Origin: Candidatus Dietzia intestinigallinarum
GTDB lineage: Bacteria > Actinomycetota > Actinomycetes > Mycobacteriales > Mycobacteriaceae
Reading direction: 5' to 3'
NCBI GenBank assembly: GCA_019119875.1
Contig: DWWG01000209.1
Coordinates: 1 to 64,000, forward strand
DNA length: 64,000 nucleotides
Shown: piece by piece, positions 1-64,000 of the stretch
How the letters are laid out: each line of letters starts with the position of its first letter
How positions within the stretch are numbered: the stretch's first letter is position 1
Notes under the pieces: model-generated
Seen by the model: the letters and a program-made list of their open reading frames with translations, nothing else
What the model was told of the DNA's origin: nothing
Database searches by the model: none
Program-made: the position numbers and the translations under genes

Positions 1-53
1 CGATGCGGCCGGTCGGCGAGGTGCGCGCATCGGTTAGACTCGTCCGGGTTCCC

Positions 54-129
54 GCCCTCGTAGCTCAGTGGATAGAGCACGGCTCTCCTAAAGCCGGTGT
101 CGCAGGTTCGATTCCTGCCGGGGGCACCA
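54..129 (+). tRNA. tRNA-Arg (anticodon CCT), CCA encoded
   Basis: Cloverleaf read by eye: the acceptor stem GCCCTCG pairs with CGGGGGC (one G-T pair), and the D-arm carries the usual AGCTCAGTGG. The anticodon stem CGGCT/AGCCG encloses the seven-base loop CTCCTAA, so the anticodon is CCT, which reads AGG arginine codons. The T-arm contains GGTTCGATTCC. Discriminator A is followed by a genome-encoded CCA. A disturbed, less GC-rich block lies directly downstream, and tRNA genes are common integration sites, but no repeated copy of the tRNA 3' end was seen in this window. Confidence 0.96.
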
Positions 130-222
130 CAACAACGTTCCGCGGTTATTCGACGCCTGATACGTCTTCTCGCGGTTGCTCGCAAAGTGTGTCCACCAGA
201 TCACGGAGCCGGAATCGGGCGC

Positions 223-569
223 CTAGGGAAAGATCCACTGATCGCCGGATTCGAAAGGAAAGCCCGGCATAGTTGCGGTTCTCACACCGTGGCCGCCATA
301 AGACGTGAACTTGGCGAACGCCGGACCAGCGGCCGTGTCACGGACATCGTTGAGAACGATCCGTGCCGGCTTGCTACGGCCTGCGGTAGCGGTGCCGCCT
401 CCGAGCCTCCCGGAACAGGTACGTGAATCGGGGCCAGCTCAGGCGCCTCGAGGTCAACGGACCCGATGTTCGTCGGCATTGCGACTGCGGAGGGTGATAA
501 TCCGACCACAGCGTCAAATGCCATCGCGGCGGTAGCTGCTCGACCGGCTCCATATGCGCCGGCGAAGTA
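223..569 (-). pseudogene. possible frameshifted remnant of a small protein gene
   Basis: Downstream of the unknown gene at 573-1823 and on the same strand, two partly overlapping reading frames both look protein-like but neither is a complete gene. The upstream frame, about 569 to 400, includes an ATG at 524 and reads AVAMPTNIGSVDLEAPEL and then IHVPVPGG. The downstream frame runs from a stop near 440 to the stop at 223 and reads KPARIVLNDVRDTAAG, then AFAKFTSYGGHGVRT, ending ESGDQWIFP; it has no start codon of its own. One frame change near 400-430 would join them into a protein of roughly 110 residues. No function is recognised. It may equally be chance coding potential in a decayed stretch. 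Confidence 0.3.
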
Positions 570-572
570 GAT

Positions 573-1823
573 TTACCGACTCTCCTCGCCGGAACGCTTC
601 CGAAGCAGCCGCCTACTGAGCCCCTCGGCGGCCTTACCCGTGGCGAAACGTGCGGACTCAAGCGTGTTGCTTCCAGACTGGACCGCCCTATCGAGGCCCT
701 CCGCTCCCGAGGCGACGACCTTGTCGCGCGCCTCGAGTGCCGCATCTCGCCACCGGCGGGCTTCGAGCTCAGACCGGTCGCCGCCGATGCCAAGGAGTTG
801 CTGGAAGCTGATCACATCGCTGTGGACCTTGTTGCGCGCGAGCAGCACCTTCGGCGCAGCCATCGGGTTGAGGAGAAGTTTGGCATCTGCGGTGCCAGCG
901 GCTGCATCCATTCGCTCGAGCAGGGACGCGGTGCCGGTAGCCAGTTGCTCGAGGCGGCGCTCCCTGGCGAAACGAATCCCCTCACGGTGGGCGTCGAGTT
1001 CGTCAGGGGACGTATCCAGAACCCGGTCGAGTTCCAGCACGGCGATACCGTCCTGAAGCCGGAAGCAGTGCGCCAGCACGGCCAGCCACTCCTGGACCGC
1101 GCGCTCAGCCTGTTTGGAGGCATCAGCCAGGTCAGTGACCTTGCTCGGCCGCTCCAACTTCTCGGCGATACCGGAAAGCTGCTTGAGCGCGTAGGCCTGC
1201 GTTCGCCCGATGGTCAGGCTCGCCGACTGCACCTTGGACCAGGTGATCTCCGAGACCCTTCCGACCGAGTCCCTGATCGACATCGCCTCATCGACCGCAA
1301 AATCGACGCCGATCATGTCGGCGATCACCGCGTCCTTCTGGGCCCGCAGGACATCGTCGACCTTGGCATCGATCACAGCGAGATAGTCCGTGATCTCGTC
1401 CATCGTCTGCTGCATGGCCATCTGCGCCATGATTCCGGCAGCACCCGCCAGCACAGTAGGATTGGTGAGCACTTGCCCGGGACCATCGACGATCTCAAGG
1501 ATGCCCTTGATCCTCCCGTTCTCTTCGGTGAGGATCGCTCGGCTGACACCCGTCCCGCGACCCTTGGAGCCCGTCATCTTCCTGGAACTCTTGAACGCCG
1601 CGGCCGATTCCTCAGTGAGCTTGATCCAACGACCAGACTCGGCGGAGATCTCTGATCCCGCGTGCGCCACCCCTGCTACAGAACTGAACGAGGCGCCGGT
1701 CCGCTTCAGGTCCAGCCCCTTTGAGGCGAGTCCCTGCGACGTCAGGAACTGCTCCACCGCTTCACTGGCGCCGAACACGGCTACGCCGTCTCCGTCGTTG
1801 ATCAACTCGATCACTTGTGCCAT
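573..1823 (-). CDS. conserved actinobacterial protein of unknown function, 416 aa
   Basis: I chose the ATG at 1823 (MAQVIELI...) because GGAG lies about ten bases upstream; an open extension to 1970 is arginine-rich and non-protein-like. The product has no signal peptide or clear membrane span. It is largely helical, with a glycine/alanine-rich middle (LTNPTVLAGAAGIMAQMAMQ, about residues 115-135) followed by a charged helical stretch containing DEITDYLAVIDAKVDDVLRA, and a basic C-terminus (SRRLLRKRSG). From memory, similar unannotated proteins occur in Rhodococcus and Streptomyces, often near mobile or defence-like loci; none has a function I know. The gene sits next to tRNA-Arg and is less GC-rich than its neighbours, consistent with acquisition, which is inference only. 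Confidence 0.75.
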   Translation of the reverse strand: MAQVIELINDGDGVAVFGASEAVEQFLTSQGLASKGLDLKRTGASFSSVAGVAHAGSEISAESGRWIKLTEESAAAFKSSRKMTGSKGRGTGVSRAILTEENGRIKGILEIVDGPGQVLTNPTVLAGAAGIMAQMAMQQTMDEITDYLAVIDAKVDDVLRAQKDAVIADMIGVDFAVDEAMSIRDSVGRVSEITWSKVQSASLTIGRTQAYALKQLSGIAEKLERPSKVTDLADASKQAERAVQEWLAVLAHCFRLQDGIAVLELDRVLDTSPDELDAHREGIRFARERRLEQLATGTASLLERMDAAAGTADAKLLLNPMAAPKVLLARNKVHSDVISFQQLLGIGGDRSELEARRWRDAALEARDKVVASGAEGLDRAVQSGSNTLESARFATGKAAEGLSRRLLRKRSGEESR

Positions 1824-2160
1824 CGACTTCTCCAATGTCCGCGGGCACCAACCCTGCGCCCGAAAGTAAGCATGCACTACTGGTACGACATCCCAGCGGT
1901 ATCGGACTCGGTTCCGTGTCAAGCCTGCTCGTTTTTTCGTGGACATCCGCCGACCTGGGTGGCGAATCACCCACCGACATTGATTGCGGCCGTCGAGGAG
2001 TCTCCTGCCAGGGCAGGGCCGGGCAAGCCTGTGCGGTGCGTGATCGGGCAGATGGAGCTGCGCAAGGCTCGCCGTCGCGGAGCTGTCGACTCCTCCGTCG
2101 TTTCCGCGGACGGCCGCGCAATCGTGCGCCCCGAGTGATTACTTTTGTGACAGTGAGTAA
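1824..2160. other. intergenic gap, no supported gene
   Basis: This stretch separates two divergent transcription units. Several short open frames cross it on both strands, but none has a ribosome binding site or a convincing protein. It should hold the promoters of both flanking genes; no clear -35/-10 pair was identified. Confidence 0.5.
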
Positions 2161-2660
2161 ATGACGACTCGACTCGGGCCACCGGCTCTCACCATCGGTT
2201 CCACATGGCGCAGATCTGGCGCCACACTGACGGTCGCAGTAGCCGTGATCCTGCTCGTCGCGGCGACCGCTTTCGCTGCGCCGACGGGCGCGACACCGAC
2301 GGCAGGTGCGAACCGCGGGCTCCCTCTGGTCGTCGACGACGTCCTCGGGCCGACCGACCCGGCTTACTGGAATTCTGTAGTCGCCGGCACCAGGGTGCTC
2401 ACCTCTGTGGATCCGGCGACGAGGTGATCTGTCTGACTGGCTTCGTACCGGCACTCCACTGTTGGACCAATAACCGGCACGAGTTGGGCTCGACGCCTCG
2501 CCCGCTGGCCCATGCCGGCATACCTGTGGGCAGCGGAGCGCCGACGCGAATCTGGGTGGACGTACCGCGGTGGGGCGACGGCCCCACCGGCGAAGGTTCC
2601 CTCCGCGAGGTAGCCGACGACGTGGTGAGCTGGTGGCTCACCAATCCCACGCCGTCATAG
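2161..2660 (+). pseudogene. small secreted protein gene interrupted by a frameshift
   Basis: The first part, 2161-2427, encodes 88 residues: a basic N-terminus, a hydrophobic secretion segment (VAVAVILLVAATAFA) and an exported stretch PLVVDDVLGPTDPAYW, then stops at TGA 2425-2427. Convincing coding sequence with high third-position GC continues in another frame from about 2410 to the TAG at 2658-2660, reading GDEVICLTGFVPALHCW, then PTRIWVDVPRWGDG, ending SWWLTNPTPS. A shift near 2395-2415 would give a secreted protein of about 165 residues with a Cys pair (ICLTGFVPALHC). No family is recognised. A sequencing error or a true inactivating indel are both possible. No good Shine-Dalgarno precedes the ATG. 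Confidence 0.55.
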
Positions 2661-2728
2661 AGCTCATGTCGGCCTGGTCACGTCGCTGCAGGGCGGCAGG
2701 CGATGCGCCCCACCTGATTGATCGTCCC

Positions 2729-3289
2729 CTACCGCTTGATCGTCGAGGAGAACGCACTGGTCAGCGCCAGGATCGGCAGCCCGATGAACAGGTTGACGAT
2801 CGCCGCCGCCACGCCGTCGATGAACGGCACGGTCAATAGGAGTGGCAGCGCCACCGCGGCGACGATGAGCAGTCCGACTGTCCACGAGAAGAACTGCCGC
2901 GGGTTGGCCGTGCCCACGAGCAGCAGATACCAGAGCAGGCCGGCGAGGATCGCCGCCACGGCACCGTAGATCGCGTACATGGTGGGCGTGTTCCCGCCGT
3001 TGGCCCACGGGTGACCGAACCGGTTGAACACCGCCTCCACCACCCAGGCGATGAGCCAACCGGCGATCGCCGCAACGAGCGCGGTGGCCACCACGCTGCC
3101 GACGAATTTGCCGACGTCCACCGCCGGTCCACGCCTGGGTTCGGGGGCCGGGTCGTAGGAGCCGTCGGCCGGGTAGCCGCCGGTCGCGTAGCCGTCGTCG
3201 TAACCCTGGCCGCCACCCATCTGCGAATAGGCACGAGAATCGGGCTGCTGTCCCATGCGTCGGGTCTGGTCGTCCTGTCCGGGATACAT
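2729..3289 (-). CDS. DUF6069-like integral membrane protein
   Basis: Start at ATG 3289 (MYPGQDDQ), preceded by GGAGGCGGAGA; the frame is open further upstream without a better start. The 186-residue product has a disordered, Gly/Tyr/Pro-rich cytoplasmic head (about residues 1-60) and then four hydrophobic segments, beginning VVATALVAAIAGWLIAWVV and ending AAAIVNLFIGLPILAL. This matches my recollection of the DUF6069 family in Actinobacteria, whose function is unknown. It stands alone, transcribed in the same direction as mctBC but separated from it by a strong hairpin, so it probably has its own promoter in the 3290-3362 gap. Confidence 0.7.
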   Translation of the reverse strand: MYPGQDDQTRRMGQQPDSRAYSQMGGGQGYDDGYATGGYPADGSYDPAPEPRRGPAVDVGKFVGSVVATALVAAIAGWLIAWVVEAVFNRFGHPWANGGNTPTMYAIYGAVAAILAGLLWYLLLVGTANPRQFFSWTVGLLIVAAVALPLLLTVPFIDGVAAAIVNLFIGLPILALTSAFSSTIKR

Positions 3290-3362
3290 CGTCTCTCCGC
3301 CTCCGAATCTCCAGTGGTGCCCACCGAGGGTAGTCGCTCGCACCCACCTGGCGATACGACGC

Positions 3363-3398
3363 GGGCCGCCCGGCCGTCTCGCGACGACCGGGCGGCCC
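3363..3398 (-). terminator. hairpin terminator after mctC
   Basis: GGGCCGCCCGG (3363-3373) pairs perfectly with CCGGGCGGCCC (3388-3398) across a 14-base loop. It lies 65 bp beyond the mctC stop in the direction of transcription. There is no T-run, as is common in high-GC actinobacteria. Confidence 0.65.
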
Positions 3399-3410
3399 GG
3401 GCAGGAACTC

Positions 3411-3465
3411 CGCGGAAGCGGGAGGCGATCGGTGAGTGACCACCCCGCGGAAGCGGGAGGCGATC
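3411..3465. repeat. 20-bp direct repeat at the 3' end of mctC
   Basis: CGCGGAAGCGGGAGGCGATC occurs exactly at 3411-3430 and 3446-3465, 35 bp apart. The second copy overlaps the mctC stop codon. It looks like a local slippage duplication. Confidence 0.8.
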
Positions 3466-5083
3466 AGTGGGAGATCGTCTTCTCCACTCCCACACCGGTC
3501 AGAGAACGGACCTCCATCTCCACGCGCTTCTCCGGGAACTCGTCCTTCTTTCCGAGGAAGGTGCCCACGATGCCCAACAGGAAGGCCAGCGGGATCGAGA
3601 TGATGCCCGGGTTGGACAGCGGGAAGAACGAGAAGTCCACGCTCGAGATCATGGACGTCTCGCTGCCCGAGACGGCCGGCGAGAACGCGATCAGCACCAG
3701 CGTGCTGATCAGACCGCCGTACATGGAGAACAGCGCACCCGTGGTGTTGAACCGCTTCCAGAACAGCGAGTACAGGATGGTCGGCAGATTGGCCGACGCG
3801 GCGATGGCGAAGGCCAGGGCGACCAGGAACGCGATGTTCTGGCCCATGGCGCCGATACCCATGACGATCGACAGGATGCCGATCACCACCACCGTGATCC
3901 GGGAGACCCGCAGCTGCGACTGCTCCGAGGCCTGCCCGTGTTTGATCACACCGTTGTAGATGTCGTGCGCGAAGGAGGCCGAGGCGGTGATCGCCAGGCC
4001 GGCCACCACGGCGAGGATCGTCGCGAACGCCACGGCGGAGATGATGCCGAGGAAGATCTCACCGCCGAGGGCGAAGGCGAGCAGCGGGGCCGCCGAGTTG
4101 ACACCGCCGGGCGCGGAGCTGATGACCTCCGGCCCCACCATCGCCGCGGCGCCGAAGCCCAGCACCAGGGTGAACAGGTAGAAGCCGCCGATCAGGGCGA
4201 TCGCCCAGGTCACCGAGCGACGGGCCTCCTTCGCCGTGGGCACGGTGTAGAAGCGCATCAGCACGTGCGGCAGACCGGCGGTGCCGAAGACCAGCGCGAT
4301 GGACAGCGAGATGAAGTCCAGCTTGGTGGTCTCGGACGTACCGTACTGCTGACCGGGCATGAGCAGGTCCTTGCCGGAGCTGGCCACGGCCTCACCCAGC
4401 AGCGCCGAGAAGTTGCCGCGGACCGCGACCAGCACGATCAGGCACATGATCAGCACGCCGCCGACCAGCAGGACGGCCTTGACCATCTGCACGTATGTGG
4501 TGCCCTTCATGCCGCCCACCAGCACGTAGACGATCATCAGCACGCCGACCGCGGCCACCACGAGGGACTGGCCGGTCGAGTCGTTGATGTTGAGCAGCAG
4601 CGCCACCAGTCCGCCGGCGCCCGCCATCTGCGCGATCAGGTAGAACAGGCACACCGCGAGCGTGGCCAGGGCGGCCGCCATGCGCACGGGCCGCTGCTTG
4701 AGGCGGAAACTCAGCACGTCGGCCATGGTGAAGCGGCCGGTGTTGCGCATGAGCTCGGCGACCAGCATCAGGGCCACGAGCCATGCCACCAGGAAGCCGA
4801 TCGAGTACAGGAAGCCGTCGTAGCCGTTGATGGCGATCGCGCCGGCGATGCCGAGGAAAGAGGCCGCCGACAGGTAGTCGCCGGCGATCGCGAAGCCGTT
4901 CTGCGGGCCGGTGAAGCTCGAGCCGCCGGTGTAGAAGTCCTTGGTGGACTTGGTGGACTTCGACGCGCGCAGCACCAGGGTCATCGTGACGACGATGAAG
5001 ATGCCGAACACGACCATGTTGAGCAGCGTGCTGCCCACTTCCTCGCCGGGCATCAGCTCACGGATGGGGATCAGCCACTCCAT
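3464..5083 (-). CDS. mctC: monocarboxylate/acetate:cation symporter (MctC/ActP, SSS family)
   Basis: A 539-residue solute:sodium symporter with about 13 hydrophobic helices. Family landmarks include TKSTKDFYTGG before helix 2, GFAIAGDYLSAASFLGIAG, LVGGMKGTTYVQMVKA and the conserved GTAGLPHVLMRFYTVP. These match ActP of E. coli and MctC of Corynebacterium glutamicum, which import acetate, propionate and pyruvate across the plasma membrane. The start ATG at 5083 overlaps the stop of the upstream DUF485 gene (ATGA), indicating translational coupling. The nearby propionyl-CoA synthetase gene fits uptake of short-chain acids. The C-terminus ends in a short charged tail (FPEKRVEMEVRSLTG). Confidence 0.93.
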   Translation of the reverse strand: MEWLIPIRELMPGEEVGSTLLNMVVFGIFIVVTMTLVLRASKSTKSTKDFYTGGSSFTGPQNGFAIAGDYLSAASFLGIAGAIAINGYDGFLYSIGFLVAWLVALMLVAELMRNTGRFTMADVLSFRLKQRPVRMAAALATLAVCLFYLIAQMAGAGGLVALLLNINDSTGQSLVVAAVGVLMIVYVLVGGMKGTTYVQMVKAVLLVGGVLIMCLIVLVAVRGNFSALLGEAVASSGKDLLMPGQQYGTSETTKLDFISLSIALVFGTAGLPHVLMRFYTVPTAKEARRSVTWAIALIGGFYLFTLVLGFGAAAMVGPEVISSAPGGVNSAAPLLAFALGGEIFLGIISAVAFATILAVVAGLAITASASFAHDIYNGVIKHGQASEQSQLRVSRITVVVIGILSIVMGIGAMGQNIAFLVALAFAIAASANLPTILYSLFWKRFNTTGALFSMYGGLISTLVLIAFSPAVSGSETSMISSVDFSFFPLSNPGIISIPLAFLLGIVGTFLGKKDEFPEKRVEMEVRSLTGVGVEKTISH

Positions 5084-5445
5084 CAGGCCACCTCGCCTTC
5101 CAGCTCACGGCGGATGGCTTCCGCACGGGGGTCGATCTCCCGGTTCGCGAACCGGATGTACAGGAACGTGATGAGGAAGGTGGTGACGAACTGCCCCAGG
5201 CCGATGATCAGGCCCCAGGTGATGTTGCCGAACGCCATGGTTCCCATGAATCCGGTCGCGTAGATCGACAGCAACACGTAGAGGAAGTACCAGATGAGGA
5301 ATGCGATCGTCATGGGGAACACGAACGCCCGGAATCTGCTGCGGAGTTCCTGGAACTCCGGGCTGGCCTGCATGGCCGCGAACTCTGCCGCGTCGGGGGT
5401 GCGCCGGGACGCACCCCCGGCCGCCGGGTCAGGGGGTTGGGACAC
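5083..5445 (-). CDS. mctB: DUF485 membrane protein partner of the symporter (MctB)
   Basis: A 120-residue protein starting at GTG 5445, with GGAGG seven bases upstream. It has a cytoplasmic head containing EFAAMQASPEFQELRSRFR, the DUF485 signature, then two membrane helices (FPMTIAFLIWYFLYVLLS and ITWGLIIGLGQFVTTFLI) and the motif YIRFANREIDPRAEAIR near the C-terminus. DUF485 proteins are nearly always encoded directly before an ActP/MctC symporter and are taken as an accessory subunit. The overlap with mctC supports one operon. The promoter should lie in the 5446-5660 gap. Confidence 0.9.
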   Translation of the reverse strand: MSQPPDPAAGGASRRTPDAAEFAAMQASPEFQELRSRFRAFVFPMTIAFLIWYFLYVLLSIYATGFMGTMAFGNITWGLIIGLGQFVTTFLITFLYIRFANREIDPRAEAIRRELEGEVA

Positions 5446-5662
5446 GGAGATCCTCCGTTTCGGTTCTCAAGCCGCACCTCGGTAGTGATGCGACTCACAG
5501 ACAGTGACCCGGGAAGTGTGACACGCAGCACATGGTGACGCACGTCCAAAAATCGGGAATCCCGCTCACCACCGGAAAATGCCCGGTCAACCCACCCCCA
5601 TCCTGGGGATGTGGCCACCCCGGACGGGGGTCCCCTACCCCTGAGGAGAGACTGAGGTCACC

Positions 5663-7297
5663 TCAGGCGCCGCCCCTCTGGCCGATCGCCTCGGCGAAGA
5701 CCTGCACCACTTCGTCCGGGGTCCTTGCGATGTGACTGCTGCCGCCGGTGGCGTCGCTGATCTCGGCCAGGGTCGCGGGGTCGGCGTCCTCGAGCAGGCC
5801 GAGCGTCACCACCACGACCGGGCGGGAGGGGTCCACACTCTCCCGCAGGCGCGCCAGAAAATCCTCGCGGCTCATCGACGAGGTGGCGTCGTTGGCGCCG
5901 TCGGAGATCACGATGATCGAGTTGATCGCGTTGGGGTCGTAGCTGTCGCGCACCATGGCGTAGGCGTCCAGCACCGAGCGGTACAGGTCGGTCTCCCCGC
6001 CCACCAGACCGGGCAGTGAGCCGAGCGCGCCGGCCAGGGCGTCGCGGTGGGCACCGCCGTCGCCCGGGGCGTCGAGGCGCTGCAGCGGCGCCACCTCCCG
6101 GTAAGGCATCCCGTCTCGGCCCGCGGCCCCGCCGAAGGCCCACAACCCCAGCGCGGCGTCGTCGGGGAACTGGCCGAGTCCGGCGGTGGCGGTCTGCACG
6201 AGCGCCTGGATGCGGGTGGCGTCGGTTCCGGGCATCACGAAGTTCATCGAGCCGGAGGTGTCCACCAGGACCAGCGAGCGACCGGGCATGGCGAGCAGCC
6301 GCCATCGCTGCAGCGTGCTGTGGACGCGGTTGGGGTCGCGCACCACGAGCGCCTCGGTCTCCCCCACCCCGGCACCGTCGGCCAGCGGGGCGCGGTCGGC
6401 GGCGCGGAAGCCGTCGGCGGCCAGCGCCTCCAGGTGCTCCTCCGAGGAGGTGGCGTCGCGTAGCGCCTCGGCGGCGCCGGTCACCTCGTCGCGGCGGGTG
6501 GGGTCCTGGGTGGTCACGGCCAGGGGGTAGGTCAGGAACACCGCGCCGGTGGCGGGGGCTCCCACCTGCAGACCGGCGTCGGGCAGCTCCTGCTGCACGA
6601 GGACCGCCTGCTGTTCGCTCACCACGGCGGCGCCGCCGTCGGCGACCACCGCGTCGAGCATCGCGCGCGGGGCGGGCGGCTCCTCCATGCGCGCGGCCTG
6701 CCCCTGGGCCAGCGCGGCCATGGACGCGTCGAGCGCATCGGACGTGGAGCGCATCGTCTCGACCTCCGAGGTCGCGGCCAGAACCGGGGCGTCGGCGATA
6801 CCGGAGCGCACCGGGTCTCCCATCGCCAGCCCGGGGGTGGCCAGGGCGGCGGTCCACGTCGACATGTCCACCTCGGCGCCACGGGAGGCGATCACCACGG
6901 GGGTAGAGGCCACCGAGTTGAGGACCGTGGTGAACGGCACCTGCACCTCGTGGGAGACCTGGTCCAACCGCACCGACGAGTCCGGTACCCAGATGTCGGG
7001 CAGCTCCTCGCGTGCGGTGACACGGGCGGAGATGTCCGCCGAACTGACGGCCTCCACCTCGAAGTCGTCACAACCGTCGGCGCCTTCGGCCAGGAACCGG
7101 ACGTGGTCGGCGATGTCGGGTTCCGCGGCGACCGTGACGGTCCAGCCCTCCCCGCAGAATCCGCCGATCCCGACGCGGGAGAGCCCGGCGATGACGAGCC
7201 CGGCCACCACGACGATCGCGAGGATCGCGGCACCCACGATCACGACCCGCCGGGCTGTGGGATTGGAACTCTGCGGCGCTGCACTGTGCCTGGCCAT
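5663..7297 (-). CDS. membrane-anchored extracytoplasmic substrate-binding/VWA domain protein
   Basis: A 544-residue protein starting at ATG 7297, preceded by AGGAAGAAAGG. One N-terminal hydrophobic segment (residues about 17-40, VVIVGAAILAIVVVAGLVIAG) anchors it. Residues about 50-300 resemble an extracellular solute-binding protein fold (TVTVAAEPDIADHVRFLA, ELPDIWVPDSS). Residues about 340-540 form a von Willebrand factor A domain with an intact metal site: DTSGSMN as the DxSxS element, and IIVISDGAND as a later strand and loop. Similar two-domain proteins are common in actinobacteria, but substrate and role are unknown. It is monocistronic, with about 200 bp on either side. Confidence 0.85.
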   Translation of the reverse strand: MARHSAAPQSSNPTARRVVIVGAAILAIVVVAGLVIAGLSRVGIGGFCGEGWTVTVAAEPDIADHVRFLAEGADGCDDFEVEAVSSADISARVTAREELPDIWVPDSSVRLDQVSHEVQVPFTTVLNSVASTPVVIASRGAEVDMSTWTAALATPGLAMGDPVRSGIADAPVLAATSEVETMRSTSDALDASMAALAQGQAARMEEPPAPRAMLDAVVADGGAAVVSEQQAVLVQQELPDAGLQVGAPATGAVFLTYPLAVTTQDPTRRDEVTGAAEALRDATSSEEHLEALAADGFRAADRAPLADGAGVGETEALVVRDPNRVHSTLQRWRLLAMPGRSLVLVDTSGSMNFVMPGTDATRIQALVQTATAGLGQFPDDAALGLWAFGGAAGRDGMPYREVAPLQRLDAPGDGGAHRDALAGALGSLPGLVGGETDLYRSVLDAYAMVRDSYDPNAINSIIVISDGANDATSSMSREDFLARLRESVDPSRPVVVVTLGLLEDADPATLAEISDATGGSSHIARTPDEVVQVFAEAIGQRGGA

Positions 7298-7494
7298 CAG
7301 GTGGCGGCCTTTCTTCCTCTGGCGTCACCCGGGGCCGTGCCATTCGCCCCACATCAGGGGGATCCGGGTCGGGCGATGGCATAGTACCCAGCCGGACCGT
7401 GCTACAGCGCCACCACGTCCGCCTCAGCACTGCCGGAGCACTGACGGGACGCTGCCGGCCCGCTGCCGCATCACCGCCTGACCGCCACCCGGCC

Positions 7495-8241
7495 CTAGCG
7501 GCCGCGGAACACCGGAGGCCGCTTCTCCTGCCGCGCGGCGCGGGCCTCGGCCATGTCCTCGCTGTGCCAGGCCTTCTGCTGCAGTTCGGTGTGCTCGTCG
7601 CGCGGGAGCAGGCGCGCGGCGTCGTCGTTGATCACGGTCTTGATGTGCCGCAGTGTCAACGGCGCGAAGCTCGCGATCTCCCCGGCCAGCTCCAACGCGG
7701 TGTCCAGGTCGCCGATCTCGTTCGCCAGCCCGATCCGGGCCGCCTCCTCGGCGCCCACCGGGCGGGCGGTCATGAGCACCGATCGGGCGTGACCGCCCCC
7801 CACGACGTTCGCGAGCCGCTTGATGGTCCAGTTGTCCAGGGCGAGACCCACCTTGACCACCGGCACCGCGAACACCGCTCCGGGCACCACGACGCGCAGG
7901 TCGGCGGCCAGGGCGAGCTGGACGCCGGCGCCGATGGCCGGGCCGTTGACGGCCGCGATCACGGGGACGGGCACCGATTCGACGGTCCGCAGCATCGAGG
8001 CGTGGGCGTCGATGAACTCCGAGTTGTAGACGCCCCCGGACAGGTCCGCGCCGGCGCAGAAGGCGGTGCCGGCGCCGGTGATCACGATCGCCCGCACCGG
8101 GTCGTCGGCGTCCGCCTCGGCGGCCGCCGCCTCGACGGCCTCGCGTAGTGCGGTGCACACCCGGGCGTCGAGGGCGTTGCGGGTGTGATGACGGTCGATG
8201 GTGACGACGACGACGGCGCCATCTCGGCGGGTGACGATCAT
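7495..8241 (-). CDS. echA6: enoyl-CoA hydratase/isomerase-fold protein, EchA6-like, lacking both catalytic glutamates
   Basis: A crotonase-fold protein of 248 residues. The start ATG at 8241 (MIVTRRDG) lies seven bases after TATTGT, a -10 hexamer, so the mRNA is probably leaderless. The CoA-binding and oxyanion-hole signatures are clear (GAGTAFCAGADL and AAVNGPAIGAGVQLALAADL). The two active-site glutamates of true hydratases are replaced: Gln in GAGVQLALA, and Val in AVPVVKVGL where PEVKLG is usual. EchA6 of M. tuberculosis is likewise catalytically inactive and is reported to hand fatty acyl-CoA to FAS-II. The divergent accD3-like neighbour reproduces the mycobacterial arrangement, supporting orthology. 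Hydratase activity is not expected. Confidence 0.85.
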   Translation of the reverse strand: MIVTRRDGAVVVVTIDRHHTRNALDARVCTALREAVEAAAAEADADDPVRAIVITGAGTAFCAGADLSGGVYNSEFIDAHASMLRTVESVPVPVIAAVNGPAIGAGVQLALAADLRVVVPGAVFAVPVVKVGLALDNWTIKRLANVVGGGHARSVLMTARPVGAEEAARIGLANEIGDLDTALELAGEIASFAPLTLRHIKTVINDDAARLLPRDEHTELQQKAWHSEDMAEARAARQEKRPPVFRGR

Positions 8242-8324
8242 GAGGGAAACAATACTGCCGATCCGGGGCGTGCGTGTGGCCGCGGTAATCCCTGGTGACC
8301 CGGCCTCACCGTACGATTGCGGAC
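8242..8324. promoter_or_regulatory. divergent leaderless promoters of echA6 and accD3
   Basis: On the plus strand TACGAT (8312-8317) is followed by seven bases and the accD3 ATG at 8325. On the minus strand TATTGT (about 8249-8254) is followed by seven bases and the echA6 ATG at 8241. Neither start has a Shine-Dalgarno sequence. The mirrored spacing suggests that transcription begins at or beside each start codon. Confidence 0.55.
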
Positions 8325-9878
8325 ATGGCACGCACCGGAGCTTGGCAGATCCTCGATTTGGTCCTCGACCCCGGCTCGTTCCGTTCCTGGGACGCAGCCC
8401 CGTTGCGCTCGGCGCAGGTCGACTCGGTCCCGGGGTACGAGGCCTCACTCGAGCGGGCGGCCGAGAAGTCGGGCGTCGACGAGTCCGTGATCACCGGCGA
8501 GGGCACGCTCGAGGGCCGCCGCGTGGTGCTCATCGCGTGCGAATTCGACTTCCTGGCCGGCTCGATCGGCATCGCGGCCGCCGAGCGGATCGTGAGCTCC
8601 ATCGAGCGCGCCACCGCCGAGAGACTGCCGATCCTGGCGTCCCCCACCTCCGGCGGCACCCGCATGCAGGAGGGGACCGTCGCGTTCCTGCAGATGGTCA
8701 AGATCTCCGCCGCCGTGGCCGGGCACAAATCCGCGGGCCTGCCCTACCTCGTCTACCTGCGTCATCCCACGACCGGCGGCGTGTTCGCCTCGTGGGGCTC
8801 GCTCGGGCACGTCTCGGTGGCCGAACCGGGTGCACTCATCGGATTCCTCGGCCCCCGCGTGTTCGAGGCCCTCTACGACGCCCCCTTCCCCGAGGGTGTC
8901 CAGGTCTCCGAGAACCTGGCCGAGCGCGGGATGATCGACGGTGTCCTGCCACCCGAGGGGGTCCGCGACCTCACCGCCCGCGCCCTGCGCGTACTGTGCC
9001 AGGATCCGCCGGCCCGCGACGAGCCCACCCCGCCCCACGGTCCCCTGCCGGAACCGCACAGGGAGGACGACGACGAAACCGGGCGGTCCGGCGAACCGCC
9101 GCGCCCCGACGCCTGGGACTCCATCACGCGCTCCCGGCGGCCGGACCGCCCCGGCGCCCGCGACCTGCTGTCACGGGTGTCGCCTGACCGCGTCCCGCTC
9201 TCGGGCACCGGCCAGGGCGAGGACAGCGGCGCCCTCCTGCTCTCGCTGGCCCGCTTCCGGGGACAGTCCGCCGTCGTCCTGGCCCAGGACCGCGACGCCG
9301 AGTCCGAGAAGAACCCGCTCGGCCCGTCATCCCTGCGCTCGGCCCGCCGCGGCATGCGGATCGCCGCCGAGATCGGCGTCCCGCTGGTCCTGCTCATCGA
9401 CACCCGCGGCGCAGCCCTGTCCCGCGAAGCCGAGGAGGGCGGACTGGCCGGGGAGATCGCGCGCAGTCTCGCCGACCTCGTCACCCTGCCCACCCCGACC
9501 GTCTCGGTGATCCTCGGCCAGGGCACCGGCGGTGGAGCTCTCGCCCTCCTGCCCGCCGACCGCGTGCTCTGCGCCCACCACGGCTGGCTCGCCCCGCTCC
9601 CACCCGAGGGCGCCAGCGCGATCCTCTACCACGAGACCGACCGCGCCCCCGAGGTCGCGCGTTCCCAGGGCGTCACCTCCGCCGACCTGCTCGACGCGGG
9701 GATCGTCGACGTGGTGGTGCCCGAGCGCCCCGACGCTGCCGACGAGCCCGACGCGTTCTGCGACCGCATGGCCGACGCCATCGCCACCGCCCTTGTCGAA
9801 GTACGTCGACGTCCCCCTGAGCGGAGGTATTCGGAACGCATGTCCCGCTATCGCGACCTCGGCGTGCCACTAGAGTGA
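8325..9878 (+). CDS. accD3: acyl-CoA carboxylase carboxyltransferase, AccD3-like (beta and alpha halves in one chain)
   Basis: A 517-residue protein starting at ATG 8325 (MARTGAWQ). The N-terminal half is an AccD-type crotonase domain (EGRRVVLIACEFDFLAGSIG, LASPTSGGTRMQEGT, RHPTTGGVFASWGSLG). The C-terminal half is AccA-like (LVLLIDTRGAALSREAEEGG, VILGQGTGGGALALLPADR). A hydrophilic Pro/Asp-rich linker at about residues 235-285 joins them. It lacks the four-cysteine zinc finger of E. coli AccD. M. tuberculosis AccD3 (Rv0904c, about 495 residues) has this layout and sits next to echA6 in the same way. It presumably transfers carboxyl groups from biotin to an acyl-CoA; the substrate is not known from sequence. 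Confidence 0.85.
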   Translation: MARTGAWQILDLVLDPGSFRSWDAAPLRSAQVDSVPGYEASLERAAEKSGVDESVITGEGTLEGRRVVLIACEFDFLAGSIGIAAAERIVSSIERATAERLPILASPTSGGTRMQEGTVAFLQMVKISAAVAGHKSAGLPYLVYLRHPTTGGVFASWGSLGHVSVAEPGALIGFLGPRVFEALYDAPFPEGVQVSENLAERGMIDGVLPPEGVRDLTARALRVLCQDPPARDEPTPPHGPLPEPHREDDDETGRSGEPPRPDAWDSITRSRRPDRPGARDLLSRVSPDRVPLSGTGQGEDSGALLLSLARFRGQSAVVLAQDRDAESEKNPLGPSSLRSARRGMRIAAEIGVPLVLLIDTRGAALSREAEEGGLAGEIARSLADLVTLPTPTVSVILGQGTGGGALALLPADRVLCAHHGWLAPLPPEGASAILYHETDRAPEVARSQGVTSADLLDAGIVDVVVPERPDAADEPDAFCDRMADAIATALVEVRRRPPERRYSERMSRYRDLGVPLE

Positions 9879-9982
9879 ACACCGTCACAGACCGTCGGGA
9901 ACGGTAGCCGGAACACGGCCCACGCAGCCGGGTGCGGATGCGGTCCCGGCGGGCACACGCCCGCATGTGAGGGGAACACGCG

Positions 9983-11899
9983 ATGTCCGAGACCGACTCG
10001 TCGACCTACGCCGCTGCCCACCAGCGGTCCATCAGCGACCCGGACGCCTTCTGGCTCGAGGTCGCCCGGGACATCGACTGGACCACCCCGCCCACCCGGG
10101 CCGTCGACGGCACCGAGGCGCCGTTCTACCGCTGGTTCCCCGACGGTGAACTCAACACCTCCTACAACGCCATCGACCGCCACGTCGCCGCGGGCCGCGG
10201 CGACCAGGCCGCCTACATCTGGGACTCCGCCGTCACCGGAACCACCGAGACCATCACCTACTCGCAGCTGCAGGAGCAGGTCGCGGCGTTCGCCGGTGCC
10301 CTCGCCGCCGAGGGCGTGGGCAAGGGCGACCGCGTGGTGATCTACATGCCGATGGTGCCGCGCGCCGCCATCGCGATGCTCGCCTGCGCCCGCCTCGGTG
10401 CCGTCCACTCCGTCGTGTTCGGCGGGTTCGCCGCCCCCGAGCTCGCCATCCGCATCGACGACGCCCGGCCCAAGGTCATCGTCACCTCCCACGGCGGCAT
10501 CGAGCCCACCCGGAAGGTCCCCTACTTCCCGATGGTGGCCAAGGCGCTCGAGCTGACCAGCCACACCCCGGGATCGGTCATCGTCGCACCACGGCACGAC
10601 CAGTTCCCGGACGAGACGTTCCCCGAGACACCGGGAACCACGTGGAGCTACTGGGACGACGTCGTCGTCGACGTCTCCCCCGCGGACCCCGTGCCGGTGG
10701 CCGCCACCGACCCGCTCTACATCCTCTACACCTCCGGCACCACCGGCCTGCCCAAGGGCGTCGTCCGCGACAACGGCGGCCACGCCGTGGCCCTGGCCTG
10801 GTCCATGTGGAACGTCTACGGCATCCGCCCCGGCGACGTGTGGTGGACCGCCTCCGACGTCGGCTGGGTGGTCGGACACTCCTACATCGTCTACGCCCCG
10901 CTACTCGTGGGCGCCACCTCGATCATCTACGAGGGCAAGCCCGTCGGAACCCCCGACGCCGGGGCCTTCTGGCGCGTCGCCTCCCAACACGGGGCCACCG
11001 CCCTGTTCACCGCCCCCACCGCCGTCCGCGCCATCCGCAAGGAGGACCCCGACGGCGCCGAGGTGGCCAAATACGATCTGTCCACCATGCGCACCCTCTT
11101 CTGCGCCGGCGAACGCCTCGACCCCGACACGTACCAGTGGGCCACCGACAAACTCGGCAAGCCCGTGATCGACAACTGGTGGCAGACCGAGACCGGCTGG
11201 CCCATCGCCTCCAACATGCGCGGCCTCGACCCCATGCCCATCAAGCCCGGCTCCCCCACGGTGCCGGTGCCCGGGTACGCCCTGGTCGTGCTCGACAGCC
11301 GCGGTAACGAGGTCCCCGCCGGCGAAGAGGGCAACCTCTGCATCCGGCTCCCCATGGCGCCCGGCACCCTGTCGGGATTGTGGAACGACGACGAACGGTT
11401 CCTGTCCTCCTACATGTCCGCCTTCGCCGGCTACTACTCGACCGGCGACGGAGGCTACATCGACGCCGACGGCTACGTGTTCGTGATGGGCCGCACCGAC
11501 GACGTGATCAACGTCGCCGGACACCGCCTGTCGACGGGCGCGATGGAGGCCGTGATCGCCAAGCACCCGGCCGTCGCCGAGGCTGCCGTGATCGGCGTGA
11601 AGGACCAGCTCAAAGGGCAGCGGCCCGTCGGGTACGTGGTGCTCAAGGCCGGCGAGGTCCGCGATCCCGAGGAGCTGCGCACCGAGCTGGTGGCCATGGT
11701 CCGCGAGGAGATCGGTGCCGTGGCGACGTTCCGCGACTGCACGGTTGTGCAGGGACTGCCCAAGACGCGGTCCGGCAAGATCCTGCGTAAGACGATGCGT
11801 CAGATCGCGGACGGCCAGGAGGACGTGACGGTGCCGTCGACGATCGAGGACCCCGCCGTCCTCGACGCGCTCACGCCCTTCCTGCGCCGCGACAAGTAG
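9983..11899 (+). CDS. prpE: propionyl-CoA synthetase (acyl-adenylate forming, PrpE/ACSS3 type)
   Basis: A 638-residue AMP-forming acyl-CoA synthetase, starting at ATG 9983 after GAGGGGAA. Adenylation motifs are intact: YILYTSGTTGLPKGVVRDNG (A3), NWWQTETGWPIAS (A5), YYSTGDGGYIDADGYVFVMG (A7) and the C-terminal catalytic lysine motif KTRSGKILRKTMR (A10). FYRWFPDGELNTSYNAIDRH near the N-terminus and the RDNGGHAVAL extension of A3 are typical of PrpE rather than Acs. It activates propionate, and probably acetate, with ATP and CoA. It follows accD3 by about 100 bp on the same strand and may share its transcript. The MctBC transporter nearby would supply substrate. Confidence 0.9.
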   Translation: MSETDSSTYAAAHQRSISDPDAFWLEVARDIDWTTPPTRAVDGTEAPFYRWFPDGELNTSYNAIDRHVAAGRGDQAAYIWDSAVTGTTETITYSQLQEQVAAFAGALAAEGVGKGDRVVIYMPMVPRAAIAMLACARLGAVHSVVFGGFAAPELAIRIDDARPKVIVTSHGGIEPTRKVPYFPMVAKALELTSHTPGSVIVAPRHDQFPDETFPETPGTTWSYWDDVVVDVSPADPVPVAATDPLYILYTSGTTGLPKGVVRDNGGHAVALAWSMWNVYGIRPGDVWWTASDVGWVVGHSYIVYAPLLVGATSIIYEGKPVGTPDAGAFWRVASQHGATALFTAPTAVRAIRKEDPDGAEVAKYDLSTMRTLFCAGERLDPDTYQWATDKLGKPVIDNWWQTETGWPIASNMRGLDPMPIKPGSPTVPVPGYALVVLDSRGNEVPAGEEGNLCIRLPMAPGTLSGLWNDDERFLSSYMSAFAGYYSTGDGGYIDADGYVFVMGRTDDVINVAGHRLSTGAMEAVIAKHPAVAEAAVIGVKDQLKGQRPVGYVVLKAGEVRDPEELRTELVAMVREEIGAVATFRDCTVVQGLPKTRSGKILRKTMRQIADGQEDVTVPSTIEDPAVLDALTPFLRRDK

Positions 11900-12147
11900 C
11901 CCCGGCCCGGGTCCTGGGTCCTCCCCGGGGGACTTGTGCACTCTGTCTGCTGGGATGCACAGCACTTAAGCGGCCGATTTGCGACCTACATGGTGCACAA
12001 CCCGTCGGCGGCACGCATTCTCGACGCCCAGCTGAAGGACGGCGAGCACTCCGCCGCTGCGAGTCACTCTGTGCAGCGTTTCCCCAGCAGTCCGTCCGCG
12101 TTCGGCTGCCGCAGCGACTCCACGCCCTCGAGCCCCGCAGACGCGCG
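11900..12147. other. intergenic, no gene; weak inverted TTGTGCAC/GTGCACAA
   Basis: The gap lies between convergent prpE and fkbP. A less GC-rich stretch at about 11935-12010 carries TTGTGCAC and, 60 bp later, GTGCACAA. No start-supported gene was found on either strand. Confidence 0.5.
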
Positions 12148-12181
12148 GACGCCCCGCCTCATCGAACGGAGGCGGGGCGTC
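12148..12181. terminator. bidirectional terminator between prpE and fkbP
   Basis: GACGCCCCGCCTC (12148-12160) and GAGGCGGGGCGTC (12169-12181) form a perfect 13-bp stem with an eight-base loop. It lies at the junction of two convergent genes, so it can serve both. Confidence 0.85.
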
Positions 12182-12217
12182 GGGGGGCCACATTGCCGGC
12201 TGACACCGGCCGGCCGG

Positions 12218-12574
12218 TCAGGCCTCGAGCAGGTCGATCACGAAGACCAGCGTCTTACCACCCAGCGGGTGCAGCGCGGCAGAGGTGCCGTAGGCCTTGT
12301 CCGGCGGGATCACCAGCTTGCGCCGACCGCCCACCTTCATGCCGGGGATGCCCTCCTGCCAGCCCTGGATGAGGCCGTTCAGCGGGAAGGTGATGGACTC
12401 GCCACGATCCCAGGAGGAGTCGAACTGCTCACCGTTCTCGAAGTCGACACCCACGTAGTGGACGGTGACGTTCCCGCCGGCAACGGCCTCGTTGCCCTCT
12501 CCCACCGTGATGTCCTCGGCGACGAGCTCAGTGGGCGCGGGGCCCTCGGGCATGTCGATCTCGGGCTTCTCCAT
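12218..12574 (-). CDS. FKBP-type peptidyl-prolyl cis-trans isomerase
   Basis: A 118-residue single-domain FKBP starting at ATG 12574 with AGGAGGAG just upstream; longer frames are spurious. Active-site elements are present: VTVHYVGVDFENGEQFDSSW, FPLNGLIQGWQEGIPGMKVG, RKLVIPPDKAYG and the terminal LVFVIDLLEA. There is no signal peptide, so it acts in the cytoplasm on prolyl bonds of folding proteins. Corynebacteria and mycobacteria encode a similar small FKBP beside citrate synthase; here it follows gltA by 133 bp on the same strand. A 9-bp palindrome (12589-12607, GAGTCCGGG/CCCGGACTC) lies just upstream of its ribosome binding site and could fold in the leader or end the gltA transcript. Confidence 0.93.
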   Translation of the reverse strand: MEKPEIDMPEGPAPTELVAEDITVGEGNEAVAGGNVTVHYVGVDFENGEQFDSSWDRGESITFPLNGLIQGWQEGIPGMKVGGRRKLVIPPDKAYGTSAALHPLGGKTLVFVIDLLEA

Positions 12575-12707
12575 GGTTTCTCCTCCTGGAGTCCGGGGCC
12601 CGGACTCAGCGTGGGTGCCGAACCGGGATTTCGTCCGGCCGACGCACTGGCCTGCCGGGAGTTGTGAGCCCGGTTGGCACGCGGCCGGCCGGACGATCAG
12701 TCTCCGG

Positions 12708-13997
12708 TCAGCGCTCGCTGATCGGGGTGAAGTTCCGCTCGTCCTGACCGGTGTAGACCTGACGCGGGCGATTGATCTTGGTGGACGGATCCTCGCGCAT
12801 CTCACGCCAGTGCGCAATCCAGCCCGGCATACGGCCCAGTGCGAACAGGACGGTGAACATGTCCGTCGGGAAGCCCATCGCCCGGTAGATCAGGCCCGTG
12901 TAGAAGTCGACGTTCGGGTAAAGCTTGCGCTCGACGAAGTAGTCGTCGGCCAGCGCGGTCTCCTCGAGCTTGAGGGCGATCTCCAGCAGCGGGTCGTTGC
13001 TCTTGCTCAGCAGCGTGTGGGCGTGCTTCTTGGCGATCGCGGCGCGCGGATCGTAGCTCTTGTAGACGCGGTGACCGAAGCCCATGAGCTTCACCCCGTC
13101 GACCTTGTTCTTGACGCGGTCCATGTAGTCGGTGGCGTCGCCGCCCTCCGACTCGATGCGCTCGAGCATCTCGAGGACGGCCTGGTTGGCGCCACCGTGC
13201 AGCGGGCCGTACAGGGCGTTGATGCCGCCGGTGATGGAGGCGTAGAGCGGGGCCTCGGAGGAGCCGACCATGCGGACGGTCGAGGTGGAGCAGTTCTGCT
13301 CGTGGTCCGCGTGCAGCAGCAGGAGCATGTCCAGCGCCTTGACCACCTCGTCGGTGATCTCGTAGTCCGCGCCGAAGGTCATGCGCAGGAAGTTGCCCAC
13401 GTAGCCGAGCGAGGGGTCCGGCTCGATCGCCTCGTTGCCGGAGCGGATGCGCTGGGTGGCGGCGGCGAGCGTCGGGCCACGGCCGATCAGACGGGCGGTG
13501 GCCAGGTCGACGGCCTTGGGGTCGTCGATGTCCAGGTCGTCTCCGTGGGTGCCGAACAGGCTCACGCCGGCGGAGAACACGGGCATGGGGTGGGTGTCCA
13601 GCGGGAAAGCCTTGAGCAGCGGCATCATCTGACCGGGCAGCGTGACCTGGCCCATGACCTTCTCGGTGAACTCGGCCAGCTGGGCCTCGGTGGGGTCCTC
13701 ACCGTAGATGAGCAGGTAGGCGACCTCGAGGAACGACGACTTCTCCGCCAGCTGCTCGATCGGGTAGCCGCGGTGGCGCAGGATGCCCTCGCCGCCGTCG
13801 ATGAAGGTGATCGAGGAGGTGCAGGAGGACGTGTTGACGAATCCGACGTCCAGTGTGGTCATGCCGGTCTTGGCCAGCATCGGGCCGAGCTGGACGGCGT
13901 CGCTGCCGCACGTTGCGTCCACGACGTCGAGTTCGAGCTCACCGCCGGGGTACGACAGTGTTGCCTTGCGGTCCGAACCGTTCGAGCCTGCGGTCAC
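12708..13997 (-). CDS. gltA: citrate synthase
   Basis: A 429-residue type I citrate synthase. I chose GTG 13997 because GGAGAGG lies about nine bases upstream and the length then fits actinobacterial homologues (430-437 residues). The N-terminal beta domain (LSYPGGELELDVVDATCG) is followed by the catalytic helical domain with GPLHGGANQAVLEML, MGFGHRVYKSYDPRA and VDFYTGLIYRAMG, which carry the catalytic His, His and Asp. It condenses oxaloacetate with acetyl-CoA at the entry to the TCA cycle. The gltA-fkbP order is conserved in the group, and both genes are probably cotranscribed. Confidence 0.96.
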   Translation of the reverse strand: MTAGSNGSDRKATLSYPGGELELDVVDATCGSDAVQLGPMLAKTGMTTLDVGFVNTSSCTSSITFIDGGEGILRHRGYPIEQLAEKSSFLEVAYLLIYGEDPTEAQLAEFTEKVMGQVTLPGQMMPLLKAFPLDTHPMPVFSAGVSLFGTHGDDLDIDDPKAVDLATARLIGRGPTLAAATQRIRSGNEAIEPDPSLGYVGNFLRMTFGADYEITDEVVKALDMLLLLHADHEQNCSTSTVRMVGSSEAPLYASITGGINALYGPLHGGANQAVLEMLERIESEGGDATDYMDRVKNKVDGVKLMGFGHRVYKSYDPRAAIAKKHAHTLLSKSNDPLLEIALKLEETALADDYFVERKLYPNVDFYTGLIYRAMGFPTDMFTVLFALGRMPGWIAHWREMREDPSTKINRPRQVYTGQDERNFTPISER

Positions 13998-14128
13998 GCG
14001 ATTACCTCTCCGACGACTGGTCCCGGCGGCCTTCAGTCCCGCCACGAATGTGCTGTGCCACACCCTACCGTGACCCCCCTGCCACATCCGAAGGGTGCCT
14101 GGCCGCGCTCCCCCCGATCGCCACATGA

Positions 14129-16189
<2,061 letters not shown>

Positions 16190-16283
16190 TCCCGGGCTCC
16201 GGGCTCGCCTCGGCTCCGGCCAACCTCGGTTTCGGGCCCGCCCCGGCTCCGGATCGACGGGCCAGAGCTCTGGCTTCTCGCGA
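16190..16283. other. serC 3' flank with a short palindrome
   Basis: GC-rich sequence repeating CGGCTCCGG-like words, ending in the perfect palindrome GCCAGAGCTCTGGC (16261-16274). There is no coding signal. Confidence 0.5.
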
Positions 16284-16370
16284 CACCTATCGGATCGCGT
16301 TGCACCTGTGGGGCCCGCTGGGTGTGACGCATTCCGATAGGTGAGCTGCATTCCGATGGGTGTCACGCCG
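16284..16370. repeat. palindromic intergenic element, CACCTATCGGA family, copy 1
   Basis: CACCTATCGGA (16284-16294) faces TCCGATAGGTG (16333-16343), perfect inverted repeats that flank GGGGCCCGCTGGGTG. A further TTCCGATGGGTG follows to about 16363. The same words recur at 31690-31915, where the central palindrome is perfect. It lies between serC and sepH and codes for nothing visible. Confidence 0.8.
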
Positions 16371-16497
16371 AGACGCCCGGCCAGAACCGCCTGAGTCAGA
16401 GGCACACCGGCCAACCGACCCCACGCAAACGCGATCCGGCCCGACCCCACGCAATCGAGTTCCGGTCCGGCCCGACGCGACATCTGTAGTTTTCCGA

Positions 16498-16531
16498 AGC
16501 CCACCCGGCCCGTCCGCGCGCCGGGTGGGCT
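16498..16531 (+). terminator. serC terminator
   Basis: AGCCCACCCGGC (16498-16509) pairs with GCCGGGTGGGCT (16520-16531), a 12-bp stem followed by TTTGCTG on the plus strand. It separates serC from sepH. Confidence 0.8.
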
Positions 16532-16619
16532 TTGCTGCCCTACCATGTGGTCCAACGCCCAGGCCCCGGATTGTGGACCACTCGAGTCACCGACGGGCTG
16601 CGAGGAGTCAGGAGGCGGC

Positions 16620-17648
16620 ATGCGGAAGCTGAGGATCGTCGGCGTGGACACCGAGTCATCGCTGGTCAAGTGTGAGGTCCCGGACTCCGGCGAGAAATTC
16701 TCCCTCCCCCTCGACGATCGTTTCCGCGCCGCCGCCCGCGGTGAGTACATCCCAGCCGGTGGCGCCGATCGCACGCCGGTGACCGGAACACTGCGCCCGC
16801 GCGAGATCCAGGACCGCATCCGCCACGGCGCGTCTCCCGAGGAGGTCGCCTCCGACGCCGGGGTTCCGCTGTCGCGCATCGAGGGGTTCGCGATCCCGGT
16901 GTTGCTGGAACGCTCGAACGCCGCTGACCTGGCACGGGCTGCGCACCCGGTGCTCTCGGACGGCCCTTCACTCGATACGCTCGCCGACAAGGTGGATGCC
17001 GCCCTGGACCACCGCGGGATCGACCCGGAGCTGGTCAAATGGGATGCCTGGCGTGATCGTTCGGGCGGCTGGGTGGTGGCCATCACCTGGCCCGCCGGCC
17101 TGTCCGACGACGCCCGCGCCACCTGGTCGTTCGAACCCGATTCGCACGGTGGGTCGGCCCGCGCGCTCGACGAGGAGGCCGAGCGCATCCTCGATCCGTC
17201 CCGCGCGGCTGCCCTGCGCACCGTGTCCTCGCCGCCCCCGCTGCCGGCCGGGCCGCCGCCGGTGCGTTCGGTCCCGCCGCTGGATCCTGCGCCGTCTGAT
17301 CGTTCCGATTCGCCGGCCGATCCCCCGGATTTCTCGGATGTGCCCGAGGTGCCCGGTCGAGCGTCTGTGACCGCCGTCCCCCCGGCCGCGCTGACTGCGC
17401 CGGACGCCCCCGAGCAGCGGGATTCCGAACGCCCCGATTCCCCGTCCGCCGCGCCCGCCGCCTCCGGCGCCTCACGTGCCGCCGCCTCCGAGGACCCGCG
17501 CGCCCGGGACTCCGACACGTCCGACGACGACGAGGATTTCCTGCAGCACACCCCCACCGAGCCCCGGCGCCGCCCGTCTTCGCGTCGCCATCCGACCATG
17601 CCGTCGTGGGAGGACGTCCTGCTCGGTGTCCGCAGCAAGGACGACTGA
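16620..17648 (+). CDS. sepH: septation protein SepH (DUF3071)
   Basis: A 342-residue protein starting at ATG 16620 with GGAGG four bases upstream. The conserved N-terminal DUF3071 domain carries RKLRIVGVDTESSLVKCEV, FSLPLDDRFRAAARG and the DNA-binding-like helix-turn-helix PREIQDRIRHGASPEEVASD plus GVPLSRIEGFAIPVLLERS. A conserved second block (WDAWRDRSGGWVVAITWPAG) is followed by a long Pro/Ala/Ser-rich disordered tail ending RRHPTMPSWEDVLLGVRSKD, as is typical. In Streptomyces and mycobacteria SepH binds FtsZ and promotes Z-ring assembly at the septum. It is followed after 7 bp by the DUF6928 gene, so an operon is likely. Confidence 0.92.
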   Translation: MRKLRIVGVDTESSLVKCEVPDSGEKFSLPLDDRFRAAARGEYIPAGGADRTPVTGTLRPREIQDRIRHGASPEEVASDAGVPLSRIEGFAIPVLLERSNAADLARAAHPVLSDGPSLDTLADKVDAALDHRGIDPELVKWDAWRDRSGGWVVAITWPAGLSDDARATWSFEPDSHGGSARALDEEAERILDPSRAAALRTVSSPPPLPAGPPPVRSVPPLDPAPSDRSDSPADPPDFSDVPEVPGRASVTAVPPAALTAPDAPEQRDSERPDSPSAAPAASGASRAAASEDPRARDSDTSDDDEDFLQHTPTEPRRRPSSRRHPTMPSWEDVLLGVRSKDD

Positions 17649-17655
17649 CCCGACC

Positions 17656-18747
17656 ATGGGCCGTCACGTCGCGACCTTCTGGTACCTGTCCGCCGAGGAT
17701 CCCGCCGCGCTGTTCCGCTCGGGTGTGCGCTCGGATCCGGGGTTCGCCCGTCGACTGCTGTCGCGACTTCACCCCACGGTCACGGTGGCGTCACTCGGTA
17801 CGTTCCCGCTCAATCGTTCGGCGTCGGCGGGGCCGGGTGAGATCTATATCGGGTCGTTCCCCGGTCTGACGGTGGTGCAGACGCCGATCGACGGGCCCGT
17901 GCAGCCGTCGACGACCGACCATGTGTGGCTGCGGTTGGTCGAGGCGCCGACGGTCCTTCAGTTCTCCTTCGACGCGGACACCGGCGTGAGCGGTTTCGGT
18001 CGCTGGGAGTCGGGCGTGCTCGTGCGTTCGTTTGCTGCGGCAGATGATCGGATCGTCGAGGACGAGGGCATGCCGCTGCCGTTCGAGCGCCCGTACTGGG
18101 CCGGCGAGTTCCCGCTCGAGGGTCCCGGGGACAATCCTCTCGCGCTCCCCTTCTCCGCGTCGGCGCTCCTGCACGCGGCGCACCGTGACTGGCTGGGCTT
18201 CGACCTGGAGCCCGGCGGTCTGGACGTACCGGTCGACGGGTTCGCCACCGATGGTCGGCGCGAGGTCCGCCAGCACACGCCGCCGCCGGGTCCGGCCCTG
18301 CACCTGGCCGACGGTCCGGGCCGGGCGGAGATGCATGCGGCCGCGCGACGCGGCACGGGAGACGCCGACGATCCCGAGGACGCGGGCCGCCGCTCGTCGT
18401 CGCCCTATTACGACGACGACTACGAGCGCCTCCCCTTCTCCCCCGCCGGTTCCCCGGGTGGCGGTCTTCGCGGCCTCGCGAGCGGTGTCGCCGGCCGGGT
18501 GGGTGACGCGGTCCGCAGGGGTACTGATTCGATCCGCCGTGGTGCCGGCCCGTTGTCCGGCAGGCGCGGCCGTGGCCGAGGGGACAGCCGGGGCGGTCGT
18601 GGCCGAGATGACGGCCGGGGCGGTCGCCGTGATCGCCCCCGCGACGACCGACGCGACGACCGACGCGAGGACGGCGGGGACGGCGGGGACTGGGGCCGAG
18701 ACGAGGGCCGAGACGAGGGCCGAGACGAGGGCCGGGACCACACGTGA
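17656..18747 (+). CDS. DUF6928-like protein with a long Arg/Asp/Gly repeat tail
   Basis: The start ATG at 17656 lies 7 bp after the sepH stop; there is no strong Shine-Dalgarno, so coupling is likely. Of 363 residues, about 1-235 form a globular domain ([73 protein letters not shown]) that fits my recollection of DUF6928, function unknown. The rest is disordered and highly charged, ending in DEGR repeats encoded by a 12-bp tandem repeat at about 18700-18738. That tail could bind nucleic acid or protein electrostatically, which is inference. The gene overlaps the next one by four bases (GTGA). Confidence 0.72.
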
Positions 18748-19073
18748 CGGTCACCAGGTCGATTCTGCTTTTCGGCTTCGCAGCGCTGCTGGAGATCGGT
18801 GGTGCGTGGCTGGTCTGGCAGGGCGTCCGCGAGCATCGTGGCTGGATCTGGGTGGGGCTGGGCGTTGCGGCGCTGGGCGCCTACGGTTTTGTGGCGACTC
18901 TGCAGCCCGACGCGAACTTCGGCCGGATCCTCGCGGCCTACGGCGGGGTGTTCGTGGCCGGCTCGTTGCTGTGGGGCATGGCGATGGACGGCTTCCGCCC
19001 GGACCGCTGGGACGTCACGGGCGCGTTGATCTGTCTGGTCGGGGTCGCGGTGATCATGTACGCGCCCCGCTGA
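18744..19073 (+). CDS. YnfA family (UPF0060) membrane protein
   Basis: A 109-residue protein with four hydrophobic helices: [20 protein letters not shown] with the family glutamate in helix 1, [40 protein letters not shown] and [19 protein letters not shown]. These match the YnfA/UPF0060 family, related to small multidrug transporters and usually called a putative inner-membrane transporter without a proven substrate. The GTG start overlaps the stop of the DUF6928 gene, so it is the last gene of the sepH run. An inverted-repeat element lies 20 bp downstream. Confidence 0.9.
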
Positions 19074-19092
19074 CTCCGGCCCGCCCCCAGGG

Positions 19093-19171
19093 ATTTTAGT
19101 GACATCACCGCGAGGTTCGGTGCCACCACTGCGCCCTGCGGCCGGAAATCCCGCACTGGTGCCACTAAAAT
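19093..19171. repeat. ~80-bp dispersed inverted-repeat element, copy 1
   Basis: ATTTTAGTG (19093-19101) and CACTAAAAT (19163-19171) are perfect inverted termini of a 79-bp unit. Inside are GACATCACCGCGA and GCCACCACTGCG as direct copies and CGCACTGGTGCC as the inverted copy. Closely related units lie at 26454-26534 and 43368-43447. All three sit between convergent genes. Confidence 0.85.
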
Positions 19172-19349
19172 CGTCGCGACCGTCTCGCCGCCGCCGCAGG
19201 CGCCCCCGGCCGCCGCCGCACGCGCATCCGCCGCACCATCCTGCCGCTCAGGGCATGCAGCCGCCGGCGGCTCCGCGACCGGGTTCCGGGCCACGCCGGT
19301 GAACCGAGCAAAGCCGTCAGTCACCGCACCGAGGAACCGAGCCAGGCCG
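19172..19349. other. 3' flank of the rRNA methylase gene, no gene seen
   Basis: Arginine/proline-rich frames only, with no start signals. The gap lies between the repeat element and the stop of the TrmH-family gene. Confidence 0.5.
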
Positions 19350-20186
19350 TCAGCCCCCGCGCGCCCGCTCGTAGAACGCCACCGCCGCGGCCGTGGCCAC
19401 ATTCAGCGAATCGGTTCCGTCGGTCATGGGGATCGCGGCGCGCACGTCGCAGGCTCTCATCGCGTGCTCGGTCAGCCCCGGCCCCTCGGCGCCCAGCAGG
19501 AAGGCGACCTTCTCGGCGTCCACGGCCTGAGACAGCGGCGTATCGGCGTGCGGTGTCAGCGCCACGGTCCGAAAGCCCCGGTCGTGCAGGCCCTCGAGCG
19601 AGCGCTGCCACGTGGTGGGGGTCCCCGGTAGGTGCGCGAACGGCAGTCGCAGCACGTGCCCCATCGACACGCGCACGACCCGCCGGTAGAGGGGGTCTCC
19701 GGTGGCGGCGCCGAAGAGGACTCCGTCCACTCCGAGTGCCGCGCAGTTGCGGAAGATGGCTCCCAGGTTCTCGGGGTCGTTGACGCCCTCGAGCACCACG
19801 AGCGTCCGCGCGCCCTTGACCACGGACTCGACGGTCAGCGGCTCGGGCCGCCCGGCGGCGGCGAGGATGTCGCGGCTGGACCGGAACCCGATCACCTCGC
19901 TGATCAGTTCCTTGGACGCCCGCAGGTAGACGGCGTCGCCGGCGCGCTCGTCGGCGTCCCACCCCTCGACGGCGGCCTCGCGTCGCAGCTGGGTGAGTCG
20001 CGTGTCGGTCCCGAGCATCACGTGGGGCCGGAACCGTGAGAGCAGCATCCGGCCCACCACGTAGGTTCCCTCGGCGATCACCAGCCCGCGGCCACCGGGC
20101 AGGTCGGGCCGCCGGTCGGAGTTGTTCAGGTCGCGCAGGTCGTCCAGGCGTGGGTCGGCCGGGTCGAGGACGTCGATCACCCGCAT
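19350..20186 (-). CDS. TrmH/SpoU family RNA 2'-O-methyltransferase
   Basis: A 278-residue protein starting at ATG 20186, with GGAGGGAC upstream. The N-terminal substrate-binding domain (LDDLRDLNNSDRRPDL, GLVIAEGTYVVGRMLLSRF) precedes a SPOUT knot domain with all three motifs: NDPENLGAIFRNCAALGVDG (motif 1), FLLGAEGPGLTEHAMRACD (motif 2) and IPMTDGTDSLNVATAAAVAF (motif 3). It uses S-adenosylmethionine to methylate a ribose 2'-OH on rRNA or tRNA; the target base cannot be read from sequence. The order next to sepH matches Rv0881 in mycobacteria. Confidence 0.9.
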   Translation of the reverse strand: MRVIDVLDPADPRLDDLRDLNNSDRRPDLPGGRGLVIAEGTYVVGRMLLSRFRPHVMLGTDTRLTQLRREAAVEGWDADERAGDAVYLRASKELISEVIGFRSSRDILAAAGRPEPLTVESVVKGARTLVVLEGVNDPENLGAIFRNCAALGVDGVLFGAATGDPLYRRVVRVSMGHVLRLPFAHLPGTPTTWQRSLEGLHDRGFRTVALTPHADTPLSQAVDAEKVAFLLGAEGPGLTEHAMRACDVRAAIPMTDGTDSLNVATAAAVAFYERARGG

Positions 20187-20209
20187 GTCAGTCCCTCCGC
20201 CCCGCCTCC

Positions 20210-20303
20210 GACACCACGATCCGGCCGACACCTCGTCCAATCAGACACCTCGACCAATCAGATACCACGACCCCGCCGACACCACGACCATTCAGACAGC
20301 ACG
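20210..20303. repeat. 17-bp tandem repeat array (5 copies plus partial)
   Basis: Units of 17 bp at 20210, 20227, 20244, 20261 and 20278 follow the consensus GACACCACGACCAATCA, with a partial sixth at 20295. The array lies between the purine permease stop and the methylase start codon, so it occupies the promoter/leader region of the methylase. It shares the words CCAATCAGA and CACCT-CG with the 31.7-kb repeat region, where another array also has a 17-bp period. Confidence 0.88.
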
Positions 20304-20331
20304 CCCCCGCGCCGCGCCGTTCCGCCGTGCG

Positions 20332-21801
20332 TCAGGACAGCGCGTCGCTGATCGGCCCGATGCCGAAGAACACCACGAACGCGGCGGCGACGATCCACAG
20401 GATCGGGTGCACGCTCCGCGCCTTGCCGGTGGCGGTGGCCATGACCACCCAGGCGATGAACCCGATACCGATGCCGTTGGCGATCGAGTACGTGTACGGC
20501 ATGGCGACGATCGTGAGGAACGCCGGCAGCGCCACGGCGAAGTTCGTGAGGTCGATCTGCTTGATCTGCGCGATCATGAGCGCGCCGACGATCACCAGCG
20601 CGGGCGCGGCGGCCTCGACCGGCACGACCTCGTACAGGGGCGTGAAGAACATGGCGACCAGGAACAGCACGCCGGTGACGATGTTGGCCAGGCCGGTGCG
20701 GGCGCCCTCGGCGATGCCGGAGGCCGACTCGAGGAACACGGTGTTGGACGACGACGACGTCAGACCGCCGGCGACGGCACCGAAACCCTCGACGACCAGC
20801 GCGGATTTCATGTTGGGCAGGTTGCCGTCGGCGTCCATGAGCTCGGCTTCCTTGCCGAGGCCGGTGAAGGTGCCCATGGCGTCGAAGAAGTTGGCGAGCA
20901 GCAGCGTGAAGACGAACAGGCCGGCGGCGAGCGGCCCGATGCGGATGAACGCTCCGATGAGGTCGGCCTGGCCGATCAGTGCGAGGTTCGGGATGCCGCC
21001 GAGGGAGTCGGGGATTCCGGGGACGGCGAGGCTCCAGCCGGTGGGGTTGGGCTCGCCGTCGACGACGGACGGTCCGGAGTCGGTGAGCGCCTCGACGATC
21101 ACGGCCACCACTGCGGTGATCACGATGCCGATGAACAGTCCGCCGCGGATCTTGCGCGCCACGAGCACGCCGCACAGGAGCAGGCCCACCACAAACACGA
21201 AGGTGGGCCACGAGGCGATGGAGCCGCCGATGCCCAGGCCGACGGGCACGGTGGTGCCGGCGGCGTCGGGGATGCGTCGCACGAAGCCGGAGTCGACGAG
21301 GCCGACCATGGCGATGAACGTGCCGATCCCCACCGCGATGGCGGCCTTCATCTCCGGCGGCACGGCGTTGAACACGGCGGTGCGGAACCCGGTGATCGCC
21401 AGGATCACGATGATGATGCCCTCGATCACCACCAGCCCCATGGCCTCTGCCCAGGTGACCTGCTGGGCGATGGTCACGGCGACCAGTGAGTTGATGCCGA
21501 GGCCGGTGGCGAAGGCGAACGGGTACCGCGCGATGGTGCCGAACGCGATGGTCATGACGCCGGCGGTGAAGGCGGTGACGGCGGCGATCTCGACGATCGA
21601 CAGTTGGTTGCCCTCGACGTCCGTGCCGGATCCGAGGATCAGCGGGTTGAGGATGATGATGTAGGCCATCGCGAAGAAGCTGACGAGCCCGCCTCGCACC
21701 TCGCGCGGGATTGTCGAGCCCCGCTCGCTGATCTTGAAGTACCGGTCGAGCGCGCCGATCGTGGCGGGCGTCTGCGACCGGGCCCCGGTGCTCTGCGACA
21801 T
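20332..21801 (-). CDS. NCS2 family purine permease (adenine/guanine/hypoxanthine, AzgA/PbuG-like)
   Basis: A 489-residue transporter with about 12-14 hydrophobic helices. It starts at ATG 21801 after AAGG. The AzgA-subfamily signatures are the N-terminal REVRGGLVSFFAMAYIIILN, PFAFATGLGINSLVAVTIAQ and TSSSSNTVFLESASGIAEGA, with LFTLLLANFFDAMGTFTGLG mid-protein. Homologues are proton symporters for hypoxanthine, guanine or adenine; the exact purine is not predictable. It is transcribed toward the methylase gene and divergent from the DUF2530 gene. Confidence 0.9.
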   Translation of the reverse strand: MSQSTGARSQTPATIGALDRYFKISERGSTIPREVRGGLVSFFAMAYIIILNPLILGSGTDVEGNQLSIVEIAAVTAFTAGVMTIAFGTIARYPFAFATGLGINSLVAVTIAQQVTWAEAMGLVVIEGIIIVILAITGFRTAVFNAVPPEMKAAIAVGIGTFIAMVGLVDSGFVRRIPDAAGTTVPVGLGIGGSIASWPTFVFVVGLLLCGVLVARKIRGGLFIGIVITAVVAVIVEALTDSGPSVVDGEPNPTGWSLAVPGIPDSLGGIPNLALIGQADLIGAFIRIGPLAAGLFVFTLLLANFFDAMGTFTGLGKEAELMDADGNLPNMKSALVVEGFGAVAGGLTSSSSNTVFLESASGIAEGARTGLANIVTGVLFLVAMFFTPLYEVVPVEAAAPALVIVGALMIAQIKQIDLTNFAVALPAFLTIVAMPYTYSIANGIGIGFIAWVVMATATGKARSVHPILWIVAAAFVVFFGIGPISDALS

Positions 21802-21876
21802 CTGGCGACCTTCCAGGCGGTGGGTGGGGAACCGTCCTAGAGTAACCGGCAGCTTTCCTGCGGTAGCGTCGTGGTC

Positions 21877-22227
21877 ATGACGGATGAGTCGACGGAGCCG
21901 CAGGTGCGGCGGGCATCACAGTCTCCGGAGACTCCGCGGTCACCTCGGGTGCCACCGCTGCCGAACTATCTTCTGGATCCTCGCCCGGTGGTGTTGCTGG
22001 GCACGTTGGCGTGGACGTTGGCGTTGTTGGCGCACATGCTGATGTTCGAGGTCGACATGCGGACGGTGATCCTGTGCGCGGTGGGCGTGGGTGTGGGCGC
22101 GGTGGGCACCGCGGTGTACGCGCTGCAGCGCAGGGCGGTGTTGCGGGGTAGCGCGGGTGCGCAGCAGGGTCTGGATTTCGCCGGCGCCTCCGACGATCAT
22201 CCGCGGGCCGACGGCCCCGGTGTGTAG
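21877..22227 (+). CDS. DUF2530 small membrane protein
   Basis: A 116-residue protein starting at ATG 21877 (MTDESTEP). TAGCGT lies seven bases upstream and no Shine-Dalgarno is present, so the transcript is probably leaderless; a GTG at 21871 is the alternative. The conserved motif PPLPNYLLDPRPVVLLGTL is followed by two membrane helices (TLAWTLALLAHMLMF and VILCAVGVGVGAVGTAVYAL), the DUF2530 pattern. Function is unknown. It lies beside NCS2 permease and DUF3027 genes, as in related actinobacteria. Confidence 0.82.
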   Translation: MTDESTEPQVRRASQSPETPRSPRVPPLPNYLLDPRPVVLLGTLAWTLALLAHMLMFEVDMRTVILCAVGVGVGAVGTAVYALQRRAVLRGSAGAQQGLDFAGASDDHPRADGPGV

Positions 22228-22336
22228 GCGCGCTTCCGGGAGGTAACCGCCGTGGTGCGGGGCCGGGCGGCCGGGGGTGGCCGCCGCGCGGACGACGCCG
22301 GGAGGGGACGACGACGACAACGCCGTCGCTTTTGCT

Positions 22337-23266
22337 CTACCCCTCGGCGTCCGGCTCGGTCTTCTCGCTCTGCTCGGTCTCGGCGGAGTTCTCGTCAGCT
22401 GCCGCGGCAGCGTCGGCCTCGGCGCGGGCGCGGGCGGTGGCCGCCAGATGCTGCGGCAGGACCACCACGTCGACGGCGGCGTCGTCGTAGGCCTCGGACA
22501 CCTCGGAACCGGTGTGCTCGGGCATCTCGACCGAACTGTGCGCGCCACAGCCGTACTGCAGGTGCACCACCTGGCCGTCGGCCGAGTACTCGTTGGCGCA
22601 CACACCGAACATCCTGCTCAGCGCACCGGCCACGGGGACGAGGAAGCCGCAGGTCCCACAGTGGTACTTGGCGCTGCGCGCGATCTCGGCCTCCGGGCCG
22701 CGGGCCGCCGTCCAGCGCGCCGCCGCGGCGGACCGACCCTCAGGGCTCAGGTGTTGCTCACGACCGAGGCCGATCGGTGCGGCCAGCTCATCGAGCTGCT
22801 CATCCCCGGTGAGCGTGTGGCCGGGTACGAGCCGCTCGTCGTCGTCGGATGGTGGGAGCAGGTCCCCCGCACCGAGGTCACCGGCGCGGACCCGCTTCTC
22901 CCACGGCACCCACTCGGGCGCGACCAGCGCGTCGTCCCCGGGCAGCAGCGCGATCTCGTCCACCGTCAGATCCCCGCCGGGCACCAGGGCCAGCACGCAC
23001 GCCCAGTACCAACCCCGGTACCCGGGCAGATCGGCGTCGAAACGGTGGGTGGTGGTGAAGGCGGCCTCCACAGCGGACCCGAGGTACTCACCCACCCCGT
23101 CACCGGCGAACTCCTCCACCGCCGCGCGGGCCGCGCCCACGCCCGAGGCCAACCGCTCCCGCAGAGCGGCGTCGAAGCCCGACTCCGGGCCGGTGCCCGC
23201 GGCGTCCGACGCGTGGTCGGCGCCCACGACGCCCGCCTCCTGATCCGTGCCTACCTCGGTGTTCAC
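22337..23266 (-). CDS. DUF3027 protein with a zinc-ribbon-like C-terminus
   Basis: I chose GTG 23266 (VNTEVGTDQEAG; 309 residues) because CATAAT lies seven bases upstream and there is no Shine-Dalgarno; ATG 23275 is an alternative. The conserved core contains EEFAGDGVGEYLGSAVEAAF, RGWYWACVLALVPGGDLTVDE, PEWVPWEKRVRAGDLGAGDL and, near the end, KYHCGTCGFLVPVAG with a CxxC pair and a further GVCANEYSADGQVV and YGCGAHSS, probably a metal ribbon. The function of DUF3027 is unknown; it is the neighbour of the MFS gene in mycobacteria too. The C-terminus is Ala/Glu-rich. Confidence 0.85.
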   Translation of the reverse strand: MNTEVGTDQEAGVVGADHASDAAGTGPESGFDAALRERLASGVGAARAAVEEFAGDGVGEYLGSAVEAAFTTTHRFDADLPGYRGWYWACVLALVPGGDLTVDEIALLPGDDALVAPEWVPWEKRVRAGDLGAGDLLPPSDDDERLVPGHTLTGDEQLDELAAPIGLGREQHLSPEGRSAAAARWTAARGPEAEIARSAKYHCGTCGFLVPVAGALSRMFGVCANEYSADGQVVHLQYGCGAHSSVEMPEHTGSEVSEAYDDAAVDVVVLPQHLAATARARAEADAAAAADENSAETEQSEKTEPDAEG

Positions 23267-23333
23267 GCCCCCCATTATGCGCATCCCGGGCGCGACGTCA
23301 CGTTCCGGCCTCGCGTGCGGCATCCTTGGGGGC

Positions 23334-24245
23334 ATGCGCAGGTTCTTCGGCCCGGTGGGTCCGCTCATGATGTCGCTCGCCCTCGTCGGGGCCGTCTCCG
23401 CGTGTTCCACGGACGAGAACCCCGGCGACGCCACGGCTTCCGGCACCGATACCGCGCTGGCCTCGTCGAGCGCCCCGAGCGGCTCGGACACCGGCGGCGG
23501 CCAGGGCTCGTCACTGTGGCCGTCCAACGTCGTCGTGGGCTCGGACGACCCACAACCCGCCCGCGGCACCGTGGAGGTCGTCCGCGAACTCGAACACGAC
23601 CCGCAGCTGTTCACCCAGGGCCTCGAGGTCTCCGACGGGCAGATCTACGAGTCCACCGGCCAGTACGGCAGCTCCCAGGTGCAGCGTCGTCCCCTCGACG
23701 GCGGCCCGCCCACCGTCTCCGTCCCCATGGCGGCCGACGAGTTCGGCGAGGGCCTGGCCCTGACCCCCGACACCCTGTGGACCCTCACCTGGAAGAACAA
23801 CGTCGCGCACAACCGTGACCCCCAGACTCTCGAGGTGCGCGAGGAGGTGCACTACGACGGCGAGGGCTGGGGCCTGTGCTTCGACGGCGCGCAGCTGGTG
23901 ATGAGCAACGGCTCCGACCAGCTGACCTTCCGCGACCCGGTGACCTTCGAGCCCACCGGCACGGTCGACGTCACCGCCGGCGGCACGGCAGTCCCGTGGC
24001 TCAACGAGCTCGAATGCGTGGACGGCGAGGTGCTGGCCAACGTGTTCATGACCGACGAGATCCTGCGGATCGACCCCACGACCGGCCACGTCACCGCCAT
24101 CTACGACGGCGCACACCTGCAGCAGCCGCGCCCGGACAGCAACGACGCGGTCCTCAACGGCATCGCCGCGCTGCCCGAGTCGGAGAACCTCCTGGTGACC
24201 GGCAAGCTGTGGCCGACGATGTACGAGGTGCGCCTCGGTGGCTGA
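23334..24245 (+). CDS. glutaminyl-peptide cyclotransferase-like lipoprotein (beta-propeller)
   Basis: A 303-residue exported protein starting at ATG 23334. A signal peptide (MRRFFGPVGPLMMSLALVG) ends in the lipobox AVSAC, so it should be lipid-anchored outside the membrane. After a Ser/Gly-rich linker, the five-bladed glutamine cyclotransferase domain carries VRELEHDPQLFTQGLEVSDG, YESTGQYGSSQVQR, FGEGLALTPDTLWTLTWKNN, WGLCFDGAQLVMSNGSDQL, WLNELECVDGEVLANVFMTD and NGIAALPESENLLVTGKLW. These enzymes form N-terminal pyroglutamate on peptides; a bacterial substrate is unknown. It is divergent from the DUF3027 gene and overlaps the MFS gene by 8 bp. Confidence 0.88.
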   Translation: MRRFFGPVGPLMMSLALVGAVSACSTDENPGDATASGTDTALASSSAPSGSDTGGGQGSSLWPSNVVVGSDDPQPARGTVEVVRELEHDPQLFTQGLEVSDGQIYESTGQYGSSQVQRRPLDGGPPTVSVPMAADEFGEGLALTPDTLWTLTWKNNVAHNRDPQTLEVREEVHYDGEGWGLCFDGAQLVMSNGSDQLTFRDPVTFEPTGTVDVTAGGTAVPWLNELECVDGEVLANVFMTDEILRIDPTTGHVTAIYDGAHLQQPRPDSNDAVLNGIAALPESENLLVTGKLWPTMYEVRLGG

Positions 24246-25752
24246 GGCCGGGACCTCCTCCGGGCCCGCCCGCCGCGCCGCCGCCTCCGTGGGCCGGGGC
24301 GCTCGCCGGGTCTTCCACGCCGACGGCGCCGACCGCTCGGGGCTGGCCCCACTGAGCTACGTCACGGTCGCCAACTTCGCGTGCGACGCGATCCTGGCGG
24401 TGGCGCTGGCCAACACCCTGTTCTTCTCCGCCGCGACCGCCGAGTCCCGCGGAAACGTGGCGCTCTACCTGCTGGTGACGGTGGCGCCGTTCGCGGTGAT
24501 CGCCCCGGTGATCGGGCCCGCCCTGGACCGTCTGCGCAGCGGCAGGCGGCTCACCGTGTCGCTGACCTTCACCCTTCGCGCCGTGCTCGCGGTGATCCTG
24601 GCGCTGAACTTCGACTCGTGGCTGTTGTACCCGCTCGCGTTGGGCATGCTGGTGCTGTCCAAGACGTTCGGGGTGGTCAAGGCGTCCATCACGCCGCACG
24701 TGCTGCCGCCGGCGCTGGACCTGGTGCGCACCAATTCGCGGCTGACCGTGCTGGGTCACGTGTGTGGCAGCGTCGTGGCCGGGGCGCTGGCCGCGGGCGT
24801 CGCGTGGATCTGGGACTCCCAGGCCGCCCTGTGGCTGCTGGCGACGGTCGCGCTCGTGGCGGCATATGTGGCCATGACGATCCCCGCGCACGCCGAGGCC
24901 TCCGCCGACGAGGAGCACGCCTCGTTGCGCGTCGAGCGCGGCACTCTGCGCAGTGGGCTCAAGGCGGTGCTCACCCGCCCGCTGGGGCGCGGTGTGCTGG
25001 CCAACCTGTGGGCCGAGTCGTTGGCGCGGTTCATGACCGGTTTCCTCACGCTGTTCCTGGCGTTCGTGGCCAAGGCTCAGGAGGACGCCACCGCGATCGA
25101 GCAGGCCGGGTTGCTGGCCATCGCGGGCGCGGCGGGAGGCATCGGTACCTTCGTCGGAAACGCGGTGGGATCGCGTCTGCCCCTGGGCAGGCCCGGTCGC
25201 ATCGCGACGGTCTCGGCGGGGGCTGCGCTCTCGGCGGCGGTGGTGGCCGCGTTCGTCGGCACCATCTGGATGGCGGCGGTGTTCGCGTTGGTCGCCGCGA
25301 TCGCCAGCGCGCTGGGCAAGGTGGCGTTGGATTCCTCCATCCAGACCGATATCCCCGACGCGGCGCGGTCGTCGGCGTTCGGCCGTTCCGAGACGGCGCT
25401 GCAACTGGCATGGGTTTTCGGAGGGGCGCTGGGTGTGCTGTTGCCGCCGGACTTCACCATCGGGTTCTCCGTGGTGGCCGTGGTGGGCGCGCTGATGTTC
25501 ACGCAGTCGCTGCTCACGGCCCGCGGGTCCACGCTGGTGCCGGGTCTGGGTGGCAACCGGCCGCGGTTCCCGGGCGAGGACCGCGGCCCGGTGTCGTCCC
25601 ACAACACCACCGCGTCCAACACCACCACGTCGCCCGACGACTCGCCTCGCCGCCCTGACGACGCCACCACGTCGTCCGATGACTCGCCTCGCCGCCCTGA
25701 CGACGGCCCCCATTACCCCGGCGACGACGAGATGGGCAGAATGGCGCCGTGA
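24238..25752 (+). CDS. MFS transporter (Rv0876c-like) with a repetitive C-terminal tail
   Basis: A 504-residue protein starting at GTG 24238, inside the last codons of the cyclotransferase gene, so it is translationally coupled. About 12 hydrophobic helices run from PLSYVTVANFACDAILAVAL to FSVVAVVGALMFTQSLLTA, with MFS loop elements (IGPALDRLRSGRRLTVSL). The substrate is unknown. The cytoplasmic tail from about residue 445 is Pro/Asp/Ser-rich and includes the repeat SPDDSPRRPDD and SSDDSPRRPDD, encoded by a 42-bp direct repeat (25621-25662 and 25663-25704). The order DUF3027-MFS-DUF2771 matches Rv0877-Rv0875c. Confidence 0.85.
   Translation: MAEAGTSSGPARRAAASVGRGARRVFHADGADRSGLAPLSYVTVANFACDAILAVALANTLFFSAATAESRGNVALYLLVTVAPFAVIAPVIGPALDRLRSGRRLTVSLTFTLRAVLAVILALNFDSWLLYPLALGMLVLSKTFGVVKASITPHVLPPALDLVRTNSRLTVLGHVCGSVVAGALAAGVAWIWDSQAALWLLATVALVAAYVAMTIPAHAEASADEEHASLRVERGTLRSGLKAVLTRPLGRGVLANLWAESLARFMTGFLTLFLAFVAKAQEDATAIEQAGLLAIAGAAGGIGTFVGNAVGSRLPLGRPGRIATVSAGAALSAAVVAAFVGTIWMAAVFALVAAIASALGKVALDSSIQTDIPDAARSSAFGRSETALQLAWVFGGALGVLLPPDFTIGFSVVAVVGALMFTQSLLTARGSTLVPGLGGNRPRFPGEDRGPVSSHNTTASNTTTSPDDSPRRPDDATTSSDDSPRRPDDGPHYPGDDEMGRMAP
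25621..25704. repeat. 42-bp tandem duplication in the MFS gene tail
   Basis: 25621-25662 and 25663-25704 are near-identical 42-bp units, both ending in GACTCGCCTCGCCGCCCTGA plus CGAC. The period keeps the reading frame, so copy number could vary without breaking the protein. Confidence 0.88.
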
Positions 25753-26258
25753 CCTCCCGCAGTGAATCCGAGTCGACTGTTCGCCGTGTCCGCCCTGTCA
25801 CCTGGGTGATCCTGGCGTGGATGATCATCATGATCGCCGCCATCCTGGGGGCCTGGAAGGGCTCGGAATCGCGATTCGGTGCGTTGCCGGAGATCACGGT
25901 CGCCACCGATCGCGGCACCGTCTCGGCACTGCCCTTCACCGCGACCGACCTGGACGGCAACTCGTTCACCAATCCTGTGCCGGAGTTCGTGGTTCGCGGC
26001 GAGCACACGCTGACCGTCAGGCTGTCCACCGAGCTTCGCCAGTCGACGTTGAACGTCTACGAGGTGCGCGAGGGCGGCACGAGCGAATACACGGTGGAGG
26101 CCGGAACCGCAGGTGAGCTCCTCATCCCGGTGAGCACTCCGGAGCACGGCCGGATCGAAGGCCTGGCCATCCGGTCCGTGCCGATCGTCTACGACGACTC
26201 CGGTGAGCCGTCGATCCTCAACGGCGAGTGGTCGGTCTCCTTCGTCTACGAGGACTGA
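25749..26258 (+). CDS. DUF2771 membrane-anchored extracytoplasmic protein
   Basis: A 169-residue protein whose GTG start overlaps the MFS stop (GTGA). One N-terminal membrane helix (PVTWVILAWMIIMIAAILGA) is followed by an external beta-rich domain, with PEITVATDRGTVSALPF and ending SILNGEWSVSFVYED, the DUF2771 hallmark. Its function is unknown. The constant linkage with the DUF3027 and MFS genes suggests a common process at the cell envelope, which is inference. Confidence 0.85.
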   Translation: MTSRSESESTVRRVRPVTWVILAWMIIMIAAILGAWKGSESRFGALPEITVATDRGTVSALPFTATDLDGNSFTNPVPEFVVRGEHTLTVRLSTELRQSTLNVYEVREGGTSEYTVEAGTAGELLIPVSTPEHGRIEGLAIRSVPIVYDDSGEPSILNGEWSVSFVYED

Positions 26259-26453
26259 CCCGCCCGCGGCCCGTCTCCCCCTCACGCTGCGCCACGCCTC
26301 GCGCAGCGCCCCGTCGCGCCGCACATCGAGGCACGCATCACGCCCCGCACGCCCCGAATCACGCCTCTGCCTCGCGCCGCGTCTCGTCTCACGCACCTAC
26401 CCCGCGCCGCGTCTCGTCTCACGCTCCGCGCCCCGCGCCGCGCCCGCCCCGTG
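26259..26453. repeat. GC-rich intergenic DNA with a 22-bp direct repeat
   Basis: CGCGCCGCGTCTCGTCTCAC plus GC occurs exactly at 26373-26394 and 26403-26424. The preceding 100 bp repeat CACGC and CGCACC words. No gene was found in this convergent gap. Confidence 0.8.
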
Positions 26454-26534
26454 GGTTTTGGCGACACCACCGCGAACCTTGTCGACACCACTGCGGGAAT
26501 CCGGCCGATTCTTCGCAGTGGTGTCTCCAAAACC
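26454..26534. repeat. ~80-bp dispersed inverted-repeat element, copy 2
   Basis: GGTTTTGGCGACACCAC (26454-26470) and GTGGTGTCTCCAAAACC (26518-26534) are 17-bp inverted arms with one mismatch. Between them is a second direct GACACCACTGCGGGAAT word. The same organisation is seen at 19093-19171 and 43368-43447. It lies between convergent DUF2771 and cspB genes. Confidence 0.88.
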
Positions 26535-26679
26535 AAGGCCGGCGGCGCCGATCATCTCGATCAGAGGTCGGAACTTGCGCACGCGCCCACGGCAGCAGCG
26601 CACGCAGCAGCGCACGCGCCTGCGACTACGGATGCGGCAGCAGCGCACACGGCAGCGGCAGCGGCGGGCGTCAGAACAC
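26535..26679. other. cspB 3' flank with GCAGCA/GCGCAC short repeats
   Basis: The segment 26581-26670 is built from CAGCAGCGCACG-like words. No reading frame is supported. Confidence 0.5.
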
Positions 26680-27087
26680 TTATGCGTCGAGTTCGCGGGC
26701 GACCGCGCGCAGCACCGACGCCACCCGGCCCGACAGCCTGGCCTCGGGCCGACGTCCGCGCCGCAGCTCCGGCTGAACGGTGGACTCGAGCACCTTGATC
26801 ATGTCGTCGATCATCCCGTGGAGTTCGTCCGGTGAGCGGCGGGGACCACCCCGCGGGGCGCGTTCATCGGCGCCGACTGGTGCGGGGGCGTCGTGGAGCA
26901 CCACTCGCAGCGCCTGGGGTCCGCGACGGCCGGAGACCATGTCGAACTCGACGCGCTGGCGCGGCTTGAGCGTCTCGACCCCGGCGGGCAGTGCGTCCGC
27001 GCGCACGAAGACGTCCTCCCCGCCCTCCTGGGACAGGAAGCCGAAGCCCTTCTCCGCGTCGTACCACTTGACCTTGCCGCTGGCCAC
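26680..27087 (-). CDS. cspB: cold-shock domain protein, CspB-like with a C-terminal extension
   Basis: A 135-residue protein starting at GTG 27087 ([20 protein letters not shown]), with GAGAGGTGG upstream. Residues 1-67 form a cold-shock domain with both RNA-binding motifs (KGFGFLSQ and DVFVRAD, the latter replacing DVFVH). A basic linker [15 protein letters not shown] leads to a helical tail ([29 protein letters not shown]) absent from canonical 67-residue Csp proteins. The length matches the 135-residue CspB (Rv0871) of M. tuberculosis, whose neighbours are also the same. It probably binds single-stranded RNA or DNA. Confidence 0.88.
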
Positions 27088-27215
27088 CGCGATCCACCTC
27101 TCGACCCGGGCACGCACCCTCGCGTCCACGACCTCTGCTGACGCCCAGACAATACCCTTGCGCAGGGGTGCCGCCGCTTTCGTCCCCTCCCGATCGCGGG
27201 CGGTACGCTCCCCTT

Positions 27216-27497
27216 GTGAGCTCCGACGATCGACGTACTGCCGACGACCTCGACCCCTGGGCCCCGGCCGAGTCCGCACCGGCCCCCGCCAAGCCCCGGC
27301 GCCGCGGTCTCTTCATCACCGCGCTGGTGATCTTCACCATCGGCGTGCTCTTCACGATCATCGCCGCCGCCACCCCGCTCGTGCTGGACCGGGATGCCCC
27401 CACGATCCTCTATCTGGCCGCGATGCTGTTCACGCCGGTCGGCTTCCTGCTGGGCCTGCTGTACGCGATTCTCGGCTCGCGCCCACCCAAGGTGTGA
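27216..27497 (+). CDS. small integral membrane protein (Rv0870c-like)
   Basis: The start GTG at 27216 ([15 protein letters not shown]) lies six bases after TACGCT, a likely -10 element, so the mRNA is probably leaderless; the frame is open to 27168, but that part is intergenic-like. Of 93 residues, about 30 are a polar N-terminus and the rest form two membrane helices ([20 protein letters not shown] and [20 protein letters not shown]). Its function is unknown. It is divergent from cspB, as in mycobacteria. Confidence 0.75.
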
Positions 27498-27541
27498 CAA
27501 AACGCACCTTTTCCGAAACATCCCAGGTAACGACACGATAA

Positions 27542-28486
<945 letters not shown>

Positions 28487-28496
28487 CCCTTCACCG

Positions 28497-28531
28497 CTGC
28501 GCCGCGCGACGATCTCCGTCGCGCGGCGCAG
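28497..28531 (+). terminator. rpfA terminator
   Basis: CTGCGCCGCGCGAC (28497-28510) and GTCGCGCGGCGCAG (28518-28531) form a perfect 14-bp stem with a seven-base loop, followed by TCGTCATTT. Confidence 0.88.
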
Positions 28532-28628
28532 TCGTCATTTCAGCCGATGCCACGTCGACCGGGCCGCCGGGGCGATATCCGGCCAGGCCGCGCCGGCACG
28601 GCCACCCCCTGCCGGCTCGGGCGATGAG

Positions 28629-28666
28629 AAAGGGCCGCCACTCCCTCGCGGGGAGCGGCGGCCCTT
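28629..28666 (-). terminator. hairpin terminator of the small gene at 28689-28886
   Basis: AAGGGCCGCC (28629-28638) pairs with GGCGGCCCTT (28657-28666), and the intervening CTCCC/GGGAG extends the stem. Read on the minus strand it lies 22 bp past the stop of the small gene. Confidence 0.8.
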
Positions 28667-28688
28667 CCTGCTCTCTGTCGGCGCCGCG

Positions 28689-28886
28689 TCAGGACCGGAC
28701 GGTCCGGTTGACCACGGTGTCCGGGTGGACGTAGTGGAGCCGCTCGAACGGGAGCGGGAAACGCTCCTCGCCGAACGGGGACAGTCCGCCCGCGACCAGC
28801 GCGGCGAGTTCGGTCACCGGGTGCTCGCCGAACGAGTCGTCGGGCCAACCCGGGTTGTCATAGGTCAGTTTCTTCTTGGCAGCCAC
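28689..28886 (-). CDS. small conserved hypothetical protein, 65 aa
   Basis: The start is GTG 28886 (MAAKKKLTYDNPGWPDDSFG) with GAGGTGAGAG upstream. The product is soluble, with a basic start, the motif PGWPDDSFGEHPVTELAALV and the tail RFPLPFERLHYVHPDTVVNR. A terminator directly downstream and a position divergent from the helicase-associated gene support a real gene. In M. tuberculosis a small conserved hypothetical gene also lies beside Rv0862c; orthology is possible but unproven. Confidence 0.7.
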   Translation of the reverse strand: MAAKKKLTYDNPGWPDDSFGEHPVTELAALVAGGLSPFGEERFPLPFERLHYVHPDTVVNRTVRS

Positions 28887-29010
28887 GTGGTAAGTCTCTC
28901 ACCTCGCGGGCGTTTAGTCAGCAGGAGGGTCGGATACCACTTCGGTTCGCCCCACCCGCTTGACTGCTCTCCCGCGCGTTCGGTGCGTCGTCACTAGGCT
29001 GGGACGGATC

Positions 29011-31596
29011 ATGACGACCTCCCGCGCCACCTCCCGCCCGGCCGCCGGCGGTGAACCGGACTTCCCCGCTTGGCTCGCCGGGCTTGCCGACGACGCACTG
29101 GTGCGCGTGTGCGAGCTCCGTCCGGATGTCGCCACCCCGCCCCCGGCCTCACTGGACGTGCTCGCCTCGCGACTGCGGTTGCCGGCGTCGACGGCGCGGG
29201 CGCTGGGTTCGCTGTCGTGGCCGGAGCTGCTGGTCCTGGCCACGGCCGCCGCGCTGGGCGCCGATTCCGGGGCTGTGCCCCTGTCTGCGGTCGCTGACCG
29301 CCTGGGGGTCGACGCCGGGGGCGGTCCCCTGACGGTTCCCGAGTCCGACGACGACAACGACGACGACTCCCCCTTCCTCTCCGCCGTGTCCCGTCTCCGG
29401 GAACTCGCCCTGATCTGGGGCGAGCCGGAGCATGTGCGGATCGTGCCGGTCACCGCGTCGGCGATCGCCGCAGCTCCCGTGGTGGCCCCGCACCCGGGTG
29501 AGCCCACCGGGGCGGAACTCGACGAGGCGTGGGCGGGGCTGTCGGCTCCGGCGGTGGGGGTGCTGGAGGCGATCGCCCGGGGCCGCACGCCGGTCGGGGC
29601 GTTGGGGCCGGGGGCGTCGGAGTCGGTGCGGGCGGCGGCCACCGAGTTGGCGGCCGCCGGCCTGGCCGAGATCACCGGCGGCACCGGCACCGCCGGCACG
29701 CCCACCGCCGGATCCAGCTCCTGCGACACCGCCGGCACGCCCACCGCCGGATCGAGCGCGTCCGCGGAGTCCGTCGTCCCCCGTGCCCACGCACTGGACC
29801 GCGCCCGACACGGTGTGCGGCCGTCCGGTTCCACGCTGCTGGACCTGCCCGCCTGGGCCGAGCCGGCCGACACCCGAGCCGGCCGTGCCACCGAGAACGC
29901 CGACGCCTCCGGCGGGGTCGCGGCGCTCGAGCTGCTGCACCGCTGCGACTCCGTCCTGGCCGCGCTGTCGACCGTCCCGATGGCCACGCTCAAGGCCGGC
30001 GGAGTCGGCGTACGCGAGCTTCGCCGCGTGGCCCGGGCGACCGGGCTCGAGGTGTCCGAGCTGCCGCTTCTGCTCGACGTCCTCGCCGCGGCCGGGCTCA
30101 TCGCCGAGGGCGACACCGACGTGGCCGACATCGCCTACGACGCCGTCTGGGCACCCACCGAGGCCGCCGACGTCTGGTCCGCGCGCGAGCCCGCCCGCCG
30201 TTGGGCCGAGTTGGTGCTGGCCTGGTGGTCGATGCCTCGGGCCTCGTGGCGGGTGGGCGCCGAGCTCGAGGGCGGGGGCACCGTCCCGGCCCTCGCAGAC
30301 CCCGTCGGCCCGCCGCCGACCACCGAACGAGCCCGTGTCCTGGGTGCCCTCGCCGGCCTCGACCCGGCCGCCGAACCCGGCGACGCGCTGCTTCCCGAGG
30401 TGGTGCGCTGGTTCTCGCCGATGTGGCTGTCGAGAGCGGGCACGACGCCGGTCACGCAGACCGTGGCCGAGGCGCGGAGGATGGGCCTCGTCGTCGTCAC
30501 CACCGCCACCAGCGCCGCCCGCCTGCTGACCGGTCGACACCCCGCGGCCCCCTCCGGGGATGCGGCAGGAGCCGTCGCCCCCTCCTCCGCGCACGCTCCC
30601 GTGCCCGGCTCCGGTGCGGCACGGTCCCGCGCGCACGACTCCGGCGGGGCACCCGGCCACGGCACCCCGCCGGGCCTCGACGAGCTCGAGCCCGTGCTCG
30701 CCGCCGCGCTGCCCGATCCCGTTTCCGAGGTGATCGTCCAGGCCGACCTGACGATCCTCGCGCCCGGACCGCTCGTCCCTGAGCTCGCCGCCGAGTTCGC
30801 GCTGCTCGCGGATGTCGAATCGGCCGGCGCCGCCACCACGTACCGCGTCACCGAGAACTCCCTGCGCCGTGCCCTCGATGCCGGCCGCACCGCCGCCGGC
30901 GTCCGCGAGCTGCTCGCCCGTACCTCCCTCACACCGGTCCCGCAGGCACTGGACTACCTGGTCGAGGACGTCGCCCGGAGACACGGGCGGGTGCGAGTCG
31001 GCACGGCGCAGTCGTTCATGCGGTGCGACGACCCCTCGCTCGTCGCCCAGGTCCTGGGTTCGCCCGCCGCCGAGAAGTGCGCGCTGCGGATGGTGGCCCC
31101 CACCGTGCTGGTCTCGCAGGCGCGGCCGCTCGACCTGGTGGACGCCCTTCGTGAGGACGGCTTCGCGCCGGTGGTCGAGGACACGACCGGGGCCGTGGTG
31201 GCTCTGACCAGACCCGTCGCACGCGTGCAGCCCGCCGCCACCGGTCGGGCGCCCCGGATCCCCACCCGCATCCCGGGCCGGTCCGAACTGCGTTCCGCCG
31301 TGGCCGCCATGCGTTCGGCCGACCGGGTGCGTTCCGCCCGCGGCGGCAGCGGCTCCGGCGGACCGGGCGCCTACACCGGGGAGTCCGCGATCGCGCGCCT
31401 GCACGAGGCCGCGTCGACCGGCACGGCGGTCACCGTCTCGGTGGTCGACGCCCAGGGCCGCCAGACCGTGCGGCTGGTGGTGCCGGCGTCGGTCGGCGGC
31501 GGGCGCATCGAGGGCATCGAGCCCGACACCGCCGAGGCCGTGACGCTGCCCCTGCACCGGGTCATCTCGGTGGCGGACGTCGACCCGACGCGCTGA
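29011..31596 (+). CDS. helicase-associated (XPB/Ssl2-like N-terminal domain) protein, Rv0862c-like
   Basis: An 861-residue protein starting at ATG 29011 (MTTSRATSRPAAGG); TAGGCT ten bases upstream suggests a near-leaderless mRNA. It has no Walker motifs. The C-terminal region has the helicase-associated domain pattern: VIVQADLTILAPGPLVPELA, ITE-like YRVTENSLRRALDAG, ELLARTSLTPVPQALDYLVE, VRVGTAQSFMRCDDPSLVAQ, RMVAPTVLVSQARPLDLVDA and VDAQGRQTVRLVVPASVGGG. Mycobacterial homologues are about 100 residues shorter; the excess is in Ala/Gly-rich inserts, one holding a 39-bp duplication (29689-29753). It is encoded just before the XPB helicase as in mycobacteria, suggesting a partner role in DNA repair or remodelling, which is inference. 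Confidence 0.85.
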   Translation: MTTSRATSRPAAGGEPDFPAWLAGLADDALVRVCELRPDVATPPPASLDVLASRLRLPASTARALGSLSWPELLVLATAAALGADSGAVPLSAVADRLGVDAGGGPLTVPESDDDNDDDSPFLSAVSRLRELALIWGEPEHVRIVPVTASAIAAAPVVAPHPGEPTGAELDEAWAGLSAPAVGVLEAIARGRTPVGALGPGASESVRAAATELAAAGLAEITGGTGTAGTPTAGSSSCDTAGTPTAGSSASAESVVPRAHALDRARHGVRPSGSTLLDLPAWAEPADTRAGRATENADASGGVAALELLHRCDSVLAALSTVPMATLKAGGVGVRELRRVARATGLEVSELPLLLDVLAAAGLIAEGDTDVADIAYDAVWAPTEAADVWSAREPARRWAELVLAWWSMPRASWRVGAELEGGGTVPALADPVGPPPTTERARVLGALAGLDPAAEPGDALLPEVVRWFSPMWLSRAGTTPVTQTVAEARRMGLVVVTTATSAARLLTGRHPAAPSGDAAGAVAPSSAHAPVPGSGAARSRAHDSGGAPGHGTPPGLDELEPVLAAALPDPVSEVIVQADLTILAPGPLVPELAAEFALLADVESAGAATTYRVTENSLRRALDAGRTAAGVRELLARTSLTPVPQALDYLVEDVARRHGRVRVGTAQSFMRCDDPSLVAQVLGSPAAEKCALRMVAPTVLVSQARPLDLVDALREDGFAPVVEDTTGAVVALTRPVARVQPAATGRAPRIPTRIPGRSELRSAVAAMRSADRVRSARGGSGSGGPGAYTGESAIARLHEAASTGTAVTVSVVDAQGRQTVRLVVPASVGGGRIEGIEPDTAEAVTLPLHRVISVADVDPTR

Positions 31597-31633
31597 GCAT
31601 TCCGCGCCACCTGCCCGCCACCCGAGCCGCCTC

Positions 31634-31689
31634 TCACGCCGGCCCCCCGCCCGATCCGCCTGTCACGCCGGCCCCCCGCCCGATCCGCC
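31634..31689. repeat. 27-bp direct repeat (2 copies, 29-bp period)
   Basis: TCACGCCGGCCCCCCGCCCG plus ATCCGCC occurs exactly at 31634-31660 and 31663-31689, just after the stop of the helicase-associated gene. Confidence 0.9.
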
Positions 31690-31915
31690 AATCAGACTGC
31701 GCCACACCTATCGAACTGCGCCGCACCTATCGGAGCACGCTCCACCCAGCGGGCCCGCTGGGTGCAGCGCCATCGGATAGGTGGCGCGAAATGCGATTGG
31801 TGGCGCGATGCGATAAGTGGCGCGATGCGATAAGTGGCGCGATGCGATAGGTGGCGCGCGATGGGATAGGTGCGGCGCAGTCCGATAGGTGGCGGGCGAT
31901 GCGACAGGTGAAACA
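31690..31915. repeat. palindromic intergenic element, CACCTATCGG family, copy 2, with 17-bp tandem array
   Basis: CACCTATCGGA (31724-31734) faces ATCGGATAGGTG (31772-31783), flanking a perfect 22-bp palindrome at 31743-31764 with arms CACCCAGCGGG/CCCGCTGGGTG. Then three 17-bp units GCGCGATGCGATAAGTG start at 31803, 31820 and 31837, with degenerate copies on both sides up to about 31915. Shared words with 16284-16370 show a common family. The block lies in the leader region of xpb, ending about 100 bp before its start codon. Confidence 0.88.
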
Positions 31916-32012
31916 CGGCGCAGACTGCGCCCCGACGCGGTCCGGCGATTTCCAGGACACTGGACAGGTCGGGCTCACGCAGGCCCGGCGAGAGCTGTCG
32001 AGGAGGCCCGTT

Positions 32013-33680
32013 ATGAGTGGTGGACCGCTGATCGTCCAGTCCGACAAGACCGTGCTGCTGGAGATCGACCACGACCTGGCCGACGACGCCCGGCAGGCGC
32101 TGGCACCCTTCGCCGAGCTAGAGCGCGCCCCAGAGCACGTCCACACCTACCGGATCACGCCGCTGGCGCTGTGGAACGCACGTGCTGCCGGCCACGACGC
32201 CGAGCAGGTCGTCGACGTGCTGATCACCTACTCCCGATTCCCCGTGCCGCAGCCGCTGCTGGTGGACATCGCCGAGACCATGGACCGCTACGGCCGGCTG
32301 CAGCTCGTGAAGAGCCCCGTCCACGGGCTGACGCTGGTCTCGCTCGACCGTGCGGTGCTGGCCGAGGTCACGCGCCACAAGAAGATCGCCCCCATGCTGG
32401 GCGCGGAGATCGACGCCGACACAGTGGTGGTGCACCCGTCCGAGCGTGGGCGGCTCAAGCAGGAGCTGCTCAAGGTGGGCTGGCCCGCCGACGACCTGGC
32501 CGGGTACGTCGACGGCGAGGCGCACGAGATCGCACTGTCCACCGAGGAAGAGCAGTGGGAACTGCGCGACTACCAGCAGATGGCCGCCGACTCGTTCTGG
32601 GCCGGCGGCTCGGGCGTGGTGGTCCTGCCCTGTGGCGCCGGCAAGACCATGGTCGGGGCCGCCGCGATGGCCAAGGCCAAGGCCACCACCCTGATCCTGG
32701 TGACCAACACCGTCGCCGGTCGGCAGTGGAAGCGCGAGCTGCTCGCCCGGACCACGCTCACCGAGGACGAGATCGGTGAGTACTCGGGCGAGCGCAAGGA
32801 GATCCGCCCGGTCACCATCGCCACCTACCAGGTGATCACGCGTAAGACGAAGGGCGTGCACCGGGCGCTGGAGTTGTTCGACTCCCGCGACTGGGGACTG
32901 ATGATCTACGACGAGGTGCATCTTCTGCCGGCGCCCGTCTTCCGGATGACGGCCGACCTGCAGAGTCGTCGTCGTCTCGGTCTCACGGCGACCCTCGTCC
33001 GCGAGGACGGGCGCGAGGGCGACGTGTTCTCCCTCATCGGCCCCAAGCGGTACGACGCGCCGTGGAAGGACATCGAGGCGCAGGGCTGGATCGCCCCCGC
33101 CGACTGCGTCGAGGTGCGGGTGACCCTCACCGAGAACGAGCGCATGCTGTACGCGACGGCCGAGGCCGAGGACAAGTACAAACTGTGCTCGACCGCCCGC
33201 ACGAAGATCCCGGTGGTCAAGAAGATCCTCGCCAACCACGCCGGTGCGTCGACGCTGGTGATCGGCGCGTACCTGGATCAGCTCGACGAACTCGGCGAGG
33301 AGCTCGACGCGCCCGTCATCCAGGGATCCACCTCGAACAAGGAACGCGAGAAGCTGTTCGCGCAGTTCCGGGCCGGCGAGATCACGACGCTGGTGGTGTC
33401 CAAGGTGGCCAACTTCTCGATCGACCTGCCCGAGGCCAGCGTGGCCGTGCAGGTCTCCGGCACGTTCGGCTCGCGGCAGGAGGAGGCGCAACGGCTGGGT
33501 CGGCTGCTGCGTCCCAAGGCGGACGGCGGGCAGGCGCACTTCTACTCGGTGGTCTCGCGCGACACCCTCGACGCCGAGTACGCAGCCCACCGGCAGCGGT
33601 TCCTCGCCGAGCAGGGCTACGCCTACCGGATCGTCGACGCCGACGACATCCTCGGCCCGCCCATCCCCGAGGTCGGCTGA
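32013..33680 (+). CDS. xpb: XPB-type DNA repair helicase (SF2)
   Basis: A 555-residue ATP-dependent 3'-5' helicase starting at ATG 32013 after GAGGAGG. The N-terminal domain (DKTVLLEIDHDLADDARQAL) precedes helicase domain 1 with Walker A VLPCGAGKTMVG, motif Ia LILVTNTVAGRQWKREL, DEVH in MIYDEVHLLPAPVFRMT, and LGLTATLVREDGREGDVFSL holding motif III plus the RED motif. Domain 2 carries GASTLVIGAYLDQLDELGEE, IQGSTSNKEREKLFAQFRAG, VSKVANFSIDLPEASVAVQV and QRLGRLLRPKADG (motif VI). The length fits mycobacterial XPB (Rv0861c, about 542 residues). It probably acts in DNA unwinding or repair. Its normal downstream neighbour in mycobacteria, fadB, is here 27 kb away. Confidence 0.95.
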   Translation: MSGGPLIVQSDKTVLLEIDHDLADDARQALAPFAELERAPEHVHTYRITPLALWNARAAGHDAEQVVDVLITYSRFPVPQPLLVDIAETMDRYGRLQLVKSPVHGLTLVSLDRAVLAEVTRHKKIAPMLGAEIDADTVVVHPSERGRLKQELLKVGWPADDLAGYVDGEAHEIALSTEEEQWELRDYQQMAADSFWAGGSGVVVLPCGAGKTMVGAAAMAKAKATTLILVTNTVAGRQWKRELLARTTLTEDEIGEYSGERKEIRPVTIATYQVITRKTKGVHRALELFDSRDWGLMIYDEVHLLPAPVFRMTADLQSRRRLGLTATLVREDGREGDVFSLIGPKRYDAPWKDIEAQGWIAPADCVEVRVTLTENERMLYATAEAEDKYKLCSTARTKIPVVKKILANHAGASTLVIGAYLDQLDELGEELDAPVIQGSTSNKEREKLFAQFRAGEITTLVVSKVANFSIDLPEASVAVQVSGTFGSRQEEAQRLGRLLRPKADGGQAHFYSVVSRDTLDAEYAAHRQRFLAEQGYAYRIVDADDILGPPIPEVG

Positions 33681-33810
33681 GCCGCCGGGGTCAGGACACC
33701 CGTCCCGGGGCACCCGGAGAAGGCCACCAGCGGGGCTCGCGGGCGGGCGCCGACCAGCCCTGCGCCCCGCCCGGTTCCCCGGCGGCTCCGGCCCTGGGAT
33801 ACTGGCGGGC

Positions 33811-34572
33811 ATGGCCGCCGACGGTAGAGACCGAGAGAACAAGTCCGACGACGAGAGGTCGCGCCGCGCGGACTCCGGCAGGAAGAGTTCGCGCGGCGGG
33901 GCCCCGCGCACCCCACACACGCAGTACCGGCTCGCCCGGATCCCGGTGGACAACGCCTGGGCGCGCACACACAACCAGAACCTCGGAGAGATCCGGCGAC
34001 TCCAGATCTCGGCCGGCGTCCTCGGCGTGATCGTGCTGGCCGCCGGGATAGCCGTCCTGTTGGGCTCCGGCATGGCGAGCTGGGGCTGGATCGTCGCCGT
34101 GCTCGCCGCGGCGTTCGCCATCGGCTGCCTGTCGATGATCTTCTACATCCCCCGCCGCATGGGCTCGATGCAGTCCACCTACGACACCTCCGAACTCATC
34201 CCCGGCGTGATCGCCGAGATCCGGCCGCGCGGGGTCACGATCCTGGCGCTGGCAGACCAGGCCGTCGACCGCTCGGCCGGCAAGGTCCCGGTCCTGGTCG
34301 CGCGGCCGTGTGCACCGATCGAGGGCGTCCAGTCGAAGGTCGGCGAACGGGTGCCCTGTGTGGCCGTGGTGGCCAACCGCAGCGCGCGGGGCAGCGACAA
34401 TCTCTACCAGTTCGTCTCCCCCATGCCGGTCGCGTGGGCCACCCCTGACAAGGCGGTCTGGCGGGAGGCCGCACAGCAGATCCCCGAGGGCGAGTGGGAG
34501 ACGCTGCGGCAGAACATCGACCGGGTCAAGGAGGTCTCTGCCGAGATGACCCGGATGGTCCCTCTCGACTGA
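33811..34572 (+). CDS. DUF3239 membrane protein
   Basis: A 253-residue protein starting at ATG 33811; GATACT seven bases upstream and no Shine-Dalgarno suggest a leaderless transcript. A basic, disordered head of about 60 residues leads to two membrane helices (LGVIVLAAGIAVLLGSGMA and WIVAVLAAAFAIGCLSMIFY) and a soluble domain with FYIPRRMGSMQSTYDTSELI, PGVIAEIRPRGVTILALADQ and FVSPMPVAWATPDKAVWREA. These fit DUF3239, a Corynebacteriales-restricted family of unknown function. It is the last gene before the copper genes and has its own promoter. Confidence 0.78.
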   Translation: MAADGRDRENKSDDERSRRADSGRKSSRGGAPRTPHTQYRLARIPVDNAWARTHNQNLGEIRRLQISAGVLGVIVLAAGIAVLLGSGMASWGWIVAVLAAAFAIGCLSMIFYIPRRMGSMQSTYDTSELIPGVIAEIRPRGVTILALADQAVDRSAGKVPVLVARPCAPIEGVQSKVGERVPCVAVVANRSARGSDNLYQFVSPMPVAWATPDKAVWREAAQQIPEGEWETLRQNIDRVKEVSAEMTRMVPLD

Positions 34573-34671
34573 TCCCGGGCGGCACCGGGAGCGGCCACGG
34601 GCTCTGCGACCAGCGGATCACCGGCGCCGGAGACCACCTGACGCGCAGAGCATTCGTATCGGTAGCCTGAA

Positions 34672-34692
34672 GTTACTATGGTCGATAGTAAC
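34672..34692. promoter_or_regulatory. palindromic operator over the start codon of the copper membrane gene
   Basis: GTTACTAT and ATAGTAAC, perfect 8-bp arms, flank GGTCG; the ATG of the downstream gene (34678-34680) lies inside the left arm. The core TACTATGGTCGATAGTA differs at one base from the operator at 39045-39061 before copA. A possible -10 TAGCCT sits at 34663-34668, so a bound repressor would cover the transcription start. The AT-rich palindrome in 70% GC DNA stands out clearly. Confidence 0.8.
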
Positions 34693-36648
34693 TCCGGGCG
34701 CCGCCGGGCCGTCACCCGCTCGCCCCTCCTCTGGATCCTCGTGGCACTCGGCGCCCTGATCGCGGTCGCCGGCGTCGTGTGGTCGGGGCCGGTCCCCTAC
34801 GACCTGGTCTCCAGCGCGTATCCGGGAGACCTGTCCGTCGCGCTCATGGCGCTGGCCCGGCTCGTCGCACTGCTGACCGGGTCCGTCACCGCGGGCGCCG
34901 CGGCGTTCGCCACGTTCTTCGTCAGTCACCACCCGGACGGGCTGCTGGGCGGCGCGGGCTACGCGGCCCGCCAGACGGCGTCCAATGCCGCGGCCGTCTG
35001 GACGGTGGCGGCCGCCGTGATGGTCCTCATGACCGCGGCGGACGGAGCGGGCGTAACCGTGCGGGACATGCTCGAGCAGGGCGCGTTCGGGACCCTGTAC
35101 GACGCGATGGAGGCGCCCAACGCCTGGACCGTCTCGTTCCTGGCCGCGGCGATCGTCGCGCTCGTCTTGCGGGCCGCACTCCACTGGACGACCGTGGCGG
35201 CCACACTCTGCCTGTCCGTGCCGGGAGTGATCGCACCGGGCATGGTCGGCAACAACGGCCAGGGCGCCGACCACGATCAGGCCACCAATCTGTTGATGCT
35301 CCATTCGGCAGCCGCGGCCCTGTGGCTGGGCGTCCTCATCGCCACGTGGGCCTACCTGCGCACCCTCGACGAGGACGGGGCCTCGACCGCGGCGGAGGTG
35401 CTCAGGCGTGTCCGGTGGTTCACGGCCGTGGTGCTGGTCGTCCTCGGCGGGACCGGGGTCGGTCTCACGTGGATACAGATCCACGACGGCGACCTCACCT
35501 CCACTTACGGGTTGCTCGCGCTGGGGCAGGCCGCGGCCACGCTCGTGCTCGTGCTGATCGCGGTCGTCCGTGCCCGTCGGCGCGCGCCGGCCGGGGCGAC
35601 ACCCCGCCCCCGGGCCGTCATCCCGGACGTGGCCCTCGTCCTGGCGGTGTTCGCCGTCGCCGCCGTCACCGCCCGCATCCCGTCGCCCGCCATCCTCTAC
35701 ACCGCGGCGTCCGCGCACCAGATCTACATCGGATACGACGTCCCCGGGCCGTGGACCTGGATGGGCCTGCTCACCCGATGGCGCGTCGACCTGCTCTGGT
35801 TGACGATCGCGCTCGCCATGATCGCCGTCTACCTCCTGGCGGTCCGCTCGGTTCGGCGCGCGGGCGGGTCCTGGCCGCGGCACCGGCTCGTCTTCTGGAC
35901 GGCGGGGTGGTTGCTCGTGGTGGTGGCCACCTCGTCCGGCATCAACCTCTGGTCGAGCGCACAGTTCAGCATGCACATGGTGCTGCACCTGATCCTCAAC
36001 CTCGCCGCGGCGCCCCTGCTCGTCGCCGCCGCACCGCTCGGCCTGGCGCGGGTGGCCGGACCGGAGCGGCCCGGGGGGATCAGCGGGCCACGGGAGTGGG
36101 CGACGACGTTCCTGCGCTCGGGACTGGTCCGCACCCTCACCCATCCCTGGGTGGCGCTGACCATCTACGTCATCACGCTGTTCTTCTTCTATCTGACCCC
36201 ACTGTTCGACGACGTGATCCGTTACCACTGGGGGCACCAGTGGATGAACTTCCACTTCCTGGTGACCGGGTTCCTGTTCTTCTGGCCGATACTGGGCATC
36301 GACCTCCTGTACAAGAGGCCGGGCACCCTCGGCCGCGTGGCGTTGCTTCTGGCGATCATGCCGTTCCACGCGCTGTTCGGCATCGTGCTCATGACCTCCG
36401 ACACCCTGCTGGGCAACACCTTCTACGAGGCGTTCGATCTCCTCGACGCCGATGCCCTCCACCACGATCAGCTCATCGGGGGCGTCCTGGTCTGGATCTC
36501 CGGGGAGATACCGGTCCTCGTCGCGGTCGTGGTGTTGCTGGCCAGGTGGCTACGGGACGAGCTCGGTGACGGCGGGCCGTCCGGGGACGACGACGACGAG
36601 TCCGACGAGAGCCGGCTACTGGACGAGCTGCGGGAACTGCGCTCCTGA
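34678..36648 (+). CDS. CopD/CtaG fusion: copper-resistance and cytochrome oxidase assembly-type membrane protein
   Basis: A 656-residue polytopic protein starting at ATG 34678 (MVDSNSGRR), inside the palindromic operator. The N-terminal half has about nine helices with the CopD-type core (LMLHSAAAALWLGVLIATWA, RRVRWFTAVVLVVLGGTGVG). The C-terminal half, from about residue 340, is the CtaG/caa3 assembly domain: SAHQIYIGYDVPGPWTWMGL, FSMHMVLHLILNLAAAPLLV, YHWGHQWMNFHFLVTGFLFF and PFHALFGIVLMTSDTLLGNT, with histidines and methionines suited to copper. Rv0102 of M. tuberculosis has this architecture. The role is probably copper uptake, tolerance or delivery to an oxidase. It is convergent with copA, 5 bp apart. 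Confidence 0.88.
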   Translation: MVDSNSGRRRAVTRSPLLWILVALGALIAVAGVVWSGPVPYDLVSSAYPGDLSVALMALARLVALLTGSVTAGAAAFATFFVSHHPDGLLGGAGYAARQTASNAAAVWTVAAAVMVLMTAADGAGVTVRDMLEQGAFGTLYDAMEAPNAWTVSFLAAAIVALVLRAALHWTTVAATLCLSVPGVIAPGMVGNNGQGADHDQATNLLMLHSAAAALWLGVLIATWAYLRTLDEDGASTAAEVLRRVRWFTAVVLVVLGGTGVGLTWIQIHDGDLTSTYGLLALGQAAATLVLVLIAVVRARRRAPAGATPRPRAVIPDVALVLAVFAVAAVTARIPSPAILYTAASAHQIYIGYDVPGPWTWMGLLTRWRVDLLWLTIALAMIAVYLLAVRSVRRAGGSWPRHRLVFWTAGWLLVVVATSSGINLWSSAQFSMHMVLHLILNLAAAPLLVAAAPLGLARVAGPERPGGISGPREWATTFLRSGLVRTLTHPWVALTIYVITLFFFYLTPLFDDVIRYHWGHQWMNFHFLVTGFLFFWPILGIDLLYKRPGTLGRVALLLAIMPFHALFGIVLMTSDTLLGNTFYEAFDLLDADALHHDQLIGGVLVWISGEIPVLVAVVVLLARWLRDELGDGGPSGDDDDESDESRLLDELRELRS

Positions 36649-36653
36649 GGCGC

Positions 36654-39044
36654 TCACCGTGACTGTCCCGCTCCGTGCCCCGGCGGCTCGAAACGCCGGA
36701 GCCTGAGCGAGTTGCTCACCACGAAGAAGGAGCTGAACGCCATCGCGGCGGCCGAGAAGACAGGATTGAGCAGTCCGGCGGCGGCGATCGGGATCGCGGC
36801 CACGTTGTAGCCGAAGGCCCACAGCAGATTCACCCGGATGGTCCGGAGCGTGGCCGCCGCCAGATCAACCGAGTCGGGAACGATCGTCAGTCGCGAGCGG
36901 ACGAGCACCAGGTCGGCGGCGCTGATCGCCACGTCGCTGCCCGTGGCCACCGCCATCCCGAGATCGGCCACGGCCAGGGCCGGGCCGTCGTTGACGCCGT
37001 CCCCGACCATCGCGACCCGGCGCCCCCGGGACTGCATGTCCCGGATGTGGTCGACCTTGTCGCCCGGCATGAGCCCGGAGTGCGTTTCGTCCACGCCGAC
37101 CTGTTCGGAGATGTGTGCGGCCACGACGGGTCCGTCACCGGTGAGCATCACCGTACGCAGGCCTGCCGCCCGCAGCCGGGACACGGCCTCGGGCGCATCC
37201 GGCCTGACCACGTCGGACAGGCCGAAGGCCGCCACGGCGATCCCCTCCACCGCCGACAGTCCGGTGGTCAGGCCGTCCGCCTCGAGTGCGGTGACCGCGG
37301 CCCGCAGTTCCTCCGACACCTCGACCCCCGAGTCCTCCATCACCAGTAGGCGGCCGACCAGGACGTCGCGTCCGTCCACCCGGCCGCGGACGCCCAGGCC
37401 CGCGGAATTCTCGAAGTCGTCGACGGAGGGGACGTCGACGCGGTGCTCGTCCGCGTACCGCACGATCGCACGGGCGAAAGGGTGCTCGGAGGCGTTCTCC
37501 ACCCCCGCCGTCGCGCGGAGCACCGCCCGGCGGAGCCCGTCACCGGCCCCCGTCCCGGCGCTCGTCACGGGCGCGTCCTCGAGTCCGGCCCGGCGGGCGG
37601 CGTCATGATCGACCTGCACGGACCGGACGGTCAACGTGCCTTCGGTGATGGTGCCGGTCTTGTCGAAGACCACCGTGTCGATGCTGCGTGTGGCCTCGAG
37701 TGCGCGCGGCCCCTTGATGAATATCCCGAGTTGCGCACCTCGCCCCGAGGCCACCATGAGGGCGGTCGGGGTGGCCAGTCCCAGTGCGCACGGGCAGGCG
37801 ATGATCAGCACGGCCAGCGCGGGGCTCGCGGCCTGCGCCACCGAGCCCCCGCCCAGCAGCCACCATGCGAGGAACGTCCCCACGGCCAGCAGGAGCACGG
37901 TCGGCACGAAGATCGACGAGACACGGTCGGCCAGGCGCTGCGCGTCGGCCTTGCCCGATTGTGCCTCGGCGACCATCCGGGACATCTCCGCGAGCCGTGT
38001 CTCCTCGCCGACCGCTGTCGCCCGCGACCGCAGCCGTCCCGAGACGGCGACGGTGCCTCCCACCACCTCGTCGCCCTCGGCGACCGGGATCGGTCGGCTC
38101 TCCCCGGTGAGCATCGAGGTGTCGACCAGAGACGAGCCCTCCTCCACCACCGCGTCCGCGGCGATCGTCTCGCCGGGACGGGTCACGAAGACGTCCCCGA
38201 CCCCGAGCCGCTCGGCCGGAATCCGCATCTCGGCGCCGGATCTGGTGATGATGGTGACGTCCTTGGCCGCCAGTGCGGCGAGGGCCTCGAGGGTGTCCCC
38301 GGCCCGTCGGGTGGCGCGCGCCTCGAGGAACCGCCCGAAGAGCACGAATGTCGTGACGCCGGTCGCGACCTCGAAGTAGATCGCATCGGACTGCATCACC
38401 GCCTCCCAGACCCCGGGCGCCTCGGGGCTCGGGGCGGAGGGCGCGAAGATCGTATAGACCGACCAGAGGGACGCGACCGTGATGCCGATCGACACCAGGG
38501 TGTCCATGGTGGCGACACCGTGCCTGAGGTTGCGGATGGCCGCACTGTGGAACGGCCACGCGCAGTAGGTGACAACGGGGAGCGAGAGCGCGAGCAGTAG
38601 CCACTGCCAGCCGGTGAACCGGGTCGACGGCGCGACGGCGAACATGACCGAAAGGTCCATCACCGGGATGAAGAGGACCACCGCCACGGCGAGGCGGATG
38701 AGCAGCGCACGCATCGCGTCCCGGTGCCGGTGCACGCGAGTGTCCCGGTCGGGTGCGTCGGCGGCCGGGGACGCCGAATAGCCGGCCGCGTCGATGGTGC
38801 TACACAGGCTCTCCTGAGAGACGTCGTCCGGCGCGTCGATCGTCGCGGTTCCCAGCGCGTAGTTGACGGTGGCGACGACCCCGTCGAGCTTGTTGAGCTT
38901 TCTCTCGACCCTGTTCGCGCACGCCGCGCACGTCATGCCGTCGACCGAGAGATCGAGGCGGCGGACGGTGGAACCACTGGGCGATGGCACGGGCGACCTC
39001 CTGATCCGGCTCACGGGGACCACCCCGTCGCCGGGCACGCTCAT
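36654..39044 (-). CDS. copA: copper-translocating P1B-type ATPase
   Basis: A 796-residue protein starting at ATG 39044 (MSVPGDGVV), directly after the palindromic operator; any longer frame would run through hemD. One N-terminal heavy-metal domain (DLSVDGMTCAACANRVERKL) precedes eight helices with the copper CPC motif (LIIACPCALGLATPTALMVA), the actuator TGES (SMLTGESRPIPVAEGD), phosphorylation DKTGTITEG, the SEHPFARAIV nucleotide-domain motif and hinge MVGDGVNDGPALAVAD. The C-terminal helix pair includes NLLWAFGYNVAAIPIAAAGL. It exports Cu(I) with ATP. It is convergent with the CopD/CtaG gene and shares its operator, which implies coordinate, probably copper-responsive, control. Confidence 0.95.
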   Translation of the reverse strand: MSVPGDGVVPVSRIRRSPVPSPSGSTVRRLDLSVDGMTCAACANRVERKLNKLDGVVATVNYALGTATIDAPDDVSQESLCSTIDAAGYSASPAADAPDRDTRVHRHRDAMRALLIRLAVAVVLFIPVMDLSVMFAVAPSTRFTGWQWLLLALSLPVVTYCAWPFHSAAIRNLRHGVATMDTLVSIGITVASLWSVYTIFAPSAPSPEAPGVWEAVMQSDAIYFEVATGVTTFVLFGRFLEARATRRAGDTLEALAALAAKDVTIITRSGAEMRIPAERLGVGDVFVTRPGETIAADAVVEEGSSLVDTSMLTGESRPIPVAEGDEVVGGTVAVSGRLRSRATAVGEETRLAEMSRMVAEAQSGKADAQRLADRVSSIFVPTVLLLAVGTFLAWWLLGGGSVAQAASPALAVLIIACPCALGLATPTALMVASGRGAQLGIFIKGPRALEATRSIDTVVFDKTGTITEGTLTVRSVQVDHDAARRAGLEDAPVTSAGTGAGDGLRRAVLRATAGVENASEHPFARAIVRYADEHRVDVPSVDDFENSAGLGVRGRVDGRDVLVGRLLVMEDSGVEVSEELRAAVTALEADGLTTGLSAVEGIAVAAFGLSDVVRPDAPEAVSRLRAAGLRTVMLTGDGPVVAAHISEQVGVDETHSGLMPGDKVDHIRDMQSRGRRVAMVGDGVNDGPALAVADLGMAVATGSDVAISAADLVLVRSRLTIVPDSVDLAAATLRTIRVNLLWAFGYNVAAIPIAAAGLLNPVFSAAAMAFSSFFVVSNSLRLRRFEPPGHGAGQSR

Positions 39045-39061
39045 TACTATCGTCGATAGTA
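39045..39061. promoter_or_regulatory. palindromic operator immediately before copA
   Basis: TACTATCGTCGATAGTA is a perfect 17-bp palindrome (8-bp arms around one base) abutting the copA ATG at 39044. It also encodes the last residues (YYRR) and the stop codon TAG of the upstream hemD-like gene. It is the better of two copies in the window; the other overlaps the start of the CopD/CtaG gene. Confidence 0.85.
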
Positions 39062-39949
39062 GTCCTCGCCGCGCGCCGCGGCCCCGCCCCGGGCCAGCAC
39101 CTCGGTCGTGTGCTTCATCAGTGATCCCAGCCGCATGCGCTCGGGGCAGCTCACGGGCACGTCCAGGTCCACCAGCGGCTCCGCGGTGACGGGCCCGACG
39201 CACAGCGCCGTCACCGGCCCGCGCAGCGCGGCGAGCAGCTCGTCGTGGACGCCGACCGCCCGCGCCCGCTCCAGCACCGCCACCACCGCCGGGGCCGAGG
39301 TGAACGTCACGCCGTCCACCTCCGCACGCGCGACGGCCCGCACGAGATCGTCGAGCGCGTCGAGGTCGTCCGGCAGCTCCCAGCGGTAGATGGGCAGTTC
39401 CACCACCTCCGCACCGGCGGCCCGAAGTCCGTCCAGCAGCTCGGACATGGGGTTCCACTCGGAGCCGGTGCCCTGCACCTGCACGCCCACCGTCAGCCCG
39501 TCGACCCCGTGTTCCAGCAGCATCTGCAGCAGCTCGGGGCTGGCCTCACTCACGGCCGAGGCGTACTCACGAAAACCCGCGCCGCGGATCGCCCCGGTCG
39601 TCTTGGGCCCGCGAGAGTACAGCGGGATCCGCGACATCAGTTCACGGATCCGATCGGCCACTTCCCACTGCTCACAGATCTCCAGCCACCAGCGCACCCC
39701 CGGGGCGGTGGTGAGCACCATCAGGTCCGCCGGGGCGCTCAGCAGCCGATCGGTGGCCTCGCGCACCAGCCGGTCCTCCGACAGGTGGATAGTGCTGATC
39801 GCCGGGGCGTGCAGGACGGTGGCGCCGCGCCGTTCGAGGATCGTGATCTGCTCCTCGGCCCGCCGTGCGGCGGTGACGGCCACGGTCCGCCCGCGCAGGG
39901 GCTGCTCGGACTGGCTGACGGAATCGGGGGCGGCATGGTTCTCGGTCAC
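39047..39949 (-). CDS. hemD: uroporphyrinogen-III synthase (HemD) domain protein
   Basis: A 300-residue protein starting at GTG 39949 with GGGGGAG upstream. Two HemD-type alpha/beta lobes are seen: GRTVAVTAARRAEEQITILE, ADLMVLTTAPGVRWWLEICE, RIPLYSRGPKTTGAIRGAGF, then VVELPIYRWELPDDLDALDD, DGVTFTSAPAVVAVLERARA and VTALCVGPVTAEPLVDLDVP. It is clearly a paralogue of the protein at 43554-44765 but stops after SLMKHTTEVLARGG and lacks that protein's DNA-binding domain. It should cyclise hydroxymethylbilane to uroporphyrinogen III, the sirohaem precursor needed by NirB, which is encoded divergently. Its last codons form the copA operator and its stop lies 2 bp before copA. Confidence 0.85.
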   Translation of the reverse strand: MTENHAAPDSVSQSEQPLRGRTVAVTAARRAEEQITILERRGATVLHAPAISTIHLSEDRLVREATDRLLSAPADLMVLTTAPGVRWWLEICEQWEVADRIRELMSRIPLYSRGPKTTGAIRGAGFREYASAVSEASPELLQMLLEHGVDGLTVGVQVQGTGSEWNPMSELLDGLRAAGAEVVELPIYRWELPDDLDALDDLVRAVARAEVDGVTFTSAPAVVAVLERARAVGVHDELLAALRGPVTALCVGPVTAEPLVDLDVPVSCPERMRLGSLMKHTTEVLARGGAAARGEDYYRR

Positions 39950-40064
39950 TCCCCCATCATGGCCGAGTCGGGCACCGAAAGCTCCCTCCGCAGCGGGGAG
40001 GAGACCCCCGCCGCTCCCTGCGCCGAGCGGACAGTAGGCCCCTCACCCCGCCCCCCGGCGCGCT

Positions 40065-40128
40065 GTGAACGGAACGTCACGGACCTGTGATCGGCCGCCA
40101 CATCGGCGCAACACGGTCTTCCTAACCT
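40065..40128. promoter_or_regulatory. nirB promoter with candidate GlnR/NnaR half-site array
   Basis: GTGAA (40065), GTCAC (40076) and GTGAT (40087) recur with exactly six bases between them, the 11-bp period of GlnR boxes (GTnAC-n6-GaAAC repeats). A -10-like TAACCT is at 40123-40128. The array lies 70-95 bp upstream of the nirB start, in the gap shared with hemD. The match to the GlnR b-site (GAAAC) is weak, so this is only a candidate. Confidence 0.45.
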
Positions 40129-40159
40129 GATTCGCACAGGACCGAAGGAGGACCCAGAC

Positions 40160-42715
40160 ATGAGCGAGCACATCGTCGTCGTCGGACACGGGATGGTCTC
40201 CCACCGCTTCGTCTCCACCCTCGGGACACGCCACGCCGATGCGGACGTGACCGTCACGGTGATCGGCGACGAGGCCGACCCCGCCTACGATCGGGTGGGA
40301 CTGTCCTCCTACGTCGGCGAGTGGAACCGCACCGCACTTCACCTGGACGATGCGCGACACACCACAGACCCCCGCGTGAGGGTCCGCTCCGGCGTGCGCG
40401 TCACCGCGATCGACCGCGGCGCGCGGACAGTCACACTCGACTCGGCGGAGACCCTGGCCTACGACACGCTGGTCCTGGCGACCGGCTCATACGCGTTCGT
40501 CCCGCCCGTGCCCGGTCACGAACTGCCCGGATGCCACGTCTACCGCACGCTGGACGACCTCGACGCCCTCCGCGCCGACGCCGAACGTGCCCGGCCCGGG
40601 GCGCACGGGGTGGTGATCGGCGGCGGGCTGCTCGGTCTCGAGGCCGCCAACGCGCTGAGCCTGCTCGGCCTGCGCCCGCACGTGGTGGAGCGCAACGACC
40701 GCCTCATGCCCGTCCAGGTCGACGCCCGAGGCGGAAAGCTGCTGTGCGACCTCATCGGCGAGCGCGGCATCGACGTGCACCTCGGTGTGACCGAGACGGT
40801 GATCGAGCCGGCCGCCGCGGGGGGCACCGCCGGTACGGGCGACGGCGGTGTGCGGGTGTCCCTGACCTGTGACGACGACGAGACCACCACAGTCGACGCC
40901 GCACTGGTGGTGTTCTCCGTCGGGGTACGCCCACGTGATGAGCTGGCCCGGGCGGCCGGACTGGATATCGCGGAACGGGGCGGCGTGCTCACCGATCGGA
41001 CCTGCCGCACCTCGGACCCGCACGTCTGGGCGATCGGCGAGTGCGCGGCGATCGAGGGCACCTGCTACGGGCTGGTCGGACCCGGTTACGCCTCCGCGGA
41101 GGTGGCGGCGGCGAGGATCGTCGGCGGCACCGCGGCCGAGTTCACCGGTGCCGACCTGGCCACCAAACTCAAACTGATGGGCGTGGACGTGGCCAGCTTC
41201 GGCGACGCCCACGCCGCCACGCCCGGATGCCTCGAGGTGGTGGTGGACGACCCCGTCGCCCGCACCTACTCCAAACTGATCATGAGCCACGACTCCCGCA
41301 CCCTGCTCGGTGGGGTGTTCGTGGGGGACGCGGGCCCCTACCAACTGCTCAAGCCCCTGCTGGGGCGGACTTTGCCGTCGTCGTCGCCCCTGTCCCTGCT
41401 CACCCCAGACACCTCGGGCGGGGACGGGGTGGGCGTGGACTCGCTGCCCGACGACGCCCAGATCTGCTCGTGCAACGCGGTCACCAGGGCCGACCTGCGC
41501 GAGGCGATCTACGGCGGCGCGTGCGACGTGGCCCAGCTCAAGGCCTGCACCCGCGCCGGGACGTCGTGCGGCTCGTGCCTGCCCCTCATGCGGCAGGTGC
41601 TCGAGACGGAGGGTGTGGAACAGTCCACCGCGCTGTGTGAGCACTTCGAGCAGTCACGCTCCGAGTTGTTCGAGATCATCACCGTCACCGGGATCCGCTC
41701 GTTCTCCGAGTTGGTCCGTCGATTCGGCCGGGGCCTGGGCTGCGAGATCTGCAAGCCGACGGTCGCCTCGATCCTGGCCTCGACCGGCTCGGACCACGTC
41801 CTCGACGGCGAGCAGGCCTCACTTCAGGACACCAACGATCACTTCCTGGCCAATATTCAAAAGAACGGCACCTACTCGGTGGTGCCCCGGATGCCGGGCG
41901 GCGAGGTGACGGCCGATCAGCTCATCGTGATCGGGGAGATCGCCCGCGACCACGACCTGTACGTCAAGGTCACGGGCGGCCAGCGGATCGACATGTTCGG
42001 AGCGCGAGTGGACGAGCTGCCCGCGATCTGGCGGCGGCTGGTGGACGCCGGCATGGAATCCGGGCACGCGTACGGAAAGTCGCTTCGCACGGTCAAGAGC
42101 TGCGTGGGCACCTCGTGGTGCCGGTACGGGCAGCAGGACTCCGTGGGGATGGCGGTGATGCTGGAGACGCGGTACCGCGGACTGCGGGCGCCGCACAAGA
42201 TCAAGATGGGGGTGTCCGGCTGCGCCCGCGAATGCGCCGAGGCCCGCGGGAAGGATGTCGGCGTGATCGCCACCGAGACCGGCTGGAACCTCTACATCGG
42301 TGGGAACGGTGGCGCGACGCCGCGGCACGCGGTGCTCCTGGCCGGGGACCTCACCGATGAACTGCTGATCCGGTACATCGACCGGGCCGTGATGTTCTAC
42401 GTCCGTACGGCCGAGCGACTGCAACGCATCGCTCCGTGGCTCGAGTCGCTCGAGGGCGGCATCGACCACCTGCGGGACGTGGTGTGTGCCGACTCCCTGG
42501 GCCTGGCCGCCGAACTCGAGGGGCGGATGGAGGCGCATGTCGCCGGGTACAGGGACGAATGGTCGGCGGTGTTGGACGACCCGCAGAAGCTCGAACGGTT
42601 CGTCTCGTTCGTCAACGCGCCCGATCAGCCCGACCCGACCGTGCGGTTCGAGCGGCGAGACGGCCGCAAGGTTCCCGTCCTGCTCGGCTCGCCCGCCATG
42701 CCGACACGGGCCTGA
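40160..42715 (+). CDS. nirB: NAD(P)H-dependent assimilatory nitrite reductase, large subunit
   Basis: An 851-residue protein starting at ATG 40160 after AAGGAGGA. Domain order: FAD/NAD-binding module (HIVVVGHGMVSHRFVSTL, VVIGGGLLGLEAANALSLLG), a BFD-type [2Fe-2S] domain (QICSCNAVTRADL, TRAGTSCGSCLPLM), then the sirohaem reductase part: ferredoxin-like NGTYSVVPRMPGGEVTADQL and the cysteines SCVGTSWCRYG and SGCARECAEARGKDVGVIAT that ligate the [4Fe-4S]-sirohaem centre. It reduces nitrite to ammonium in the cytoplasm. nirD follows after 74 bp. The divergent hemD paralogue probably helps supply sirohaem. Confidence 0.97.
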   Translation: MSEHIVVVGHGMVSHRFVSTLGTRHADADVTVTVIGDEADPAYDRVGLSSYVGEWNRTALHLDDARHTTDPRVRVRSGVRVTAIDRGARTVTLDSAETLAYDTLVLATGSYAFVPPVPGHELPGCHVYRTLDDLDALRADAERARPGAHGVVIGGGLLGLEAANALSLLGLRPHVVERNDRLMPVQVDARGGKLLCDLIGERGIDVHLGVTETVIEPAAAGGTAGTGDGGVRVSLTCDDDETTTVDAALVVFSVGVRPRDELARAAGLDIAERGGVLTDRTCRTSDPHVWAIGECAAIEGTCYGLVGPGYASAEVAAARIVGGTAAEFTGADLATKLKLMGVDVASFGDAHAATPGCLEVVVDDPVARTYSKLIMSHDSRTLLGGVFVGDAGPYQLLKPLLGRTLPSSSPLSLLTPDTSGGDGVGVDSLPDDAQICSCNAVTRADLREAIYGGACDVAQLKACTRAGTSCGSCLPLMRQVLETEGVEQSTALCEHFEQSRSELFEIITVTGIRSFSELVRRFGRGLGCEICKPTVASILASTGSDHVLDGEQASLQDTNDHFLANIQKNGTYSVVPRMPGGEVTADQLIVIGEIARDHDLYVKVTGGQRIDMFGARVDELPAIWRRLVDAGMESGHAYGKSLRTVKSCVGTSWCRYGQQDSVGMAVMLETRYRGLRAPHKIKMGVSGCARECAEARGKDVGVIATETGWNLYIGGNGGATPRHAVLLAGDLTDELLIRYIDRAVMFYVRTAERLQRIAPWLESLEGGIDHLRDVVCADSLGLAAELEGRMEAHVAGYRDEWSAVLDDPQKLERFVSFVNAPDQPDPTVRFERRDGRKVPVLLGSPAMPTRA

Positions 42716-42789
42716 CCAGCACTGATCAGCTCGCTTCCCGGGCCCTACCCGCCAGTCCGATCTCTGAATGCTCACTGAGGAGAACCGCC

Positions 42790-43230
42790 ATGACCACATT
42801 CGCGTCCACTGTCGCCGCGCCGACCTCGATCCGGCCCGCCCCCGCCGCGCCCCTCGGCGACGCCGCGTCCCTCGCCGACGCCGAGATCGCGGTCTGCCCG
42901 GTCGGCCGGCTCACCCGCGGGCGCGGGGTCGCCGCGCTGCTTCCCGACGGCCGCCAGGTGGCGGTGTACCTGGTCGACGACGAGGTGTACGCCCTCTGCA
43001 ACATCGATCCCGTCGCCCGGGCAGCCGTCATGAGCCGTGGCCTGGTGGGCGACCGCGCCGGCACGCCCGCGCTCATCTCCCCGATCGGCAAGCAGGCCTA
43101 CGCGCTCGTGGACGGCCGCGGGCTGGACGATCCGACGCGGGGGATCACGGTGTTCCCGGTCCGGGTCGCGGCCGACGGCACGGTGGTCGTCTCGACCGAC
43201 GTCGCTGTCCGCCATCCCCACCGCGCCTGA
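42790..43230 (+). CDS. nirD: nitrite reductase small subunit (Rieske-like NirD)
   Basis: A 146-residue protein starting at ATG 42790 with GAGGAGA upstream; the frame is open farther up inside nirB but has no signal. It has a Rieske-like fold without iron ligands: IAVCPVGRLTRGRGVAALLP, GRQVAVYLVDDEVYALCNID, RGLVGDRAGTPALISPIGKQ and DDPTRGITVFPVRVAADGTV. The N-terminal 35 residues are an Ala/Pro-rich extension. It partners NirB in NAD(P)H nitrite reductase. Confidence 0.93.
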   Translation: MTTFASTVAAPTSIRPAPAAPLGDAASLADAEIAVCPVGRLTRGRGVAALLPDGRQVAVYLVDDEVYALCNIDPVARAAVMSRGLVGDRAGTPALISPIGKQAYALVDGRGLDDPTRGITVFPVRVAADGTVVVSTDVAVRHPHRA

Positions 43231-43260
43231 GGCTGCACTTCTGAGCGCGGATGCGCTGCC

Positions 43261-43359
43261 CACCGCCCCGCACGCCGCTGCACCCTCGCACCCACGCCGC
43301 ACCGCCTGCCGCCAGACCAGCCACCGCCCCGCACGCCGCTGCACCCTCGCACCCACGCC
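43261..43359. repeat. 38-bp exact direct repeat downstream of nirD
   Basis: A 38-bp sequence beginning CACCGCCCCGCACGCCGCTG is found exactly at 43261-43298 and 43322-43359. No gene overlaps it. It immediately precedes the third inverted-repeat element. Confidence 0.92.
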
Positions 43360-43367
43360 CATCCCCC

Positions 43368-43447
43368 AACTTCGGAGACAGCACCTCGATTCTTGGTGGC
43401 ACCAGCGCGAGAATGTCGGATAAATCCCGCGCTGGTGCCTCCAAAGT
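43368..43447. repeat. ~80-bp dispersed inverted-repeat element, copy 3
   Basis: AACTTCGGAGACAGCACC at the left and GGTGCCTCCAAAGTT at the right are imperfect inverted ends. Inside, GGTGGCACCAGCGCGAGAAT is inverted as ATCCCGCGCTGGTGCC. The layout and many bases match 19093-19171 and 26454-26534. It lies between convergent nirD and nnaR. Confidence 0.82.
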
Positions 43448-43517
43448 TCTCCAGGTTGGCTCTACAACAGATAGTTCTCCAGGGTGGCTCCACAACAGTT
43501 CTCCAGGGGCTCCACAT
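43446..43517. repeat. 25-bp near-tandem repeat next to the nnaR stop
   Basis: GTTCTCCAGGTTGGCTCTAC plus AACAG (43446-43470), a second copy with two changes (43474-43498) and a truncated third (43499-43517) lie in series, apparently grown from the right end of the inverted-repeat element. The repeats end about 35 bp before the nnaR stop codon. Confidence 0.85.
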
Positions 43518-43553
43518 CGATTGCCGAGGAAGGACGCCGCCGCCCTGCAGGGT

Positions 43554-44765
43554 TCAGATGTTCAGGCGATATCCGCGCTTGACCACCGTGGCCACCAGCT
43601 CCGGCACGCCGAGGGCCCTGCGGAGTCGGCCCATCGCGGTCTCCACGGCATGCGGGTCCGTACCGCCACCGGGTAACGCGGCAAGAAGATCCTCCCGGCT
43701 CACGCAGGCCCCCGGGCGGCGGGAGAGAGCGCGCAGCAGGCCCAGCTGGGCCGGAGAGACCGCGAGCTGACGACCGTCGATCAACACGGAGGCAGCGCAC
43801 ACCGTGAGTTCGTGGCCGGCCACCTCCACCGGAGCCGTCCGCTCGGCGATCACCTCGGCGGTGTGTCGCATGAGCGATCCGAGCCGCATACGGTCCGGCA
43901 TGCTGACCTGCACTCCCCGCTCGAGCAGCGGTCGGGCGGTGACCGGGCCGACACACAGCGCCGCGACCGCGCCGTCGAGGGAGTCCAGCAGATCGTCGTA
44001 CACACCGATCGCGTCAGCACGCTCGAGCACCGCATTCACCGCGGGCGCTGCGGTGAAGGTCACGCCGTCGACACCGCGAAGAGCGACCTCGCGGACAAGA
44101 TCGTCGAGAGCACCGACATCGTCCGGGAGCTCCCACCGGTATACGGGGACCTCGACCACCTCAGCTCCCGCATCGCGCAGCCCCTTCACCACCTTCGACA
44201 TGGGGTTCCATCCCGGGCCGGCATCCTGCACCTGGACACAGATCGTCCTGCCCTCGACGCCACGCTCGAGCAGCATCTCCAGCAACCCGGGGCTGGCCTC
44301 GTTCGCGGCCGAGGCGTGTTCGTGCAGGCCCGCAGCCCTGATCGCGCCGGTGGTCTTGGGGCCGCGCGAGTACAACGGAATGCGCCCCATCAGATCGAGC
44401 AGGTCGGCGGCCAGTCCCCACTCCTCACACACCTGCATCCACCAGAGCAGGCCCGGGGCCGTACCCAGCACCATCAGATCAGCGGGTGCGGCCAGTGCAC
44501 GTTCAGTGGCCTCGCGCAGCAGCACATCGTCCGCGATCGGGATCATGCGCATCGCGGGGGCGTGCAGTACCCGCGCGCCCCGCCGTTCGAGCAGAGTGCA
44601 CTGTTCGGAGGCTCTCCGGGCAGCGGTCACGGCGATGGTCCGTCCCAGCAGCGGGAACCGCGCCGGCGATCGGCGTGACCCCGGGACGACACCCCGCAGC
44701 GCCGGCAGGCCGGGCCCGGAGGCGAACCCCTGCGCGATTTCTGGACTCGTGTCATCTGCAGCCAT
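43554..44765 (-). CDS. nnaR: NnaR-type nitrate/nitrite assimilation regulator (HemD domain + OmpR-type winged helix)
   Basis: A 403-residue protein starting at ATG 44765 (MAADDTSPEIAQ), with GGAAAGGA upstream; GTG 44768 is also possible. Residues about 30-300 are a HemD-like domain (GRTIAVTAARRASEQCTLLE, RIPLYSRGPKTTGAIRAAGL, VVEVPVYRWELPDDVGALDD). Residues about 310-403 are a winged-helix OmpR/PhoB DNA-binding domain: VCAASVLIDGRQLAVSPAQL, LLRALSRRPGACVSREDLLA, HAVETAMGRLRRALGVPELV and TVVKRGYRLNI. This fusion defines NnaR of Streptomyces and mycobacteria (Rv0260c type), which works with GlnR on nitrate and nitrite genes. Its position between nirBD and nas genes fits. Whether the HemD part is catalytic is unknown. 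Confidence 0.9.
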   Translation of the reverse strand: MAADDTSPEIAQGFASGPGLPALRGVVPGSRRSPARFPLLGRTIAVTAARRASEQCTLLERRGARVLHAPAMRMIPIADDVLLREATERALAAPADLMVLGTAPGLLWWMQVCEEWGLAADLLDLMGRIPLYSRGPKTTGAIRAAGLHEHASAANEASPGLLEMLLERGVEGRTICVQVQDAGPGWNPMSKVVKGLRDAGAEVVEVPVYRWELPDDVGALDDLVREVALRGVDGVTFTAAPAVNAVLERADAIGVYDDLLDSLDGAVAALCVGPVTARPLLERGVQVSMPDRMRLGSLMRHTAEVIAERTAPVEVAGHELTVCAASVLIDGRQLAVSPAQLGLLRALSRRPGACVSREDLLAALPGGGTDPHAVETAMGRLRRALGVPELVATVVKRGYRLNI

Positions 44766-44867
44766 CACACCCGCATCCTTTCCACCCGGTATTTCCACCG
44801 TGTTTCCGTCGGCTTGCCGATGTGATCCGGTTCAGCAGGGCGGGCCGGGCCCGTGTACTGCCCAGCA

Positions 44868-44957
44868 GACGGGGCGGCCCCGCGTACGGCCGGGCAGGAC
44901 GGGGCGGCCCCGCGTACGGCCGGGCTGGACGGGGCGGCCCCGCGTACGGCCGGGCCG
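44868..44957. repeat. 30-bp tandem repeat, 3 copies, between nasB-like and nnaR genes
   Basis: GACGGGGCGGCCCCGCGTAC plus GGCCGGGCAG repeats at 44868, 44898 and 44928 with changes only in the last two or three bases. Each unit contains the palindromes GGGGCGGCCCC-like and CGCGTACG-like, so stacked hairpins can form. The array fills the gap after the flavoprotein stop (44970) and before the nnaR leader. Confidence 0.92.
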
Positions 44958-44969
44958 GTCCGGCCCCTC

Positions 44970-46519
44970 TCAGCCGGCCTCCCGCAGCCACCCGCAGATC
45001 CCGTCGACCGCAGACGAGCAGCCTCCGCAGCCTGTTCCCGCGCGCGTCCGCTCGGCCAGCCCGACCCGGTCACGCGCGCCGTCTCCCCACGCCGCCACCA
45101 GATCGGATTTGCGGACGCCGTTGCAGCGGCACACCACCGCAGTGGCAGGCATCGTCGCCGGCGACGGAACCGCCACCGCCTCGGCACGACCGAGGATCAC
45201 CGACACCATGTCCTCGGGAAGGGGCAACGCGTCCTCGTAGAGCTGGGTGATCATGCCCACCGGCTCCGGATGCCCGACCAACGCTGCGCCGACGATTCGT
45301 CCGCCCACCACGTCGACACGGGCGTAGCGGCATCGGGCCGGTTCGCTGATGGTGGTGACCTCCACCTCGTCGCCCGAATCCGGTCCATCCTGCTCCGCCG
45401 TGAGCTCGCCCAGCGCCACCACATCGAGACCGGACGCCTTGAGCCGGGTCACGCTCAGTCCGCCGGTGTAGCGTGCCGACGGATCGACGCCGGTGAGCCG
45501 CGCCGCCACCACCGTCGCCTGCTCCCATGCCGGTGCCACCAGTCCGCCGACAACGCCCCGGTGCTGCGCGCAGTCACCGATCGCGCTGATCGCCGGGTCG
45601 CAGGTCAGCAGTGAATCGTTCACCACCACGCCGTCGTCCACCGCGAGCCCGGCAGCCCGGGCCACATCCGCCCTGGGTGCGCTACCGGCGGTGAGAACAA
45701 CCGTGCGACAGGCGATCTCGTCGTCGTCCAACTCGAGGCGACCCCCGTCCCACCGGGTGGCGCGCACCCCGGTCCTGACCCGCACCCCCGCCGCCGCGAG
45801 GGCCCGGACCAGCACGGACCCCGCGCCCGCGTCGAGTACGCCGTTCATCGGACGGTCTCGCGGGTGGACGACCGTCACCTCGTGTCCGGCGGCGGCCATC
45901 GCGCAGGCGACCTCCAGCCCGATGAATCCGCCGCCGACCACCGCGACCGGCCCGGGGTGCGCCGACAGGTGGGCCGTCAACGCACGGGCCCCGGCGACGT
46001 CACGCAACGTGAACACCCCCGGCGCGAGATCCCGATCCGGCCCGCCGCCAGGTCCCGATCGTGCGACCCGGATCCCTTCGACGGGCGGGATCCGCGGCTG
46101 CGCCCCCGTGGCCAGGACCAGGTGGTCGTAGCCGAGGCGCTCGCCGTCTCCCAGCAGCACCTCGCGTGCCGGACGGTCGATCGCCACCACCGGCGTCGAC
46201 GTGCGCAAAGCCACGTGATGACGTTCCCACCACCCGGTCGGTTTGAGCCACGCCACCGGCAGCTCGGGACCCCCGGTCGCCGCGAGGTGCGACAGCATGA
46301 TCCGGTTGTACGGTTCCTCCGCCTCGGCGCCAAGGACGGTCACCGTCATCGCGCCCGGGTCGGGCTGCCCGGCGCGCAGCTCCTCGGCCAGCCGGGCCGC
46401 GGCCATCCCGGCGCCCACCACCACGACCCGCAGCGGCCGTTCCGGGCCCGGCGCGACCCCGGCGACGCGCCCGCTCCCCACGTCCGCCGAACCCACGGCG
46501 CCACCGTGTTCAGCGCCCA

Positions 46520-46520
<1 letters not shown>
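44970..46520 (-). CDS. nasB: FAD/NAD(P)-dependent oxidoreductase with BFD [2Fe-2S] domain, nitrate reductase electron-transfer subunit
   Basis: A 516-residue flavoprotein whose ATG 46520 shares a base with the nitrate reductase stop (TGATG), so the two are coupled. An N-terminal FAD site (LRVVVVGAGMAAARLAEELR), the NirB-like EEPYNRIMLSHLAATGG, an NAD(P) site (PVAVVGGGFIGLEVACAMAA), CDPAISAIGDCAQHRG and a C-terminal BFD-type cluster with four cysteines (VVCRCNGVRKSDLVAAW and GTGCGGCSSAV) are visible. It resembles the NADH-oxidising subunit of assimilatory nitrate reductases and the N-terminal part of NirB, but lacks the sirohaem domain. It presumably passes electrons from NAD(P)H to the catalytic subunit. 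The symbol is by analogy. Confidence 0.85.
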
Positions 46521-48670
<2,150 letters not shown>

Positions 48671-48745
48671 GGGCACGGGCACCTCCTCGGTTGACGCTGC
48701 GGTCGTTGTCGTCGTCCTCGTCGTCGCTGTCCACCGTCACCTCGC

Positions 48746-50149
48746 TCAGCGCACGGCGACGGCCCCCTCCCCGATAGACTCGACCGCCGGCGCGCCACCC
48801 GCCGACGCGCGCAGGTACACGGCTCGGGTGATGATCGCGGCCGCCACATAGAACGCGGCGAACACCACGAACGCCGCCGTGGCCGACCCTGACGACTGGT
48901 ATGAGGCGCGCAGGGTCATGTTGATGAGGAAGCCGCCGAACGCGCCCACCGCGCCGGCCACACCGATCAGTGCCCCGGAGTGGGCCCGCGACCAGGAGGC
49001 ACGCGCCTCGGCGGTCAGACCACGGGCGTGGCTGCGCGCCTCGTACACCGACGGGATGAGCTTGTACACCGATGCGTTGCCCACACCGGTGAGACCGAAC
49101 AGGGTGAGGAACGCGGCGAAGAACAACACGAGCGCTCCGCCGGAGAGCGTGCCGCCGCCCGCGCTCTGGACGACCGAGGTGTAGACCAGCGCGAGCGTGG
49201 TGACGGCCATGGCGCAGAAGGTGACCAGGGTGACGCGGGCGCCGCCGAAGCGGTCGGACATGCGGCCGCCGGCCATTCGGGTGAGCGAGCCGAGCAGTGG
49301 TCCGAGGAAGGTGATCTGGGCGGCGTGCAGCGCGGCCTGGCCGGGGGTCTGGCCGTTGCCGACGAACGTCATGGTGAGCATCTGGCCGAAGGCGAAGCTG
49401 AACCCGATGAACGAACCGAAGGTGCCGATGTAGAGCAGGGACAGCACCCAGGCGTCCTTGTCGCGGGCCAGGTCCTTCATGCTCTGCACGTCGACCGTCT
49501 GATCGGCGAGGTTGTCCATCCGCAGGGCCGCGCCGATCCCGGCGATCACCAGCAGCACCAGGTACACGGCGATCACCCAGTGCGGCGAGCGGTTGCCGGC
49601 CAGTGCGATCACCAGCAGCCCCACCACCTGGATGGTCGCGACGCCCAGGTTGCCGCCGCCGGCGTTGAGTCCCAGCGCCCAGCCCTTCTCGCGCTGCGGG
49701 AAGAAGGCGTTGATGTTGGTCATGGACGAGGCGAAGTTGGCGCCGCCGAGGCCGGCGAGCGCTCCCACCGCCAGGTACATCCACAGCGGCCGACCCGGGT
49801 TGGCCATGAGCAGCAGCATCGCCGTGGCCGGGACGAGCAGCACGAACGCCGAGAACATGGTCCAGTTGCGGCCGCCGAACACGGCTGTGGCCAGCGTGTA
49901 CGGGACCCGCAGGAACGCGCCGGTGAGGGTCACCACGGCGGAGACCAGGAACTTGTCGGGCGCGTCGAGTCCGTAGACGTCCTCGGGCATGAACAGCACC
50001 ATCACCGCGAACAGGGTCCACACGGAGAACCCGACGTGCTCGGCGAACACCGACCACACCAGGTTCCGCCGGGCGACGCGCCTGCCGCCGGCCTCCCACT
50101 GTTCGGTGTCTTCCGGGTCCCAGTTCTCGATCACGCGCGAACGCGCCAT
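48746..50149 (-). CDS. narK: nitrate/nitrite transporter (NarK family MFS)
   Basis: A 467-residue, 12-helix MFS protein starting at ATG 50149 with GGGAG upstream. NarK signatures: WSVFAEHVGFSVWTLFAVMV, RVPYTLATAVFGGRNWTMFS, LAGLGGANFASSMTNINAFF with the family arginine and glycine-rich nitrate motif, and GLNAGGGNLGVATIQVVGLL; the second motif is partly present in GGRMSDRFGGARVTLVTFC. It imports nitrate and/or exports nitrite. It is first in a minus-strand run narK-nasA-nasB, 75 bp before nasA. A candidate GlnR box array lies about 70 bp upstream of the start. Confidence 0.93.
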   Translation of the reverse strand: MARSRVIENWDPEDTEQWEAGGRRVARRNLVWSVFAEHVGFSVWTLFAVMVLFMPEDVYGLDAPDKFLVSAVVTLTGAFLRVPYTLATAVFGGRNWTMFSAFVLLVPATAMLLLMANPGRPLWMYLAVGALAGLGGANFASSMTNINAFFPQREKGWALGLNAGGGNLGVATIQVVGLLVIALAGNRSPHWVIAVYLVLLVIAGIGAALRMDNLADQTVDVQSMKDLARDKDAWVLSLLYIGTFGSFIGFSFAFGQMLTMTFVGNGQTPGQAALHAAQITFLGPLLGSLTRMAGGRMSDRFGGARVTLVTFCAMAVTTLALVYTSVVQSAGGGTLSGGALVLFFAAFLTLFGLTGVGNASVYKLIPSVYEARSHARGLTAEARASWSRAHSGALIGVAGAVGAFGGFLINMTLRASYQSSGSATAAFVVFAAFYVAAAIITRAVYLRASAGGAPAVESIGEGAVAVR

Positions 50150-50219
50150 GGGCTCATCTCCCTCGGGCTACGTGGACGCCACTGCGGCACCCTGGTCGAG
50201 ACAACCGTAGGTAGCGCGT

Positions 50220-50256
50220 GTTTCCCCTGGACTACCGGCCGTGACGGCGGCGTCAC
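50220..50256. promoter_or_regulatory. candidate GlnR box array upstream of narK
   Basis: Read toward narK (minus strand): GTGAC-n6-GTCAC-n5-GTAGT-n6-GAAAC. The GlnR consensus is GTnAC-n6-GaAAC, usually as two units at 22-bp spacing. Here the first and last pentamers fit the consensus and the spacing is right to within one base. The array ends 71 bp before the narK ATG. Confidence 0.5.
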
Positions 50257-50412
50257 GGTGTGCTCACCCGGCGGTGGCGGGTAGGTGAGGCACCGGCCGT
50301 GGTGGTGGGCCGGGGCCCGTGAGGCACCGGCCCTCCTTCCCGTGTGCTGACGGACCGCGCCCCGCCGATTAATCTGGAAGGTCCTGTCCGCCCCGGCCCG
50401 AAAGGACCCCAC

Positions 50413-51564
50413 GTGCCGTTTCCCCTGGATGTTCCCGAATCGCAGCTTCGCCGGCGGCGGAGCCAGAAGTGGCAGGCCTATCCGGAGGACGTGCTCCCGA
50501 TGTTCGTGGCCGAGACCGACGTGCTGCTCGCGCCCGCGATCGCCGAGCGTCTGGCCGCCGCGGTCGCCGACGGGGACACCGGCTACTTCACCGAGATCGA
50601 GCGGTTCGCCGGGGTGTGCGCGCGCTTCTACTCGCGGTTCGGCTACGAGGTGCCCGAGGAGACCGTGGTGCCGGTCAACGACGTGGGTGTGGGGGTGCGC
50701 GAATCGCTGGCGCGGACCCTGCCGCCCGGTGCCGGTGTCGTCTACACGCCGCCGGTGTACATGCCGTTCGCGCCGTGGATCCGGCGGGTGGGGATGTCGC
50801 CGGTGGCGGTGCCGCTGCTCGGTCACGACGACGACGACCCCCGCCTGGATCTCCCCGGCATCGAGAGGGCTCTCGCCGGTGGCGCACGTGCCGTGCTGCT
50901 GAGCCACCCGCACAACCCGACCGGTGTGCTGCACTCCGATGCCGAGTTGGCCGAGCTCGCCGAGCTGGCCGCCCGGCACGACGCGGTGGTGGTCTCGGAT
51001 GAGATCTGGGCGCCGCTGACCATGCCCGGCGTCGACTTCACCTCGTTCCTGGCCGTGTCCGCGACCGCTCGCGAGGTGGGGTTGGCCATCTCGTCGGCGT
51101 CCAAGGCCTTCAACCTGGCGGGGCTCAAGTGTGCGTTCGTGATCAACGGCAATCCCGGGAGGTTCGCGGTCCCCCGTTCGGCGCTGTCGGGTGCGGTCGG
51201 GCATTTCGGGGCGTTGGCCGGCGAGGCCGCGATGACCCGGTCGCTGGACTGGTTGGACGAGATGCGGGCGGCGCTCGCGTCGAACCTGGACCTCATGGAC
51301 ACGCTCCTGGCGGAGCATCTCCCCCGGGCGCGGTGGCGCCGGCCCGATGCCGGGTTCGTGGCGTGGATCGACCTGCGCGGCTACCCGGGCCTCGGCGACG
51401 ACCCGGCGGCGGTGTTCCTGGCCGAGGGACGGGTGGCGCTGAGTAACGGTCCCGCGTTCGGCACCGAGGGCAAGGGTTTCGCGCGCATCAATTTCGCCTG
51501 TTCGGAGAAAATTCTCACCGAGGCGTTCGTGCGGATGGGGCGTGTGGCCGGGAATCACGATTAG
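50413..51564 (+). CDS. PatB/MalY-type PLP-dependent C-S lyase (putative cystathionine beta-lyase)
   Basis: A 383-residue class I/II aminotransferase-fold protein. I chose GTG 50413 (VPFPLDVPESQLRRRRSQKW), with AAAGGA five bases upstream, over an unsupported earlier start. Motifs: SQKWQAYPEDVLPMFVAETD at the N-terminus as in PatB, LSHPHNPTGVLHSDAELAEL, VVSDEIWAPLTMPGVDFTSF and the PLP lysine in ISSASKAFNLAGLKCAFVIN, then ARWRRPDAGFVAWIDLRGY. PatB/MalY proteins cleave cystathionine or other cysteine S-conjugates; the reaction here is unproven. It lies between the nitrate and haem blocks with no evident functional link. Confidence 0.85.
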   Translation: MPFPLDVPESQLRRRRSQKWQAYPEDVLPMFVAETDVLLAPAIAERLAAAVADGDTGYFTEIERFAGVCARFYSRFGYEVPEETVVPVNDVGVGVRESLARTLPPGAGVVYTPPVYMPFAPWIRRVGMSPVAVPLLGHDDDDPRLDLPGIERALAGGARAVLLSHPHNPTGVLHSDAELAELAELAARHDAVVVSDEIWAPLTMPGVDFTSFLAVSATAREVGLAISSASKAFNLAGLKCAFVINGNPGRFAVPRSALSGAVGHFGALAGEAAMTRSLDWLDEMRAALASNLDLMDTLLAEHLPRARWRRPDAGFVAWIDLRGYPGLGDDPAAVFLAEGRVALSNGPAFGTEGKGFARINFACSEKILTEAFVRMGRVAGNHD

Positions 51565-51642
51565 TCATTCGGAACACGTCGCGGAACCGGCGCCGATTCG
51601 GGCGCCTTTCGGTATGGCGTCGACCACCTCGATATCGTAGAC

Positions 51643-51661
51643 TTAGGCAAGCCTAAGTACA
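51643..51661. promoter_or_regulatory. IdeR/DtxR-type iron box in the hmuO promoter
   Basis: TTAGGCAAGCCTAAGTACA matches the IdeR/DtxR consensus TTAGGTTAGCCTAACCTAA at 13-14 of 19 positions, with a perfect TTAGG...CCTAA inverted core. It overlaps a likely -10 (TAGACT, 51638-51643) and lies about 15 bp before the hmuO start. Iron-loaded repressor would block expression. Confidence 0.82.
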
Positions 51662-51676
51662 CCGGAGGATCATTTG

Positions 51677-52315
51677 ATGGAAACGACCATATCCGCGCCC
51701 CTGTCACGCGCACTGCAGGATTCCACGGCAATAGCGCATGACCGCGCCGAGAATGCCGGTTTCATCACCGACCTGATGTCCGGAAAGGGCACGATCGACG
51801 GGTTCGTGGCGCTGTTGCACCAATCGCTTCCGGTGTACGAGGCATTGGAGGAGGCCTGCCGGGCGGTCGGTGACGATCCGCGCATCGCGGCGATCCTGGA
51901 TCCGCGCCTCGAACGCACCGCCTCCCTCATCGCGGACCTGGAGACACACCGCGCGGCGGGCCACACCTGCGACGTGATCGTCCCCGCGACCGAGTCCTAC
52001 GTCGCGGAACTCAACAGCTGTGCCGGCGACGCCCCCGCGCTGATCGGTCACCACTACGTCCGCTACCTCGGCGACCTGTCGGGTGGGCAGATCATCAAGA
52101 CCATGGTCCGCCGACACTACGGGGTGGAGGAGGGCATGTCGTTCTATGACTTCGACATCCCCAAGCCCAAGGTCTACAAGGACGGTTACCGGGCGGCGCT
52201 CGATGCGCTGCCCCTGTCCGAGGCCGAACGGGATGCGGCTCTCGCCGCCGCCACCCGGGCCTTCGACCTGAATCACCAGCTCTTCCTGGATCTCGAGGCG
52301 GCCGGCATCCGCTGA
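51677..52315 (+). CDS. hmuO: haem oxygenase
   Basis: A 212-residue protein starting at ATG 51677 with GGAGG eight bases upstream (a TTG directly before it is ignored). The proximal haem histidine is in DSTAIAHDRAENAGFI (about residue 21), and the distal helix is HHYVRYLGDLSGGQIIKTMV. Length and motifs match HmuO of Corynebacterium diphtheriae, which opens haem to biliverdin, CO and iron in the cytoplasm. It converges on the haem-uptake operon and has its own iron box. Confidence 0.96.
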   Translation: METTISAPLSRALQDSTAIAHDRAENAGFITDLMSGKGTIDGFVALLHQSLPVYEALEEACRAVGDDPRIAAILDPRLERTASLIADLETHRAAGHTCDVIVPATESYVAELNSCAGDAPALIGHHYVRYLGDLSGGQIIKTMVRRHYGVEEGMSFYDFDIPKPKVYKDGYRAALDALPLSEAERDAALAAATRAFDLNHQLFLDLEAAGIR

Positions 52316-52363
52316 CCGGCCGCACGGGCGGCGGTGAGCGCCGCACCACCAGCCCCGATATCC

Positions 52364-52409
52364 AGCAGCGAGGCCCCGGCACCAGGGAAGGTGCCGGGGC
52401 CTCGCTGCT
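52364..52409. terminator. bidirectional terminator between hmuO and the haem-uptake cluster
   Basis: A perfect 20-bp stem (52364-52383 with 52390-52409; arm AGCAGCGAGGCCCCGGCACC) with a six-base loop, followed by TTCTTGTCT on the plus strand. It separates convergent hmuO and the secreted-protein gene. Confidence 0.93.
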
Positions 52410-52442
52410 TCTTGTCTCCGGACTGCGTCAGACGCGGTCAGG

Positions 52443-53129
52443 TCAGGAGCCGAAGAGGGTCTCGATCGAGCCGATGGTGCCGGCGAGCGATCCGGTGCCC
52501 GACTGCTGGCCGAAGGTGATCCGGGTCTCGGTCTCGTACGGGGCGTGCACCACACCGCCGCCCGCAAAGGTATAGATGCCGTAGTTGCCCGTCTCGGACT
52601 CGGCGTCGGCCGCAGCCTTCGAGACAGTCAGGGTCGTGGTGAAGTCTCCGTTCTCGTCCACCACCACGACCTGTGGGCTTCCGACGAGCATCGGCGCGTC
52701 CGCGGACGCCTGGGGCATCACCCATTTCTGGTCCACGACTTCGCGCCCGGCTCCACTCTCCGAGGGTTTCCACTCGTCGGCGAATTTCCCGAACACCACG
52801 TAGGCGCCCGCGTTCAGCCCGATCACCGGCGGGCGGGTGCCCAGGAGTGTGGGATCGTTGAAGCCTGTGCCGGTGACGGTGACCTCGAACTCGCCCTCCT
52901 CCGGGAAGCTGGTCTGGGAGACGGTGATGCTCGGCCCGTCGACCGCGGGAGCCTGGGCCACCTCCCCGAGCGCGCCGCTGCTGATCCCGCCCAGTGCGGG
53001 CAGAGCGTCGCTGCTGCCCTGGGCTGCGGCCCCGGGTGCGGCGGCGATACCCAGCGCGAGCGCGAGGGCGGATCCGGCGAGCACGGCCCGGCGTCGTGCA
53101 GGACTCTGGCGGACGGCGGTATCGGTCAT
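52443..53129 (-). CDS. secreted beta-rich protein of the haem cluster, family shared with 55883-57313
   Basis: A 228-residue exported protein starting at ATG 53129 with AGGAAGGA upstream. The signal peptide has a twin-arginine-like start (ARRRAVLAGSALALALG) and AAAQ-type cleavage. The mature part holds ITVSQTSFPEEGEFEVTVTG, AYVVFGKFADEWKPSESG, VDQKWVMPQ and ITFGQQSG. The pattern YVxFG-W-PSxxG recurs in the protein at 55883-57313 (VYVTFGWVNERTWRPSQGG), so the two share a domain. Unlike that protein it has no membrane anchor; its tail SLAGTIGSIETLFGS resembles the alternative tail of the HtaB-like gene. A soluble haem carrier is a reasonable guess. The ATG overlaps an anchor remnant (ATGA). Confidence 0.75.
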   Translation of the reverse strand: MTDTAVRQSPARRRAVLAGSALALALGIAAAPGAAAQGSSDALPALGGISSGALGEVAQAPAVDGPSITVSQTSFPEEGEFEVTVTGTGFNDPTLLGTRPPVIGLNAGAYVVFGKFADEWKPSESGAGREVVDQKWVMPQASADAPMLVGSPQVVVVDENGDFTTTLTVSKAAADAESETGNYGIYTFAGGGVVHAPYETETRITFGQQSGTGSLAGTIGSIETLFGS

Positions 53130-53230
53130 TTCAGTTCCTTCCTAGAACTGTCTGGTAAGAACGGCATTGCCGCGAGCGCGAGCAATGCGGCTCCCCACCC
53201 ACCACTGCCACTGGTGGGTGGGGTTTTCTC
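53126..53230 (-). pseudogene. orphan C-terminal membrane-anchor remnant of an HtaA-family gene
   Basis: Read on the minus strand, THQWQWWVG is followed, after a one-base shift, by GAALLALAAMPFLPD and ends SSRKELK at a TGA overlapping the next gene's ATG. The intact HtaA gene ends FTQWQWWLGGALLAIAAGLT, and the DNA is recognisably homologous over about 50 bp to 54330-54400. There is no start or signal peptide, so it is the 3' end of a lost or deleted paralogue, or of an ancestral longer form of the upstream gene. The hairpin CCCCACCCACCA/TGGTGGGTGGGG (53193-53223) is part of this segment. Confidence 0.6.
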
Positions 53231-53270
53231 TGCCTCTCGGCGTGGGGATTCTTGACGTGGTGCCGGCTAC

Positions 53271-53314
53271 GTTCCGGCCCCGGCCTTTCCGTCGGGACAG
53301 GCCGGGGCCGGAAC
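53271..53314 (-). terminator. terminator after the HtaB-like gene
   Basis: GTTCCGGCCCCGGCCT (53271-53286) and AGGCCGGGGCCGGAAC (53299-53314) form a perfect 16-bp stem with a 12-base loop. It lies between the HtaB-like gene and the anchor remnant and may end or attenuate the hmu-hta transcript. Confidence 0.8.
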
Positions 53315-53467
53315 GCTGTGCCGCAGTCCCAGTCTCAGGAACGCGACGCGTGGTGTGTCGGTGCGCCTCAGCCCAGCGAACCGAAGATGTTGCCCAGGGA
53401 GCCGAAGATGCCGCTGTCCTGGCCGTTGTCGCCGCCGTTGTCGCCGCCGTCGTTGTCGTCGACGTCC

Positions 53468-54310
53468 TCAGGCGCCGGGACTCCGGACACCTGGACCGGC
53501 AGGGGGGGCCTTGGAGCTCTGCTGGATACCGCAGCTGGTGGTGTAGTAGTGCGCACGCACCGAGTAGTGGAGCGCGTCGATGAACTCGGGCGGGAAGGCT
53601 CCCCAGATCTGCGGAGATTCGCAGGTGCGGGTCTGCGCCTGGGTGTTGACCGTATCCGCCGGGTTGTACTCCACGTTGGCGAAGTCCGCATTCAAGGTGA
53701 TGGTGCCGTCCTCGGCCACGTCCATGGCGCCGGGGCTGAAGGTGAGCAGCTCGGTGTCCGGCAGGTCCACCTCGGGGGTCGGCTCGCCGTCCATGCCCAC
53801 CGCCTCGGCGAAGTGGAGGTCGAAGACCAGAGTTCCGGAGCCGTCCGGGTTGATCGTCAGGCTGGGGTCCCGGAACGTCTCGTCGGGAGCGCCGTAGGAA
53901 GCCGGGTAGGCGTTGACGGTGAACTCGCCCTCCCAGTCGATCGTGACCACGCCGTTGGCGTCGCGGGAACCGTCGCCGCCCGTGAACTTGGCGGCATTGG
54001 GCGTTGCATCGTTCGGCATCGAGGTGGCCGGGAACTGGGCCGGAGTGTACTCCGTCTGGGTGCCGGTTCCGCCACGGGTGGTGCCTTCGAGGATCTCGGC
54101 GTCGCCCTGGGCGTCGAAGAATCGCCACGCCGCGAAGATGCCCTGCTGCGCGTAGCCGTTCACGCCCCAGATCATGGTCGCATCGTCGAAGGTGTTCTCC
54201 TGAGCGGATGCGGCGGGGACGGCAGCCAAGCCGACCGCCAGCGCCGCCGCTGCGCCGCCGACCATCGCTCTACGTCCTGCGAGCGCGAGAGTGTTTCGGA
54301 TTGTAGACAC
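53468..54310 (-). CDS. HtaA-domain secreted haem-binding protein (HtaB-like), C-terminus frameshifted at a 7-C run
   Basis: The gene starts at GTG 54310, one base after the htaA stop, with AGAGGAAAGG upstream. A signal peptide (AMVGGAAAALAVGLAAVPAA) precedes one HtaA-type domain: DDATMIWGVNGYAQQGIFAA, TIDWEGEFTVNAYPASYGAP, GTLVFDLHFAEAVGMDGEP and IWGAFPPEFIDALHYSVRAH, ending CGIQQSSKAPPAGPGVRSPG at the stop 53468. The frame changes at seven consecutive G (C on the coding strand) at 53502-53508. With six, translation would continue as KAPPLPVQVSGVPAPEDVDD and a Gly/Asp linker to IFGSLGNIFGSLG, stopping at 53368. The longer form looks native; the observed one may be a sequencing error, decay or phase variation. 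Confidence 0.8.
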   Translation of the reverse strand: MSTIRNTLALAGRRAMVGGAAAALAVGLAAVPAASAQENTFDDATMIWGVNGYAQQGIFAAWRFFDAQGDAEILEGTTRGGTGTQTEYTPAQFPATSMPNDATPNAAKFTGGDGSRDANGVVTIDWEGEFTVNAYPASYGAPDETFRDPSLTINPDGSGTLVFDLHFAEAVGMDGEPTPEVDLPDTELLTFSPGAMDVAEDGTITLNADFANVEYNPADTVNTQAQTRTCESPQIWGAFPPEFIDALHYSVRAHYYTTSCGIQQSSKAPPAGPGVRSPGA

Positions 54311-54311
54311 T

Positions 54312-55871
54312 TCAGACCTTTCCTCTGACTGTCAGGTAGGTGAGCCCGGCCGCGATCGCGAGCAGGGCTCCCCCCAACCACCACTGCCACTGGGTGAAGG
54401 GGGCAACCGCCGAGTCGGCGGAAGCATGTGCGTAGTAGACCTCTCCGGCCGCTGCTCGCTCGGAGGCGAGCGGGTACGAGTTGTCTGCGACGGTGTTGAT
54501 CGCGGGAGCGGCGTTGCCGCCGCTCGAACCGCTGGTGGAGGAGTCGCCGGACGACGTGGCGCCGGCGCTGCTGCCGCCGCTACCGCCGCTGGTCGGCGAC
54601 GTCGCCGTGGTCACCGCGTAGCCGACGGTCCCGGCGTTGACCGGGCCGCTGGCCGGAAGGACGTCGTCGTCCGGGTCCTCCGAGGTGCCGCCCGGGTCGC
54701 CACCCGAGTCGACGGTCTCGGACGTCGCTGCGCCCCCCACCGCGGCTCCGGTCACCCGGGCCCCCGTCGGCGCGGTCTCGGCCAGGTCGCTGGAGCCCAG
54801 GTCTCCCCAGGTCGCATCGCCGTTGATGACCGAGTCCAGGTCCTCGCGGATGCGGGTCTGGAAGATGTCCGAGATGTCGTACGCCACGCCTTCGACGAAG
54901 TCGTTGAGCACGTCGGAGAGCAGGCCGCCGGACGATCCACTGCCACTGCCGGCTTGAACGTCGGGCAGGCAGGCACCGGCGCCGTCCCAGGTGATGTTCA
55001 TCGGCAGCGTCGGCTTGAGTCGATCGGACCCGCCGCCGCTGGTGTACCAGTAGGACCCCGATCCGGCGTCGGCCATGAAGTCGATGAACGACGTGGGGAA
55101 CGCTCCCCAGAAGTCGTCGCCGGGATCGACCTGAGGGGTCTCCCCCGGCTTGGCCTCGTACGACACGCCGAGGTACTCGGGCAGGACCACCATTCCGTCC
55201 TCACCGCTGAGATCCATGTCCCGGCGGTCGAAGTCGGCGAGGGTCACCTTCCGGGGATCCATCCTCTCCCACTTCGACGTGTCCTCCATGCTCGACTCGA
55301 AGCCGCCCATCTCGGCCGTCATCTCCGCCCCGGACGAGGTGATGGTCAGGACCGGGTCGGAGACCGTCACGCTCGCCATGCCCGAGTAGTAGAGGATCGT
55401 GTAGGTGCCTTTCCACGTGATCTCGCCCGTTCCGGAGTCGGGATCGATCTCCCCCTCACCGCCGGAGAACACCACTTCCAGACCGTTGTGATCTCCGTTG
55501 GTGATCTCGCCGCCCGAGCGGGTCGTCTGGGTGGAGGCCCATGTCGCCGCGCTGGCGTTTCCGTTCGCGTCACATTTTTCGATGGCGACGTTGCCGTCCG
55601 AGGCTTTCCAGGCCGTGTCGGGGAGCTGCTGATGGGGTCCCGGAAGATCCTCGGTGACGTCTCCGGCGGAGAAGATGTTGAACGTGCCCGGCGCATAGGC
55701 CCGCGTTCCGCTCTCGATGTTCATCCCCCACCGGAACTGTGCATCGGTGACGGTGAACGGCTCCACGGATTCCTGGGCGTTGGCCGTACCGACGAACGGC
55801 GCGGCCGTGGCGACGAGGAACGTCGACGCGAATACTGCTCCCGCTCTCAACGAGCGCATCCTGATGGTCAT
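54312..55871 (-). CDS. htaA: HtaA-type haem-binding surface protein with C-terminal membrane anchor
   Basis: A 519-residue protein starting at ATG 55871 with GGGAAGGG upstream. The signal peptide AVFASTFLVATAAPFVGTAN ends ANAQ. The N-terminal HtaA domain includes VTDAQFRWGMNIESGTRAYA, SGTGEITWKGTYTILYYSGM and DDFWGAFPTSFIDFMADAGS with YWYTSG. A Ser/Gly/Thr-rich stalk (GGSGGSSAGATSSGDSSTSG) leads to the anchor TQWQWWLGGALLAIAAGLTY and a basic TVRGKV end. Corynebacterial HtaA and ChtA bind haem through conserved Tyr and His in such domains and pass it to HmuT. It lies in one tight operon with hmuTUV. Confidence 0.85.
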   Translation of the reverse strand: MTIRMRSLRAGAVFASTFLVATAAPFVGTANAQESVEPFTVTDAQFRWGMNIESGTRAYAPGTFNIFSAGDVTEDLPGPHQQLPDTAWKASDGNVAIEKCDANGNASAATWASTQTTRSGGEITNGDHNGLEVVFSGGEGEIDPDSGTGEITWKGTYTILYYSGMASVTVSDPVLTITSSGAEMTAEMGGFESSMEDTSKWERMDPRKVTLADFDRRDMDLSGEDGMVVLPEYLGVSYEAKPGETPQVDPGDDFWGAFPTSFIDFMADAGSGSYWYTSGGGSDRLKPTLPMNITWDGAGACLPDVQAGSGSGSSGGLLSDVLNDFVEGVAYDISDIFQTRIREDLDSVINGDATWGDLGSSDLAETAPTGARVTGAAVGGAATSETVDSGGDPGGTSEDPDDDVLPASGPVNAGTVGYAVTTATSPTSGGSGGSSAGATSSGDSSTSGSSGGNAAPAINTVADNSYPLASERAAAGEVYYAHASADSAVAPFTQWQWWLGGALLAIAAGLTYLTVRGKV

Positions 55872-55882
55872 GATCCCTTCCC

Positions 55883-57313
55883 TTACCGCTGCGTTGGATA
55901 CTGGTTCGCTGGTGTTCCGGAATAGGCCAGGTTTCCTGAGTGCGATCCGTAGAATTCGTCAACCGAGTTATCACCGGGACTGCCCTGCGGATCACCCGAT
56001 TCCGGGTCATCCTCGTTCTCGCCTGAATTCGCCATGATTCTCCGCGACACCACATATCCGATCGCCGCGATGAAAAGCAGGGCCGCGAGGGAAAGGAAGA
56101 CCCATTCCCATTTGACGGATTCGGAGAATCCGCCATTCACGGAAACGAGCGACACGTCACTGATGGCGAATCGTTGGCTGCCTTCCAGGCCGGATCCGGC
56201 ACCGACCGCACGGATCTCGTATGTGCCGGGTTCGATATCGTCCGGCAGCGTGATCACCCCGGCGATCTCGCCGTCGACACCGGTGGTCAACGGACCGACC
56301 GCGGCTATGCCCTGGCCGAGTGACACCGTGGCCTGCTCCCCCGGCCAGAACCCGTAGGCGGTATAGGCGAGGGCTCCGCCGGGTCTCGCCGAGGCGCGAT
56401 CCACGGTGACCTCGATCGCGCCCGTGGCGCTTCCGCCACCGGACGCCGCCGCGGTGTCGCCCCCGTCCGACTCAGCGCTCTCCGGATCACCGCCGGCGCC
56501 ACCCGAGCTTCGATCACCCGAGGCCGCCGCCGAGCCGCCGCCACCTGAGGACGACTGCTGCTGGACAGCTTCTCGGGTCCGCGCCTGCCCGGTGCCCGCC
56601 TGTGGGCGTTCGGAGGCACCTCGGGCGGACTGCGCCCCGGGCGCCGCGGCGGCAGCTCCTCCGTCGGTCTGCTCACCGCCGCCGTTGTCGTCGCCCCCGG
56701 CGTTCCCGCCTCCGCCGGTGCCTCCGGTGGCTTCGAAGGTGACGGGAACGAAGGTCTCGTTGTTCGCGTTCTTCACCCCGTGGGCGCCGAAGGTCATCCA
56801 GCCGCAGGTGACCCGCGTGCAGTCGACCGTCACGGTCTTGCCGCTCCGATCCTTCGCGGTGAAACGAGGACCCGGCACGTTCAGCGAGAGTCGAAACGAC
56901 CCGTTGCTGGAGAACGTGGCGTGCGCCTCACCCTCGGTGGACGACCCCGGGTAGGCGACGAATCCCATGTAACCCTGGTTGTTCTTCGATTCCGAGTCGG
57001 GGACGTACTGATAGTCGGTCCCGGTCACGCCCCCCTGGGACGGGCGCCACGTGCGTTCGTTGACCCAGCCGAAGGTGACATAGACACCGCCGAATCCCCC
57101 CTCGATCACCTGGTATCCCGAACCCTGCAGATCGAACCGTGTGGGACCGTTTGTCGAGGCGGTGACACCACCGAGCTCACTGGTCACCGACAGTCGAGCC
57201 GCGGCGTCGGCCGAGGGCGGCGCGAGTACCGACACCAGAGCCGCGACCAGTCCGGCGACCGCGAACAACGCCACCAACGGCAGCGTCCGGAAACGAATCG
57301 TTGACACCTTCAC
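55883..57313 (-). CDS. cell-surface anchored protein of the haem operon (HtaC-like position), unknown function
   Basis: A 476-residue protein starting at GTG 57313, overlapping the hmuV stop (GTGA), with CGGAGAG upstream. The signal peptide LVALFAVAGLVAALVSVLAP ends ADAA. Residues about 38-195 hold the domain shared with 52443-53129 (VYVTFGWVNERTWRPSQGG, YMGFVAYPGSSTEGEAHATF, and a Cys pair VDCTRVTCGWMTFGAHG). A Gly/Ser/Ala-rich linker follows, then an Ig-like repeat (AIEVTVDRASARPGGALAYT, VSLVSVNGGFS), a membrane helix WVFLSLAALLFIAAIGYVVS and an acidic cytoplasmic tail. Its place inside the operon suggests haem capture or relay, but no HtaA motif is present. Confidence 0.75.
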   Translation of the reverse strand: MKVSTIRFRTLPLVALFAVAGLVAALVSVLAPPSADAAARLSVTSELGGVTASTNGPTRFDLQGSGYQVIEGGFGGVYVTFGWVNERTWRPSQGGVTGTDYQYVPDSESKNNQGYMGFVAYPGSSTEGEAHATFSSNGSFRLSLNVPGPRFTAKDRSGKTVTVDCTRVTCGWMTFGAHGVKNANNETFVPVTFEATGGTGGGGNAGGDDNGGGEQTDGGAAAAAPGAQSARGASERPQAGTGQARTREAVQQQSSSGGGGSAAASGDRSSGGAGGDPESAESDGGDTAAASGGGSATGAIEVTVDRASARPGGALAYTAYGFWPGEQATVSLGQGIAAVGPLTTGVDGEIAGVITLPDDIEPGTYEIRAVGAGSGLEGSQRFAISDVSLVSVNGGFSESVKWEWVFLSLAALLFIAAIGYVVSRRIMANSGENEDDPESGDPQGSPGDNSVDEFYGSHSGNLAYSGTPANQYPTQR

Positions 57314-58230
57314 GAGACACTCTCCGAATCAGATGAGGAGTTCAGCCCGGCTCCGGCGAATCCGCGATCGGCGCCCGGGGCGTCCGGGTGTTCCACACCG
57401 TTGCGCCTGTCGCGCCGGTCCGGAGTGACCAGCAGGTCACCGGTGACGGGATGACGATGGACGAGAACGGGCTGCTGATAGACCTCGTTGATCAGCTCTT
57501 CGGTGAGGACCTGCTCCGGGGCCCCTTCCGCCCGCACCGCCCCCCGGGACAGCAGCACGATCCGGTCGGCGTACGCCGCCGCGAGGGCGAGATCGTGCAG
57601 CACCACCACCACGGCTCCGCCGGAGTCGGCCGCCTCGCGGGCCAGGTTGAGCACGATCTCCTGGTGCCGCAGATCCACGGCCGCGGTCGGCTCGTCCAGC
57701 ATCAGGATGCCGGTCTCCTGCGCCAGTGCCCGGGACATGGACACCCGGCCCTTCTCCCCGCCGGACAGCGTCGGGAAGGTGCGGCTTTGCAGGTGCGCCA
57801 CCTCGGTGGCCTCCAGCGCGGTGTCGATCGCGATGTCGTCGCGCTCCTCGGCCTCGGTGTTGATCCACGGTGCCCGCGCCATGGCGACCACCTCGCGGAC
57901 CGAGAACGGGAACGAGACCGTGTTGACCTGGCTCAGCATCGCCCTACGACGGGACAGATCCTTGAGTTTCCAGTCGGCCAGCGGCACCTCGTCGAGGTAG
58001 ACGCGTCCCGAGTCCGGGCGGGTGTCCCCGGCCACGACTCCCAGGAGCGTCGACTTGCCGGCACCGTTCGGGCCGACGAGCGCGAGCATCTCCCCGTGCC
58101 GGATCGTCAGGTCGATGGAGTCGAGGAGCACCTTTCCGCCGATGCTGTAGGACACGTTCTCCACGACGATCGCGGGCGTACCGGGCCGGATCTCCTCGCC
58201 CGGGGCCCCGCCTGCACGTGTGTGGCTCAT
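57310..58230 (-). CDS. hmuV: haem ABC transporter ATP-binding protein
   Basis: A 306-residue ATPase starting at ATG 58230, which overlaps the hmuU stop. All ABC motifs are present: Walker A ALVGPNGAGKSTLLGVVAG, Q-loop AMLSQVNTVSFPFSVREVVA, signature TLSGGEKGRVSMSRALAQE, Walker B GILMLDEPTAAVDLRH and H-loop VVVVLHDLALAAAYADRIVL. The C-terminal extension PVLVHRHPVTGDLLVTPDR is typical of the HmuV/FecE type. It energises HmuU. Confidence 0.96.
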   Translation of the reverse strand: MSHTRAGGAPGEEIRPGTPAIVVENVSYSIGGKVLLDSIDLTIRHGEMLALVGPNGAGKSTLLGVVAGDTRPDSGRVYLDEVPLADWKLKDLSRRRAMLSQVNTVSFPFSVREVVAMARAPWINTEAEERDDIAIDTALEATEVAHLQSRTFPTLSGGEKGRVSMSRALAQETGILMLDEPTAAVDLRHQEIVLNLAREAADSGGAVVVVLHDLALAAAYADRIVLLSRGAVRAEGAPEQVLTEELINEVYQQPVLVHRHPVTGDLLVTPDRRDRRNGVEHPDAPGADRGFAGAGLNSSSDSESVS

Positions 58231-59366
58231 CCCCAACCCCCTGCGGTGCGACGTGTGCGGCGGAGCAGCCAGAAGAAGAACGGTCCACCGACGAGCGCGG
58301 TGATCATGCCGAGAGGCAGGTCCGCGTAGGCGACCGCGGTGCGGGCGAAGAGGTCGGCCGCGGTGAGCACGAGCGCACCACCGACGACGGACGCCGGGAT
58401 GAGCATCCGGTGGCCGGGCCCGATCATCATGCGGATCAGGTGCGGCACCACCAGTCCGACAAAGGCGACGATCCCGACGAACGAGACCGCTGCCGCGGTG
58501 AGCAGGCCCACCAGCAGGATCGAGAAGATCCGCAGCCGCTCGACGTCCACACCCAGGTGACGGGCCGAGCGTTCGCCCAGCGACAGGATGTCCAGGGAAC
58601 GGGCCAGCCGCATCGACAGGAGGATGCCGATGATCGCGATGGGCGCGACGATGACGACCTGTTCCCAGCGGCTTCCGGCCAGGCTGCCCATCTGCCAGAA
58701 CACGATCTCCTCGCGGGCCTGGGTGTCGCCGATGAACATGAGGAACGCCAGCAGCGCGCCGGCGACGGCGTTGATCGCGATACCGGTGAGGACGAGCGTC
58801 ACGACCTCGGTCCGGCCGTTGCTGCGGCTGAACAGGTACACGGCCGCGGTGGTTGCCACTCCCGCGACGAACGCGCACACGACCTGGGTCCAGGAACCGA
58901 AGGCGGTGAGGCCGAAGACGATCGCCGCGGCGGCGCCGACCGCGGCACCGGAGGAGACGCCCACGACGCTGGGTTCGGCGAGCGGGTTCCCGAACGCGCC
59001 CTGCATGAGCACGCCCCCGATGGCCAGTGCCGCGCCGACAGCCGCCGCCATGGCCACCCGGGGGAACCGGACGCTCCAGAGCGTGTTGTAGGCCTGCGGA
59101 TGCGACGCGGCCCCACCGACGTCGATGCCGATCCCCTGCAGGAAGCCGGAGGCCACCTCTCCGACCGGGATGGACAGCTGGCCGGAGCTGGCGGAGATGA
59201 GGATGAACACGACCAGCGCGACCAGCATGCCGACGATCAGCGCCATTCCGGAGAACATGCGTTTCGCCGAGCCCGGCTCGCCGCCCCGCGCCGGGGAGGC
59301 TGCGGGCGTTTCCGGTGCGGGCGCGGGTGTGGTGGCCGCCCTGCGGGGGCTCTCTGTGGTGGTCAC
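58227..59366 (-). CDS. hmuU: haem ABC transporter permease (FecCD family)
   Basis: A 379-residue permease starting at GTG 59366, overlapping the hmuT stop (GTGA). Eight to ten helices carry family motifs: LWSVRFPRVAMAAAVGAALA, GVLMQGAFGNPLAEPSVVGV, SSGAAVGAAAAIVFGL, VLTGIAINAVAGALLAFLMF, FWQMGSLAGSRWEQV, LGERSARHLGVDVERLRIFS and VGIVAFVGLVVPHLIRMMIG, the last being the ATPase coupling loop. The N-terminal 35 residues are a cytoplasmic Ala/Pro/Thr-rich extension. It moves haem inward with HmuV. Confidence 0.95.
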   Translation of the reverse strand: MTTTESPRRAATTPAPAPETPAASPARGGEPGSAKRMFSGMALIVGMLVALVVFILISASSGQLSIPVGEVASGFLQGIGIDVGGAASHPQAYNTLWSVRFPRVAMAAAVGAALAIGGVLMQGAFGNPLAEPSVVGVSSGAAVGAAAAIVFGLTAFGSWTQVVCAFVAGVATTAAVYLFSRSNGRTEVVTLVLTGIAINAVAGALLAFLMFIGDTQAREEIVFWQMGSLAGSRWEQVVIVAPIAIIGILLSMRLARSLDILSLGERSARHLGVDVERLRIFSILLVGLLTAAAVSFVGIVAFVGLVVPHLIRMMIGPGHRMLIPASVVGGALVLTAADLFARTAVAYADLPLGMITALVGGPFFFWLLRRTRRTAGGWG

Positions 59367-60457
59367 AGTGCCCCCGGCGCGTAGAGGGCGACGGCGAGAG
59401 CGTTGAGAACCGCGGGTGTGCGGGTGCCGTAGGACAGGATCTGCTCATCGGGCATCGCGATCACGCGACGGTTCTGGCCCGCCGGGGTGTTGGCCAGCGC
59501 CGGGAACTGCTCGATGAGTCCGTCGATGCCGCCCACGGACTCCAGTCCCTTGGTCATCATCAACAGGACGTCCGGTTGGGCGGAGATGATGGCCTCGTCG
59601 TTGGCCGGTCTGGCGCCGGACCACCCGATCTCGGAGGAGACGTCGTAGCCGCCGGCGGCCTCGATCAGCGAGTCCGCGCCACTGTCCTCGCCGAAGATGT
59701 AGTAGATGCCGGCCTGCCCGCGAGCGTAGATGAACAGGGTCCGCAGTTCCTGGTTGAGGTCGGTGGGGACGATCGTCTCCACCCCTGCGATCGAGGTGGC
59801 GGTCTCCGCCTCGATGCGCTCGGCCAGCTTCGCGCCGCGCTCCGGGACCCCGAGCGCCTCCGCGACCGACATCGTCAGGCTCGTGATGTTGTCCAGCCCG
59901 CGGTCGGCGTCGACCACCACGACGGGGATCCCGGCATCACGCATCTGCAGCACGACGTCCCAGGGCCCGAGGGAGGTGTCGGTGATGAGCACCGAGGGGT
60001 TGAGGTCGAGTATCGCCTCGGCGCTGAGCTCGTGGCCGTTGGTCGTGACCAGCGGCCGGTCGGCGATCTCGTCGAAGCTGGAGGAGACGTCCCTGCCGAT
60101 CACGTTGTCGCCCAGACCGAGCTCGAACACCATGCGGGATGTGGTGCCGTACAGATCGAGCGGGAGGATCCGGCTGATGTCGGTGATCTCCACCTCGGTG
60201 CCCTGGTTGTCCGTGACCGTGACGGGAAGGACCGGCTCGGGGCCGTCCACCGGGTCGATCGGATCGTCGGCCAGATCCAGGATCAACTCACCCTGGAAGT
60301 CACGAGTGTCCGACGCGGGGGTCACCTCCGCGGCCGACGGGGCCTCGGTGATCACATCGCCGCCCGACGCGCCGCCGGAGGCACCGCAGGCACCCAGTGT
60401 CAGGACTAGAAGTGCGGAGGTCACGATACGGGCCGCACCCGTGCGTCTTCTGAGCAT
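59363..60457 (-). CDS. hmuT: haem-binding lipoprotein HmuT (ABC substrate-binding protein)
   Basis: A 364-residue protein starting at ATG 60457 (MLRRRTGAARIV); TATTCT lies six bases upstream, so translation is probably leaderless, and a TTG at 60463 is ignored. The signal peptide ends in lipobox TLGAC, so it is lipid-anchored. The TroA-like two-lobe fold shows LDLYGTTSRMVFELGLGDNV, VTTNGHELSAEAILDLNPSV with a candidate axial His, IPVVVVDADRGLDNITSLTM and YARGQAGIYYIFGEDSGADS with a candidate Tyr ligand. It receives haem from HtaA proteins. It is first in a probable operon hmuT-hmuU-hmuV-57313-htaA-htaB. Confidence 0.94.
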   Translation of the reverse strand: MLRRRTGAARIVTSALLVLTLGACGASGGASGGDVITEAPSAAEVTPASDTRDFQGELILDLADDPIDPVDGPEPVLPVTVTDNQGTEVEITDISRILPLDLYGTTSRMVFELGLGDNVIGRDVSSSFDEIADRPLVTTNGHELSAEAILDLNPSVLITDTSLGPWDVVLQMRDAGIPVVVVDADRGLDNITSLTMSVAEALGVPERGAKLAERIEAETATSIAGVETIVPTDLNQELRTLFIYARGQAGIYYIFGEDSGADSLIEAAGGYDVSSEIGWSGARPANDEAIISAQPDVLLMMTKGLESVGGIDGLIEQFPALANTPAGQNRRVIAMPDEQILSYGTRTPAVLNALAVALYAPGAL

Positions 60458-60464
60458 GCGCAAA

Positions 60465-60519
60465 GAATAGCACCAGCCGTGTAGGTAAGCCTAACCTTGT
60501 CGAGCCCAGCCTAACCTAA
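60465..60519 (-). promoter_or_regulatory. hmuT promoter with two IdeR/DtxR-type boxes
   Basis: A -10 hexamer TATTCT (60470-60465, minus strand) precedes the hmuT ATG by six bases. Upstream, GTAGGTAAGCCTAACCTTG (60481-60499) matches the IdeR/DtxR consensus closely, and a second, weaker box CGAGCCCAGCCTAACCTAA (60501-60519) follows at a 20-bp offset. Iron-dependent repression of the whole haem-uptake operon is expected. Confidence 0.88.
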
Positions 60520-60680
60520 GTTTGATCACTGCAGGTCACGGCACTATCCCGTGATGGATGCGCGACAAAAGTGACCCGCTCAACTGCACGATCCGGGCCG
60601 ATCGCCAATAAGAAGCGGATTCTCCGGACGCGATCCGCGAACTGGACACGTGCCCATTTGACGGGGACGCGGACGACGAC

Positions 60681-60712
60681 GGCCGCCCCGGGAGTCTTCT
60701 CCCGGGGCGGCC
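60681..60712 (-). terminator. terminator downstream of fadB (distal)
   Basis: GGCCGCCCCGGGAG (60681-60694) and CTCCCGGGGCGGCC (60699-60712) form a perfect 14-bp stem with a TCTT loop. Confidence 0.88.
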
Positions 60713-60728
60713 GTGTCGTGTGGGGTCG

Positions 60729-60754
60729 GTGCAGGCGGTCGCGACCGCCTGCAC
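60729..60754 (-). terminator. perfect 26-bp palindrome 14 bp after the fadB stop
   Basis: GTGCAGGCGGTCG directly abuts its inverse CGACCGCCTGCAC with no spacer. Together with the hairpin at 60681-60712 it makes a tandem pair in the fadB 3' flank. A zero-loop palindrome is also a possible protein-binding site. Confidence 0.7.
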
Positions 60755-60767
60755 CGCTACCTGCCGG

Positions 60768-62957
60768 TCAGCCCTGCTCCGCCGCCAGCTTCTTCAGCGA
60801 CTCGGTGGGGGCGAACCGCTCGCCGTACTTGGCGGCCAGCTCCTCCGCCCGGGCGACGAAGCCCTTGTAGCCCGAGGCCTCCTCGGCTCCCGGCTCCGCG
60901 TAGTTCTTGGCGAACTGGCGGGTGCCGCCGGTCCATGCCGGGAATCCGATGCCGATGATCGAGCCGATGTTCGCGTCGGCGTCGTCGACGATCACTCCCT
61001 CGTCGACGCACTTCTGCGTCTCGAGAACCTCGGCGAAGAGCATGCGGTCCACCAGGTCCTGCAGCGGCGGGGCGTTGTCGGGCGAGGTGTTGAACGCCTC
61101 GCGCAGCCCCGGCCACAGACCGGTGCGCTTGCCGTCGACGTACTCGTAGAAGCCGGCGCCGGCGGCGCGGCCGCTGCGCTCGATCTCCTCGACCATCTTG
61201 AGCACCACGCGGTCCGAGGCGTTGGGCACGTACTCCTTGCCCGCGGCCTCCTCGGCCTCACGGGTGGCCTGACGGATCTTGACCATGAGGTTGAGGTTGA
61301 GCTCATCCGACAGCTGCAGCGGCGCGGCCGGGTAGCCGGCGATGCGCCCGGCCTGCTCGATGGTCGCGGGCTCGATGCCCTCGTCGAGCATGCCGATCGC
61401 CTCGTTGACGAACGTGCCGATCACGCGCGAGGTGTAGAACCCGCGCGAGTCGTTCACCACGATCGGCACCTTGCGGATGGCGAGGGTGAGGTCGATCGCC
61501 TTGGCCAGGGTCTCCGGGGTGGTCTTGTCGCCCTTGATGATCTCCACCAGCTGCATCTTGTCGACCGGGGAGAAGAAGTGGATACCGATGAAGTCCTCCG
61601 GGCGCTGAACGCCCGTGGCCAGGTCGGTGATCGGCAGGGTCGAGGTGTTGGAGCCGAGCAGTGCGTCGGGGGCGACGATCCCCTCGATCTCCTGGAAGAC
61701 CTTCTTCTTCAGCTCGGGCGACTCGAACACGGCCTCGATCACCGTGTCGCAGCCTGCGAGATCCGCGGCGTCGGCGGTCGGGGTGATGCGGGCCAGGAGG
61801 GCGTCGGACTTCTCCTTGGTGGTACGGCCGCGCTCGAGTGCCTTGGCCTCGAGCTTCTCCGAGTAGGCCTTGCCCTTCTCGGCGCCGCCCAGCTCGACGT
61901 CCTTGAGGACGACCTCCATGCCGGCCTTGGCGCAGACGTACGCGATCCCGGCGCCCATCATGCCGGCGCCCAGGACGCCGACCTTGGTGAACTCGGTCTT
62001 CGGGATCTCCGAGCCGTCGGCGGCCTTGGGACGGGCTCCGCCGGAGGCGCAGTGCTGCATGTCGAAGAAGAACGCCTGGATCATGTTCTTCGCGATCGGC
62101 CCCGTGACGAGGGAGGTGAAGTAGCGGGCTTCGATCTGCTCGGCGGTGGCGAAATCGACCTGGGAGCCCTCGACCGCGGCGGCCATGATCGCCCGCGGAG
62201 CCGGGGAGGGCGCGCCCTTGGTCTGCTTGCGCATGTTGGCGGGGAAGGACGGCAGCACGCCGGCCAGGGCGGGCTCGTCGATGGTGCCGCCGGGCAGCTT
62301 CCAGCCCTTGCGGTCCCACGGCTGCGAGGCCTCGGGCCCGGTCTTCAGCCAGGCCTTGGCCGCGTCGATCAGCTTCTCGGGTTCCACGACCTCGTCGACC
62401 AGGCCCATCTCCAGCGCCTTGGCGGGGACGAAGGACTTTCCGGACATGAGGATGTTGGGCACGGCCTGGGCCAGGCCGAACATACGGACGGTACGGACGA
62501 TGCCGCCGCCGCCGGGCAGCAGGCCGAGGGTGACCTCGGGCAGGCCGACCTTGGCGCCGCGCGCATCCGCCAGGACACGGTGGTGGCAGGCCAGTGCCAG
62601 CTCGAGGCCGCCGCCGAGTGCCGCGCCGTTGATGGCGGCCACGACGGGCACGCCGCAGGTCTCCAGGGCGCGCATGCGCCCCTTGATCGACATGGACCGC
62701 TTGTACAGATCCTCCGCGTCCGCCGGGCCGGCCTTGATCATGGACTTGAGGTCGCCGCCGCCGAAGAAGCTCTTCTTCGCCGAGGTCAGCACGACACCCT
62801 TGATCGAGTCCTTCTCGGCCTCGATGCGGTCGACGGTGGCCGCGAAGTCGTCGATGAAGCGGGCGTTCATCGTGTTGGCGCCGTGGTCGGGATCATCCAT
62901 GGTGAGGGTGACGAAGCCGTCGCCGTCCTGCTCCCACCGGAACATGTTGTCGCTCAC
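60768..62957 (-). CDS. fadB: fatty acid oxidation multifunctional protein: enoyl-CoA hydratase / 3-hydroxyacyl-CoA dehydrogenase
   Basis: A 729-residue protein starting at GTG 62957 with AGGAG upstream. The N-terminal crotonase domain keeps both catalytic glutamates (AALGGGLELALACHHRV and VGLPEVTLGLLPGGGG), unlike the EchA6-like protein at 7.5 kb. The dehydrogenase part has the NAD site KVGVLGAGMMGAGIAYVCAK, the catalytic His segment DFIGIHFFSPVDKMQLVEII and GFYTSRVIGTFVNEAIGMLD, then the C-terminal dimerisation domain. It performs hydration and NAD-dependent oxidation in beta-oxidation. fadA lies 42 bp upstream on the same strand, the usual trifunctional pairing, as in Rv0860-Rv0859. Confidence 0.96.
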   Translation of the reverse strand: MSDNMFRWEQDGDGFVTLTMDDPDHGANTMNARFIDDFAATVDRIEAEKDSIKGVVLTSAKKSFFGGGDLKSMIKAGPADAEDLYKRSMSIKGRMRALETCGVPVVAAINGAALGGGLELALACHHRVLADARGAKVGLPEVTLGLLPGGGGIVRTVRMFGLAQAVPNILMSGKSFVPAKALEMGLVDEVVEPEKLIDAAKAWLKTGPEASQPWDRKGWKLPGGTIDEPALAGVLPSFPANMRKQTKGAPSPAPRAIMAAAVEGSQVDFATAEQIEARYFTSLVTGPIAKNMIQAFFFDMQHCASGGARPKAADGSEIPKTEFTKVGVLGAGMMGAGIAYVCAKAGMEVVLKDVELGGAEKGKAYSEKLEAKALERGRTTKEKSDALLARITPTADAADLAGCDTVIEAVFESPELKKKVFQEIEGIVAPDALLGSNTSTLPITDLATGVQRPEDFIGIHFFSPVDKMQLVEIIKGDKTTPETLAKAIDLTLAIRKVPIVVNDSRGFYTSRVIGTFVNEAIGMLDEGIEPATIEQAGRIAGYPAAPLQLSDELNLNLMVKIRQATREAEEAAGKEYVPNASDRVVLKMVEEIERSGRAAGAGFYEYVDGKRTGLWPGLREAFNTSPDNAPPLQDLVDRMLFAEVLETQKCVDEGVIVDDADANIGSIIGIGFPAWTGGTRQFAKNYAEPGAEEASGYKGFVARAEELAAKYGERFAPTESLKKLAAEQG

Positions 62958-62999
62958 TGGTTTTCTACTCCTGTATGGCTGTGGTGTCGGTGGGCCGGG

Positions 63000-64000
<1,001 letters not shown>

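Follow-up and report, generated by a model that had tools for sequence, protein, structure and literature searches.

The window analysed here, a stretch of 64,000 nucleotides from Candidatus Dietzia intestinigallinarum, contains two convergent copper genes whose outer ends carry nearly the same palindrome, which raises the question of which regulator would recognize both sites and to what signal it would respond.

The copper genes and their palindromes

The gene on the + strand, copD-ctaG (34678-36648), encodes a fusion protein of 656 residues in which a CtaG domain (Caa3_CtaG, 246 bits) lies behind a CopD-like half. Pfam makes no call of a CopD domain in this fusion, even at a loose threshold; a Rhodococcus fusion to which it is 33% identical over 586 residues is called by Pfam as both CopD and CtaG. 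On the − strand, copA (36654-38990) encodes a copper-exporting P1B-1 ATPase of 778 residues, counted from a GTG at 38990, as indicated by TIGR01511 (479 bits against a cut-off of 397) and the motifs CxxC, CPC, YN(x4)P and MxxSS. The genes end at 36648 and 36654, leaving a gap of 5 bp, and thus converge as the initial annotation described.

Both palindromes of that annotation are found. The copy at copA, TACTATCGTCGATAGTA (39045-39061, no strand assigned), is a perfect palindrome except for the odd central base, and the copy at copD-ctaG, TACTATGGTCGATAGTA (34674-34690, likewise unstranded), departs from it at a single base and does overlap the copD start, with the ATG at 34678 inside it. Judged by its sequence, TAGCCT (34663-34668, + strand), conserved in Candidatus Dietzia intestinipullorum (G006, the sole close relative), is a possible −10 element; its location 9 nt before the copD ATG suggests that the transcript is leaderless, with a start that the operator would cover.

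The perfect palindrome was said to abut the start of copA; its position is confirmed, and the abutment is improbable. The sister species has ATC in place of the ATG at 39044 and conserves the GTG at 38990 together with AGGAGG (38997-39002, − strand), the probable ribosome-binding site; the operator is therefore placed approximately 54 nt upstream of the copA start, which is probably the GTG. The final codons of HEM4 (39949-39047, − strand), the gene upstream, also fall within the operator; the HEM4 product is uroporphyrinogen-III synthase-like and lacks the usual winged helix at its C-terminus. The placement of the putative operators, in the promoter region of copA and over the ATG of copD, would suit a repressor.

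The short HEM4 gene ends exactly at the copA operator in the sister species as well. It and a paralogue at 43554-44798 flank a nitrite-reductase-like gene, and the full-length one of the two has a C-terminal Trans_reg_C winged helix. Further along the window, inspection by eye of 51674-60463 reveals a heme-oxygenase-like gene, several secreted HtaA-like proteins and an iron/heme ABC transporter, which probably form a heme-uptake cluster.

A third copy of the core beside a BlaI-family gene

With up to three mismatches allowed, these two places are the only matches in the window (mean of 0.01 matches in 100 shuffles), and the 17-mer pattern matches only the copA and copD sites in the whole 3.55-Mb genome at the same stringency. 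The core ACTAT-N5-ATAGT occurs in exactly three copies in the genome, at copA, at copD and at the cluster described below, compared with an expectation per genome of 0.1 from base composition to 0.007 from a second-order Markov model. The motif is rare, and the frequent random recurrence that the initial annotation had named as an argument against itself is not seen. Four further cores with one mismatch (L010-L013) are located within or beside unrelated genes of the genome and look like chance occurrences.

The third core lies at position 16637 of contig C234, and 17 bp from it is a copy with one mismatch. One side is occupied by a DsbA-like gene and, after it, CcdA/DsbD-type genes; on the other, and divergent from these, is a cluster encoding a 206-residue membrane protein with a CPVCNK motif, a BlaI-family protein (BlaI2, C234:15629-15955, outside the window) and a membrane zinc protease. 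A further copy had been expected before the regulator gene, and the sole other exact core is indeed situated in the promoter region of the BlaI2 cluster; the residence of BlaI2 on another contig agrees with the observation that no candidate regulator lies beside the copper pair. BlaI2 appears to control its own neighbourhood too, namely the protease, the CPVCNK protein, DsbA and the CcdA-type genes.

A small membrane protein with the motif CP(V/L)CNK recurs beside BlaI-linked sites (L004:1860-2480, L125:7973-8488 and L128:5984-6481); two of these proteins have no Pfam family, and the third has a sub-threshold match to MerT.

BlaI2 contains the Penicillinase_R winged-helix domain PF03965 (79.8 bits against a cut-off of 22.6), which places it in the BlaI/MecI/CopY family. 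Its only cysteines are Cys8 and Cys59, with no CxC and no obvious metal-binding motif. Among solved structures, the only match by sequence is 2g9w (M. tuberculosis BlaI, Rv1846c; E 1.1e-13), yet in the tree Rv1846c clusters with BlaI1, the second BlaI of the genome (support 0.84). BlaI2 groups instead with the site-linked BlaI proteins of other genera, with a support of 0.997.

Conservation within Dietzia

BlaI2 is present in 10 of 23 Dietzia genomes, all 10 of which carry an adjoining core, often in tandem. A genome that possesses BlaI1 without BlaI2 (G020) has no core. In G017, a genome that is 78% complete and in which no BlaI was found, the core TACTATGCGGCATAGTA precedes a DsbA-CcdA operon. 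A core match in G022, where no BlaI was found either, is a tetO-like sequence and was set aside.

The copper pair itself is an accessory trait: close orthologues of copD are confined to the window genome and G006 (85% identity), and a search of genome contigs with the window CopD yields the sister species and otherwise homologues of approximately 30% identity in Propionibacteriaceae. The sister species, the only other one with the pair, keeps both operators. The copD operator is identical there at 16 of 17 positions, whereas the sequence 60-100 bp upstream falls to 6 of 17; the copA operator is identical at 17 of 17, which weighs less because its flank on the copA side is nearly as conserved. 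The retrieved flanks of the CtaG paralogues of other Dietzia genomes (about 30-36% identity) contain no such site.

Within Dietzia, the outer base pair is T...A at the copper sites and G...C at the BlaI2 site. This difference need not mean two regulators, since one promoter before a BlaI gene (L131) carries both types in tandem.

The probable operator across the family

Of the 401 genomes of the family, 72, which belong to 17 of the 31 genera, contain the full pattern TACTAT-N5-ATAGTA, compared with approximately 5 for the reversed control. Its copies are clustered, with up to 15 per genome, and often lie in the vicinity of BlaI-protease pairs. In 20 regions around sites, picked non-randomly from the matches, 14 contain a BlaI gene. 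The genes behind the sites include DsbA-CcdA, copZ-copA, CopD-CtaG, ctaD, ctaE and thioredoxin/TlpA types, in addition to apolipoprotein N-acyltransferase, signal peptidase II, L,D-transpeptidase and BlaI itself. In other genera, then, counterparts of both window genes carry the operator, namely copZ-copA (L123) and CopD-CtaG (L126 and L152).

Several sites belong to islands with CopC, CopD, copA and multicopper oxidases, and the named examples are plasmids of Rhodococcus fascians PBTS 2 (L152) and R. ruber MSA14 (L153). The former carries eight sites, which lie before DUF3105, M23, CopC, ctaD, CopD-CtaG/CDF, lspA/lnt and ResB genes and also approximately 0.5 kb before M23-BlaI-M56 genes; the latter carries five. 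When the spacer of 5 is replaced by 3, 4, 6 or 7, no site is found in either plasmid.

In two other genera, the gene immediately behind the operator encodes an L,D-transpeptidase, an enzyme with a catalytic cysteine (L125:6497-7879 and L133:3707-5011), which hints that cell-wall enzymes may belong to the same regulon. One copy of TACTAT-N5-ATAGTA (L124:3816) precedes the gene of an ABC transporter permease; the 10-kb region retrieved around it holds neither a BlaI nor a copper gene, and the copy is either a chance occurrence or an unexplained target.

The partner protease

The protease beside BlaI2 has 326 residues, four TM-like segments and an HExxH motif (HESAH at 191). A CxxC motif is present in its TM2-TM3 loop, which corresponds to EL1 of BlaR1 (PMC9834060). 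In Pfam, Peptidase_M48 scores above the cut-off and M56 below it, and neither Pfam nor NCBIfam scans reveal a penicillin-binding sensor domain.

The AlphaFold model of the protease has a mean pLDDT of 77, with values below 50 in the CxxC loop. BlaR1 is the best match of the model in VIA-align (Z 12.2, 227 residues, rmsd 6.2), and such Z values can be reached by mostly helical models without kinship. The resemblance to BlaR1 is nevertheless upheld because the five top-ranking matches are all BlaR1 (Z 10.3-12.2) and the catalytic motif fits as well. It derives from VIA-align and not from Foldseek, in which the model gives nothing significant (best E 0.011, with BlaR1 third and fourth). A membrane zinc protease with HExxH and a BlaR1 fold thus stands beside the repressor, as is characteristic of a BlaR1-type partner.

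Which regulator, and which signal

The predicted link between the operator and BlaI2 is well supported by these comparisons. The proposal of the initial annotation that one regulator of the BlaI/CopY type serves both copper genes gains from the third core beside BlaI2 and from the same linkage in relatives, with the qualification that the regulator is not CopY itself. A regulator other than BlaI2 at both copper genes, such as BlaI1, a TetR-family protein or CsoR, is improbable. The genome does hold the second BlaI and two CsoR genes, which lie on other contigs, one of them adjoining a P-type ATPase gene. However, the BlaI1 gene, transcribed divergently from a cytochrome bd-like gene, is preceded in five genomes by a different, conserved TAGAA..TTCTA-like repeat (L003:1400-1460), because of which BlaI1 may have its own operator; its grouping with Rv1846c and the genome with BlaI1 only and no core also argue against it. 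The case for a TetR-family protein comes from the CTATC-N3-GATAG contained in the copA site, which resembles a tetO core, and from the tetO-like match in G022; these inner bases are absent at the copD site and at most sites elsewhere. As for CsoR, a scan of the window with two simple CsoR-like patterns gave no match to either. That the palindromes are chance or mere coding sequence, as the location of one over a start codon and of the other over the end of HEM4 might suggest, is most improbable in light of an expectation far below one per genome, their retention in the sister species and the family-wide link to copper, thiol and BlaI genes.

The reading that we consider probable is that the palindromes are BlaI2 operators and that BlaI2 represses copD and copA until an extracytoplasmic signal, either copper or thiol stress, leads the protease to cleave it. 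Bound as a dimer to TACTAT-N5-ATAGTA, BlaI2 would block both promoters; copper, or thiol damage caused by copper, would be sensed outside the membrane and activate the protease; and the loss of BlaI2 through cleavage by the activated protease would switch on the genes for copper export and disulfide enzymes together. This would tie copper export to the disulfide-making enzymes of the cell. With the same regulator and sites, the signal could be a general extracytoplasmic thiol, disulfide or envelope stress, of which copper is one cause only, and we regard this as a possible though not the expected outcome. The DsbA and CcdA-type proteins encoded at the BlaI2 cluster, the CxxC in the protease loop and the many targets elsewhere that are thiol, lipoprotein or cell-wall enzymes, including L,D-transpeptidases, are consistent with such a signal, whereas the fact that both targets in the window are copper genes and the islands elsewhere with CopC, CopD, copA and multicopper oxidases point to copper.

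Relation to known systems

By its published description, the closest working analogue of the BlaI2-protease pair is PetR-PetP of Synechocystis, the plastocyanin/cytochrome c6 switch, which pairs a BlaI-family regulator with a BlaR1-family protease at copper-related genes; the protease is reported to be activated by copper and to destroy the regulator (PMC7896320, PMC13421787). That system acts in photosynthetic electron transport, with PetR serving also as an activator of petJ, whereas the Dietzia pair is found in Actinomycetota at genes for copper export and disulfide formation. Copper-triggered cleavage is reported for PetR-PetP; for Dietzia it is proposed.

The staphylococcal systems BlaI-BlaR1 and MecI-MecR1 share the repressor family, the two-gene logic and an HExxH protease with a BlaR1-like fold, but the Dietzia protease lacks the penicillin-binding sensor domain, and neither beta-lactamase nor PBP2a is among the targets. 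CopY/CopR of Firmicutes belongs to the same repressor superfamily and also controls copper export genes. The identification of BlaI2 as CopY was rejected: BlaI2 has no C-terminal CxC, its operator is TACTAT-N5-ATAGTA and not the TACANNTGTA contained in the CopY operator (PMC7253601), and it scores 31.1 bits with the NCBIfam model CopY_TcrY against a cut-off of 121.95. For M. tuberculosis BlaI, the reported targets comprise ATP-synthase-linked genes and others, but not those of copper export (PMC12565901, PMC7924339). In the openly accessible papers searched, no actinobacterial copper BlaI/M56 system was found.

More speculatively, and with less confidence than we attach to any of the signals considered above, Mycobacteriales may possess a copper/disulfide sensor composed of BlaI and a BlaR1-like protease without a penicillin-binding domain, in which the CxxC (or a single Cys) of the EL1-equivalent loop would be the sensing site and the DsbA of the regulon would reset the sensor. 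A partly plasmid-borne regulon of this kind would couple copper export to the renewal of copper-sensitive extracytoplasmic cysteine enzymes.

A "BlaI/MecI/CopY regulator" beside an "M56 peptidase" is annotated in many actinobacterial genomes with no signal assigned, and the names suggest beta-lactams. One clade of these BlaI-protease pairs now has a predicted 17-bp operator and a set of targets comprising copper export, cytochrome oxidase, lipoprotein maturation and disulfide enzymes, and with a concrete operator and target list, the signal becomes directly testable. Should copper prove to be the signal, sensing of the metal by way of a protease, as in PetR-PetP, would extend to Actinomycetota, including plasmids of Rhodococcus.
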